Origin: Panopea generosa
Lineage: Eukaryota > Mollusca > Bivalvia > Adapedonta > Hiatellidae
Direction: 5' to 3'
Assembly (NCBI GenBank): GCA_029582155.1
Contig: CM055896.1
Location: 6,272,218-6,336,217 of the forward strand
DNA length: 64,000 bases
The position numbers and the translations under genes are program-made. The notes under the pieces were generated by a model. The model was not told the DNA's origin, ran no database searches, and saw only the letters and a list, made by a program, of their open reading frames with translations. Every line of letters begins with the position of its first letter. Within the stretch, counting starts at the first letter, position 1. This document shows positions 1-64,000 of the stretch, piece by piece.

Positions 1-78
1 TATAACCCGGCCGGGGATCGAACCCACGACCGTCTAGTCCGCATGCGAGGCGGATGCACTACCCCTAGACCACCGCTG
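1..78 (-). repeat. tRNA-derived SINE head (window edge)
   Basis: Read on the minus strand this has an A-box-like TGGTCTAGGGGTAGTGC and a B-box GGTTCGATCCC, the internal RNA polymerase III promoter of tRNA-derived SINEs. It is collinear with 18,548-18,630 and resembles 25,636-25,722. The SINE body would lie to the left of the window. No clean cloverleaf was found, so a functional tRNA gene is unlikely. Confidence 0.65.
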
Positions 79-687
79 TTGTCAAATTAAATATTACTAT
101 TCTGGTCTATCGGTCCAATGGTTTGTTCAAATGGTAAATAAATAATTTATTCAATCAGCAGCTCGTATATTCAATCCTGGGCAGGACCGACGCCATTGTA
201 TACGACAGCGAGCACTTGTATTCGATAGCGAGAACATAGAACATGTTCACCTGCCTACTTTCAATATTGGTAAAGAAATAGTACTCGATTCCTGGAATAT
301 GTATAGTTGTCTTATCATATTTCAAAAAAATATTGATTATGATAATAGTACACACACTACTATCGAGACCGACAAAAGAAACATTAGTGATGCGTTACAA
401 AATATCTGGATCGCCTGCAATGATGGATCCAGGATTTCAGTTTAGAAGGGGGCGTACTTATGGTGCACAACACGAACTCTGAACGGGCACACATGTTTTT
501 CAGTAGAAATATAGTGATTTTTTTATATAATAAGGGAGTTTTTTGTGAGAGGGGGTGTGAACCGGTTTAAAGAGTAGATCCGCCATCGACCTGCTAAAAA
601 GGAATATTTTTCAATGTCGGAAATTCTGAATATTAGCAAAATATGTAAATGTGTGGTATGAACTTGAACTATAGTTATATTGTAAAC

Positions 688-920
688 AAAAGCTTACCTG
701 GGTAGTATAATCCATCTATGCTATTTCTGGCAATCACTTTTAAATTCCGCATTGTTTACTAAAGAGGAAGCCTGTTTGACAGCTTGCGTGTATGGTAAGA
801 TCAGACCTTAACCAAAAATAAATAAATCCACTTTGCCTATATTAACAAAATTTCACAAACAGCTATTTAGTCATTCCCCTTTGAAGTTACTATATCGTTG
901 TTGGACAATTCATCAGCTCC
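688..920 (+). pseudogene. Degenerate SEFIR-like coding relic (copy A)
   Basis: Translation of the stretch beginning AAAGCTTACCTGGG gives KAYLGSIIH, then further on a NSALFTKEEAC segment. These match the C-terminal half of the better preserved fragment at 20,821-21,351 (NSALFTGEEAC). This copy has diverged and its frame is not kept over its length. The N-terminal half is absent here. Confidence 0.45.
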
Positions 921-2134
921 GATATAGGTGTATGATTTCTGAATCATGAATCAAAAATATTCATTTATATGCATATTAAGTTGCACATTAACATATTTTT
1001 AAACGCATCTTAAATAATGTTATTTCCATTTGTTTGTTCATCATTACACTATAATCATGTAAACAAATAAAAGTAACTCCGCGAAATATCGCAGTCACAA
1101 CATTATCTAAATAGTTTATCGCATTTCAAATCCAAGGACATTTTATCCATTCAACAAGGACGCACTCGCTTTATAAACCCCGCACTATCGATTCATTTGT
1201 CACAATAATCCGACTTTTATGTGCGTCTACATATATAGCTTAAGTCATATAGCTTATCAGAACTGGTAACTAAGAAGCAATTAATAAAAATAAAATCTTA
1301 CGCCTACGAATAAAACCATAGACAGCGGCAACCAATTATATAGTCCGCCCGTGTCTCGCTGATTATTGAACGAAATAGATTCCACGAACCTTATACAACA
1401 AAGCCTTTGAAATATAATTCATATAATAGCAGTTTACACACGTATTTGTTAAAGTCAAGTTTAAAAACCAATAAAAAAAACGGTATGTTTTAAATAATCA
1501 AAAATGATCCATTAAGGTCAGTGTTCAGTCACAATCAACCATTGTGTAAGTGAAAAAAAACTACACTTTGTACACATTAAGTTACAGTATAGCTCAAGTG
1601 TAGACAACACGGTTTATGATTTAAAACAATAAAAGAAAAGGAATACTGCATATTGCTTCAGAAATAGATTGTGTATTTCAACAGAGTATATAATTTGTTT
1701 TGAATGTGTGGTTTTTTTATAAAGATAACGACTATGTTTGAAATTGAACATATATTTGGGAAAAACATTACTTTGAGTAAATATCATTGGATATTATTAG
1801 TATAGTTTTAAAGAAACTTAAAAACACTCATTCGATCAAATACTATCAAATGTCACTTTTTTAGAATACAGTAACTCGTCAATAGCATATGTAATGATAT
1901 ATCTACAGACCAATTAATTTAAGTTAGATAATGAAATGTTTACAATCTCTGAGTCAATAACTATGCTAAAGGACAGCGACAAATTTAAATCGACATAAAA
2001 TGACGATAACATAACTTTTCTATTCTGTTCATATTATGTTGATAGCGATTTCATGTAATACACACAATATTTTCATCCATATAAACGTATAGCATTTATC
2101 GATATTCCAATAGTTCTATAATTGTCAATTGTGG

Positions 2135-2208
2135 TGTGTTAGTGTGTGTGTTTGTGTGTGTATGTGTGTGTGTAAGTGGGGGTGGGGTGGAGGGGGGGGG
2201 GGGGGCTG
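2135..2208. repeat. TG/GT microsatellite and G-run
   Basis: Alternating TG dinucleotides from about 2,138 run into a G-rich stretch with a homopolymer G run near 2,192-2,205. Simple-sequence repeat; no coding signal. Confidence 0.85.
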
Positions 2209-2310
2209 GCGATGGGGGTATATAAAAGCAGTCAGTCATGCTTGTTTGTAAATAACAATAAAAAACTTTGATAAAGCAAAACTGGTATATTCTTCGATAG
2301 TTCTATTATC

Positions 2311-2395
2311 AAACTGGCCGCAGCTCTCTAGGGGTAGAGCGTCCGCCTCACATGCTAAAGGCCGTGGGTTTGATCCACTGTGCGTAGAGTATAGA
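2311..2395 (+). repeat. tRNA-derived SINE fragment
   Basis: Contains an A-box-like TCTAGGGGTAGAGCG followed about 35 nt later by a B-box-like GTGGGTTTGATCC, the tRNA-like head shared with the other SINEs in this window. Too divergent at its ends to be a tRNA gene. Confidence 0.55.
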
Positions 2396-3179
2396 AGCTT
2401 AAAGTTGACCTGATTTTGATGAGATTGACTACAGAATAAAGCAAAAATCAACGGATGACTTACACCTGAAAGAGGTAGTGGTAAAAGTATAGTTCCATTT
2501 TTCTTCTTTTTTTTCAGGAATATTGCAACTATTTTTTTATTCCTTCTTTGTGTAAAATAGTCAATATTTTGGAAATCACCACAGAAAATTTGCTTCTGAA
2601 CTGATATCAGATTTCTACCCAATTCTGTGTCACTTTATGTTTCAAATCGCTTCGTGGGCGGCTTGTTGTCATATTATTACTCTGGAAATAAATTATTAAA
2701 TGTATGAGTTTTGTTCATAATTACATATCTCGAACAAGTTTTGACTTTTCACTGTGTTTTGAACAATAATATAGGGAATTCAATAGTGGTGTGAGACGAG
2801 CAGGATACAGATGACTCGATGTTGTTACCGACCCTAGCCGCTGATGCAGTCCAACGAACTTTAGCTGACGTTAGAGCCCCTAAGAACGATTAATCGTAAT
2901 GTTTTAAGACAAACATCGTTACTTCCCTTTGCATTTATTTTCTAGAAATGTCATTGCTTATTTTGTTATATGATTTCAATGTTTACATAAATATGATTTT
3001 ACGAAATCGACATTATCGACATTGTCATGTGTCCCTTTAAGGTGTGAGTAAGTATATTGCTCTGATATGGGAGAACTGAAAAAGACTACACCGCTGTTGT
3101 TACAGCCCGATCTGTTGCTGACCTCAAAGAACGATAAATCATTATATTTTAAACCAAACGTTGTTACTTCCCTATAGAA

Positions 3180-3330
3180 AGGGTAATAATAATAATAATA
3201 ATAATGATAATAATAACAATTAATCTCAATAAAAATATTTATGATAATAATAATAAAAATATGATAGTAATAATAATGATAATAATTGACAATAGTAATG
3301 AAAATTATAACAGTAATAATAAAGTATTTA
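3180..3330. repeat. AAT-rich trinucleotide repeat
   Basis: Imperfect (AAT)n/(GAT)n microsatellite. It is matched by the longer version at 23,940-24,190 in copy B of the duplication, so it predates or has grown since that event. Confidence 0.8.
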
Positions 3331-3644
3331 ATTAACAAGATAACTTATTTGAACATGTCCATTCTACACGAGCTTTGCGCCAAAAGCACAACACTGCCAA
3401 TGTCGCCGTGACCACGCTTTGCAATCTTGATTACCGCCAAAATGAGTATGAATAAAGCCGGCCTATCAGTGCTTCTGATTCTTTGATTAAACAAGGTACT
3501 GTTAGACTTCAGATGCTAATCGCTAGATGTCCTCCTATGAGAACAACAACTAAGTAAAGGGAGACGAGGTACCCACGTGATCCTTTAAAATCAAACGTTG
3601 GAACAATTTATATATAGCAGTGTAAGGCCGCATAGAGCTCCTTA

Positions 3645-3860
3645 AGCATAGAGCTTCTAAAGCATAAAGCTCCTAAAGCAAAAAGCTCCTAAAGCATAAA
3701 GCTCCTAAAGCATAGAGCTCCTAAAGTATAGAGCTCCTAAAGCATAAAGCTCCTAAAGCATAAAGCTCCTAAAGCATAGAGCTCCTAAAGCATAAAGCTC
3801 CTAAAGCATAGAGCTCCTAAAGCATAAAGCTCCTAAAGCATAAAGCTCCTAAAGCATAGG
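3645..3860. repeat. 16-bp tandem array
   Basis: About 13 copies of a unit close to CATAAAGCTCCTAAAG, alternating with CATAGAGCTCCTAAAG. It sits just inside the left end of the putative 3,625-5,650 element. Confidence 0.9.
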
Positions 3861-4103
3861 ACCCAAATCTGCCAGCACCCCTATCCCCAACGATTTTCTA
3901 ATGGTCGTCCCTTTATTGTTATTAAAATGTTGGTGATCATGACGACGAGAATGAAACCTAATGGTAACGGTGATTGATTGTTTGTTCGTTTGGAGTTGAA
4001 CGCCATTTTCAACATTATTGCAGTTATTTAACAATGGTCAGTTAGACTAACCAGTGCTCCTCTACATTCATTAACATGTTACCAGTACTACGGCACAGTA
4101 TTG

Positions 4104-4206
4104 ATGATGACGATGATGATGATGATGATGACGACGACGACGACGACGACGATGATGATAATGATGACGACGACGATGATGACGACGACGACGACGACGA
4201 TGGTGG

Positions 4207-4267
<61 letters not shown>

Positions 4268-4268
4268 A
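4104..4268. repeat. GAT/GAC trinucleotide microsatellite
   Basis: Near-pure GAT and GAC triplets. The runs of Asp, His, Met or Ile in six-frame translation are by-products of the triplet repeat, not genes. Confidence 0.95.
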
Positions 4269-5689
4269 TACAGTAGAATCCCTAATAAAATCGCTAATAG
4301 GACCACCATTGGTTCTTTGAAAAAAATGGTCCAAATATTGAGGTGGTCCATTATATATGGAGATACCTTCCAGTACATGTCTTGATTCGTTTATTTGTTT
4401 GGAAATTTTGTATCGATATGTCGACTCGTGTATCGATGTGTCGACTCGTGTATCGATATGCCGACCCAAAAATATCATCAATATATTGGATACTGTTTCA
4501 GAAAAATAATATGATGAAACACTTTAAAATGCTTTCATGAAAACAATTTGTATTCAATATATTTTTATTCCTATAATTATTAAATAAAAATTGTATGAAT
4601 AAAAAGTTTGATTCAATAAAACATATCTTGTACCACTATCATTCACTGCAGCTTGTGTCTTTGTTGTGGAATAGAATGATTTTGACAATGGAAACAAACT
4701 TGTTCCTCTATTTTTTTAACCGAATCAATACTTCCAAATTGCGATCCATCTATTGTCGACTCGTCTAAACCGTCGATACAGCGACATCATGGTTAACAAT
4801 GACAGCCCAACTCACAAAACTGAAACCAATTGCACAAATACATAAACATTTTTGTCCATTAACAGTGACTAAATTCATGAAATATACAATATAAAATGTT
4901 ACTTTATAAAAGATGAAACTCAAAACAACACCTCTTTAAATGATTAAACAATGCAACTATAGTGTATAATTGAATGATGTTAATTCATCAAAATAAATGA
5001 AATCTTCTTTCACTAATTCATTGCACACATGAAACATATTTAATCTTTATTATATATTGCTTACATGGGACAAACAAAATGACACTGGTGTAACAGAGAT
5101 GCTGAATAACAATTAACACCTAATCAACAACAAAGACCCCCTTGTACATACTTTATAAACGCACATTGACTTGTAATAAATAAATATATTGAATGTATGT
5201 ATAATATATGTATGTAATGAGGAATATTTCATGTTTAAGTTACAAGTAAAGAAATCTTGAATCTTGATTCTCTTGTTAATAACCTTCGCCTGAAGAAACA
5301 CAGAAGTGAAAAAGAATGACAGGATCAGCTGATGGTCCAGTTTCTGTAGTTAAATTAAAAGAAAATACACTAATCCGTCGTCTTACAAGCGACCCTAATA
5401 GGTAATATAGGGGTGGCAATACTATTATAACCAAATAATCATTTACCAAAAGGAAAAATCCGAATTTTATTATAGAGGTGATCCTAATGCGGGTTTTAGT
5501 GTAGAGCTGATGGACATTAAGACACTACATACTTATAATGAAGATGGTGTTTAGGGTCTAGCAAAGCAAGGACGCAGCGCATAGAGCTACTCGGCTCCTC
5601 GGGGTTTTCTTTGCGTCAGGAGCTTTATGTGGTCTTACAGGGCTTTATGTCTTTAGCATAAAGCATGTCTTTAGCATAAAGCCCGTCTA

Positions 5690-6725
5690 AAAATGATATG
5701 CCGTAAATGAATGCATATTAATGTAACCATACTTACATCGTGTCTGCTTATTTTTGGTGCTTTTTTCATTCTTTGGGTTTCCTTCAGTAATTCATTATCA
5801 GTTAACCTCATGCGTTTAATTGTCGTTATATCTGAAATAGTATTACATTGATTGTGTTATTGAACATTGCAAAGGCATTACAAATTAACAAAACATAAAA
5901 GATTAAGTAAACGTATTTGATAAACCGACGGAATAGCGTACCAACGACGTGTGTCGTAAAATTATTGGTGTGTAGGCCTACAATACGTCTGCCACTATAT
6001 TACAGTAATAAGCATTTTGCAGACGACAATTTTCACTCCTGGATAATTGCCTCTTGGTGATGCCAATGATACCAGCTAGGTAGAGCAACGGGGTAAAATG
6101 TATTACTATGGGGTTTCTTAATTGTTATTTTTTTTGGCTTAGTGTTAATCGTCATTTTACTGACAGTTTAACGTTACTTCACTGACTCTGGGCGGGAACT
6201 ACGATGAAAGCTGAGATGATTGACGTTTGAAAGTCGATGTTTCTAAGCACAGCTCGCGCTGCTTTGTAATTTGTATATGACTCGTTCAGAATTTAACCAA
6301 GGATAGAGTTTGTGCAATGTCATTAACACGTGCGCAGTGATGACGAACTTCTTGATAATTAAGAACGAATCTAATAATTATTTTGTATGCTTTTTAACAA
6401 ATAAGAGCGACACTATTTTGAAAAATGAAGCAATTCCATTGGTTGTCAAATGAGGTTAAACGCTAAATTATATATTATGTATATAAATCAGATCTGGCCA
6501 CAAGTTCTCTCAACATTAGATTACGGCCATTCCCTTTCAACTATAATTTAGATCAAATTGCATGCACAGAGTGAAACCGTTTCTTTTTAATTAAACGTAT
6601 CTTCTGTGATTACAACATTGAAAATCATGACTAAACATTTAAAAAGTAATCCTTTATGGAGAAATAAACCAAATAGTTACATTTTGTCCAATGTAAAATA
6701 AATTGAAGTTCTATTCATACTGTTT
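5690..6725. other. Intergenic, nothing recognised
   Basis: AT-rich DNA without a credible exon, RNA gene or tandem array that I could recognise on either strand. Confidence 0.6.
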
Positions 6726-6727
6726 CG

Positions 6728-6803
6728 GGCCCGATAAGCTCAGTCGATAGCGCGTCTGACTATCAATCCAGAGGCCGTGAGTTCGAATCCCCGTCCGACC
6801 ACA
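6728..6803 (+). repeat. tRNA-derived SINE head
   Basis: TAAGCTCAGTCGATAGCGC (A box) and GAGTTCGAATCCCC (B box) in tRNA-like spacing. The 5' GGGCCCG does not pair with the 3' GTCCGACC as an acceptor stem, so it reads as a SINE head or tRNA relic, not a working tRNA gene. The same family lies on the minus strand at 58,425-58,530. Confidence 0.55.
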
Positions 6804-8035
6804 GTTTCCGCGCTGATTTGTATACGACAGCATTATCATTCGTCTCTCACCGCTGATTCAAGTGGGAAATTTATCAGTTACTGCACGGAGATTGGATGCA
6901 CATTTAAAAGAAGTATATTAGGATTTTCCAATTTTTTTAAATTGTTTAAAAACCTTTTTTTTAATATACCACGCCTATAAAATTATATATCCATTGATCC
7001 TATAATACCACAATGATATATAGTTAAACATGCCAAAATGATTTATTGAAAAGGAATTTCCTAACTTAGCCTACGTGCCTAGGTTATACTTAAAATTGCA
7101 ATTGTATTTTGTGACGTTTCAAATGAGTCACGTGATTTGATTTTGATTTTAAATTAATCCGTTTGGAGAAAGTCCGAATGGCTAGGTGAATGTCAAGAAG
7201 TAGCTAAGAGCTGTCTATTTTAAGAATGGGGATTTCGTTTTAATTTCATCACTTGGAACGAAAAATCTTTTTTTTAATCATTTGACGGTATGGAATACTC
7301 TATCATTCGTATTGTATTTAATAATGATAACGAATATATTTAAGACATTTATAGCAATATACTGATGTTTCCTTTGAATCGTCTTATATAAGTATTACCT
7401 GTTCTGCTACTGTTTACTTTCAGAGCAGACGGAACCCTATCTCTGTCGACCATATTGAACCTAAAACTATTAAACAAATAAAATATTGCTAAATGACAAT
7501 ATTTAATTTATAGTCAGGATTTTGAAATTTACTGTTTCGATACAAACCTATCCCGCATTCGCCACCGCCCCTGCAATTGTAAGACTTATGGTAAGTGTAT
7601 TATATAACATGCATAATCAGCTATTAGAGAAAATATATCTTTTTGAAGGACCTTAGCGTGAATATAAAAATACGCATACTTACGACGAGTGTACCCACAT
7701 GTAGTTATCCGAAAAGAGGATTCTCTTCCCGAAACGGATCCATCTGATGTAATCCAGGGTTAGCCAATACCTCGACAGATCTATCCTTACAATAAGAATC
7801 CTCGGTTTGGCTACCTTTAAATATAAATCAAATTATATCTTAACCAACATTTCAATGAATATGTTTCCAAAATAATCTTACGCGTTTGTAGTATAAGAAA
7901 CTGATTATAATCAAAGGCAATCTGAACTTGACTGAGTTAAGCATTCGTCTTTCGTCTTTCGTTGTTCAACTTGAAGCTAACTATTACTCTAGCCTTTATA
8001 AAACTCAAAGTCTGCCTAGGTAGAACCGTGGCCAA
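6804..8035. other. Intergenic, dispersed repeat fragments only
   Basis: No gene seen. A segment near 7,020-7,090 resembles, in inverted orientation, the DNA around 31,320-31,380, so at least part is old dispersed repeat. Confidence 0.5.
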
Positions 8036-8152
8036 GCTGGTGCAGAAAAGGTGTACTGTTCAAGGACACCACACATAGCAGTTGCGGAGGATCGAACCCA
8101 CGAACCTCCGATCATGGTGCCGATGCTCTACCACTGGACCATGTGCTCCACA
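8036..8152 (-). repeat. tRNA-derived SINE head
   Basis: On the minus strand: TGGTCCAGTGGTAGAGCATC (A box) and GTGGGTTCGATCCTCC (B box). Family as at 1-78 and 25,636-25,722. Confidence 0.6.
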
Positions 8153-10059
8153 CATTAAACATTAATCAGTTACATCACTTGAATATCTTATGTTGAAATA
8201 GGAATAACAAACTAATCTATATTTGCTTTACTCTGAGAAAAAAAATAAAACATCATAACATTAGAAGGTTTGCATTATCATCCTAAACATTAGAAGGTTT
8301 GCATTATCATCCTAAACAGTTTCTTTCAGAAAATGTATGAGAGTGCTGCTCATATCAGTTGTGGTCAGAGTTCGCGGGTTCGATCTCAGGTTCGGACCGA
8401 TGGTATCTCATTAACAGTTGCTCTGCCTGTATTGACAACAGCTTACTTTACGATTAAGCTAAACCAAATTAGTATCAGTCTGTATGGTGTGTACAACACA
8501 CTGAACTTCTCACCCACCAATCAATTTTGTACTGTTTTGCGAAAATGCAACATGATCAACTCTATATTTTTCCCCGCATATTTGGTCTAACAACGTTTTT
8601 ATTGTATTTTATTGTTGAAATACGCGTGTAACCGTGGTGCGCATCATTTTTGTTCGTATAATAGTAAACCGACCATCAAAATGTCGATGCTTCTTTGTTT
8701 ACCCGAAGAACGTAAAAAGTGTTCTGACGTCAAGGGTTTTATCAAAAAATAAAAGTCTTTTAAAAATGACTTTGTCGATGAAAATGCTTTGTAAGGCTAA
8801 CATTCAACATTCATAATTACTGATCGCCGCTCAAAAATAAAATTAAAATGAATTAATTTTTAAAATATTTTATATAATTGGTCGTAAACATGCATTGTGT
8901 AATTATAATACGTACACATTGTCCTGTAAAAAGTCGCACGGTGTAGAATTTAGTTTCACTCCAGTGATTCCGTGGAAGAGCCATAACTCTACCAGGAACG
9001 TAGCATTCTTTCTCCGTGGTTTTGCAACGTATCCCAACAAGTGCATGGTCCCCAACCTAGTAACATAGAGCAATAATAAAGGGATTATATTGGCAAGTAA
9101 CACAAACACTCTGTTAATCCAGACATTTTGATCATGATTTAGACACGCTTCAGAAAAACTGTATTCCGTTTCATTAACATTGATTAAAGAAAATTGATGT
9201 AACCAGTCAAAATTAATTTATGTTTTTAAGTATTAAAGGGATTATATTGGCAAGTAACACAAACACGCTGTTAATCCAGACTATTCCTGTATGCAGTGTG
9301 CACAAAATATTGCTTATGTATTGACGTATAACCTTTATTTACTTGAAAGTTATAAAATTAACAGTAATTGAATATTGGCCAAAACTTTAATACGTCCCGC
9401 AATTAAGTATTGCGCAATGTTTATATTGAACTCCGTAAACTTCCCGAACAAAGCCTTGAAAACGAGATCGGGAACGAGTCTTCACGATGTTATCCGATGA
9501 TTGATCGGAAACTCGAAAGCGGTTCGTTGAAAATGGCGAATGTAAACAAAAACAAAAACGTGGCTTCAGAAACCCGATGTTTGTGAAAGAGGTAATGCAA
9601 TTAGCGTATATCTCTAAGTTATAAGTGTATCTTCATGCTGGGCGTGTGTATTTAGGACAGGGAATTGACGGTTATATGCCAATATAATCCCTTTAAAGTT
9701 AACGGTAAGAAAATGTTAGTGAGACAGAAGTTCGGTAAAATGGAAATATTGAACAATATATTATTTCCTAGAAAGTGTGTCAAGAATAAAACAATATTAT
9801 ATGTTGCCATATGCAACAAATGTATGTTTTATACGTCACGTGTACAAGACAGAAGAGTTCATCGGAACATAAAAGAACAACAGTTAGTTTCAGGTATAAA
9901 CGTAGACATATATTTCGTACAGTTCATCGGTTATCCATTTATAACCCACACAAACGGGAAACTTTATGGTCAGACAACGGTATAGCGCCACCAATATGTG
10001 TTGTTCCCGTTGTATATCCCTGGGGTTGAATGTTAATGGTATTTATATATAGAACAATG
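8153..10059. other. Intergenic with small local duplications
   Basis: A ~30-bp unit is repeated twice at about 8,263-8,320. A ~50-bp segment at 9,072-9,122 recurs at 9,235-9,283. No gene recognised. Confidence 0.6.
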
Positions 10060-11420
10060 GGAATGTTATTTTATGTTCAGGCCACGTTGCAGAGTTATAA
10101 TTTAGTTATGATTTGTACATCCTGTGGTTGTATTTTGAAGAACAAAACGTGTGGAACAATAAGTAACTTACTATAAGTTCAGACCGCAGTGCAGGGCATC
10201 CACTTGCTAAGATTTGTTCCCGGTGTACATTATGGGATTGTATTTTAAACAATATTACTTGTGGAGTAATGTGAAACTTACTATAAGTTCACGCCACGGT
10301 GCAGAGCCTTTAATGGTATGATTTGTTCCCGGTGGTTGTTATATTCTTCATCAGATGGTGGCCGATACAATACGAGATGAATGCTTTGGTAGATTCTTTG
10401 TTTAGGACTTAAACCACATGGTCATGTTATTATCTACACCGGTTAACAGATTCCGGTACAGTATAAAACAGCTTCCGGTACAATATAAATTCTTAACATA
10501 AATCATCGGATGAGCGGATACAACAGTGGTTATAATGAGATTGTATTTTGAAGAACATAACATGTAGAACAATGAGAAACTATCTATAAGGTTAGGCCAC
10601 GGTGCAGAGCCTCTAATTGTATGATTTGTTCCCGATGTACGTCATGGGATTGTATTTTGAAGAACATTACAAGTGGAACAATGAGAAACTTACTTTAAAT
10701 TCGGGCCACGTAATGGAGTATCAACTTGTTAAGATGTGTTCCCGGTGTAAATCCTTAGGTTGTATTTTGAATAACATTACAAGTGGAACAATGAAAAACT
10801 TTCTGTAAATTCGGGCCACGTTATAGAGTATCAACTTGTTAAGATTTGTTCCCGGTGTAAATCCTTAGGTTGTATTTTGAATAACATTACATGTGGAACA
10901 ATGAAAAACTTTCTGTAAGTTCGGGCTACGGTACAGAGCCTCCACTTGTTAAGCTTTGTTCCCGATGTACATCATGGGATTGTTTTTTGAAGAATATTAC
11001 AAGTGGAACAATGAGAAACCACTTGTTAAGATTTGTTCCCGGATTGTATTTTGAAGAACATTACCAATAAAACAATGTGAAACTTCCTGTAAGTTCAGGC
11101 AACAGTGCAAAGCCTGTAATTGTATGATTTGTTCCCGGTGTACATCATTGGATAGTATTTTGAAGAACATTACATGTGGAACAATGAGAAAATTACCGTA
11201 AGTTTAGGTCACGTTATAGCACCATCTTTTGCTATAATATGTAACAGTTGTAGAAAAATTCGAATAGTTCAGGCCAGTATATAGTTTCAACAAGTGTTCC
11301 GTTACCTGCAGTATCTGTACATTTTGGTGATGAAATTTAAAAACCAGTGCATGCTGAACAATGGAAAACTTACTGTAATTCCAGGCCACGGTACAGCACC
11401 ACCAATGGGTATGATAAGGT
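10060..11420. repeat. ~110-bp imperfect tandem array
   Basis: About a dozen diverged units carrying GATTTGTTCCCGGTGTA, a TTGTATTTTGAAGAACATTAC segment broken by changes, TGGAACAATGAGAAAC and a TTCAGGCCACGGTGCAGAGC-like block. Neighbouring TGTTCC marks lie about 109-111 bp apart. The copies differ a lot, so this array is older than the 113-bp satellite beside it. Confidence 0.8.
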
Positions 11421-11576
11421 CAAATCGCACATTCTGGGATTTAATTTTGAAGAACGTGACATGGCCGCTTCCTGGCGTTACAAACCCTAGTAGGAAATAC
11501 AAATTCGAATGTAATTGTTTAGCGATATGTTTATCATGCGCGTGGTGCACATGTTTCATGTTATATAATGTTGTAT

Positions 11577-14500
11577 GATGTTAAGCGTCGCTTTCAACAA
11601 TTTTTCAGTTTGAAACAGTATTCTAATCGCTGCCACACTGGAGTATCATGCCACAGACACATGACATGATACTCTAACCATTAGCATTATGCTAACACCA
11701 GTTATATCGCGACGGTATCAATTTGTAACAGTATTCTCAGTGCTGCTACACTGAAGTACCATGTTGCAGACATATGACATGATACTCCAACCATTAGCAT
11801 TATACTAACACCAGTTATATCGCGACAGTATCTACTTGAAGAATTATTCTAAGCGCTGCCAAACTGTAGTACCATGTTGCAGCCACATGACATGATACTC
11901 CAACCATAAGCAGTATACTAACACCAGTTATATCGCGACGGTATATACTTGAAAAAGTATTATAAGCGCTGCAACACTGAAGTACAATGTTGCAGACACA
12001 TGACATGATACTCCAACCATTAGCAGTATACTAACACCAGTTATATTGCGACAGTATCTACTTGAAGAATTATTCTAAGCGCTGCCAAACAATAGTACCA
12101 TGTTGCAGCCACATGACACGATACTCCAACCATTAGCAGTATACTAACACCAGTTATATCGCGACGGTATATACTTGAAAATGTATTATAAGCGCTGCAA
12201 CACTGAAGTACAATGTTGTAGACACATGACATGATATTCCAACTTTTAGCATTATACTAACACTAGTTATATCACGACGGTGCCTACTTGAAACAGTATT
12301 CTCAGCGCTGCCACACTGGAGTATCATGTTGCAGACACATGACATGATACTCCAACCATTAGCAATATACTAACACCAGTTATATCGCGACATTGTCTAC
12401 TTGAAAAATTATTCCAAGCGCTGCCAAACTGGAGTACAATGTTGCAGACACATGACATGATACTCCAACCATTAGCAGTATACTAACACCAGTTATATTG
12501 CGACAGTATCTACTTGAAGAATTATTCTAAGCGCTGCCAAACAATAGTACCATGTTGCAGCCACATGACACGATACTCCAACCATTAGCAGTATACTAAC
12601 ACCAGTTATATCGCGACGGTATATACTTGAAAATGTATTATAAGCGCTGCAACACTGAAGTACAATGTTGTAGACACATGACATGATATTCCAACTTTTA
12701 GCATTATACTAACACTAGTTATATCACGACGGTGCCTACTTGAAACAGTATTCTCAGCGCTGCCACACTGGAGTATCATGTTGCAAACACATGACATGAT
12801 ACTCCAACCATTAGCAATATACTAACATCAGTTATATCGCGACAGTATCTACTTGAAAAATTATTCTAAGCGCCGCCAAACTTGAGTACAATGTTGCAGA
12901 CACATGACATAATACTCCAACCATTAGCAGTATACTAACACCAGTTATATCGCGACGGTATCTACTTGAAAAAGTATTATAAGCGCTGCAACACTGAAGT
13001 ACAATGTTGCAGACACATGACATGATATTCCAACCATTAGCATTATACTAACACTAGTTATATCACGACGGTGCCTACTTGAAACAGTATTTTAAGCGCT
13101 GCCACACTGGAGTATCATGTTGCAGACACATGGCATGATACTCCAACCATTACCATTATACTAACACCAGTTATATCGCGACGGTGTCGACTTAAAACAG
13201 TATTCTAGGCCCTGCCATATTGAAGTACCATGTTGCAGACACATGACATGATACTCCAACCATTTACATTATACTAACATCAGTTATATCGCAAGGGTGT
13301 CCACTACAAACAGTATTCTAAGCGCTGCCACACTGGAGTATCATGTTGCAGACACATGACATGATACTCCAACCATAAGCATTATACTAACACCAGTTAT
13401 ATCGCGACGGTGTCCACTTGAAACAGTATTCTAAGCGCTGCCACGATGGAGTACCATGTTGCAGACACATGACATGATACTCCAACCATTAGCATTATAA
13501 TAACATCAGTTATATCGTGACGGTGTCTACTTGAAACAGTATTATAAGCGCTGCCACGCTGGGGTACCATGTTGCAGACATATGGCATGATACTCCAACC
13601 ATTAGCAATATACTACCATCAGTTATATTGCGACATTGTCTACTTGAAACAGTATTAAAAGCGCTGCCACAATGAAGTATCATGTTGCAGACACATGACA
13701 TGATACTCCTACCATTAGTAATATGCTAACATCAGTTATATGCCGACATTGTCTACTTGAAACAGTATTCAAAGCGCTGCCATACTGAAGTATCATATTG
13801 CAGACACATGACATGATATTCCAACCATTAGCAATATACTAACATCAGTTATATCGCGACGGTGTCTACTTGATAGAGTATTTTGAGCTCTGCCACACTG
13901 ATGTATCATGTTGCAGACACATGACATGATACTCCAAGCATTTGCAGTATATTAACATCAGTTATATCTCGACATTGTTTACATGAAAAAGTATTCTAAG
14001 CGCTGCCAAACTGCAGTACCATGTTGCAGACACATGACATAATACTCCAACCATTAGCATTAAAGAAACATCAGTTATATTGCGACGGTGTTTACTCGAA
14101 ACAGTATTCTAAGCGCTACCACACTGGAGTGTCATGTTGCAGACATATAAAATGATACGCCAATCAGTAGCATTATACTAACACCAGTTATATCGCGACA
14201 TTGTCTACTTGAGACAGTATTCTAAGCGCTGCCACACTGGAGTATCATGTTGCAAACACATGACATGATACTCCATCCATTAGCATTATACTAACACCAG
14301 TTATATCACGACGGTGTCTACTTGAAACAGTATTCTAATCGCTGCCACACTGGAATATCATGTTGCAGACACGTGGCCTGATACTCCAACCATTAGAATT
14401 ATACTAACACCAATAATATCGCGACATTCTTTACTTGAAACAGTTTTCTAAGCGCTGCCACACTGGGGTATCATGTTGCAGACACATGACATGACACTCC

Positions 14501-17500
14501 AACTAGTAGCATTATACTTACACCAGTTATATCGCAACGGTGTCTACTTGAAACAGTATTTTAAGCGCTGCCACACCGGAGTACCATGTTGCAGACACAT
14601 GAATTGATACTCCAACCATTAGCATTATACTAACACCAGTTATATCGCGACATTGTCTACTTGAAACAGTATTCTAGGCGCTGTCACACTGGAGTATCAT
14701 GTTGCAGACACATGACATGATACTCCATCCATTAGCATTATACTAACATCAGTTATATCGCGACATTGTCTACTTAAAACAGTATTTTAAGCGCTGTCAC
14801 ACTGGAGTACCATGTTGCAGACACATGAATTGATACTCCAACCATTAGAATTATGCTAACATTAGTTATATCTCGACATTGTCTACTTGAAACAGTATTC
14901 TAAGCGCTGCCACACTGGAGTATCATGTTGCAGACACATGACATGATACTCCAACCATTAGGGTTATACTAACACCAGTTATATCACGACGACGTCTACT
15001 TGAAACAGTAGTCTAAGCGCTGCCACGCTGGAGTATCATGTTGCACACACATGACATGATACTCCAACCATTAGCATTATACTAACCCAGTTATATCGCG
15101 ACGGTGTCTACTTGAGACAGTATTCTAAGCGCTACCACACTGGAGTATCATGATGCAGACACATGACATGATACTCCAACCATTAGCATTATACTAACCC
15201 AGTTATATCGCGACGGTGTCTACTTGAGACAGTATTCTAAGCGCTGCCACACTGGAGTATCATGTTGCAGACACGTGGCCTTATACTCCAACCATTAGCA
15301 ATATACTAACACCAGTTATATCACGAGGGTGTCTACTTGAGACAGTTTTCTAAGCGCTGCCACGCTGGAGTATCATGTTGCACACACATGACATGATACT
15401 CCAACCATTAGCATTGTACTAACACCAGTTATATCGCGACGGTGTCTACTTGAGACAGTATTCTAAGCCCTGCCAAACTGAAGTATCATGTTGCAGACAC
15501 ATGATATGATACTCCAACCATTGGCATTTTACTAACATCAGTTATATCGTGTCGGTGTGTACTTGAGACAGTATTCAAAGCGCTGCCACACTGGAGTATC
15601 ATGTTGCAGACACATAACATGATACTCCAACCATTAGCATTATACTAACACCAGTTATATCGCGACGGTGTCTACTTGAAACGGCATTCTAAGCGCTGCC
15701 ACGCTGGAGTACCATATTGCAGACACATGACATGATACTCCAACCATTAGCATTATAATAACATCAGTTATATCGTGACGGTGTCTACTTAATACAGTAT
15801 TTTAAGCGCTATCACACTGGAGTACCATGTTGCAGACACATGACATGATACACCAACCATAGTATTATACTAACACCAGTTATATCGCGACGGTGTCTAC
15901 TTGAAACAGTATTCAAAGCACTGCCACACTGAAGTATCATATTGCAGACACATGACATGATATTCCAACCATTAGCAATATACTAACATCAGTTATATCG
16001 CGACGGTGTCTATTTGCTAGAGTATTTTGAGCGCTGCCACACTGAAGTATCATGTTGCAGACACATGACATGACATTCCAACCATTTGCAGTATATTAAC
16101 ACAAGTTATATCGCGACATTATTTACATGAAAAAGTATTTTAAGCGCTGCCAAACTGCAGTACCATGTTGCAGACACATGACATGATACTCCATCCATTA
16201 GCATTATACTAACATCAGTTATATCGCGACGGTGTTTACTTGAAACAGTATTCTAAGCGCTACCACACTGGAGTATCATGTTGCAGACATATAAAATGAT
16301 ACGCCAACCAGTAGCATTATACTTACACCAGTTGTATCGCGACGGTGTCTACTTGAGACAGTATTATAAGCACTATCACACTGGAGTATCATGTTGCAGA
16401 CACATGACATGATACTCTACCCAGTAGCATTATACTAACACCAGTTATATCGCGACATTGTCTTCTTGAGACAGTATTCTAAGCGCTGCCACACTGGAGT
16501 ATCATGTTGCAGACACATGACATGATATTCCATCCATTAGCATTATACTAACACCAGTTATATCTCGACGGTCTCTACTTGAAACAGTATTCTAATCGCT
16601 GCCACACTGGAGTATCATGTTGCAGACACATGACATGATACTCCATCCATTAGCATTATACTAACATCAGTTATATCGCGACGGTGTTTACTTGAAACAG
16701 TATTCTAAGCGCTGCCACACTGGGGTATCATGTTGCAGACACATGACATGACACTCCAACCAGTAGCATTATACTTACACCAGTTAAATCGCAACGGTGT
16801 CTACTTGAAACAGTATTCTAAGCGCTGCCATACTGGAGTATCATGTTGCAGACACATGAATTGATACTCCAACCATTAGAATTAGACTAACACCAGTTAT
16901 ATCGCGACATTGTCTACTTGAAACAGTATTCTAGGCGCTGTCACACTGGAGTGCCATGTTGCAGACACATGACATAATACTTCAACCATTAGCATTATAC
17001 TAACACCAGTTATATCGCGACGGTGTTTACTTGAGAGATTATTCTAAGTGCTGCCACACTGGAGTATCATGTTGCAGACACATGAAATGATACTCCATCC
17101 ATTAGCATTATACTAACATCAGTTATATCGCGACGGTGTCTACTTGAAACAATATTCTAAGCGCTGCCACACTGGAGTACCATGTTGCAGACACATGACA
17201 TGATACTCCAACCATTAGCATTATACTAACACCAGTTATATCGCGACGTTATCTACTTGAAACAGTATTCTAAGCGCTGCCACGCTGGAGTACCATGTTG
17301 TAGACACATGACATGATACTCCAACCATTAGCATTATACTAACACCAGTAATATCGCAACGGTATCTACTTGAAACAGTATTCTAAGCGCTGCCACGCTG
17401 GAGTATCATGTTGCAGACACATGACATGATACTCCAACCATTAGCATTATACTAACACCAGTTATATCGCGACGGTATCTACTTGAAACAGTATTCTAAG

Positions 17501-18625
17501 CGCTGCCACGCTGGAGTACCATGTTGTAGACACATGACATGATACTCCAACCATTAGCATTATACTAACACCAGTAATATCGCAACGGTATCTACTTGAA
17601 ACAGTATTCTAAGCGCTGCCACGCTGGAGTACCATGTTGCAGACACATGACATGATACTCCAACCATTAGCATTATACTAACACCAGTTATATCGTGACG
17701 GTGTCTACTTGAAACAGTATTTTAAGCGCTGCCACGTTGGAATATCATGTTGCAGACACATGACATGATACTCCAACCATTAGCATCATACTAACACCAG
17801 TTATATCGCGACGGTGTCTACTTGAAATAGTATTCTAATTGCTGCCACACTGGAGTATCATGCTGCAGACAGATGACATGATATTCAAACCATTAGCATT
17901 ATACTAACACCAGTTATATCGCGACGGTGTCTCGTTGAAACAGTATTCTAAGCGCTGCCACGCTGAAGTATCATGTTGTAGACACATGACATGATACTCC
18001 AACCATTAGCATTTTACTAACACCAGTTATATCGTGACATTGCCTACTTGAAACAGTATTCTAAGCGCTGCCACACTGGAATACCATGTTGCAGACACAC
18101 GACATGATACTCCAACCATTAGCATTATACTAACACCAGTTATATCGCGACGGTGTCTCGTTGAAACAGTATTCTAAGCGCTGCCACGCTGGAGTACCAT
18201 GTTGCAGACACATGACATGATACTCCAACCATTAGCATTATACTAACACCAGTTATATCGTGACGGTGTCTCCTTGAAACAGTATTCTAAGCGTTGCCAC
18301 GCTGGAGTATCATGTTGCAGACACATGACATGATACTCCAACCATTAGCATTATACTAACACCAGTTATATCGCGACGGTGTCTACTTGAAACAGTATTC
18401 TAAGCGCTGTCACACTGGAGTATCATGACGCAAACACATGATATGATACCCAACCCAGTCACATTATACCGAAACCGAGCCGACCAGACCTAGAACTATC
18501 CTCTAAATGTTTATTGCCAAGCGAGGAAGCTTTTAGTACCATATTTTAGTTATTGATATGATCCGGTCTGGAGTCGAACCCACTACCTTCTGCATGCGAG
18601 CCGGACGCTTTATCCCTAGACCACC
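11577..18625. repeat. 113-bp satellite formed inside a SINE
   Basis: About 60 units with a 113-bp period fill 11,610-18,470. Each has GTATCATGTTGCAGACACA, ACATGATACTCCAACCATTA, ATACTAACACCAGTTATATC and CTAAGCGCTGCCACACTGGA. The left border (AGCGTCGCTTTCAACAATTT at about 11,584) and the right border (GCCGACCAGACCTAGAACT, AGCGAGGAAGCTT, then a tRNA-like head at 18,548-18,625) match the two ends of the single-unit SINE at 25,410-25,722. The satellite therefore looks like a minus-strand SINE whose body was amplified in place. Near-identical multi-unit blocks, for example around 12,041-12,345 and 12,493-12,797, show recent unequal exchange. Confidence 0.85.
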
Positions 18626-18919
18626 GCTGCTTTCAAATCAAATGTTACTATTTTGTTCTGTCGGTCCAATGGTTTGGTCAAATGGCAAATAAGTAAAGTA
18701 TCCAATCAGCAGCTCGTGTGTTCAATCCTGGGCAGGACCAATGCCGTTGTATACGACAGCGAGCACATAGTAAGTTCATCTGTCTACATGCCATATTGGT
18801 AAAGTAATACGACTCAATTACGGGAATATGTCGATTTGTCTTGTCAAAGCTTGTTTATCATATTTAAAAAAAATAGTGATTATGATAACAGTACACACAC
18901 TTCTATCGATACCGACAAA

Positions 18920-20240
18920 ACAAACATTCTGTAATATTTATAATCATTTGATAATGGTAAATCTAAACTAACTTATTTTAAAAACTAATTAGGCGATATA
19001 TATGCGATGACTAAAAAACGAACATTAACATGAACAAAATGAAACATAAAATATTTATCAAACTTTAGTAAGTATTCTCAGTACCATTGTATTTCTTTAA
19101 ATAATTAAATAATTTTATTTTCATGCCGCAAAACACCATTCATTTCATAGGTATTATCTTTCTTTTCGTCTCATCTACACATCATATAACAAAACATAAA
19201 TTATACATGAACGTTTAAATTTGTACATAACCATTCTAAAAGAATTATAAGAGACATTTTAAAACATAAATTATGAATATTAATACAAAGCACATTTTTT
19301 GACATGATAGAGCTCCATGTAAAATATTGCTAATCTTTATACTAAAATCTGCAATAAACTAAGTTTTTAATTAAAAAGATGAATAAGAAAAAGAGCACTA
19401 TTGCACAGATTTAAAAATATCTTTAAGAAAATGGTTATCCGGTTTTTTATCAGATCATTTGAGAACTTATTAGCAATATTTTGCGTTATAATGTGGAATT
19501 TTTTTTTTTAATTTAGTAGTTCAAAACGATGATATGCTAATTATGCTGTATTAAGATAATTATCAACCAATTACATTATTTAATCTCTTTATTCAATTAA
19601 TATGTCTCGCGTAATGTTTTATTTTATCTAATCACTGGTTTTGATATTTAAGAATCAAGTGATATAAATAAATTGAGTATTCCAATTATACATACTCTTT
19701 AATCAATTTTCTTTCTATGTCCATTGAATTATTTCATAACAAAGACATTAAAACATAAATTTGTGCGGAAAAAAATAAACCATTAAATAATGTTTTAGAT
19801 TACAAAAGAAATGTACTTGAATTTGAAGCTTTTTGAAGGTTCTTTAGTTAAAATATGAAATAACAAAAAAATCTATGCTTTAGACTATAAATAAAATACA
19901 TAATAAACACGCACACTTTAAACTGCGTATAACTTGCAATATCACCATGTGTTTATAAACATTTCGGGGCGGAAAAAATACACGAGGTACTTAAAAGAAA
20001 TTGTTAAAAATGGATTTTGGTCAAATACCGTTTTAGGCTTTATTAAACACGCACGCGCTTATATAAAGATGTCTGTTTCAAACAACCATAATAATCAAAA
20101 AAGTTGTTCCGCCCTTGGCCTGCTTAAACGGAGTATTCATGCAATGTCTGAAATTCTGAACATAAGCAAAATATATAAATGCGTATTTATGTATAAACCC
20201 AAAACGCTATTTTTAAACTACTTCATTTTTTTTTAGATGG
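18920..20240. other. AT-rich DNA, no gene recognised
   Basis: Long AT-rich stretch in copy B with no counterpart in copy A except about 20,135-20,185. A 100-codon open frame at 19,934-20,236 has no domain I recognise and is not supported by splice context. Confidence 0.5.
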
Positions 20241-20820
20241 AACCCATCGTATTGGGGATGACAACACATTCATCTTTTACATGCATTGTACAATACAATA
20301 GATTCGATTTTAATGTGTCACCTGTATTGGACGTGTTTAATTATAAATAGAATGACGTAGTTTCACAATAGCGTATTCGGTTTTTACAGGTGATTTTTAT
20401 TTACCTGAGAACTGTTGTAAACATAAACAGGTATTTTATTATTGATTTGGGGGGTTTTCAGGGATAAATGCATACTATGTTAGCCAGGCACGATTTACCT
20501 ACTTTACGTAATAGATATAAGCCGAAAACGCTGACGCGCCTCAGACAGTCCAATATTATACATACTGGACCGTTTGCACTAACAAATAAAAATTTCATAT
20601 GAAATATTGTTTTCATTTTTATTTTTATTAAGCATGTTTTAATCAAAATAAATAAACATTTGTCAAACGTTTCATAAATCATAGTCTATCTGCCTAACCT
20701 CTATCATAACACGCTGTCTATACCTACAACAAATGCACGAGAGATCCGGGTATTTACTTTACACATACATGTTAATATTGGACGGCAATTGCGCTTTTTT
20801 AAATAACGTATGGTTAAGTC

Positions 20821-21351
20821 ATGGCACCTTCAGATGAAAGTGATAATGGAATGTTTATAACTTTGTCTTATTATTCAAATGCCGAATGTGACATTAATTC
20901 GCATACTGTAGTTTCTGAAATTCTTCAGTTAGAAGGAAAACATACTGGATTTGATATTAAAGTTGATTTATTCTCGGATATATCGGACTTTGAAGGTGAC
21001 AATTTTTTGTTAGTAAATCAAATAAAATGTTAATTAGTTTATTGCTTCTCTATTGAGTACAGTACTGCGAGAACAAAGGATCTCATTTGCATTCAAATTT
21101 TAACAAAAGCTTACCTGGGTAGTATAATCCATCAGAGCTATTTCTCGCAATCACATTTAAATTCCGCATTGTTTACTGGTGAGGAAGCCTGTTTCATAGA
21201 TTGCCTGTGTGATAAGTACCTTAGCAAAAAAATCCAAGTTGTCTATAACATAACAAAATTTCACAAACAGCTATTTAGTCATCCCCTTTTGAAGTTACTA
21301 CGTCGTTATTGGACAATTCATCACGGCACTAATTATGTTCCGCTTATGTGA
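20821..21351 (+). pseudogene. SEFIR-domain-like gene fragment, broken
   Basis: SEFIR domains are the cytoplasmic signalling modules of IL-17 receptors and their adaptors. The open frame at 20,821-21,033 carries GMFITLSYYSN, then HTGFDIKVDLFSD and LLVNQIK, resembling the SEFIR start (aliphatic strand plus Y-S), the GxDVxLDL strand and the WLxxQI helix. A second frame, open from about 21,031 to 21,351, continues with VYCFSIEYS (like the VIVVCS strand), then ALFTGEEACFIDCLCDKY and KIQVVYNITKF, and ends in stop. The two frames differ, and there is no good donor/acceptor between them, so this reads as a frameshifted pseudogene or isolated exon. No receptor transmembrane or ectodomain exon was seen nearby. 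The family call is by eye. A short relic of the second half lies at 688-920. Confidence 0.45.
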
Positions 21352-22094
21352 ATAAATATTTAATTGAACAAAATAAATTCCATTAATCTTACACCACTTT
21401 AAAATGAAACAATAGAGTGCCTTTTGCAATATAATTCATATAATATCAGTTTACACGCGTATTGGTTATAGTCAAGTTTAAAAATCAATAAAAAGAGGAA
21501 GTTATAAATGCTCATAAAGGATTAATGACGATCCGTGGTAAGTTACAGTTAACCATTGTGTATGTGAATTAATTTACACTATGTACACGTTCGTAAAGAT
21601 TTTGAAATTGACTTAAACCTTTTTTTTTCAATACAGCATGCCTATATCAACTCACTGACCCTGTATTGCCAAAAGGATAGCTATTTAAACATGTCAAATC
21701 ATTTTCATTTCAAATTGACCCGAAGGGCTTTTTATAGCCTAATGTTTTTGGGGTGTTTTTTAAATTCTCCAGCTATTTTAGATATAACTATAACCGTGAC
21801 GCTATTTTTGTAATTTTGATATTTAAATAGCAAAGCATACGCATTAAACCACAAAGCCAATGTCATGAATGTAACGGCGACGATGTCAACAAACTGAATA
21901 GACAACTTACCATAAACGTCACGTGAAACTAACGGCAACGTGATGTCTAATCAGCAAAACAAAATTGTGCAAACATTGAAATGCAAACTGGTTTTTAAGC
22001 TCCGCCCAGCTGCAAGTGTTTTTCATTGGGAAATGAAATGCAGTAAAGCTATATAGTTCATTTAGGCTGATTGCAGTGGGACTGTAAATATTTA

Positions 22095-22801
22095 AGGTCC
22101 TGTCACACACTACCGATGTACCTCGCCGGGACTAAACCAGAGCAAAAAATTAACAACGGCGAGAAAAATCGGCGGAGCCCCGGCGAGAAAACATTTGAAA
22201 AATTTATAATTGACCGTAGCAATACCGATGTAGTACCGGCGTTCCCGTTGTGTTACCGTTGATCTATCGTTGTCCTACCGATGTAAGAGCCGATGTGCTA
22301 CCGAATACAACTTTTTTGTCACGTTAGTGTTACCAATGCGCCGCCGATGTTTTACCGAGGCACCGCCGTTGTTTTATCGATGTGCCACCGTTGACCTGAG
22401 CTAAATCGGTACTATTTAGGTGGTATTCAGTAGTACTACGGTATGACATCGGTACCAGTGCGATACACATTGAGGCCACCGGAGAGCCGCCGATCCATTA
22501 CGGGGCGCTACCGGTGCTCTACCGACATTAACGAAACCATACCGGAGAACTGCCGTTGTAGTCCCGTTGCTCGCTCCGGCAGCGCAACGGCGGAAATCTT
22601 CGAGCATGTTCACAAATTCCTACCGTCGACTGCCGTTGCTTCTTTTTTCGCCGATGTTCTGACGATGTCTTGACGATGTACTACCGTTCTTAGCGATGTG
22701 AAACTGTTGCGCTGCCGTACTAGTAACGATCCCCGAAAATCGCCAAATTTGTGCTCCGGTATAGCCCCGGCGACCCAAATTGGCTATGTGTGACAGGCCC
22801 T
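22095..22801. mobile_element. PIF/Harbinger-type MITE, 707 bp
   Basis: Ends are inverted: AGGTCCTGTCACACA at the left, and TGTGTGACAGGCCCT at the right. It is flanked by TTA on both sides (22,092-22,094 and 22,802-22,804). A 3-bp TWA target duplication and GGGYCTGTCACAC-like ends are typical of PIF/Harbinger. The interior is rich in degenerate ACCGATG/ACCGTTG repeats and has no transposase. A shorter copy lies at 36,580-36,933. Confidence 0.8.
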
Positions 22802-23939
22802 TTACACCTAAAAGAGGTAGTGGTCTAAGTATAGTTCCATTTTTCTTCTTTTTTCAGGATTATTGCAACTATTTTTTTATTCCTTCTTTGTGTAAAATTG
22901 TCAATATTTTTGAAAATTTGCTACTGATCTGATATCAGATTTCTACCAAACTCTGTGTCACTTTATGGTTCGAATTGCTTCGTGGGCGGCTTGTTGTCAT
23001 ATTATTACTCTGGAAATACATTATTAAATGTTGAGTTTTGTTCATAATTACATATCTCGAACAAGTGAAGAATTTGAGCCCAGACACATGCTGCAGATTT
23101 TGACTTTTCGCTGTGTTTTGAACAATAATGTTACATTAAAGCTCCGGTATGGGAAATTCAATAGTGGTGTGAGACGAGTAAAATTCAGGGCTGCGTTTCA
23201 CAAAATACTTACGCCAAAAATCGTCGTAAAGGTAAACAAACAATTGTTCATAATATTTTTAATTTCCATCCAAACGAAGCCAAGTTGGCTCAAATCTTGC
23301 AGAAAGTTACATTTTTTCTGAAAATACAATCATTTTAAATGTTGATCCAAATTTGAAAACACTACGGAGAAATTGTCAAATTGACTTACGTCGATTTTAA
23401 TCGTAAATTATTTTGTGAAACGCTGCCCAGATGATTCGGTGTTGTTAACGGCCCTAGCTGTTGACTTTAGCTGACGTTAGATAGCCACCTAAGAACGATA
23501 AATCATGATGTTTTAAAACAAACGTCATTATTTCCCTTTGCATCCAGTTTTTCTTATTTTGTAATATCATTTCAATGTTAACATACATATGATTTTACGA
23601 AATCGACATTATCGACATTGTCGTGTGTCCCTTAAAGGTGTGAGAAAGTATATTGCTCAGATATGGGGAACTGAAAAAGACTATTTCGCTGTTGTTACAG
23701 CCCAAGCTGTTGATGTTTAATTGATCCCAAAGTACGATAAATCATTATATGTTAAAGCAAACGTTGTTACGTTCCTTTAGTACGTGAGTAAGTATATTAT
23801 AGATGAACTGACTTTCGTTATATCTACGACTGTTGCAGGAAAGGAACCCCGTGTTTTCACCAACCGTACATGATAATATGTTGTAGTGTAGCCTACCAAT
23901 ATAACCGTTGTTGACCATTTGAAATTATAATAATCAATC

Positions 23940-23981
23940 ACAATAAAAATAATTATGATAATGGTAATAATAATGATAACG

Positions 23982-24057
<76 letters not shown>

Positions 24058-24190
24058 TAATAATAATAATAATAATAATAATTATAACATTAATGATAAC
24101 AATAACAATATAGTTATTAATAATAATAAAAATAATTATAATAATTGATAATAATAATTATAATGAAAATTATAACTAATAATAAAGTAT
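23940..24190. repeat. AAT trinucleotide microsatellite
   Basis: Long run of ATA/AAT triplets, pure at about 23,985-24,050. Longer than the matching repeat in copy A. Confidence 0.95.
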
Positions 24191-25409
24191 TAAATCTACA
24201 AGATAACTTATTTGAACATGTCAATTTTTCACAAGCCCCCATCCCAACCCCACCCCACCCCATCCCCATATGTATTATAGTATTTAAATCAACACAGGTA
24301 CATGAAAAGCAATAACAGTAAAATTGTGAAGTTATTCATCGATTTTATACAGATTTTATAAATTTGCGGAGTCAGCAGTCATACGCTCAGTATTACTTTC
24401 GTTCCCATCCTTTTGGTATGTGTTAACGTTATGAAATCTCAAATGAAATCTGTGATTAACATGTCAAGATATTAATAAACTATATTTAAATCACGCTTGT
24501 TGGGACGCCAGCAAACATTTGATAAACCAGAGAAGAGCCAACGAAAGTAGGGTATACGTTCTGGTACTTTTTGTTAACTCACATACAATGAAGTCTGTAG
24601 AACGGAACCACCTCTCCTGATTAGGTTCGTTAAATAGCAATGTTGGAAAAGCCACATATGAACACATTGATTGGTCAGTTGCTTCATGGAAAGTTTGAAT
24701 GAGGTTGCTGTTTTGTAAGTGTTCAATTGCTATATATGAATCATAGAATTTCCTATTTGTTTCACTGGAGGTTCATATACCTGATTAGGGAGATATTAGT
24801 TTCTGGGATAGACGTCATACAATGTAGTTGAAATTCATCAAATTAACATCATTATATTCGGGCTTTGTGCCAAAAGCATAGCCCTGCTAATGTCGCGGTG
24901 ACCAAGCTTTGCAATCTTGATTATCGCAAAAATGAGCATGCATAAAGCCGGACTATCAGTGCTTCTGAGTCTTTGATTTAACATGGTACTGTTAGAACTC
25001 AGACGAAAATTGCTCGATTTCTTCCTATATAAACAATCGCTAAGCGAAAGGCGATACGGTGTCCACGTGAGCCTTTAAAATCAAATGCACGAACCATGCT
25101 AGACAATAAATTCAACGTCCATTTTAGTTGTCGTTTTCTGAAATATTAATATTAACACAATGAAAGGCTGTGAAAATGTTCTTCAAAATGTAGATTTATC
25201 ATACATACCACACGTATATAAATGCCGTCTCCTTGGTAACCACATCTAACAATAATGCTTATTTCCACTACGAAACTCGTTAGTTGTCCTAGTAATAGCT
25301 GGGATGTATGTGAGCTTGTCACGCACATGTCACCATGGTATCTATGAAACATTGTAGGCCTGTAACTGACCTATTATGAAGTTATGCTGACCTGCTGGAC
25401 GTAATGTTG

Positions 25410-25722
25410 TTGTTGTATGGTGTTTAGCGTCGCTTTCAACAATTTTTCCAGTCATATCGCGACGGTATCTGCTTGAGACAGTATTCTAAGCGCTGTCACA
25501 CTGGAGTATCATGCCGCAGACACATAGTATGATACCCCACCCAGTCACATTATACTGACACCGGGCCGACCAGACCTAGAACTCTCCTCTAAATGCTGAG
25601 CGTCAAGCGAGGAAGCTTGTATTACCATTTTAAAGTCTTTGGTATGACCCGGCCGGGGATTGAACCCACGACCTTCCGCATGCGAGGCGGACGCTCTACC
25701 ACTAGACCAGGCCGCGGTCATT
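25410..25722 (-). repeat. SINE with one 113-bp-type body unit
   Basis: Read on the minus strand: tRNA-like head (A box TGGTCTAGTGGTAGAGCGTC, B box GTGGGTTCAATCCCC) at 25,636-25,722, then a body with one copy of the 113-bp satellite unit, then a tail ending in GCGACGCTAAACACCA near 25,420. It supplies the unamplified form of the element that surrounds the satellite at 11.6-18.6 kb. It falls outside the mollusc SINE families I can name with confidence. Confidence 0.75.
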
Positions 25723-26995
25723 GCTTGACGTAAACTATCCAAACAAATACAAATGTGTCTGACGACACGTATGCCCAAACTGCAATCGTTGATACAAGCG
25801 TTAAGTTATTGTTAACAAAATGCAAGTTTCATTTAATTTCATTAAGTGTAGAGCTGTGCACTGGCATTTTTTTCATCTGCGATGCGTATCGCCATACTTC
25901 ATTTTCAGAACGATACGTATCACGATACATATTGCTTGTTCAAATAAAAGTCTATACCAATTGCAATATTTAAGTCACAATACTGATTTTTAAACGATAT
26001 CTTATGCAATCACCATGATTGTTTAATACGGTGAATGTAATAACTATGCTCGTACGCAACTGAATAGTATCTTTATTAACAGAAAACAACAGAACTTATT
26101 ACACTGCATAACTGCAACAGTAATGAAATAAACAAAGTGGGAGAGTACCTGATTGGAAAGAGATGCTGTCCGTTATTTTTGTCACGTGTTTAGCCAGTTT
26201 ATATCAGAAAATTTGTCTTGTTTTCTGTTGTTGTTTTTTTTTTAAAAAAACGTTCTATTTTGTTTGTTAGTTTAAATAAGCTAGTGTTTCATCAAGAATG
26301 GAATTACGATGCACGGTAACTGACAATCGTATCGATGCATCGTAGTTCTAAAAAAAGCATTGCATCGCGATCTTTTGGAAGTTTAATTTAACACACGATA
26401 CATACATCGGCGGCGGGAAAGGTGAATCGCAATCCGTCGATGCATCGATGATACGTTACACCTCTAATTAAGGTGGTTTCATGGATGATAGCATAAAAAG
26501 ATTGAACATTAAAATAATTAAAATGTTATTAATATGCCAACCGCTGAACCGTAAACCTGCTGATGATCTGCGCAACTACCTTCGTACTGATGATACAGCA
26601 AGTTTGGACAAATCGGTTGATAGTTAGGAAGAGTAGTACGGACATACAGACAGACAGGCGACAACATGTTTTTCCTCTCTCTCCCTTTTAAATTGCTGTA
26701 TGTGTCATTTAATTGGATTGAGTTTAAATAAAATCTAAGCAACTTTATTTATTCTCGGCCTTGTTTGTAGGCTTCTATCGTGTTTAAATATGCATGTACT
26801 CTGATAATAAAACATTGTCGGGCTGGCTCTGTGCAATGATATACGGAAATTGTCGAGCTGTTACGATTTTCTACGCAATATGTAAGTTAAAACCAGTTAT
26901 GTCACAGAAACATATTAAAGAAAGAAATCGATCAGTCGTTCTTAACCTAATCGTCTTTATAGCACGAAAAGGGTCCTAATTCTGTTTTATCGTAT
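25723..26995. other. Intergenic, nothing recognised
   Basis: No credible exon, RNA gene or array was seen. GATGCATCG-like palindromic words cluster at 26,330-26,450. Confidence 0.5.
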
Positions 26996-26997
26996 TA

Positions 26998-28085
26998 TCA
27001 CCAGCTACATATAATTCTGTTTTAATATATTCACTAGCTACATATACATTTTACTAAGTTCACTTACTACATATAATTCTGTTTGACTATACTCAATTAT
27101 AACATATAATTCTGTTTTACTATATTCACAAGCTGTATATAGTTCTCTTTTACTATATTCACTAACTACATATAATTCTGTTTTACTATATTCACTAGCT
27201 GTATATAGTTCTGTTTAACTATATTCACTTACTACATATAACTCTATTTTACTTTATTCACTAGCTATATACAGTTCTGTTTTACTATATTCACTAACTA
27301 CATATAATTCTGTTTTACTATATTCACAAGCTATATACAGTTCTGTTTTACTATATTCACTAACTACATATAATTCTGTTTTTCTATATTCACTAGCTGT
27401 ATATAATTCTGTTTTACTATATCAACTAGCTAGCTATATATAATTCTGTTTTACTATTTTCACTAGCTATATACATTTTTGTTTTACTGTATTCACTAAC
27501 TACATATAATTCTGTTTTACTATATTCACTAGCTACATATAATTCGGTTTTATTATTTTCACTAGCTATATATAATTCTGTTTTACTACGTTCACTAGCT
27601 ATATATAGTTCTGTTTAACTATTTTCACATACTACATATATTTTTGTTTTACTATATTCACTGGCTACATATAATTCTGTTTTACTATATTCACTAACTA
27701 CATATAATTCTGTTTTACTATATTGACTGGCTAAATATAATTCTGTTTACTATATTCACAAGCTATATATGGTTCTGTTTTGCTGTATTCACTAACTACA
27801 TATAACTCTGTTTTACTAAATTCACTAGCTACATAAAATTCTGTTTTACTATATTCACAAGCTTTATATAGTTCTGTTTTACTATATTCACTTACTACAT
27901 ATAATTCTGTTTTAACTATATTCACTAGCTACATATAATTCTGTTTTGCTATATTCACTAGCTATATATAGTTCTGTTTTACTGTATTCACTAACTACAT
28001 ATAGTTCTGTTTTACTATATTCACTAGCTACATATAATTCTGTTTTACTATATTCACTAACTATATATAGTTCTGCTGTACTATA
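26998..28085. repeat. 33-bp tandem array
   Basis: About 32 copies of a 33-bp unit with TATATTCACTAGCTACATAT and AATTCTGTTTTAC. As 33 is 11 codons, minus-strand translation shows an 11-residue period (EYSKTELYVAS). Stops interrupt every frame over the array as a whole, and no flanking gene is seen. Confidence 0.9.
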
Positions 28086-28089
28086 TCCA

Positions 28090-28860
28090 ACCAAGGACAT
28101 CTTGTGTTGTGTGCGTGGTTTATTGGTAGAACAACGGACCATATCAGGGTTGAATTGTCGTGTGAGCGACCCCCCTCCACGGCCATGTGTTATGACCTTG
28201 AATTAGGCACATGTTCGTACTGGTTCTGCCGAGGTCTCCTGTCTGTGTATACCACAATCGACGTAGACAAGTAATTTAAGCTAAACATTTTTTTTTCTAT
28301 TTTCATTTGAAATATATGTAAAAAAAAAAATAGGTGTATTGAGTGATGGCTCAGCCCGACCCTCTTACACCTATTACGGGAGGAAATAGATGGACCAGTT
28401 GGTGGTCGAGATTTAAAAAAAAACATCTATTTGTATATATAATCTAAAGTATTTAAGCAATAGTTTCTCTAAAAAAACATTTTGTTTATATCTTAATGTT
28501 GTAATGATCATTTCAAAAAAAATCGCATTCACAAGACAATTTGTCTGCGCTATCAAACAAATACGTACGATATGCTGACCAGGTGCAGCCAGGTGTAATA
28601 CATTATGGAGCGAGTTTGCCTTCCAGTGTGACACATCCTTGATATATAGTTCCTCGGTGGTCTCTGCTGATCATTGGGCATGTCAGCTGCTCTCTTGTCA
28701 ACCTTTAACCTAAGGCCACTGGAGATTTTTTATCGGTTGCTTTACTTTGTTTATTTTTTTATTTGAGTTGCGTTTTACGACTGATTTGGCAGATGTGTGC
28801 ACGCAAATATAGCGGGCTATTTCAATGGCAAACGAACAAGTATTTTTTATTTGAAACTAA
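28090..28860. other. Intergenic with SINE-like fragments
   Basis: Weak tRNA-like and SINE-tail-like pieces at 28,110-28,200 and 28,340-28,400. Nothing else recognised. Confidence 0.4.
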
Positions 28861-28929
28861 CCCGTGTGGTTTCAGGTAAGAATAATGACAGCGAGGTCAG
28901 TGTCATTTATCATATACTTGCCTAACTTT

Positions 28930-30400
28930 TATTTCACACCTATCTCATATCTTACACTTATCTCCCTCTCGTCTCAAAGTTATCTCAAAGTTATCTCTCA
29001 GTTATCTCACACTTGTCTCACACTTATCTCACACGTTTATCACATGCGTATTACACTTATATCACACTTGTCTAAATTTCACATTTATCTCATATCTTTC
29101 ACTTATCTCACACTTCACATTTATTTCACACTTATCTCATGCTTAGCTTTATTCACTTTTCCCATAACTCACACTTATCTTATACTTATTTCACACTTTT
29201 CTCACTTATTTTACACTTATCTCAAACTTATATCACACTTATCTCACACTTCTATCACACTTATATCTTATTTATCTCACACTTATCTCACACTTATCTC
29301 ACACTTTTATCATACCTCACACGTATCTTGCACTTATCTCACACTTATCTTATATCTCACACATATCTCAAATTTATCTCACACTTGTCTCATATCTCTC
29401 ACTTATCTCAATCTCGTCTCACAGTTATCGCAAACTCATATCACACTTGTCTCACACAAATCTCACATTTGTGTCACAGTTATCACTCGGTTATCTCACA
29501 CTCGTCTCACTAATTTTACACTCACATGCCATACACTTATCTCACACTTATCACACACATATCCCACATTTGCCTCACACTTATCACTCGGTTATCTCAC
29601 ACTCGTCTCACTAATCTCACACTCACGTGTCACACACTTATCTCACACTTGTCATACACTTATCTCACACTTGTCTGACACTTATCTTACATGTGTATCA
29701 CATTTATCTCACATTTGTTTCACACTTATCTCACATTAATATCGTACTTATCTCATATTTGTATCACACTTATCTCACACATATTTTACACTTATCTACC
29801 ACTTATATCATACTTTTCCCACACGTATATCACAGTTATCTCACACTTATATCACATATAGCTCATATTTATATCACAGCTGTCTCACACGTATATCACA
29901 GCTATCTAATATCTATCTCACAAGTATATCATACCTATCTCACACATGTTTCACACTTATCTCATACAAATCTCACGCTTGTTTCACACTTATCTCACAC
30001 TTGTCTCACACATATCTCACGCTTGTTTCACGCTTATCTCACACACTTATCTCACAAACTTATCTCACGCTTGTTTCACATTTATCTCACACTTGTCTCA
30101 CACATATCTCACGCTTGTTTCACACGTATCTCACATTTATCTCACACTTATCTCACACACTTATCTCACGCTTGTTTCACACTTATCTCACGCTTGTCTC
30201 ACACCTGTCTCACACATATCTCACGCTTGTTTCACACTTATCTCACACATTTATCTCACACTTATCTCACACACTTATCTCACGCTTGTTTCACACTTAT
30301 CTCACGCTTGTCTCACACACATCTCACACATATCTCACGCTTGTTTCACACATATCTCACACTTATCTCACACGTATCTCACACTTGTTTCGTCCTTATC
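28930..30400. repeat. 11-bp tandem array
   Basis: Over 100 imperfect copies of CTCACACTTAT. Three units make 33 nt, so plus-strand frames show an 11-residue period such as SHTYLTLISHL, giving open frames up to 291 codons. They are read as artefacts of the repeat. Confidence 0.95.
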
Positions 30401-32187
30401 CAATACGTATTATAAATGGTATTGACGTCAGTTTTAACATGATCGTATGTTGTATGCAAAGCACCAATTGGTCTGATGGAGAAATGCCTCAGTCTCATCT
30501 TTGTAAAATAGATCACATATTAATCAGGTAACTGCGACAAGTTATTTTACCTGAACTATTTGACGACTCCTAGATCTTACCCTCGACCTTGTTAATGGGG
30601 GTAATGTTTGTTTGAATATATTTAGTGTCATTTTATGCCATCGAAAACTAACCGGTCGATAACCGGTAAAAAGCTAAAAACCATATACCATTATGTGTTC
30701 CACATACTCAAACTTCTGCTGATCGGCATGGAAGGTCTATCCCGCAGCAACACACACATTGTGGACGTCCGTTGATACACGAAATAACGTACCGCTAAGC
30801 GTCGCTGTTAACGGGAAACGGCGGTCATTAATATAATGATTATATTAAAAAAACGAAAGTTCAGACTTCATGGTATAAGTGTACAGATAATTGATCATTT
30901 ACGCAAGATGTCAACACGGCGAACTACTTTAAAGGGAGTATATCAGGAAAAAACGCTATAAATGCCTTAAAAAATAAAATTGTTTTTAAAATGGATAACA
31001 AGTATCTCGCTATAGTTAATAAATGAAATCCGAATGATTTGGTATGACAAATCTACCAAAATGTGACAAATTCGATATTAAAATCACAGTGGTTACCTTG
31101 AGACGAAATCCCATTCTAAAAATTAAAAAAAAAAAGAGCAAAACCCTTAAATACTTCTTGACTATCTCGCATCGTCATTTGAACTCTTTCTAATATGAAA
31201 AACAATGTTTTCTATGTGTACACCTGTAAAACGGATCGAATTGAAATCAAAATGAAAGCACGTAACTTATCTAATACGTCACAAAATATGTTGCAATTTA
31301 AAGCGGGAAATTGAGTTAAGTCTAACTTAGGTGCGTAGCCCAAGTTAGGAAATTCCATTTCAATATATTATTTTGGGTGCTTAAATATAAATCCTGTTTG
31401 GCAATCCAGGGTCAGTGAGTATGTAAAGACATGCTATATTGGGAAAAAATGGTTTAGCCAATTTTAAATTTTTGAAAAATCCTGATATATTTCCATAAAT
31501 TTCACCAAGGAATTATATACAAGTCCTTGATTTCACCAATCAGATTTGGAACTATTTCCAGGCGCATTTACCGCAGATGTACACTCATGCGTTTGTAAGC
31601 TGGACTAAAATCAGTGATAACAAAATGACATGATAAATAGAATACCAGGTTAGCGTAAGTCTAAAATTTATCAGGTGAGTAATAGAATGGCTTATGCTGT
31701 TTTAATATATATATCCGACAGCAGATAAACTTTGATTTGATTTGATGTGATCTCTCGACACGGAGGACATAGAAACTGGACAAAGCCAGACAAATACGAA
31801 TGACAACTCACACCAATGCGTCATGGCGAGACTATTGACACAAAAAGTGTTTCTGAGTGCACGTGTACTCGTTAATTGGACAGTGATTATTAGCGGTTTG
31901 AAGTACACCGTCATAATTACTCCAATAATGAATAACTAATCAACCATTTTTCATCGGCGTCCGGTGTCAAAAGTATTATTGAAATTTGCGTTCGTTTGTG
32001 CTAATGTTGTTCAATAGACGCATGCGTGCGATAAAATAATTTCCTCAATAGATGTTTTTTACGGAATTGTTCCTTCCATTACCGTCAGATAATAATTTCA
32101 AAATATGTGTTATTTTCAAGAGGAATTATTTTTTTAATTTTGTAGATTTTGCAGATGAATTGTTAGAGATGTTCTCGACTGGGTACG
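30401..32187. other. Intergenic, dispersed repeat fragments
   Basis: The DNA at 31,300-31,450 is related, in inverted orientation, to 7,020-7,090 and 21,630-21,720. No gene recognised. Confidence 0.5.
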
Positions 32188-32262
32188 GCTGGCTCAGTCG
32201 GTAAAGTGTCTTACTGTCAAAACAGGGGTCATAAGTTAGAAGCCCTGCCCGTCCATAGTATA
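32188..32262 (+). repeat. tRNA-derived SINE head
   Basis: GGCTGGCTCAGTCGGTAAAG (A box) and a degenerate B box (AAGTTAGAAGCCC). Read as a SINE relic. Confidence 0.45.
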
Positions 32263-32339
32263 TGTTATAAGTGGATATGTACTCTGTTCTACGACTAAGG
32301 GTCTGCATACATAATACATTGTACATTCACTAAAATTGT

Positions 32340-32575
32340 CCTCCGCGGCCGAGTGGTCCAAGGCACCGTCTCACGATCACTTACCTTTCATTGCTAAGGT
32401 CGTAGGTTCGAGCCCCTCTCGCTCAAAAAACTTTATGTGAGAAAGTTTGCCAGTTACTTGCGGAAGGACGGTGGTTCTACTCAGATTCATTCTAAGGTCT
32501 GCCTTCACTAATGAAACTGGATATGCCATATATAACCTGAAATGGGTTGAAAATGGCGTTAAACCCCATTCAACT
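32340..32575 (+). repeat. SINE with tRNA-Leu/Ser-like head
   Basis: The head reads GCGGCCGAGTGGTCCAAGGC, typical of class II tRNA (Leu/Ser) heads, with B box TAGGTTCGAGCCCC. The body carries TTGCGGAAGGACGGTGGTTC and the tail GCGTTAAACCCCATTCAAC. A related copy lies at 61,275-61,475 and a worn one at 42,280-42,420. Confidence 0.75.
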
Positions 32576-33439
32576 TATGAAGTTTGTGTATGTGTGATTC
32601 TACCGCGCATGTGTAATACATAAATATGGTTTAACGCAAAGAATAAACAAAACCACAAAATAATTAACCCCCGAGATATTGATAAATTACAATGTGACAT
32701 TTTCGATTATGAATACAGAAAATATGTGGCGACAAATGTTAGTGGCAACATGAATAATGAACAATTAGTCACTCGCCTTATTATATGTTTGTACACATGC
32801 ATAAATACCTGCCTTGCGTCCAGATGATATAGTTTATGTATAAAGGCGCACACAGGACGGTGCTCATAATGTAAGTATTTTTTTTATTATTTAATTCGTT
32901 TAATTGATTTTTTTTCCTATATAAATATTTCCGTGAAGCTGTTTTTTCCGTATTACATGAATCATAATTATGCAACACTAATATTTTTCTTATTTTTATA
33001 TTTACAAGTAACGGTGTGTTTTTGTCACTCATTTATATCGTATTTAAATCAAACATTTGATTTGATGCCAATTTTAAAGGGGCATATACCAATGAAATGT
33101 AGTTGGGTCACAAGTTCTCAGTCAAAGTGCGATGTGGCCCCTTTAAAACGTGTGATGCTGATTTATGTATGTCATTTAACTGTTATGTTTCAGATATTGC
33201 GAAAAAACGTTTCAGTTATGAAAAAAATAATATGTCATAAAAAATAATATGCAATCTTGGGTTTTGAAAATATTCACATAAAATAATGGTCGGAATAGTA
33301 CCCTTTAAATGATTTCTGTATAAGACGTTTGGTGAAGACGAATACTAGAATGCACATGCACTTACCGGACAGACGGACGAATGACGGGCATCTTTATGAG
33401 CCGTAGGGCGGTAGTTTAATAGGGAGAGCTGTTCTTATA
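32576..33439. other. Intergenic; one short palindromic element
   Basis: At 33,072-33,148 arms TTTTAAAGGGGC and GCCCCTTTAAAA are perfect inverted repeats around ~50 nt, a miniature hairpin element. No gene recognised. Confidence 0.55.
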
Positions 33440-34010
33440 AGCTTTGATCTTTACAAAACAAATTAGTAGTAAATTAGATAGGATGCCTTTTAACCATTTT
33501 CTAGTGTTATTCCCCTTTTCAAGGACTTACACAGAGAAGGAAAAGCAACTGATTGAGATTTTATTAACGCTCGCGTGTTCACTCAAAATCTCACGAAATC
33601 TCATTTTCAATTATCGTAATTTCCATTCATCTCAGGAATACAAATCAAATTCTTTCTTGCACAATGACATTCACTACAAAATGAGATTATTCCCAAACGT
33701 GTTTACAATGTGATATAACAAACTGTATACTGCAACTGAAAAACCACAAAAGTACTTGAAATGTTACTTCAAACTGCAACGTTTTTTTTTTCAATTTAAG
33801 ATCATGTAACGTGTTTAAAACATTACAAAACAATAACGGTTACATAAAGCTTACCTTAAGTGTATCAGAAATCAGATGCCAGTGTAATCTGAATGATAAA
33901 TTCACCAGATTGTTAATTATTCGCGTGCTATTTTATCAATATTTAGTAGAGAGATGAAAGTTTCACATCCTTCTATACAAGTCCTTGCCATTTCCAAATA
34001 GAAACGCAAT
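33440..34010 (+). repeat. Local duplication, copy 1
   Basis: Diverged direct match to 38,920-39,245: both carry CTGTATACTGCA-like DNA, a TTCGCGTGCTA segment, TTTATCAA.ATTTAG and TACAAGTCCTTG in the same order. Copy 1 lies directly upstream of the secreted-protein gene. Confidence 0.6.
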
Positions 34011-34166
34011 GAAGGGTCTGCATACATACTTGATAAGTTGAAATTCAGATTGATGTAATTCTAAAATTTATTGTAGAGTTAACGTTAATCAAACTTACTG
34101 TGTGTCCCTTTTAGGTGGTTAACATAATTCATATTATATTAACGTCATATTCATTTATACATGCAG

Positions 34167-34806
34167 GTTTTACGTCATTATACTCCTGTTGGCATCAGCA
34201 TTAGCTGTACCAGTCGTATCACAACCTCCAACACAAATTAATAGGCCGGGCACCAGACAAGCTTATATTCATCCTTTGATCACACAATGTTTCCACGAGG
34301 GAAACTGGTACCCGACTGGCGCCATCATTAAAGCCGGGCGATCCGGTGATTGGTGTTATGGCGCATTCTGTGACAAAGATGGCCGGGCAAAGTTTTGGAA
34401 CAATTACAACTGTCCTGAACCAAATCGCCAAAACCCACAGCCTGTGATTCTGAACAGTTTACCGAACATCCCGGAGCAACGACGGCGCACCTCTGCAATA
34501 GTAATACAGCGACCTCCGACAACATCCGCACCACCACCGCCAACGCCCCTACCTTACCGTCCCGCTCCGACAACGTCTCCGCCGCCTCAACCAATCACAG
34601 CACCTTATCACCATTTTCAGACAACGCAACCATTCAATAACGTACACGGTTGCTTTTATAGGGGTCGATTCTACTGGGCGGGTCAGGATATCTACAACCG
34701 AAGACGAGGACATATGTGCTTGGGTAGCTATTGTGACTTTAATTCTCAAATACAAGTTTGGCAAGACAGATGTGCGGCTACAATATCGCCATTTGACGCG
34801 TCATGA
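34167..34806 (+). CDS. Secreted protein with two four-cysteine modules (last exon)
   Basis: The exon begins after an acceptor (ATACATGCAG ends at 34,166). It reads FYVIILLLASALAVPVVSQ, a signal-peptide core with a likely cut after the Ala-rich part, so the Met lies in an upstream exon not found here (phase 2, for example ATG AA joined to G). About 212 codons remain and end at TGA 34,804-34,806. Numbering from Leu at 34,189, cysteines 34, 56, 61, 75 and 155, 177, 182, 195 form two modules of spacing C-x21-C-x4-C-x12/13-C. Each has a Y/W-x-x-G before the second cysteine and a CD-x(n)-W before the last. The linker at about residues 100-140 is rich in Pro and Thr. The pattern recalls half of a von Willebrand C domain, but I cannot name the family; an extracellular matrix, shell or mucosal role would be a guess. 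The nearest poly(A) signal seen is AATAAA at 35,315. Confidence 0.8.
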
Positions 34807-35010
34807 AATGCGACTATAATATCGCCATTTTGACTCGTCGTAAACTGCAGCTATAATATCGCCATTTTGACGCGTCGTGAACTGTGGCTAATAATATCGC
34901 AATTTTGACACGTCGTGAACTGCGACTATAATATCGCCATTTTGACTCGTCGTAAACTGCGGCTATAATATCGCCTTTTTGACTCATCGTGAACTGCGGC
35001 TATAATATGT
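34774..35010. repeat. ~37-bp tandem array starting inside the CDS end
   Basis: Seven marks of TATAATATCGCCATTTTGAC begin at about 34,781, 34,817, 34,854, 34,892, 34,929, 34,966 and 35,003. The first unit is the last codons and stop of the secreted-protein gene (GCTACAATATCGCC, then ATTTGACGCGTCATGA). The later six lie in the presumed 3' UTR. The coding unit has three Ts where the others have four or more; with four Ts the frame would stop at TTT TGA a few codons earlier. Confidence 0.85.
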
Positions 35011-35329
35011 GTATAAGCTGTTGAGTTTTTGTGTTTTATCCGTATTATTCTGTCTGTTTGGATACAGGATGGGGTGAATTCACTATATTGCTATTATTAT
35101 TTACTAAAATTATTATTAATAACATCAGCATTATTGTTATAATTATCATCATCATCATCATAATCATACAAAAATCTTGTAATAAGTATATTAAATGCAT
35201 TAATACTGTAAATTTTCTTCTTTGAAAATGATAGTATATTTAAATCTTGCTTGCTTAGGAAATCAAATTTGGTGTCTCTATACTCTAAACATTATGTGTT
35301 ATAAGTTTTTTTTTAATAAATTCATATAA
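35011..35329. other. Probable 3' UTR or flank, ATT/ATC repeat
   Basis: Contains a short ATT/ATC microsatellite (35,090-35,165) and one AATAAA at 35,315-35,320. Nothing else recognised. Confidence 0.5.
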
Positions 35330-36228
35330 CAATTCCATGTTTCACACAGACAGTATCAATATAGACATATACCATTTAACCTATTACAATTACATGTTTC
35401 ACACAGACAGTGCCTATATACACATATACCATTTAACCATAACAATTACATGTCTCACACAGACAGTTTCTATATATACATATACCATTTAGCATAACAA
35501 TTACATGTTTCACACAGACAGTTTCTATATATACATATACTATTTAACCATAACAATAACATGTCTCACACAGACAATTTCTTTATACACATATACCATT
35601 TAACCCATTACAATTACATGTCTCACACAGACAGTTTCTATATACACATATACCATTTAACCATAACAATTATATGCCTCACGAAGACAGTGTCTATATA
35701 CACATATACAATTTAACCATAACAATTACATATCTCACACAGACAGTTTCTATATACACATATACCATTTAACCATAACAATTACATGTTTCACACAGAC
35801 AGTGTCTATATACACATATACCATTTAACCATAACAATTACATGTCTCACACAGACAGTTTCTATATACACATATACCATTTAACCATAACAATTACATG
35901 TCTCACACAGACAGTTTCTTTATACACAAATACCATTTAACCATAACAATTACATGTTTCACATAGACAGTTTCTATATACACATATACCATTTAACCAT
36001 AACAGTAACATGTCTCACACATACAGTATCTGTATAGACATATACTATTTGATCCATTACACTGACATGTTTCACACAGACAGTATCTATATAGACATAT
36101 ACCATTTAACCCATTACACTTACATGTTTCACACAGACAGTGTCTATATAGACATATACCATTGAACCCATTACAATTACATGTTTCACACTAACAGTAT
36201 CCATATAGACATATACCATTAAACGTGT
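35330..36228. repeat. 56-bp tandem array
   Basis: About 16 units with ACATGTTTCACACAGACAGT, TCTATATACACATATACCAT and TTAACCATAACAATT; the period is 56 bp, for example ACATG at 35,784 and 35,840. Noncoding. Confidence 0.9.
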
Positions 36229-36579
36229 TACACACGATAAACCGGCACTTCCTGTTATTTTTGTGTACGCGGTTGTGCAGTTAGGTGGGAAAGCCCCTTT
36301 CTTTTCGTATTATTATTTCGTTTTTAAATCAAAGATCTAGCCGATACGAGCGGCATTATATTTAAGTTTCAAACGAGCATGTTTTTGAATGGAACATGGC
36401 CGTTTCCTCAAACATTCGAGAAAAGTGACGGAATGAACCACTTTCAGATTGAAAATATGTAATTTACATATCCATTTATCACTTCGGAAGCAATTCTGGG
36501 ACAACGTTATGTATTTTATATTTGTTTTATGTATCAATACCAAGTTAAAAAATACAAGTTGAAGTTATAACGTTGCTAA

Positions 36580-36933
36580 TGGGTCTGTCACACCTAGTTG
36601 ATTTGGGTCGCCGGAGCTATACCGGAGCACAAATTTTTGCGATTTTCGGGGATCTGTACTAGTACGGCAGCGCAACGGTATCACATCGCTAAAGAGCGGT
36701 AGTATATCGTCAGGAAATCGTCAGTACATCGGCGAAAATGTCTGCCGTTGCGCTGCTGGAGCGAGTTACGGGACTACAACGGCAGTACAGCGACAGTACT
36801 CCGGTAAGGCTTCGTCGGTAGTACGGTAGCGCTCCGTTATGGATCGGCGGCTTTCTTGCCGGAGCTCCGCCGATTTTCTCGCCATCATTAATTTTTTTCT
36901 CCAGTTTAGTCCCGGTCTTGTGTGACAGGTCCT
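36580..36933. mobile_element. PIF/Harbinger-type MITE, 354 bp
   Basis: A shorter copy of the family at 22,095-22,801, in reverse orientation. Ends are TGGGTCTGTCACACC and TGTGTGACAGGTCCT. The flanks are TAA on both sides (36,577-36,579 and 36,934-36,936), a TWA target duplication. No transposase. Confidence 0.8.
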
Positions 36934-36936
36934 TAA

Positions 36937-37909
36937 ACGCCAAATTTGCTTAGTACGTAGCATAAGGTGCCTCGTATATTGTTCGCAACATAAGTGAGGC
37001 ATTGGGTCATTCAGCGGTATTCTGATTACATGAAATACTACTTCTATCTAACTATTTGAGGGTTGTTATTCAGTTTTTATTTATTTATAAACGCCATTAT
37101 GCGACTACCCCTCGGAAGTGCATCCTGTTCCCAATATGGTGCTATGCAATAGCGTGTTAAACGTGCGACATTTGGCGGCAGAAGGGGTTTGCGACGTTAA
37201 TGTCTCACATCACTATTACAGTTCCCATAGGGCTCAATTGTAATATTTATGTCCAAAACACAGCGAAAAAAAGAATTGCAGCATATGTCTGTGCTCATTT
37301 TCTTCACTGGTTCAAGATCTGTAATTATAAAGGAAAAACAGCCGAAGCACAGTGTCGATCTTTTCGACAAGTTAATTACACCAATTTTTAATTACGCGAC
37401 TTCCTCTGGGAATTTAATGATGGTTTACCCGTTGAAAGAGTACATTTACAGTTTTTAAAAGAATATTAGGTGTTAAAAAAATTAATGCATAATGATTTTG
37501 TGCATGGTGAATTTGGCAGACTATCTCTTATTTGTCAACGATAGGAGAGAGTGTATGAGAAAGTATATGCTGGCCCATCTAACCTGAACATTAAACGGTC
37601 GCTATATCGGTCACCTTTGGTACAGAGTACTGTACAGAAAACAAACGAAATGTAAGAAATATGGACAGTTTTGTATCGGAGAAAGTATATAGAACATAAG
37701 TAAGCACACTCCAGAATAAGAGATTGTAAAACTAATACGGGAGTATACAGAATAAAAAGCTTTAGGAAGAAGAACGAAAATTTTAGCAGACAAATTTGAA
37801 AGCAGCACTAATAGTGTTAGAAAAAAAACAGTTATAAAATACGATATCCATATTAAATATGAACTCAACACACAAGAACAGAAAGTTATATTATTAGACA
37901 TAAGAAAGT
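36937..37909. other. Intergenic, nothing recognised
   Basis: No exon, RNA gene or array that I could support. Confidence 0.5.
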
Positions 37910-38095
37910 AAAAGGCGCTCAACCCCCCACGATGCATTCCCGTGATCCTCCTACACACAGCCAAGTGTGGTGTCCTTGTGGTGTCCTTGGGCAAGACGTT
38001 TTTTTCCGCATATGGTAAGTACTGGTTCTACTCAGAAAGATTTCGAACGGGATTTGTAATAACTTGTAATTCACTTGTCGAAACAAAATAAATAA
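37910..38095 (+). repeat. SINE fragment
   Basis: Carries GGTGTCCTTGGGCAAGACG, CATATGGTAAGTACTGGTTC, and a tail of GAACGGGATTTGTAATAACT. The same family occurs at 55,050-55,225 in the Clock intron before exon 56,721. Confidence 0.65.
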
Positions 38096-38919
38096 ATTTA
38101 AACTAAAATATGTCCCTGTGTCATGTTACGAATAGTATTACGTAAACATGTTCTTTTTCTTGACTCTATACAATGAGCTGACCTGGTCGCTGTAAAAAAT
38201 GAAATAAAAACGCCCATTTAAGGATTGGTTAATGGAAAAGAGCAGAGAAGTGCCGGAAGCTGCTTGGACGCCAGTAGCAGAATGATTGTGGCAATAGTTT
38301 AAACATTATTTTATTCACATAAGTACATCGAATTAGCATCCTTTTAAAATAAAGCATAAAGTCATACGCTTAGCAACTATTTGGAAAGGATACAGAAAAA
38401 GGCTTTAGAACCTTGTGTAAATCTGCTTCCACAATAGTTACTTTACATTTCATATAGACTTTATCATATTTTCCCGTAATAATTTCAATTTGGCCAAATG
38501 TGCAAACATTGATAAAAGAAATAATGGTGTATTCAGAAGTTTTCAAATAAAAAATAAGTATTGGTTGAGGAGAAGGAATGAAAGAAATTTTTTATCTCCT
38601 TTTATCGATTCATTCCGATACAGAGAATAGGTGTTTTGCAAGTTTATGTTTATCAATTTAATACATTCAGTAATCATTGTTTCTTACTATCTAAGATCAA
38701 ATAGAGACGTGTCGTCATAATTATGTAGGTAAACATAGCATCGAATATGAGAAGGCATTATCTATTTAATTGTGCACGATACTCAAAACGTTTGTTTTTA
38801 TTACATAATTGGCAATAAAGACTACACCTATATATAAACATAATATGATAAAAAAGGATGTGTGTGTGTGTTGTTGTTTTTTGCTAATTCTTCAACTTAA
38901 AAAATAAACACGACGATCT
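38096..38919. other. Intergenic, nothing recognised
   Basis: AT-rich, with no gene or array seen. A short (TG)n run lies at 38,860-38,870. Confidence 0.5.
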
Positions 38920-39245
38920 GACTTGAGTAAGCATCTTTATTTCTATTGCTGGGTTTGTCCAAGGATTATATGCAATTTCAACTGTTTGCCAAAACAAAAA
39001 CATATCAAGGAATTATATAGGGAAGGAAATGCAAATGTGTACACTCGCGAATTTATGTTTAAAATTGTTGAAGTTCTTTTGATTACAAAATGTGTATACT
39101 GCAGCTAAAATAAGGACAAATTACGAGTACTTTTCCTTCAAACCTCAGTATGAACTACTAATTGTCAAATAATTAATCTTTCGCGTGCTAATTTATCAAC
39201 ATTTAGCCAGGAGATGCAAGTTTCCTTCTGTACAAGTCCTTGATC
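38920..39245 (+). repeat. Local duplication, copy 2
   Basis: Diverged direct copy of 33,440-34,010, without the secreted-protein exon that follows copy 1. Confidence 0.55.
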
Positions 39246-39630
39246 ATATGGAGATTTTTATTTTCTTTAAATGTATTATGCACAGTGTGCAAAAAAAATA
39301 GACACCGGAATAGCCAATGAAAAACTAGCTTATAAAATAAACAGGAAATTACTTACCTTAATTTTCATTGGTTGATAACAATTGTTACGAGAATCATGAC
39401 TGCCGTGTATTTTTTTCTGTGAACTAAATTATGTTATAATTGAACGTTATCAAAAATGTTGCCTGGAGGTTAAAACTCCACACATGAATTACGGAAAGCG
39501 CATTGCGCTGTCACGTTCCACTCCAATTACGGACAGGTAAATTGCTTGAAAAAATTATTCGTGACGCTTGACATAAATTGTCATAAACTTTTACAAATAG
39601 CCAGAGTACTGCTCTGCAATTTATTACTGT

Positions 39631-39895
39631 CTTGAAGGACTGGACATTAGTCCCGTGTACACAGAGAGTCATACCCAGTTTGTCTTGAAGGACTGGACAT
39701 CAGTCCCGTGTACACAGAGAGTCATATCCAGTTTGTCTTGAAGGACTGGACATCAGTCCCGTGTACACAGAGAGTCATACCCAGTTTGTCTTGAATGACT
39801 GGACATCAGTCCCGTGTACACAGAGAGTCATACCCAGTTTGTCTTGAAGGACTGGACATCAGTCCCGTGTACACAGAGAGTCATACCCAGTTTCC
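39631..39895. repeat. 53-bp tandem array, 5 units
   Basis: Units start at 39,631, 39,684, 39,737, 39,790 and 39,843, each beginning CTTGAA and containing CATCAGTCCCGTGTACACAG. Nearly identical copies show a recent origin. Noncoding as far as can be seen. Confidence 0.95.
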
Positions 39896-40537
39896 CTTGA
39901 AGGTCTCACTGAACTTCTATGTTAATTCAAATGCCTGTAAACCTCACTCAGAAACGATGTTTCCAATATTAATAAGACATTGATTGATAGAAGTAAAGGG
40001 GGAAAAAACAGTGGCTAAAGAGTGCCATATTCAGATGTTTCGAATGTATGTAGGCAGAGTATGTAAAGAAGGGTCAAAATAAAATAAAATATCAAATAAA
40101 AAAGAAAATGCCATCTTTCGAACCAGCAGATTTGATTTGAATATTTAATATCATTTTTAATGCCAGCTTTTGCTAACAAGACAATCAGTTAGCCCACTCT
40201 TGATTAGGATCCTGGAAAGTTAAGCGGTTCTTAGTTTAGTTTATACCAATATATTTGAGCTTGATTGCGAAATAACAAATAACAATGAAAAACATTCATA
40301 CATCAGTCATCATAGAGACTATGGCCAGACAGTGATTCAATCTCATGACCCCTGGATTTTAAGACAGATTGCGTCATTTGTTGGAATGATATATGTTTGA
40401 AGCAAATAGCCATTGAAAATACTTGTTTCAAAATCAGTTATCAAAGAAGTCTTTAACCATTGTTAATTGAAAAAAAAATTTAACATAACACAGGGAAACA
40501 CAATCGGTAATTCCCATTCATACAATCTTATTTCAGG
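39896..40537. other. Intergenic with minus-strand SINE head
   Basis: At 40,305-40,385 a degenerate minus-strand tRNA-like head (GACTATGGCCAGACAGTG, then GACCCCTGGATTTTAAGAC) is related to 58,425-58,530. Nothing else recognised. Confidence 0.45.
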
Positions 40538-41641
40538 GAATTACAGTCAATCTGGCCACAAGTCAATCCGGCCACAAAAAAGTCAAAGCGGCCACAAAAA
40601 ATAATTGAACCGGCCACACGATTTTTTAATATGACCAAACCGGCCACAATATTGGTCAAAATGGCCACATTATTGGTCAAAACAGCCACAAATATTTTTT
40701 TTGATAATTTTTGTAAGTTTTTACTTGTTGGAAATAAATTATAAAAAAAGGTCCTTATTTTGCTCATTATTTACATAATCACGCCATGTGCTAATTAAAA
40801 AAAATTGTATTAAGTTTTTTTGTTTTTTTTGTAATTTTACGATAATAAGCAATTTACCTAAACAAACAATGCACTAAATAAAAGATTTAATGTTTCATAG
40901 TTTGTGTCGTTGGAATGTATAAAATAAAATTTTTTTTTGTTAGCTGACAATTTTATATGTTTGTTTGTAGTAATTCTACGATAATTAAGCAATGTACTAA
41001 TTAAGTTATGATTTATCGGTTGCGCTGCATGCGATAAACATAACAGTTATTCAAAGGTGTTTACGGTCCTTTAATTTTTCTTTTATCGGGTTCCATTTTA
41101 ATGAAATTCAAATTGTTTGTGAAAAGTGATAATTTGCTTAAATTATCTGCAAACACAAACTGCCCACAAACTTAGTAAACATTTTAAGTATAAATATGAA
41201 GGGCTGATTGCACTGTCCACAAAACATTCATGATAGCCAGTTTGTTTTCTATTTATTTTAGTTTACTATTTTGCTGTCAAAATAAGATTATACATTATTA
41301 CACAAAAAGAACCAATAAAACACACATTTTGGTCAAAATCACATATTGATTAGTTGCTCCGTTTTTAATATATTGCCTATGCTAACGTAACTTTTTGAAA
41401 CATTAAAGCCGATTTCAAGTCATTCGGACGAAAACAATGTGTTTTATTAGCTCATTTCGTGTAATAAATGGTCCTTTCCGTAGCACCGTCTCCAGTAAAA
41501 ATAATATTTCTTTAATTTGAACGTGGAATATATATAGTAAATATAATAAAAGAAATAAGGGGGAAAATGTGACCGGTTTGACCAAAATAAAAAAAAAGTG
41601 TGGCCGGATTGACTTTTTTGGGGCCGGTTTGACCTGCTTCC
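40538..41641. mobile_element. 1.1-kb non-autonomous element with GTCAAnCCGGCCACA ends
   Basis: The left end has five or more copies of a motif near GTCAATCCGGCCACA (40,549-40,690). The right end has the same motif inverted (TGTGGCCGGATTGAC and GGCCGGTTTGACC at 41,599-41,632). Both ends thus carry inverted subterminal repeats. ATTTCAGG occurs immediately outside each end (40,530-40,537 and 41,642-41,649), a possible 8-bp target duplication as made by hAT elements. The interior is AT-rich without a transposase frame. Confidence 0.6.
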
Positions 41642-41863
41642 ATTTCAGGTCTGGGGTATGCAGGGTCGTCAAAAGGCAGTTTCAAATGATCGCTGAACCA
41701 AAAAATTCATTGTTCAAAATCATATTATTTTCTGAGTAACTTCTTCAAATCTCACAATATCAAGTCGATGTTACTATTCCTACCTAGTTACCTGCGTGTA
41801 TCCTATTATCAATAGTGAATTTATCTTCCGATTCCAAACGTTAAGGATCATTTAATGTTTCAG

Positions 41864-41938
41864 TGACAGTGCCTTTGGAGAAGACTATGAAGATGATAAC
41901 AGAGGTCACAAGCGTGCCAACATGGGCAAGGATATAAA
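41864..41938 (+). CDS. Clock: Clock exon, acidic N-terminal segment
   Basis: Follows TTTAATGTTTCAG and ends ATAAA before GTAAGT. Translation [20 protein letters not shown]... is acidic and leads in frame into the bHLH exon. It lies where CLOCK proteins have an acidic, weakly conserved N-terminus. Entry phase requires two bases from an upstream exon that I did not find. Confidence 0.8.
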
Positions 41939-44900
41939 GTAAGTTGTTGAATCTCAGAGTTGTTGTATAAATGAGCTGATGTGAGATGGACTATCGCTCC
42001 ACCCACTGATCGCATGCCATTGTTTGTCCAAGTTTATACAATGTAGTGTTTATTTAGACATTAATTGTTTGTATTAGGAAAGTGGCGGAATAGCAACCAA
42101 TATCGCTTGCTGAATGGATTATCAACTTGTTTTGATTGACAACCCACGTCAAGTCAATTGTTTTGAAGGCTGAATATATTATCATTGAATAGAATGACCA
42201 AATATTTACAATATTAACATAAATCAGTTGAAATCTATAATGCCAAATGTTTTTCTAGCCTAATGTCTCATTTTAAACCTACCTCTCATTGCCGGAGTGT
42301 TACGTTCCAGCCCAGCTCAGTCCAAAGATTTTAAGTGAGAAAGTTGGTAATTTTCTTACCATCTCAGTTTCATTCAGAGGTCTTTTTAAGGTCCTACGTG
42401 ACTGAGGGGTATATGCACTATAAACTCCTTCTAAATTTTGCAGCTGATATTAACTAAACATGTTAAGGAGTTTCGGTATAAACAGATAAAGGCCAGTTGT
42501 GTATATTGTCAATCCATCAAGTTATGTCCCTTAAATTCTTTTTAATGGTCAATATTGCCAGCACAACTTCTACTAAATTTCTCAACTGATTATGGCCAAA
42601 TTTGTCAGTTATTATCCGTACGAAGTTAAAATGCCTATATTGTCATCTACTAACTTGACGGGGAAACTCATGCTCTATAGTCCCATAAAATGTCACATAA
42701 AGTTTTCTACCGATGCACCCTGTCTCCCCAGCACTTTTTGTTTTACAACTATTTATTTAAGATACGTTTTCATTACGAATAGTGTCTGGTGTAGTCTGTG
42801 AAAGTAAGTAAAAGTAAAGTGTTTGTTTATTATAGTGTCAACCTTATTGAAAGGGCCAGCCACACTGTGCTTATGAGAATTATTTATGTACACAGTTACT
42901 TTCCGAAAGCTATCATTACCAGGCGTCAGGCTGTTAGACATTTGGTTCCCCTCAATTTAACTAGCTGTTCGGTGAGCAACTGGGCCCATCCGAAAAAATC
43001 TAAGTGCTTCAATTGGGATTCAAACTTTTGACCTCCCACTTGCGAGGCAGACGACTTAACCACTAGGCCACGGAAAACAGTGTTAACCTCATTTGTCAAC
43101 TTCAAATTTTGAAGTTATTAAAAAAATTTTGGAAATTCATTTAGTGTGTCGCTTACTCATTGTTCGATCTTTTGTAAGCCTTATAACAAATATTCTTTCT
43201 AAACTTTGCATAAAATACTACGCAAATGAAAAGTTTTTAGATGTCACAATTTGTTTGATGAAATTCTTAACACTCATTGTTAATACAAATGTTAGTGAAA
43301 CGGGCCTCAAAGTTTAGATATACAGAAAATGCAAGCATCTTGCTGCATATCAGTATCAGCTAAGCACAAATACAAAGCTTCTAAAAGATGGTCATAAGAA
43401 ATAACATGACCTTTGATTTTTTGCAACTGACACTCACAGATGATCATAGTTTTAATTTTAATAGTTAAAGATGATCATAACACATTTCAAATAGTAGTGC
43501 CTCCCCCAAAGAAGCTAAAAATTCATTTAACTGGTCAACAGACTTTTAAATCTTTCATTGATGATAATGTTACCACAAATACAACTTCATGTTTGATGGA
43601 GAAGCTGTATTGATGTACATCGGTCACCAGCACTTTTGCTATGTATACCTGTATTGTTACTGTCGTTTATACCCCATACTTTTCTTCTACAGAGTGAACC
43701 GTAATCTCAGTGAAAAGAAGCGCCGAGATCAGTTCAACATGTTGGTGAACGAATTGTGTACAATGGTATCGACAACCAGTAAGAAGATGGACAAATCCAC
43801 TGTTCTCAAATCAACTATCGCTTTTTTAAAGAACCATCAAGGTACAGCACTATTTTACATTTGATATTTCAGGGACGTTTTACAGAATGGATGGCAGTCT
43901 AGTTTTATAATTGGAAAAACACATGATTTTTTAAAAAAATTCTAAGGCTCAACATTTTGTACAATTTTAGGTTGAATTTGGGTAATTCATGATTTTTGCA
44001 TGGTGAAGACACTGACTATTGATGTCGGGGGTAAGACAGATAATTGGTGTCTGGGAAAGACACTGATAATTGATGCCTTATTGGTGTCTGGGGGAAGAGA
44101 AATTATTGGTGCCTGGGGATGACACAGATTATTAGTGTCAGGGGAAGACAGATTATTTTGTGTCTAGGATGATTAATTATTTGTGTCTAGGATGACAAAT
44201 TATTGGTGTCTTGGGAAGACACAGATTATTGGTGTCTGGGAATTACACTGATTATTGGTGTCTGGGGAAGATGCTGATTATTGGTGTCAGGGGAAGACAC
44301 TGATTATTGGTCGCTGGGAGAAGAGAGATTATTGGTGTCTAAGGATGACACAGATTATTGGTGTCAGGGGAAGACAGATTGTTTGTGTCTAGGATGACAA
44401 ATTATTTGTGTCTAGGATGACAAATTATTGGTGTCTTAGGAAGACACAGATTATTGGTGTCTGGGAATTACACTGATTATTGGTGTCTGGGGAAGATGCT
44501 GATTATTGGTGTCAGGGGAAGACACTGATTATTGGTCGCTGGGAGAAGAGAGATTATTGGTGTCTGAGGATGACACAGATTATTGGCGTCAGGGGAAGAC
44601 AGATTATTTGTGTCTAGGATGACAAATTATTTGTGTCTAGGATGACAGATTATTGGTGTCTGGGGAAGACACAGATTATTGGTGTCTGGGTATTACACTG
44701 AATATTGGTGTCTGGGGAAGACATTGGTTATTGGTGTCAGGGGAAGATGCTGATTATAAGTGTCAGGGGAAGATGCTGATTATTGGTGCCTGGGGAAGAT
44801 ATTGATTATTGGTGTCTTGGGAAGATGCTGATTATAAGTGTCAGGGGAAGATGCTGATTATTGGTGTCTGGGGAAGACACAGCTTATTGGTGTCTACAAA

Positions 44901-47900
44901 GAAGGGTGATAGATTTGACATTTTAAAATCAGATAAATCAGTTGCAGATCATATTTAGTCACATTTCTTTGTCCATCAAAACCTTTGTGAATAAAGCAAT
45001 TAAACTGAAATCAACATAACTATTTTTATTGCATTTAATTAAAAATATAATTAAAATATAATATGAACAGACAGTATATAGAGCGTCAGTTTTTAGCTCA
45101 TCTGATGTATTATCCTGTCTCTTGGCAATATTTAATATATATATAATGACCATTGCCTTTTAATGTTTGTATTCACCAGAAACCACCGATCAAGCACATG
45201 TTCATGAAATCAAAGAAGACTGGAAACCATCATTTCTCACAAATGATGAATTCATGCATTTAATGTTGGAGGTAAGAATATGCTCCAGGTCAGTCTTAAA
45301 AATAAAATTTGTTTGCTGTGCTCCGACCCAGTATTTTTCATGTGGGTTTGTAGGTACATGTAGTTATTGTTTTGCCGAATTTTAATTTGTGTAGTCATTT
45401 TTAATAAAAAAAGGACAGAAATCATGGAAAAAAAATCAACGCATTGAAAGTCAATAAAAAAATTTGGGTAGCTACAATTTTGAGTGAGAAGGTAGGAGCA
45501 CAGCAACAAATATTTTTAAGGATGACCCCATCACATATAAACAAGGTGTTAAATGTAGTCAAAAAGGTGATATATAATTATTAACATACATATATTGAAC
45601 CCTGTGTTAAGCAACACATCATAAGGGTGACAATGTAAGGTAAATAAATGCACTACAATCAAGGTCAGCACGCGATGCATTTAAATGATGATCAAAGAAA
45701 GTTGCTGATCCAGATTGTTTAAAGGCATTGATGGATGTTAATGGACCAGTAGACATAAATGATGTAAGTGTGGTGGGGACTGTATGTCATGTATATTAAC
45801 AGTTTCAACGCAGATTAATTTGCTGGATGAAAATTTCCACCCCACCTATCTCTCTTTTTCTTCATCCCTGCCAATTCCAATTATCACAACCATATACTTC
45901 TGAATTTAAAATCAAATATTATATACAGTAATAGTAATTATGAGTAACTTTTATCAGCACATCCTTTAGCTTTCTATCTCAAATAGTAACATATGGTAAT
46001 ATGATTGAAACAATAGAAAATGACATTAAGCATAACACAGTAACGATTCTGTCATAACTATTAACTGTACCCCACACAGATTTTTTCAGTCACCATAATC
46101 GGGGTTTCTCTATACATTTAAATCCAAACATGTACATGGGAGTCTTTTGAACTTCATACTGCAATTTAATTTTAGCCTTGTTATTGTACATATACATGTA
46201 TTACTAAGTTTAATAAACTTTTATTTTTATGTTTCAGGCATTAGACAGTTTCCTTCTTGTATTTTCACAACAAGGTGTGATACTGTATGCATCGGAGAGT
46301 GTCACGTCATTACTCGGCCATCTACCGGTATGTTAATCATTGTCCATTTCAGGGATGCAACAGAATCACAATATATTGCATTATACGTGTATCTACAATA
46401 CCTTGTGATAAATTTTCTGTTGCCCCACAAGGCTGCAAATGTTTTTCATTGGGAAATGAAATGCAGTTGATATGTTTAGTTTTAAAAGTAAGATGATTAA
46501 CAATAGAAATTTTGATATTTGGTTTAAAATATTAAGAAACACATTTTGTTCTATTTGGAAATAGAAAAAATAATGCTTAAGCCTTGAACTTTTCCAACAG
46601 TCAATCAATAGTATATATTTTCCCACTTAAAATGAGCAATCAAAGGAAAGGTTTTACTTAAGGATTAAAAGCACACTTTTGAGTTTTCTCTGAGGGCTTT
46701 CCAGCAACATTAAAATGGCAACATTAAAATATTAAACAAATGTTTTTCACCTATTATGCTATTTTCCCATTTAAATATTAAAAAAGCAGATTATATGCAT
46801 TAATGCCAAAAGTTAATGTCATCATTGGAACAGCGATGTCAACAAACTGAATCTGTGCACCCATTTTTAACTCGTCTTGTTTAAAAAAACGAAGAGCTAT
46901 TGTCATGACCCTGGCGTCGGTGTCATTGTCGGCATCGTCCGCCGGTTAAAGTTTTATGTTTAGCTCAGCTTTTTCTCTGTTTCTGAACAAACAACTCATG
47001 TAACTGTGACTAATCTTCATAAACTCATTTATATTATGTTGTAGAAACAATGTATATAGCGAACTTACATAAATTTCCATCTTTTGGGCTTTAAAAGTTT
47101 GTTTAGCCCGGGTTTGAATTAATTTTTTTTCAGTTATACTATAAATTCTGTAAGTTGATCACCATCAACTTAAAAAAAGTTTTGATTTGACCTATTTAAT
47201 GGACTTTCCTGCCCGAGCCGAACCAAGACCCCAACCCTGCTGCCCATTTTTTTTTGCTTTTAAATTTGTTTTGTATTAAATCAAATACTCTGTCCCATTT
47301 CAACTTTGTTACTGATCCAAAGACACTCCCCCCCCCCCCCCTTAACCCATCCCTGGCCTTTTTTTTTTCTTTTTTTTTTAAATTTTGTTTTGTATTAAAT
47401 TAAATACTCTGCCCCATTTCAATTTTGTTACTGACTCCCTCCCCCACCCCATCCCCTCCCATTTTTTATTTTTTTTATTTTGTTTTGTATTAAACCAAAT
47501 ACTCTGCCCCATTTCAACTTTGTTACTGACCCCAAGACCCTCACTCCTACCCCCCCCCCCCCCCCCCCCCCCTTAACCCATCCCTGGCCTTTTTTTTTTC
47601 TTTTTTTTTTAAATTTTGTTTTGTATTAAATTAAATACTCTGCCCCATTTCAATTTTGTTACTGACCCCCTCCCCCACCCCATCCCCTCCCATTTTTTAT
47701 TTTTTTAATTTTGTTTTGTATTAAACCAAATACTCTGTCCCATTTCATCTTTTTTACCGACCCCAAGACCCTTACTGTTACGCAGCCGCCATCCCTGCCC
47801 ATTTTTTTATTTTTATTTTTAAATTTTGTATATGTTTTAAATTAAATAATTTGCCCATTTCAAATTTGTACTGAGTCTGACCCCAAGGACATTCTCCCCA

Positions 47901-50900
47901 CCCCCACCCATTTTTTTTTAAATTTAATACAATTCTGCCCCTTTGTTACCAACCCAAATATAGACATTTTGTATATTCTGCCCTTATAGTTATACTTGCA
48001 CATACATGTATCTACTATTTTGCTAATATGAAAGCTGCTTTCATTCATACAGATATATCTGTTTTTCTGATGGTACATTATAATAAACTGTTCTGTGATC
48101 GGCAAGGCTAGAATAGTTGAGTTAACACTGTTCTTCAACATCTCCATTGTTTTTGGTGATTTTTTTAAATCTGTTTTATTTTTTCAGTAATAGTATTGAT
48201 TTTTTAAACTAATCATGTTTAAAAAGTTTACTTCACTGACTTTGACGTACATAATAGATTTGGAAAAAAGATGTGCGTCTGCACCCGCTTGTGGTGCTCT
48301 TGTTATGCAGCTTTCCGCAAACGTAATATGAAATTATCAGCAAAAAAAATGATGTCACCAATAAATGTAAACTAGTCCTTTTTAGGCCATCCTTAAAAAA
48401 ATATTTGTTTGCTTTGCTCTAACCCAGTATTTTTCATGTAGGTAGCTAATTTTTTTGTTTTGGGTAAATTTTGAAATTGCATAGTCATTTTAAAGAAAAA
48501 TGGACAGCAACCATGAAAAAAAATATAAATGCTATAAAAGTCAATAAAAAAGTTTGGGTAGCTGCAATTTTGAGTGAGTAGGTAGGAGCACAGCAAACAT
48601 TTGATTTTTTAAGGACAGCCTTAGCTTAGTTTAAGCTAAAAAATAAAGTGTTTTCCATAAGGAAATAAATTGCAGTTAATCCATAAACATTGTAGTTCAT
48701 TTAGACCATTTGCAGTAGAAATGTAAATATAATTTGGTGTGTTTTTATTTCAGTCTGACATGGTAAATAAGTCAATCTTTGATCTTATGAGTAAGACTGA
48801 GTCTGCCAACCTACACAATTTACTGTACAACTATACAATAGCATTGGGGAATGGCGTACCAGAATATGAGAAAGGTATCTGAACATCTTTAACCCTTTAC
48901 TCCATAGATATGTGTTTTCCTGCACCAATCACAGAAGGCCTTTAAAAACAGTGCAGGAAGAGTTCAGATTGCTCGTAATGAGCAATCTGGACACTTCCTG
49001 CACTGTTTTCCACTCTGTCAGTTAATATAAACATAATTCACCCATTGCTGATATGTTGTGAGTTAATGCTTTCAATATTAGAGGTGTCCAAAGGCATCTG
49101 TATGAAGTAAAAGGTTAAGTTAAATGTAACCGGGTAACCCCTTCATTTCATTCGTCGTAATGCTGTGGTTTACACCTCATGAAAAGGCCTAATTTCAGGC
49201 CCCTGTCAAATGATTGATGGAGAATGTGCATTCAGTGTTACAACTGTCTGTCTGTCTGTTTTTGAGTCCGTCCGTGTAACTGCCTGTCAAATTGGTTTCC
49301 GACGAATAATAGATGTTAATTACTTTTTTAAGTGGAATTGCGGTGATTATGAAGGTAAATAAGCACAAATGGCAGCATGTTAAAATAATCAGATAAACTA
49401 CGTTTACCCTACGCTTCAGACCTCAGTGCTCCAGATAAACTTTTCTTCAAATGTGTATTTTACCCTTTATATTAATATGCAGTGCTTATTTTCGAAGTGT
49501 TAATGGAAAAAAATGAACATTCTTATCAAATTGCCATTTAAAACAAACTAATCAATACTGAAATTGAGAATAACCAAATAGTGCTTATCAGGAGCACTGC
49601 CTTCTTTAACTTCATGTAATAGCGTTTTTTTCCCTCAAACAAAGGTGATAATCATGTTTGTTTGTTTTTTATTTGACTTTATAGCTTTCTAACTATCAAA
49701 ATTTTATTTTTCAGCAGTGCAAACCACAGGTGGTTAAATAACATTTGCATTGAGATCCCTTGTAATGTGTTGATATGGAGTTTAGCCCCATTAAAAACAT
49801 TTAAATAGTTTTACTTAATGAAAAATAATTCTGTACCATCTACTTATAACTATCCCAGAATGTTACTTTTCTGAAAGAAAAAAATGGATGAATTTGAGTT
49901 CAAGTTTATGGTGGGGTAAAAAGGTTTATTACTGCTAATAATAATAAATGCAAGAATTACAAATTGATAAATATTTAATGGCCATTACTGTGTTTACAGA
50001 AGAAAATCAGCTGTGTTTTGACTGCAATATTCTCCGAGGTTGTGTTGATCCTAGAGACCCTGTAACATATGAACCTGTAACTATACGAGGCAGCTTTAGA
50101 TACTCTGATGGAAATACAGGTAAATAGTAATTTTGGTTATACAGTCAAACCTGTCTTAAGCAGCCAGTCAAGGGAAGGAGCAATAGTGACAGGTTGTTGC
50201 TTAATACAGGTCAATTTGCTCTGAGAGCATAGAAATGGGAAAAAGCGAATGTGGCTGTATAAGACAGGTGGCTGCTTAATAGAGGTAACCGCTTATACAG
50301 GTTTGACTGTATATTTATTTTCATATCAGCCCAGATACTGTTCTAATTTTTAAATTGGGAAACATACGCACTCGAGCTGAAATTTCATTTTTGAACAGTT
50401 CCTATTTTACTGTCAGTTATACACAGTATCATGTAAATCTGTAGAATTTGTCTTAAGTTTTAAATGACAAAGTTAATCAAAACTGTTAGAAAAGTAAACA
50501 AACAATTATTCATAATGATTCAAATTTAGTTTATACTTATTTATTTTATTGCGATTGCGATTAAAGCTCAGAGCTTATATGAACCACTGTCAAGTCAGCT
50601 TCCCAGGTAGAACCAGTACTGAGTGTTGTTTTATGAGAGGCAATGGGTCGACCAGTGGATCAAACCCACAACTTCTGTGGTCAGCGGCCAACACTCTATC
50701 CATGAGACTACCACCCCCACTTGATTCCAATTTGGCTCAAATCATGTAGAAATGGATACATTTTCTAATTATACAAATATTTCAAACATTTCTCAAAATT
50801 TGAATTCACTACAAAGACTTTGTCAAATTGGCAATTTTTATTTTAAGTTGAATTAAAATCTTCCTTCACCATATCATGACCTACAGTTTTTGTTAAACAC

Positions 50901-53900
50901 CCATTGGAAAAATTCCCAATTTTTTCTCAATTTCTAGGGCCTAAATTAAAATTATTTGTTTGCTGCTTCCAGCTGACCCACAACTATCCTGCTGGTCAAA
51001 AAAAAAAATTTTTCAAGGGTGGCCTAGGGCTAGGACCTTTTCCCAGTTTTAAGGGAAAAGTAGGGTAATCTATGGGAGAGAGCAAGACAGGGCCATGGAC
51101 AGTCAACTCTGTCTTTCTTTAAAAAGCATATCTTCATAATTTCTCATTCTTAATGAAATTCCAAAAGATAGTGGTAGTGAATCTAACCTCCATTCACAGT
51201 AGGTGTTTTGTCCGGGTATACCGACATACAAGTATATGTGAGGGGTTTTGCCAAGGAGAGGTTTATCCTACACTTGCAAAATTCATGGGAAGAGTTTTGT
51301 CCGCTTCTGACTGGGAGTGGGTTTGTCTGTATACTTCCCCAATCAGGGCAGTGTTGTTGTTTTTTTACCCCAAATATTCAGCGAAATTCGACCCCATTTC
51401 CTCCATTTTTTTGTATTAAGTTGGGTTTAATGCCAGTTTAACAGTTTAAAACAATGAAGAGCAGGAATGTTGTCCTGGTAACTGTTCTAAATATACATAC
51501 TTATGATTTCTTTTGTCTTTTTATTTTATTTTATGACCTATTAAAATTCCCCGAAACACTAATTTTTCCCCCTTTCCCTAGAAATAAAAATAATCACTGC
51601 AGGGTCATGTGCTATTACCTTGAGCAATATGCATGATTTTCATGTACTTAAAAACTGATTATGCTAGATGATGAAGATATAGATGATTATTTGTCTACAG
51701 TTGTAAGAACTTGTTTCACAATTGATGTAAAATCAATAGGTTTAAAACTCAATGAACATTTTTTATGGATTATGCAATAAGTTAACAGTACATATTTATG
51801 TATGCTTACAGATGACGATGAGTTGCAGGGTATATCTATCAAGGACCAGGTGTGCTTCTGTAGTACGGTCAGGTTACAGACATCCCAACTGGTGCGAGAA
51901 ATGTCCATTGTAGATGACAACAAAGAGTTTACTTCCAGGCACAGTCTGGAATGGAAATTTCTATTTTTAGATCACAGGTTCGTAAATTTGTAATGCACAT
52001 ATCCCTACAAAAAATTCTTTCATGTGCATAGTATGTAATATTTGCCTCTCAGTAGTGACTGTCTGCTGTTTATTTTTCAGATCTCCTTCCATTATTGGTT
52101 ATCTATTGTTTATGTTTCAGAGCTCCTCCCATTATTTGCTATCTGCTGTTTGTTTTTCAGAGCTCCTCCCATTATTTGCTATCTGCTGTTTATTTTTCAG
52201 AGCTCCTTACTTTATTGGCTATCTGCTGTTTATTTTTCAGAGCTCCTCCCATTATTGACTATCTGCTGTTTATTTTTCAGAGCTTCTCCCTTTATTGGCT
52301 ATCTACTGTTTTTCTTTTCAGATCTCCTTCCATTACTGGCTATCTGTTGTTTATGTTTCAGAGCTCCTCCCATTATTGGCTATTTGCTGTTTATTTTCAG
52401 AGCTCCTCCCATTATTGGCTATCTCCTGTTTATTTTTCAGAGCTCCTCCTATTATTGGCTATCTGCTGTTTATTTTTCAGAACTCCTCCCATTATTGTCT
52501 ATCTGCTACTGGCTGTTTATTTTTTGGAGCTCCTCCCATTATTTGCTATCTGCTGTTTATTATTCAGAGCTCCTCCCTTTATTGGCTATCTGCTGTTTAT
52601 TTTTCAGAGCTCCTCCCTTTATTTGCTTTCTGCTGTTTATTTTTCAGAGCGCCTCCCATTATTGGCTATCTGCTGTTTATTTTTCAGAGCTCCTCCCATT
52701 ATTGGCTATCTGCGGTTTATTTTTCAGAGCCTCCCTTTATTTGCTATCTGCTGTTTACTTTTCAGAGCTCCTCCCTTTATTGGCTATCTACTGTTTTTTT
52801 TCAGATCTCCTTCCATTATTGGCTATCTATTGTTTATTTTTCAGAGCCTCCCTTTATTTGCTATCTGCTGTTTACTTTTCAGAGCTCCTCCCTTTATTGG
52901 CTATCTACTGTTTTTTTTCAGATCTCCTTCCATTATTGGCTATCTATTGTTTATGTTTCAGAGCTCCTCCCTTTATTGGCTATCTGCTGTTTATTTCTCA
53001 GAGCTCCTCCCATTATTGGCTATCTGCTGTTTATTTTTCAGAGCTCCTCCCTTTATTAGCTATCTGCGGTTTATTTTCCAGAGCTCCTCCCTTTATTTGC
53101 TATCTACTGTTCTTTTCAGATCTCCTTCCATTATTGGCTATCTATTGTTTATGTTTCAGAGCTCCTCCCTTTATTTGCTATCTGCTGTTTATTTTTCAGA
53201 GCTCCTCCCTTTATTGGCTATCTGCTGTTTATTTCTCAGAGCTCCTCCCATTATTGGCTATCTGCTGTTTACTTTTCAGAGCTCCTTCCTTTATTGGCTA
53301 TCTACTTTATTTTTCAGATCTCCTTCACTTACTGGCTATCTTTTGTTTATGTTTCAGAGCTCCTCCCATTATTTGCTATCTGCTGTTTACTTTTCAGAGC
53401 TCCTCCCATTATTTGCTATCTGCTGTTTATTTTTCAGAGCTGCTGTCATTTTTGGTTATCTGCTGTTTATTTTTCAGAGCTCCTCCCTTAATGGCTATCT
53501 GCGGTTTATTTTTCAGAGCTCCTCCCTTTATTTGCTATCTACTGTTGTTTTTTTTTCAGATCTCCTTCCATTACTGGTGATCTATTGTTTATGTTTCAGA
53601 GCTCCTCCCATTATTTGCTATCTGCTGTTTATTTTTCAGAGCTTCTCCCATTCTTGGCTATCTGCTGTTTTTTTTTCAGAGCTCCTCCCTTTATTAGCTA
53701 TCTGCTGTTTATTTTTCAGTGCTCCTTCCATTATTGGCTATCTGCTGTTTATTTTTCAGAGCTCCTCCCATTATTGGCTATCTGCTACTCGCTGTTTATT
53801 TTTCAGAGCTCCTCCCTTTATTGGCTATCTCCTGTTTATTTTTCAGAGCTCCTCCCATTATTGGCTATCTGCTGTTTATTTTTCAGAGCTCCTCCCATTA

Positions 53901-56900
53901 TTGGCTATCTGCTATTTATTTTTTAAGAGCTCCTCCCATTGTTGGCTATCTGCTGTTTATTTTTCAGAGCTCCTCCCATTATTGGCTATCTACCGTTTGA
54001 AGTACTGGGAACTTCTGGTTATGATTATTATCACCCTGACGACCTTGATGGGGTCACCCAGTCCCATGAACAATGTAAGTAAATTTTTCCTAATACTCAA
54101 GGTGAGCTATTCTGGTCGCCCTGTGTTCTTCTGTTAACTTTTTGTTTGTTGCGTGAATTCTAATAACCCCATTTTTTATTAAATCTTCACTGAACCTGAA
54201 TAGTAGTTATATAACCATAATATCGTAGACAAAGTCTTGAACTGGTCAAATTAATGTACAAATTGTTGCCATTGAACATAAAAAATTGCACTATTTGACC
54301 ATATTTTACATTTGAATTTAACTTCACTTACACCAAAGCTATATAACCATTTAGATTTCAGAAAAGATCTTGAACTGGCCAATTTGGGTAATAAATGTTT
54401 GAAATATGCGTTAATTGATATAGTGTGTGCTCTAGTACTCTCAGTTTTCATTTGAATTTCACCAAACTAACACTTTAGTTATATCAATAAAATATCTCTG
54501 ACAAGTTCTTGAACTGGCCAAATTGGATAATTATTGTTGGAGTTATGGGCCTTGAACCATAAAAAAATCTTTAATTTGACAGTGTGTGCACTCTCACACT
54601 CATAGTTTTCATTTGATAGTCACCAAACTAACATTGTAGTTATATACTCATAATATCTCGAACTTGACAACTCAGATGGTGTTTATCAGTCGGTCTCCAA
54701 CAGAATCACACAGAAATCTCATAAGAATATGTTGTGAAAGTTTCCAGTCTGTCATGTGTTTTTTTTTTGTAATTTCAGTAATGAAAACTGGAGAAGGAAC
54801 GTCCTGTTACTATAGGTTTTTAACAAAGGGCCAGCAATGGATTTGGCTGAAGACACGTTATTTTATTACATATCATCAATGGAATTCTAAACCAGAATTC
54901 ATCAACTGTACAAACACTGTAGTCAGGTAAGCTAAAAATATTAACAATATTACGAGATGGGATCATTTTATCTTTTACTCAGTCGGCATCTCTTGGTAAA
55001 TTGTTTGCCTTTTAACTTTGTTTTTTATTTCTTGACTATCAATCCTGGGGTCCTGAGGTCAAATTGCCAAGCCACAGGGTCATGGCTTCGTTCCTTTGCC
55101 ACGGCTATATGTGGTGTCCTTGAGCAAGACACTTTTCCACATATGCTGATTACTGGTTCTACACTAGAAGACTTTGAGCGGGATTTGCCTAAGTCGTAAG
55201 AACTTCACAATTGAAGTAAAAGAAATAAGTTTTAATTTTGGTGGCAGGTAGTGTTCTCATTCTCTCAAATATTGTTGTTGTTGTTGTTTTAGTTATACAG
55301 ATGTCTTCACTGAGTTCATCTGTAATGATGGCAGATAGTTTTCTCACTCCCTCAAATATTATTGTTATTGTTTTAGGTATGCTGATGTCTTCACTGAGTT
55401 CTTCAGTAATGGTGGCAGATAGTTCTCTCACTCTCTCAAATAGTGTTGTTATTGTTTTAGGTATGCAGATGTCTTCACTGAGTTCTTCAGTAATGATGGC
55501 AGATAGTTCTCTCACTCTCTCAAATATTGTTGTTATTGTTTTAGGTATGCAGATGTCTTCACTGAGTTCTTCAGTAATGATGGCAGATAGTTCTCTCACT
55601 CTCTCAAATATTGTTGTTATTGTTTTAGGTATGCAGATGTTTTCACTGAGTTCTTCAGTAATGATGGCAGATAGTTCTCTCACTCTCTCAAATATTGTTG
55701 TTATTGTTTTAGGTATGCAGATGTCTTCACTGAGTTCTTCAGTAATAGTGGCAGATAATTCTCTCACTCTCTCAAATATTGTTGTTATTGTTTTAGGTAT
55801 GCAGATGTCTTCACTGAGTTCTTCAGTAATAGTGGCAGATAATTCTCTCACTCTCTCAAATATTGTTGTTATTGTTTTAGGTATGCAGATGTTTTCACTG
55901 AGTTCTTCAGTAATGATGGCAGATAGTTCTCTCACTCTCTCAAATATTGTTGTTATTGTTTTAGGTATGCAGATGTCTTCACTGAGTTCTTCAGTAATAG
56001 TGGCAGATAATTCTCTCACTCTCTCAAATATTGTTGTTATTGTTTTAGGTATGCAGATGTCTTCACTGAGTTCTTCAGTAATGATGGCAGATAGTTCTCT
56101 CACTCTCTCAAATATTGTTGTTATTGTTTTAGGTATGCAGATGTTTTCACTGAGTTCTTCAGTAATGATGGCAGATAGTTCTCTCACTCTCTCAAATATT
56201 GTTGTTATTGTTTTAGGTATGCAGATGTCTTCACTGAGTTCTTCAGTAATAGTGGCAGATAATTCTCTCACTCTCTCAAATATTGTTGTTATTGTTTTAG
56301 GTATGCAGATGTCTTCACTGAGTTCTTCAGTAATAGTGGCAGATAATTCTCTCACTCTCTCAAATATTGTTGTTATTGTTTTAGGTATGCAGATGTCTTC
56401 ACTGAGTTCTTCAATAATGGTGGCAGATAGTTCTCTCACTCTCTCAAATATTGTTGTTATTGTTTTAGGTATGCAGATGTCTTCACTGAGTTCTTCAGTA
56501 ATGGTGGCAGATAGTTCTCTCACTCTCTCAAATATTGTTGTTATTGTTTTAGTTATGCAGATGTCTTCACTGAGTTCTTCAATAATGGTGGCAGATAGTT
56601 CTCTCACTCTCTCAAATATTGTTGTTATTGTTTTAGTTATGCAGATGTCTTCACTGAGTTCTTCAGTAATGATGGCAGATAGTTCTCTCACTCTCTCAGA
56701 TATTGTTGTTATTGTTTTAGTTATGCAGATGTACGTTCACAGAAGCGTAAGGAGCTGGGAAATGTTGATGATGATAGTTCCGTATCAGCTGATGTTGAAA
56801 GGTCGCCGTATTGCAAGATGGCCAGCAGTCCATCTGTGGGCTCGGTAACCTCTGCAGGCAGACTAGAATCTGCATGGTCATCTCCACTACATAATTCACA

Positions 56901-58058
56901 TGCAGAACATAACGCAGGTAAAATAACTTTCTGATATGTACATGACTTGTATGTCTTGGAGAAAATAATAGTTCCTAAAAACACCTTAACTGACACATTG
57001 TTCTACAGTCTACTATCAATTTGAACGCTTTGATTCTAATCTAGTCTGGTTCTCAGATAAATCTACAGGCCATAAGTATGGAATTTGTGACTCGGATGTA
57101 TCTGTGGTCTGTTTCCATGTAAAATCTGTACCCGTGTATAATTTGCATCCTGGATATATGACAGTAATATTTGTAAAATGTTTTCAAAAAATTATTTGTT
57201 CAATTTGTTCAAAGAAAGGATCCATTCTTTTTTCAGAATTGTTTCAATCAATTTTATGTCTGAAGCATTTTTTAGTCCTAACATTTTGGACTTTGCCCTT
57301 TAAAGGATATCATATATCTTTGAGGGGCCAGCAGGGGCCCAAAAATGGATAAAAATGTGATTTATCATAAATCTTATAATTATATAAGTGGCCTGCCAAA
57401 TTTGTTTTTTATTTAGTTTAAATGATCTCAGTGAGTAGGTGTTTGGAGTTTGTTCAAGGAAAGCTGCTAGGGTCCATTGGTGCCTAGTGATTGACTATGA
57501 TTTTTACATGGAATGCTTCAAGAAATTGTGTCTCATCTTTAAGTTCTTCATTGACTTAGTCCATTCAAAATTGAAAAAAAAAGTTACAGGTAAAATCAGG
57601 TGAGCGACTTAGGCCCTTCTTGTTATCTTTTGCTATTGTCTATTAATTATATAGTTTTATCTCTCACTGCTCAGTTCATCGGCTTGAACCAAGCTTGATC
57701 CAAAGATTTTTTGCAAAGAAATTTACCAGTCATTTTTGGAAGGGTGTTGCTTTTGACCCAGATCCATGTTCACCAGTTATATTATTTGTTTTCAGTTTGC
57801 ACAATGTCAGAAACAGACAGTACTGAGGGAAGTATATACCCAACATCCACGTCTCACATTCGGTCTCGAGCAGTCTCAGACAGGCTGCATCAGTTTTTAC
57901 AGCGACACCAACAACAGCAACAACAAGACAACATTTCAACACATCAACTCCAAAGTCCTGCCCCACGTTCTCAAACTGCCATTTGTACACCATCTTCTTC
58001 CCAGTCAACACTGCCACTACAACAGCTGCTCTACCGTAGACAACAACAGCAGCAAAAA

Positions 58059-58089
<31 letters not shown>

Positions 58090-61000
58090 AACAACAGCAG
58101 CAGCAATCAAATCAAGAGATGACACATATTCAAAGAATTTTACCTCGTCCAATAACCTCCCCTGTGATGGAACCTCAAACCAATCTTACAGTATGTTCTC
58201 TTTATTTTCAAAACTCTATGAGATTGATTGATTAAATATTTAGCATCATTGTATGCCATGGGGGGGGGGGGGGGGTGCTAACAGATGATCAGTTAACCTA
58301 ACTACATATTCCTGGAATTCTGGAAGGTTTGTTCTCGAACACACCCCATCTCCACAAGTTGCTGATAACTTTCCCACTTGAAACATTAGAGAGGGACGAA
58401 TGATAATGAGACACAATGTCATATATATATAAATCATCATGGAGACCTTGGCCGGGCAGAGATTCAAACTCAGGACCCCTGGATTGATAGTCAGATGCGT
58501 TACTGACTGAGCTAATCAGCCTCGGCAACTCTGTAGCTGTTTTCTGTACTTTTGAGTTACATATAGATTTCAATGTGCTAAAAATAGAACATGGACTCAT
58601 CTGATTAGCGTGTTGAGGTCAGAAGGTTAATGTGTAATTGACTCTTCACCATGGCGACATAATTATAAAGTGTATAATTATTATTATCTTTACACTACTT
58701 TTTAGCAGGAACAATTCTGTTCTTAATAAGACTTTATAAGGTTTTATATTTATTCATATTTCAGGAAAGCCAGGACCTAGTGAGTTCAGTGTCCCACCCT
58801 GTATCCGTGGTAGCCAGTCCTGCTATCATGACAGTTTCACCAATCTCCTTGGTAACTTGCTTTTTTTTGTCAAACAACAAGCACATTGAATGTTTTGCGA
58901 CTTGCTGTAATTGCCATTACAAGATTGGAAATATTCTGATTTTGTAAACTGTTAAGACACCGTTCTATTATTTGGGTTTCACGAACATGAAACTAGCCAA
59001 ATGTTTTTCATAACCGTGATGAAAACTCAAAACTGTGCTTTTAATCCTTAACTACATGTATACTGTCAAGATGTAATGTTCCATTTATTTTGTATACTGT
59101 GATGTTCCATTTATTTTGTGTACTGTGATGTTACATTTATTCTGTTTACTGTGATGTTCCATTTACTCTGTGTACTGTGATATTCCATTTATTCTGTGTA
59201 CTGTGATGTGCCATTTATTCTGGTTACTGTGATGTTCAATTTATTCTATGTACTGTGATGTTCCATTTACTCTGTGTACTGTGATGTTCCATTTATTCTG
59301 TGATGTTCCATTTATTCTGTATACTGTGATGTTCCATTTATTCTGTGAACTGTGGTGTTCCATTTATTCTGTCTACTGTGATGTTCCATTTATTCTGTTA
59401 TGTGATGTTCCATTTATTCTGTGTACTGTGATGTTTCATTTATTCTGTATACTGCAATGTTCCATTTATTCTGTAAACTGTGATTTTCCATTTATTCTGT
59501 GTACTGTGATGTTCCATTTATTATGTGTACTGAGATGTTCCATTTATAAACTCAACTATTGATTGTATGAATAGGGCAGTTTTTTATGTCTGGTCGGTAA
59601 CTTTGTCTTCAACTTGGCTCAATTGATCAAGATGACATGACAAAGTGTCGCCCGTAAGACCCAGACCCTTACCTCAAAGGTCAAGGTCACACTTTCAGTT
59701 TGTTTGACAACACTTTGAGTCTGTTTGAGATTTCAAGTCTTGTCTTTAAATTTATCATACATAGATGGATTTCAAAAACACTTGGCTCAATTTACCAATT
59801 GATCAACATGACATGACTACGTGTCAAGTTAGAACCAAGAACCTTACCTCAGATTTCAAGGTCACAATCTCAGTTTGTTTGATATTTTAGGTCTGGTCTG
59901 TAACTTTGTATTAAAATAGCTTGAAACAAGTGATCAGCATGTCATGATGATTTGTTGCCTGCATTTACCTGTAGAAATACCCAGACCTTTACATGAGATT
60001 TCAAGGTCAAGGTTACGCAAAGGTCAAGGTCACACTTTAATTTGAAAAAAAACAAACATGAAAATGCATGTCTAGTCTGAGACGTCAGCCATTACTTTTG
60101 ATATTCATGGATACATCACTGCCTATTATAAAGTATATCATTATTTTCACAGACCATTTGGGGGCATGTGACACTTACCAGTGACATTTCTTGTTGTACT
60201 TGCGTCAGTGTCGGCGTTAAAGTTTTGGTGCAAGTTGTTCATAAGTGTGCATTTCTTACAGTAATATGCATAAAATGTGCATGCTAATACTCTGAGGCAG
60301 TATGTAACATATTGGGATTGAAGGTCAAGGCCATATTGCAGGGTGTAAAGGTTGTACTTTGTCTTGAATCTCTGTGTTAAAAGTTTTAACGCAAGTTTTA
60401 CTACATGCATACTGACAGTTATGTGAATGGTACTTGTCACAAGGGTGTATGCTTGTCCCTCCAGATTTTGTACTATTAAAGGACTGCTATATTTCTGTAT
60501 TTAAGTTCAAGGGGAAATATCGAATTGAAAAGCAGAAATTGGACTTATGACCAAGTTAAAGTTAAGGTGCAAGTTGTATATGTATATATATTATTTTCTT
60601 TAGGCTTATATTAATGTTCAACCCCCCCAAAAAAAATTTGTTATGTGTATCGTAATAGATCAACGTATTTTTTGGGTTCAGCATCTTATTCACTTAAGAG
60701 CCCAAAACTGTTATCGTGTATTTATATAAACTGTTGTAAAACGTATCTAACTTGATATATTACATGTTATTGTTTGAATATTTCTGGCCTCATTATCCCA
60801 TACCCATTCAGACACCTGTCAAGTATCCCCCGCCCCCTTTTTTTTAAAATTTAATTTTGTATTAAATAAATACTCCCTCATTTCAACTTTATTATTACCA
60901 TCTCCCCCACCCAACTTTTTATCTTTTATTTTATTTATTGTTAAATTTTATTTTTTAAATTGTGTTTTGTTTAAAATAAAATGCTCTGCCGAATTTGAAA

Positions 61001-61260
61001 GTGGCTTTACACCAAATTTGTTTGTATTACATACAATATTATACTTTCTTGTATGAGGCAGTTGTATATTTTGTGCTTACAGTCTGTGATGCCTGCGAAT
61101 GTATACATGACTCCAGTACAGAGGCAGTTACATGACCAGTTACAGAGGAAAGCCCGCCAAGTTCAAGATGCTATAATGAGACAGCAAGCAGAACTGTCAA
61201 GAATAACACAGCAATTGTCATTTGCTCAAGGAACGCCCCCTATGATAAATTCCAGTACAG
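41864..61260 (+). CDS. Clock: CLOCK circadian bHLH-PAS transcription factor (partial, 13 exons)
   Basis: CLOCK pairs with BMAL1/CYCLE, binds E-boxes and drives period and cryptochrome genes. Coding exons: 41864-41938, 43693-43841, 45180-45271, 46238-46327, 48754-48874, 50000-50119, 51812-51977, 53968-54074, 54779-54926, 56721-56917, 57796-58190, 58765-58851 and 61083-61260. All internal borders are GT-AG and all phases join, giving about 641 codons without a stop. Diagnostic pieces: b[15 protein letters not shown] and [31 protein letters not shown] and [29 protein letters not shown] joined to [20 protein letters not shown], and [14 protein letters not shown]. These match insect Clk and vertebrate CLOCK closely, which excludes most other bHLH-PAS families. 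The initiator exon(s) and C-terminal end are not identified. Introns are swollen by arrays, two of which duplicate splice acceptors. Confidence 0.95.
42280..42420 (+). repeat. Worn SINE relic in Clock intron
   Basis: Diverged match to the body of the 32,340-32,575 SINE (GTGAGAAAGTT, TTCATTCAGAGGTC). Confidence 0.4.
43000..43080 (-). repeat. tRNA-derived SINE head in Clock intron
   Basis: Minus strand TGGCCTAGTGGTTAAGTCGT and, later, GGTCAAAAGTTTGAATCCC, an A-box/B-box pair. Confidence 0.6.
43693..43841 (+). CDS. Clock: Clock exon, bHLH domain
   Basis: Acceptor TTCTTCTACAG, donor GGTACAG. The basic region and helix 1 read [18 protein letters not shown], helix 2 [19 protein letters not shown]. 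The basic residues E-K-K-R-R contact the E-box in this family. Helix 2 is almost the same as in Drosophila Clk. Confidence 0.97.
43995..44900. repeat. ~26-bp minisatellite in Clock intron
   Basis: About 35 imperfect units around GATTATTGGTGTCTGGGGAA with GACACT or GATGCT ends. It lies between exons 43,841 and 45,180 and does not resemble either exon edge. Confidence 0.9.
45180..45271 (+). CDS. Clock: Clock exon, start of PAS-A
   Basis: Acceptor TTTGTATTCACCAG, donor GTAAGA. Encodes the bHLH to PAS-A linker and [20 protein letters not shown], the most diagnostic CLOCK motif before PAS-A. The frame ends in phase 0. Confidence 0.97.
45288..45527. mobile_element. 240-bp MITE in Clock intron, copy 1
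   Basis: The terminal inverted repeats run from GGTCAGTCTTAAAAATA and TTTGCTGTGCTCC inward at the left, mirrored by GGAGCACAGCAACAAATA and TTTTTAAGGATGACC at the right. A second copy lies at 48,385-48,620. No protein. Superfamily not assigned. Confidence 0.75.
46238..46327 (+). CDS. Clock: Clock exon, PAS-A core
   Basis: Thirty codons, both borders in phase 0 (acceptor TTTATGTTTCAG, donor GTATGT). Contains [20 protein letters not shown], matching the PAS-A beta strands and the first helices of CLOCK. Confidence 0.97.
46430..46870. repeat. Dispersed repeat in Clock intron
   Basis: Shares GTTTTTCATTGGGAAATGAA and GCGATGTCAACAAACTGAAT with 21,740-22,050, in a different arrangement; 48,645-48,735 is also related. 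Family not recognised. Confidence 0.5.
47200..47950. repeat. Imperfect ~150-bp array with poly-C in Clock intron
   Basis: Five or so units with TTTTGTTTTGTATTAAA, TACTCTGCCCCATTTCAA and homopolymer C or T runs. A related single unit occurs at 60,820-61,000, before the exon at 61,083. Confidence 0.8.
48385..48620. mobile_element. 236-bp MITE in Clock intron, copy 2
   Basis: Same family as 45,288-45,527: ends GGCCATCCTTAAAAAAATA and TTTTTTAAGGACAGCC, with the inner GAGCACAGCAAAC arm kept. Confidence 0.75.
48754..48874 (+). CDS. Clock: Clock exon, PAS-A continued
   Basis: Acceptor TTTTTATTTCAG, donor GTATCT. Begins [17 protein letters not shown], as in the PAS-A helix of CLOCK (SDLVDQSIFNFIP in mouse), and ends NGVPEYEK. 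Confidence 0.95.
50000..50119 (+). CDS. Clock: Clock exon, end of PAS-A
   Basis: Acceptor GTGTTTACAG, donor GTAAAT. Encodes [19 protein letters not shown] and [15 protein letters not shown], matching the PAS-A strands HMLRGTIDP and TYEYVKFIGNF of vertebrate CLOCK. Confidence 0.95.
50140..50311. mobile_element. 172-bp MITE in Clock intron
   Basis: Near-perfect terminal inverted repeats TACAGTCAAACCTGT and ACAGGTTTGACTGTA. The TA at both outer edges fits a Tc1/mariner-type target site. It sits 20 bp after the donor of exon 50,000-50,119. Confidence 0.85.
50560..50722 (-). repeat. SINE in Clock intron
   Basis: Minus-strand A-box-like TAGTCTCATGGATAGAGTGT and B-box-like GTGGGTTTGATCCAC, with a body extending to about 50,560. 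Confidence 0.6.
51812..51977 (+). CDS. Clock: Clock exon, PAS-A/B linker and start of PAS-B
   Basis: Acceptor TATGCTTACAG, donor AG/GTTCGT. Encodes [20 protein letters not shown] and [14 protein letters not shown]. The last two bases (AG) complete an Arg codon with the A at 53,968, so the phase-2 junction gives [11 protein letters not shown] as in insect and vertebrate CLOCK. The donor (GTTCGT) is weaker than the consensus. Confidence 0.96.
52058..53967 (+). repeat. ~40-bp array of duplicated Clock splice acceptors
   Basis: About 47 units fill the intron from 80 nt after the donor at 51,978 to the real acceptor at 53,967. Each reads AGCTCCTCCCATTATTGGCT, then ATCTGCTGTTTATTTTTCAG; that is, exon start followed by a pyrimidine-rich acceptor. 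The exon copy covers about 24 nt exactly (to GGCTATCT) and perhaps 31 nt with changes. A variant with ATCTCCTTCC recurs every few units, and a 117-bp three-unit block repeats at 52,728 and 52,845, showing higher-order duplication. Since 40 is one more than a multiple of three, frames cycle and stay open for up to 680 codons. The nearest decoy acceptors place the exon start at 53,928 (AAG), 53,887 and 53,847. Confidence 0.95.
53968..54074 (+). CDS. Clock: Clock exon, PAS-B core
   Basis: Acceptor TTTATTTTTCAG, donor T/GTAAGT. Encodes [20 protein letters not shown] and [12 protein letters not shown]. The acceptor and first ~24-31 nt of this exon are the source of the ~40-bp array that fills the preceding intron; this copy is the only one followed by the rest of PAS-B. 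Confidence 0.96.
54779..54926 (+). CDS. Clock: Clock exon, end of PAS-B
   Basis: Acceptor TTTGTAATTTCAG, donor AG/GTAAGC. Encodes [20 protein letters not shown] and [18 protein letters not shown], the most conserved stretch of PAS-B in CLOCK. It ends in phase 2 and needs T from the next exon to make Ser. Confidence 0.97.
55050..55225 (+). repeat. SINE fragment in Clock intron
   Basis: GGTGTCCTTGAGCAAGACAC, TGCTGATTACTGGTTCTAC, and a TTTGAGCGGGATTTG tail, the family at 37,910-38,095. It ends just before the 84-bp array. Confidence 0.65.
55238..56720 (+). repeat. 84-bp array of duplicated Clock splice acceptors
   Basis: The post-acceptor position occurs at 55,293 and then every 84 nt to the real exon at 56,721: 1,428 nt, exactly 17 units. 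A unit is TATGCAGATGTCTTCACTGA, GTTCTTCAGTAATGATGGCA, GATAGTTCTCTCACTCTCTC, AAATATTGTTGTTATTG and TTTTAGG. It contains the acceptor and the first 12 nt of exon 56,721 (TTATGCAGATGT, with TTCAC shared beyond). Most units have TTTTAGGTATGC; the real exon and the last two units before it have TTTTAGTTATGC. As 84 is 28 codons, frames stay open on both strands (536 and 500 codons), as a repeat artefact. Confidence 0.96.
56721..56917 (+). CDS. Clock: Clock exon after PAS-B
   Basis: Acceptor TTATTGTTTTAG, donor GTAAAA. The joined frame gives [16 protein letters not shown], as in VVSYAEVRAERRRELG of vertebrate CLOCK, then a Ser-rich stretch ([20 protein letters not shown]). The first 12 nt (TTATGCAGATGT) and the acceptor recur in each of the 17 upstream 84-bp units. 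Confidence 0.93.
57400..57610. repeat. Probable dispersed repeat in Clock intron
   Basis: Resembles the low-complexity intron repeats of mollusc genomes (AGTGAGTAGGTGTTTGGAG, GTTCAAGGAAAG). No second copy in the window, so support is weak. Confidence 0.3.
57796..58190 (+). CDS. Clock: Clock exon, glutamine-rich region
   Basis: Acceptor TTGTTTTCAG, donor ACA/GTATGT; 131 codons plus a split codon. Contains two poly-Gln runs (57,909-57,926 and 58,041-58,106), with [13 protein letters not shown] before the first and [11 protein letters not shown] after the second. Gln-rich C-terminal halves are usual in CLOCK and serve transactivation in insect Clk. Confidence 0.92.
58041..58106 (+). repeat. Clock: Poly-Gln CAG/CAA repeat in Clock
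   Basis: Twenty-two codons: five Gln, one Lys (AAA), then sixteen Gln, in mixed CAA and CAG. The mixed codons make it more stable than pure CAG, but length differences between individuals would not be surprising. Confidence 0.97.
58425..58530 (-). repeat. tRNA-derived SINE head in Clock intron
   Basis: Minus strand GCTGATTAGCTCAGTCAGTA (A box) and GTCCTGAGTTTGAATCTC (B box); same head family as 6,728-6,803. Confidence 0.65.
58765..58851 (+). CDS. Clock: Clock exon, short C-terminal segment
   Basis: Twenty-nine codons, phase 0 at both ends (acceptor TTCATATTTCAG, donor G/GTAACT). Encodes [18 protein letters not shown] and IMTVSPISL. It is weakly conserved, so support comes from phase, borders and position. 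Confidence 0.75.
59050..59560. repeat. ~26-bp minisatellite in Clock intron
   Basis: About 20 units of ACTGTGATGTTCCATTTATT plus CTGTGT. Noncoding. Confidence 0.9.
59580..60470. repeat. Dispersed repeat with AAGGTCAAGGTCAC words
   Basis: Several AAGGTCAAGGTCACACTTT words, with CCAGACCCTTACCT and GATCAACATGACATGA segments repeated three times at ~180-bp distance. A known style of repeat in mollusc introns; family not named. Confidence 0.55.
61083..61260 (+). CDS. Clock: Clock exon matching the mouse exon-19 region
   Basis: Acceptor TTTTGTGCTTACAG, donor ACAG/GTAAGC. Encodes [18 protein letters not shown] and [20 protein letters not shown], a predicted coiled coil aligning with [20 protein letters not shown] of mouse CLOCK. 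That is the segment removed in the mouse Clock-delta19 mutant and bound by CIPC. It ends in phase 1; the next exon lies outside the window or was not recognised. Confidence 0.9.
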
Positions 61261-61274
61261 GTAAGCTTAGCTGA

Positions 61275-61475
61275 GGTCCCATCACTTATTTTTCATCGCT
61301 AAGGTCGAAAGTTACAGTCCTGCTCACTACAAAAACTTTATATGAGAAAATTTGTCAGTTTGTTGCGGAAGGACAGCGGTTCTACTCGGACTCATTCTGA
61401 GTTCTTCCTCCACTAATAAAACATATATTAACTTGAAATGTGTTGAAAATTGCATTAAAACCTCATTCAAAAGAA
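61275..61475 (+). repeat. SINE in Clock intron
   Basis: Body and tail (TTGCGGAAGGACAGCGGTTC, GAAATGTGTTGAAAATTGC) match the 32,340-32,575 SINE; its tRNA-like head is worn. Confidence 0.65.
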
Positions 61476-61689
61476 AAGGTAAGGTTAGAGCCAAAATTGT
61501 AATAAAAATATATTATTTTCTGTTCTACCTACCCAGGCAAAAGGGCCCTATTCAAAACAAAAACGGCCCTTTTCTATTCATTTCTGAAGTTCTGGGTTTT
61601 GGATTAGCAAAGATTTTTTTTATTTGATGGCTTTGTAGTGTTACAAATTCACTCATCATTCAGACTTCATAATTATAATTTAAAAAGCA

Positions 61690-63040
61690 CCACATTTGTG
61701 ATTGTAAATAATTGTGAGTGAATACTGTTTGTGATTGTAAAGAATAGTAAGAGATAACTTTGTGATTGATTACTGATTGTGATTGTAAAGAATAGTGAGA
61801 GATAATTGTTTGTGATTGATTACTGTTTGTGATTGTAAAGAATAGTGAGAGATAATTGTTTGTGATTGATTACTGTTTGTGATTGTAAAGAATAGTGAGA
61901 GATAATTGTTTGTGATTGATTACTGTTTGTGATTGTAAAGAATAGTGAGAGATAATTGTTTTGATTGATTACTGTTTGTGATTGTAAAGAATAGTGAGAG
62001 AGAATTGTTTGTGATTGATAACTGTATGTTATTGTAAAGAATAGTGAGAGATAACTGTTTGTGATTGATAACTGTATGTTATTGTAAAGGTAGTGAGAGA
62101 TAATTGTTTGTGATTGTAAAGAATAATGAGTGAATACTGATTGTGATTGTAAAGAAAAGTGAGAGATAATTGTTTGTGATTGATTACTGTTTGTGATTGT
62201 AAAGAATAGTGAGAGAGAATTGTTTGTGATTGATAACTGTATGTTATTGTAAAGAATAGTGAGAGATAACTGTTTGTGATTGATAACTGTATGTTATTGT
62301 AAAGGTAGTGAGAGATAATTGTTTGTGATTGTAAAGAATAATGAGTGAATACTGATTGTGATTGTAAAGAAAAGTGAGAGATAATTGTTTGTGATTGATT
62401 ACTGTATGTTATTGTAAAGAAAAGTGAGAGATAATTGTTTGTGATTGATTACTGTATGTTATTGAAAAGAAAAGTGAGAGATAATTGTTTGTGATTGATT
62501 ACTGTATGTTATTGTAAAGAATAGTAAGAGATAACTGTTTGTGATTGATAATTGTATGTTATTGTAAAGGTAATGAGAAATAATTGTTTGTGATTATAAA
62601 GAATAATGAGTGAATACTGATTGTGATTGGAAAGAAAAGTAAGAGATAATTGTTTGTGATTGATTACTGTATGTTATTGTAAAGAAAAGTGAGAGATAAT
62701 TGTTTGTGATTGATTACTGTATGTTATTGTAAAGAATAGTGAGAGATAACTTTTTGTGATTGATTACTGTATATTATTGTAAAGGTAGTGAGAGATAATT
62801 GTTTGTGATTGTAAAGAATAATGAGTAAATACTGATTGTGATTGTAAAAAAAGTGAGAGATAATTGTTTGTGAATGATTACTGTATGTTATTGTAAAGAA
62901 AAGTGAGAGATAATTGTTTGTGATTGATTACTGTATGTTATTGTAAAGAATAGTGAGAGATAATTGTTTGTGATTGATTACTGTATGTTATTGTAAAGGT
63001 AGTGAGAGATAATTGTTTGTGATTGATAACTGTTTGTTAG
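61690..63040. repeat. ~50-bp minisatellite downstream of exon 61,083
   Basis: About 27 units around GTGATTGATTACTGTATGTT, ATTGTAAAGAATAGTGAGAG and ATAATTGTTT, with multi-unit blocks repeated (for example 61,985-62,160 and 62,205-62,370). Noncoding, presumably inside Clock. Confidence 0.9.
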
Positions 63041-63044
63041 CTCT

Positions 63045-64000
63045 AATGGCCAAAGGCCAGAAGTGCTTATGCAATGGCACGTTGTCTGTCGTCTGTTAGC
63101 AGCACTTTCTCTGAAACTACTAGGCCAATTAAACTGAAACTTCACATGTATGTTTCTATTGCATAGGAGACTATACAGAAGATTTTTTTTTTTTGATCTG
63201 AAATTCAAGATGGCTGCCATTACTAAAAATAGTCCAAAACTTAAAAAATCTTCTTCTCATGAACGGCCCAACAGATTTTCAAAATGTTTATGTAGTAATG
63301 ATGACCAACTACAGTTTTGTTAGATTTGTTCAAATGGTGTTATATATTTTTTTTAAAATGGAAATGATTTTGCCCATATCTTCACAGAGGCATTGTTTGG
63401 TGAAGGAGGTTCAGATTTGTAAAAATGACTGGGTTCCTATGTCTTAAGGGGTCAGGAGGGGCACCAAAAGGGTACAAATTGGGAATTACTAAAATCAATT
63501 TCTTAAGAACCGGTATGTCAGATTTGTACATATTTTATATAAATTATCCCAAAGTGTAGGGGTTTGATTGCAGATAAGAATTAATGGGGCTAAAATTTAT
63601 AGGGGCCCTGTAAGGGGACTTAGAATTTTACATAGGGATACTATGGGAAAACAGAAAATTCTCTTTTTTTTTCATTTATTCTGAAACCACTAGGCAAATT
63701 AAACTGAAACCTCACATGGATGTTTCTGTTGCGTAGGAGACTATACCAAAGATTTTTTTTCTATCTTAAATTCAAGATGGCCACCATTACTAAAAATAGT
63801 CCAAAACTTAAAAAAATCTTTTTCTCATGAACGGTTCAACAGATTTCAAAAAGTTTATATATAAATGATGACCAACTATAGTTTTGTTAGATTTGTTCAA
63901 ATGGTGTCCCTAGGGTTAAAAGTGACCCTGCCTCGATGTTCCTATTGCATAGGAGAATTTCAAAAAGTGCTTTGGCCACTAGTAGTCAGTAGAGCGTCCT
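63045..64000. repeat. Tandemly duplicated dispersed repeat at window end
   Basis: The block with CTACTAGGCCAATTAAACTG, TAGGAGACTATAC and TTCAAGATGGCTGCCATTAC at 63,105-63,350 recurs about 570 bp later at 63,675-63,910. Interspersed repeat of unknown family; no Clock exon recognised within it. Confidence 0.7.

Follow-up and report, generated by a model that had tools for sequence, protein, structure and literature searches.

Two clusters of decoy acceptors in the Clock gene of Panopea generosa

Two introns of the core clock gene Clock in the bivalve Panopea generosa carry tandem arrays whose repeat unit copies the acceptor and exon start that the array adjoins (array 1 in intron 8, array 2 in intron 10). 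Both lie in the window, the 64,000-nucleotide stretch of DNA analysed here, and the copy numbers given come from one haplotype. We consider it likely that both arrays are 'mirage' minisatellites, mostly silent and leaking some truncated transcripts.

A Pfam match supports the identification of the gene as Clock, and the CLOCK chains 8osj_M and 4f3l_A align gap-free across both array junctions. Seventeen related CLOCK proteins (12 named, all from bivalves; five unnamed) support the identity and the first junction. The best long protein match is 75% identical. None of the 17 has an insert at the first junction, and none of the 16 that reach the second junction has one there, which says only that those models use the normal site. 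It is from protein conservation that the last acceptor of each array is taken to be the one used. The coordinates are collected in Table 1.

Table 1. Clock exons, introns and arrays in the window (a slash marks the splice junction)
Feature	Positions	Strand	Description
Clock exon 1	39484..39536	+	ATG, MNYGKRIALSRSTPITD(S); resembles N-termini of related CLOCK proteins
Clock exon 8	51812..51977	+	ends ..FLFLDH(R); donor CAG/GTTCGT
Clock intron 8	51978..53967	+	1990 nt, phase 2
Array 1	52062..53967	+	40-bp unit AGCTCCTCCCATTATTGGCTATCTGCTGTTTATTTTTCAG; 47 decoy acceptors 52080-53927 and true acceptor 53967
Clock exon 9	53968..54074	+	begins (R); Pfam and CLOCK-chain alignment
Clock exon 10	54779..54926	+	PAS-B; ends ..NTVV(S); donor CAG/GTAAGC
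Clock intron 10	54927..56720	+	phase 2
Array 2	55239..56732	+	84-bp unit; 17 decoy acceptors 55292-56636 and true acceptor 56720; last 12 nt are exon
Clock exon 11	56721..56917	+	begins (S); CLOCK-chain alignment

Anatomy of the arrays and predicted fate of decoy use

An earlier, sequence-only reading of this DNA had described the intron in the PAS-B region as a ~40-bp array of acceptor plus exon start, with the true acceptor the last of about 48, and our analysis bears this out. Array 1 fills almost all of intron 8; TRF placed it at 52062-53998 with 48.2 copies and 85% matches, and we counted 47 decoys plus the true acceptor, whose G is at 53967. The unit joins the acceptor tract to 24 nt of the adjoining exon: the first 24 nt of exon 9 are matched exactly in the consensus, and 31 nt with 2 mismatches, in agreement with the ~24-31 nt proposed. 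Individual units depart from the consensus by a mean of 3.3 edits. The AG is in register in 46 of the 47 decoys; at the remaining one (52529) GG stands in place of the expected AG at 52526-52527, and the count uses an exon-derived AG 2 nt further on. With this single loss of an in-register AG among 47, purging of decoy AGs was rejected as an explanation. None of the array 1 decoys is a recursive-type AG/GT site, and only two are not CAG. One of these two is the decoy nearest the exon, 53927, a weakened AAG; this is a single case.

All 47 array 1 decoys are predicted to lead to a premature stop, and the earlier statement that they do not preserve PAS-B is right. The +40 and in-frame +81 decoys named there do exist, each one nucleotide from the position given (G at 53927 rather than 53928, and at 53886 rather than 53887). 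The companion claim, that in-frame decoys further upstream run into the TAA of the +81 decoy, is true of 53559 and 53679 alone. Among the ten in-frame decoys, three end at the stop at 53924, and the other seven meet one sooner, at 52256, 53057 or 53489. Eighteen decoys are stop-free through the array and their own exon, the stop falling in the next exon.

Array 2, which the sequence-only reading overlooked, is built like array 1 and lies in the same gene. In its unit the acceptor is followed by the first 12 nt of exon 11; a longer exon-derived part of ~49 nt, aligned with gaps, is suggestive (11 of 2000 shuffles reach its score). The AG is in register in 17/17 decoys. In 14 of these the first exon base is G instead of T, so that they read TTTTAG/GTATGC, and their use would recreate a strong donor. 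The three T-type decoys stand at the two ends of the array, one at the start and two next to the exon. The opening unit carries 8 changes, and the centre of the array is nearly uniform. All 17 decoys are in frame and share a predicted stop shortly after PAS-B, giving in every case a predicted product of 388 residues. For all decoys of both arrays (47 and 17), 720 nt or more separate the premature stop from the last known junction further downstream.

Decoy strength and choice of acceptor

Dozens of near-identical serial acceptors amount to a natural experiment on whether an acceptor is chosen as the first AG or by its exon. The preference for the first AG, exon definition and the rules of nonsense-mediated decay (NMD) are general knowledge of splicing and decay. 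We scored the decoys on a small acceptor profile built from the Clock gene's own acceptors. In array 1, 30 of 47 equalled or exceeded the true acceptor in score, as did all 17 in array 2, so local strength does not explain which acceptor is chosen. Position beside the exon probably does. The suggestion that position restricts use to the last unit thus gains indirect support, from decoys that are locally as good and from an RNA-like mussel contig that lacks an array (see below).

The true acceptors look, if anything, locally worse. A TNAY branch-site match was absent in 4 of 47 acceptors tested, including 53967, and a further AG ends 21 nt upstream of the acceptor at 56720. If choice followed the first AG, decoys would therefore be expected to see some use. 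We also considered RNA structure as a means of hiding decoys. GAGCUC at the acceptor edges can pair between units; the segment folded, 53728-54074, was no more stable than its shuffles (z +1.32; 91 of 100 were as stable or more so), and this candidate was set aside.

Comparison with known exon-edge repeats

'Mirage' minisatellites are described in two reports on amphioxus, in the globins BflGb6 and BflGb9, in Adh3, and in PGBD5 and TnC (PMC3087553; PMC3902484). As given there, they are tandem repeats across an intron-exon edge, comprising the 3' end of the intron and the start of the exon, they carry AG or GT signals in many, though not all, repeats, and units at the array edges escape homogenisation (PMC3087553). 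The Clock arrays share these features. In both, the tandem unit spans the exon-intron boundary and the repeats carry splice signals. Concerted evolution that leaves out the edges is clear in array 2, where the uniform centre and divergent edges resemble the amphioxus pattern, and weaker in array 1. The Clock arrays differ in occurring in a bivalve, in their units of 40 and 84 bp, in the 47 and 17 extra copies in two arrays of one gene, in the donor regenerated by G-type units, and in being known here from DNA alone. The two haplotypes of BflGb6 contain 6 and 3 units (PMC3087553), and the Clock case thus exceeds an amphioxus globin mirage in copies. Mirage minisatellites are named only in amphioxus in the literature found, with no molluscan case among the listed titles and abstract openings; our results would extend this known but little-noticed kind of repeat to a bivalve.

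The human ABCA7 intron 18 VNTR is described as starting at the GT of the intron (PMC5954066). Like the Clock arrays it holds splice-site copies and adjoins a real exon edge, and a one-unit shift causes a frameshift; it lies on the donor side, whereas both Clock arrays end at acceptors. Its RNA shows one-unit retention of 2 +/- 1%, and exon 19 skipping rises with length (PMC5954066). By analogy, this low retention would argue for mostly silent decoys in Clock. Together with the amphioxus mirages, the VNTR contradicts the earlier remark that no such case had been described.

Origin and variation of the arrays

We compared 14 chosen arrays of the window with the 14 Clock exons, each extended by 60 nt at both ends. 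Strong matches to an exon edge were confined to arrays 1 and 2 (E 3e-32 and 2e-32), the best other match having E 0.001. In a post hoc count, 2 of 6 gene arrays span a junction against 0.41 expected (P 0.05; acceptors only, 0.016); leaving out a two-copy 231-bp array, 0.21 are expected (P 0.014; acceptors only, 0.004). The neutral account proposed below does not explain this somewhat raised frequency, which counts against it.

We propose that each array began as a tandem duplication of a short segment across the intron-exon edge and grew through unequal exchange and homogenisation. Growth would proceed on the intron side only, because the last copy must remain coding. The exon-adjacent copy would be chosen most likely because exon definition, that is, pairing with the exon's own donor plus signals in the exon body, overrides the first-AG preference. 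The decoys would then be mostly silent, their occasional use yielding truncated, NMD-prone transcripts. In array 1, units with the ATCTCCTT variant occur at indices 0, 6, 18, 21, 26, 31 and 37, and identical unit pairs are found at lags 3 (2/44), 5 (2/42) and 6 (1/41) and at no other lag from 1 to 15, a pattern such as block-wise expansion would give. An origin by bridging microhomology, TCTGCTGTTT in the intron and TCTACCGTTT in the exon, 40 nt apart and matching at 8/10 positions, is only suggestive, since 14 of 180 offsets reach 8/10. As a protein query the array 1 peptide matched none of 7993 scored candidates at E 0.001, and a comparison with known RNA families gave nothing beyond one tRNA-like match.

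Variants per column in array 1 (33 units of 40 nt) number 0.96 in the exon-derived and 0.79 in the intron-derived part; the two vary alike, and no coding constraint on the decoys is evident. This bears on whether the arrays act as a dosage valve, with a regulated fraction of Clock pre-mRNA spliced to decoys and then degraded by NMD or, from array 2, translated into CLOCK with bHLH, PAS-A and PAS-B intact and the C-terminal region missing. The uniformly premature stops far upstream of the last known junction, the single 388-residue product of array 2 and the AGs kept in register are what such a valve would show. Yet with 20 singletons over 40 columns in these 33 units one would be expected in the AG columns and none was seen, so AG retention is close to chance, and one further decoy has lost its AG (the GG noted above). 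Most minisatellites with splice sites and stops would behave likewise, the exon-derived part is as variable as the rest, and the one fold examined is ordinary. Dosage control by truncated CLOCK, as the sequence-only reading had suggested, found no support here, and we regard the valve as very unlikely.

Recursive splicing and assembly artefact as alternatives

Recursive splice sites, or ratchet points, are AG/GT junctions that recreate a donor; known ones are generally single and lie in long introns. In array 2, 14 of 17 decoys combine AG/GT with a strong regenerated donor, which would make 14 putative sites in a row at a spacing of 84 nt. A G-type unit (GTATGC...TTTTAG, 84 nt) could be a complete mini-intron, with the array removed by recursive splicing and mistakes spliced away. 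Use of a G-type decoy (TAG/GTATGC) would recreate the donor CAG/GTATGC, with a score of 10.2 (range of the 13 real Clock donors scored, 2.0-10.3), and a CTCAC branch-site match lies at -30 in both of the decoy acceptors checked. Against this, the T-type decoys, three in all and including the two closest to the exon, are beyond rescue, and the spread of G through the centre is what homogenisation alone would give. We judge removal of the array in this way to be improbable. That array 2 cancels its own decoys, with repeated recursive splicing correcting errors up to the last, T-type acceptor, is a long shot with slightly more to recommend it. Homogenisation would then have spread a T-to-G change at exon +1, after which most wrong acceptors would regenerate a donor equal to the strongest in the gene. 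If so, self-erasing decoys would allow minisatellites to grow at acceptors, and introns could lengthen through the exon edge.

Assemblies often misstate the copy number of arrays, and the arrays might have been inflated or invented through misassembly. The BflGb6 mirage itself appears misassembled in the draft genome (PMC3087553). In Panopea, the divergence among array 1 units, the presence of two unrelated arrays and the many other diverged arrays in the window make such an artefact extremely unlikely.

A likely donor-side mirage in a Mytilus edulis CLOCK model

In the Mytilus edulis CLOCK gene model P0037, the exon following PAS-A ends in a 19-residue unit present in ten copies, of which nine, or 171 residues, are extra. 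The N-L-S-K-S of the unit fits phase 1 read-through of A/GTAAGT, and at the level of the protein model the repeat seems to be a donor-side mirage, in the same gene as arrays 1 and 2 but on the other side of an intron. This would be a warning for annotation: the model seems to carry such an array as protein. A second protein, P0034, has a single copy of the unit and is identical to P0037 at 618/621 residues outside the array. It lies on a 2102-bp contig, which is too short for introns and hence RNA-like; the absence of the array from it is the indirect support mentioned above for the use of the last unit.

Two Clock arrays straddle intron-exon edges

AG/GT is present at all inner Clock junctions, and the translation contains HLH and PAS domains (Pfam). 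The nearest long proteins, including those of Mactra antiquata (order Venerida) and Mercenaria mercenaria, show about 75% identity, which makes a heterodont bivalve the probable source of this Clock gene. Both array junctions align gaplessly to the solved-structure CLOCK chains 8osj_M and 4f3l_A; an insert is absent from 17/17 related CLOCK proteins at the first junction and from all 16 that extend that far at the second.

Features of Clock and of other repeats in the window
Feature	Position	Strand	Description
Clock gene, 14 coding exons	ATG 39484 to 61260, extends further	+	single open frame, 659 residues
Intron 8, occupied by 40-bp array 1	51978-53967	+	tandem repeat
Array 2, at end of Clock intron 10	55239-56732	+	tandem repeat, 84-bp unit, 96% matches
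Satellite-like array	11610-18455		113-bp unit, 60.6 copies; inverted repeat GGAGTATCATGT..ACATGATACTCC within unit
tRNA-Ala-like (CGC)	25646-25716	-	Rfam 30 bits, threshold 29
53-bp array	39628-39903		5 copies, 96% matches; ~90 nt downstream of exon 1 donor
26-bp arrays	44006-44895, 59072-59547		within Clock introns, exon edges untouched
TTGAACTGGCCAAATTGG repeat, intron 9	54230-54530		three near-copies, ~135-140 nt spacing; diverged, not in TRF output
TTTGTGATTGATAACTG-like units	61695-63039		periods 50, 100, 215, 265; directly past last exon read

The sequence-only reading had described an array of a splice acceptor plus exon start in Clock. This array is confirmed (array 1, true acceptor 53967), and the finding is enlarged by a second array in the same gene, absent from that reading (array 2, true acceptor 56720). 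The array 1 unit is AGCTCCTCCCATTATTGGCTATCTGCTGTTTATTTTTCAG, whose first 24 nt are the start of exon 9 and whose remainder is the acceptor tract. Acceptors were located by their AG, giving 48, the true one and 47 upstream copies (decoys); all units measure 38-49 nt, and therefore no acceptor is missing. The AG is in register in 46/47 decoys, while at decoy 52529 the in-register AG is GG and the AG counted is exon-derived, 2 nt downstream. Array 2 units similarly join an acceptor to the opening of exon 11; in the consensus this exon-derived part covers 12 nt, all matching except the first base.

Predicted products of decoy use

As had been claimed, array 1 decoys destroy PAS-B: by predicted reading, none of the 47 keeps it, with stops inside the array (26), in their own exon (3) or in the next exon (18). 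Termination of in-frame decoys at the TAA at 53924 holds for 3 of 10 and fails for the others, and the decoy coordinates first reported were each 1 base too high. Array 2 decoys are all in frame (17/17), and all stop at unit positions 44-46; the predicted 388-residue product would retain bHLH, PAS-A and PAS-B, but its C-terminal region, with the glutamine tract, would be missing. Dosage control through decoy acceptors, by which such truncations would regulate CLOCK, is unsupported here and seems unlikely.

The first base of exon 11 changes from T to G in 14/17 array 2 decoys, giving TTTTAG|GTATGC (donor score in situ, 7.6); T is kept at the true site, in the two decoys nearest to it and in the most upstream decoy. 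Joining exon 10 to a G-type decoy would create CAG|GTATGC, a donor whose score of 10.2 is close to the highest among the 13 real Clock donors scored (range 2.0-10.3). Array 2 decoys might thus erase themselves via recursive splicing, a reading that we consider improbable.

Position probably determines acceptor choice

Acceptors were scored against a profile of the 11 other Clock acceptors (exons 2-14 minus the two array sites). Since this profile is small, the scores are usable for ranking only, and on that basis the true site of array 1 (9.13) is equalled or exceeded by 30/47 decoys and that of array 2 (4.50) is exceeded by 17/17. The true acceptor of array 1 has no TNAY branch-site match within its AG-free zone; 4 of the 47 acceptors tested in array 1 (second to 48th) lack one. 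The true unit of array 2 carries an A-to-G change, unique among 17 units, that creates an additional AG ending 21 nt upstream. Because the true sites are locally no better than the decoys, acceptor choice is probably set by position. Exon definition ties splice-site choice to the exon body and its donor, and the simplest account would be that the acceptor copy closest to both wins.

On the donor side, the Mytilus edulis CLOCK gene model (P0037) contains a block of ten tandem units, nine of them extra, that spans roughly residues 165-365 and lies at the exon end after PAS-A. Each unit has ~19 residues and resembles SKSQLYNLICHVSMTPENL. Because N-L-S-K-S in this unit fits A|GTAAGT read through in phase 1, whose expected translation it is, the block looks like a donor-side mirage (a minisatellite spanning an intron-exon edge) annotated as coding, as judged from the protein model. 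The window's Clock intron at the corresponding place is also phase 1. A single copy occurs in P0034, which matches P0037 at 618/621 positions outside the block and whose 2102-bp contig could not fit the introns, and in four further proteins (P0035, P0033, P0029 and P0032). If this reading is true, the exon-adjacent site also prevails on the donor side.

Origin and known counterparts

In both arrays the unit spans the exon edge, array 2 has diverged edge units, array 1 has recurring variant units, and variation is similar in exon-derived and intron-derived columns. Because of these features, tandem duplication followed by unequal exchange fits both arrays and may have produced them; no coding constraint on the decoys is evident in their sequences. 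Among 14 window arrays compared with Clock exons, only arrays 1 and 2 gave a strong exon-edge match. In a post hoc test, random placement of the six arrays in Clock that are 200 bp or longer gave 0.41 expected junction-spanning arrays (P(≥2) 0.05; acceptors only, 0.016), or 0.21 without the two-copy 231-bp array (P 0.014; acceptors only, 0.004). The result leans against pure chance.

The Clock arrays are probably mirage minisatellites, the most likely reading. They belong to a kind already known and are new for the phylum as far as our literature search shows, whose listed papers included no molluscan case. For amphioxus mirages, the authors take Adh3 data and their own RT-PCR to suggest that regular splicing is undisturbed (PMC3087553); lancelet PGBD5 also carries a mirage, and the paper on it cites TnC as a further case (PMC3902484). 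In human ABCA7, a 25-bp VNTR starts with the exon 18 donor, and one-unit retention is given as 2 ± 1% (PMC5954066).

Elsewhere in the window, the 53-bp array had no match to Clock exons at E up to 1, and the tRNA-Ala-like sequence may be a tRNA-derived repeat.
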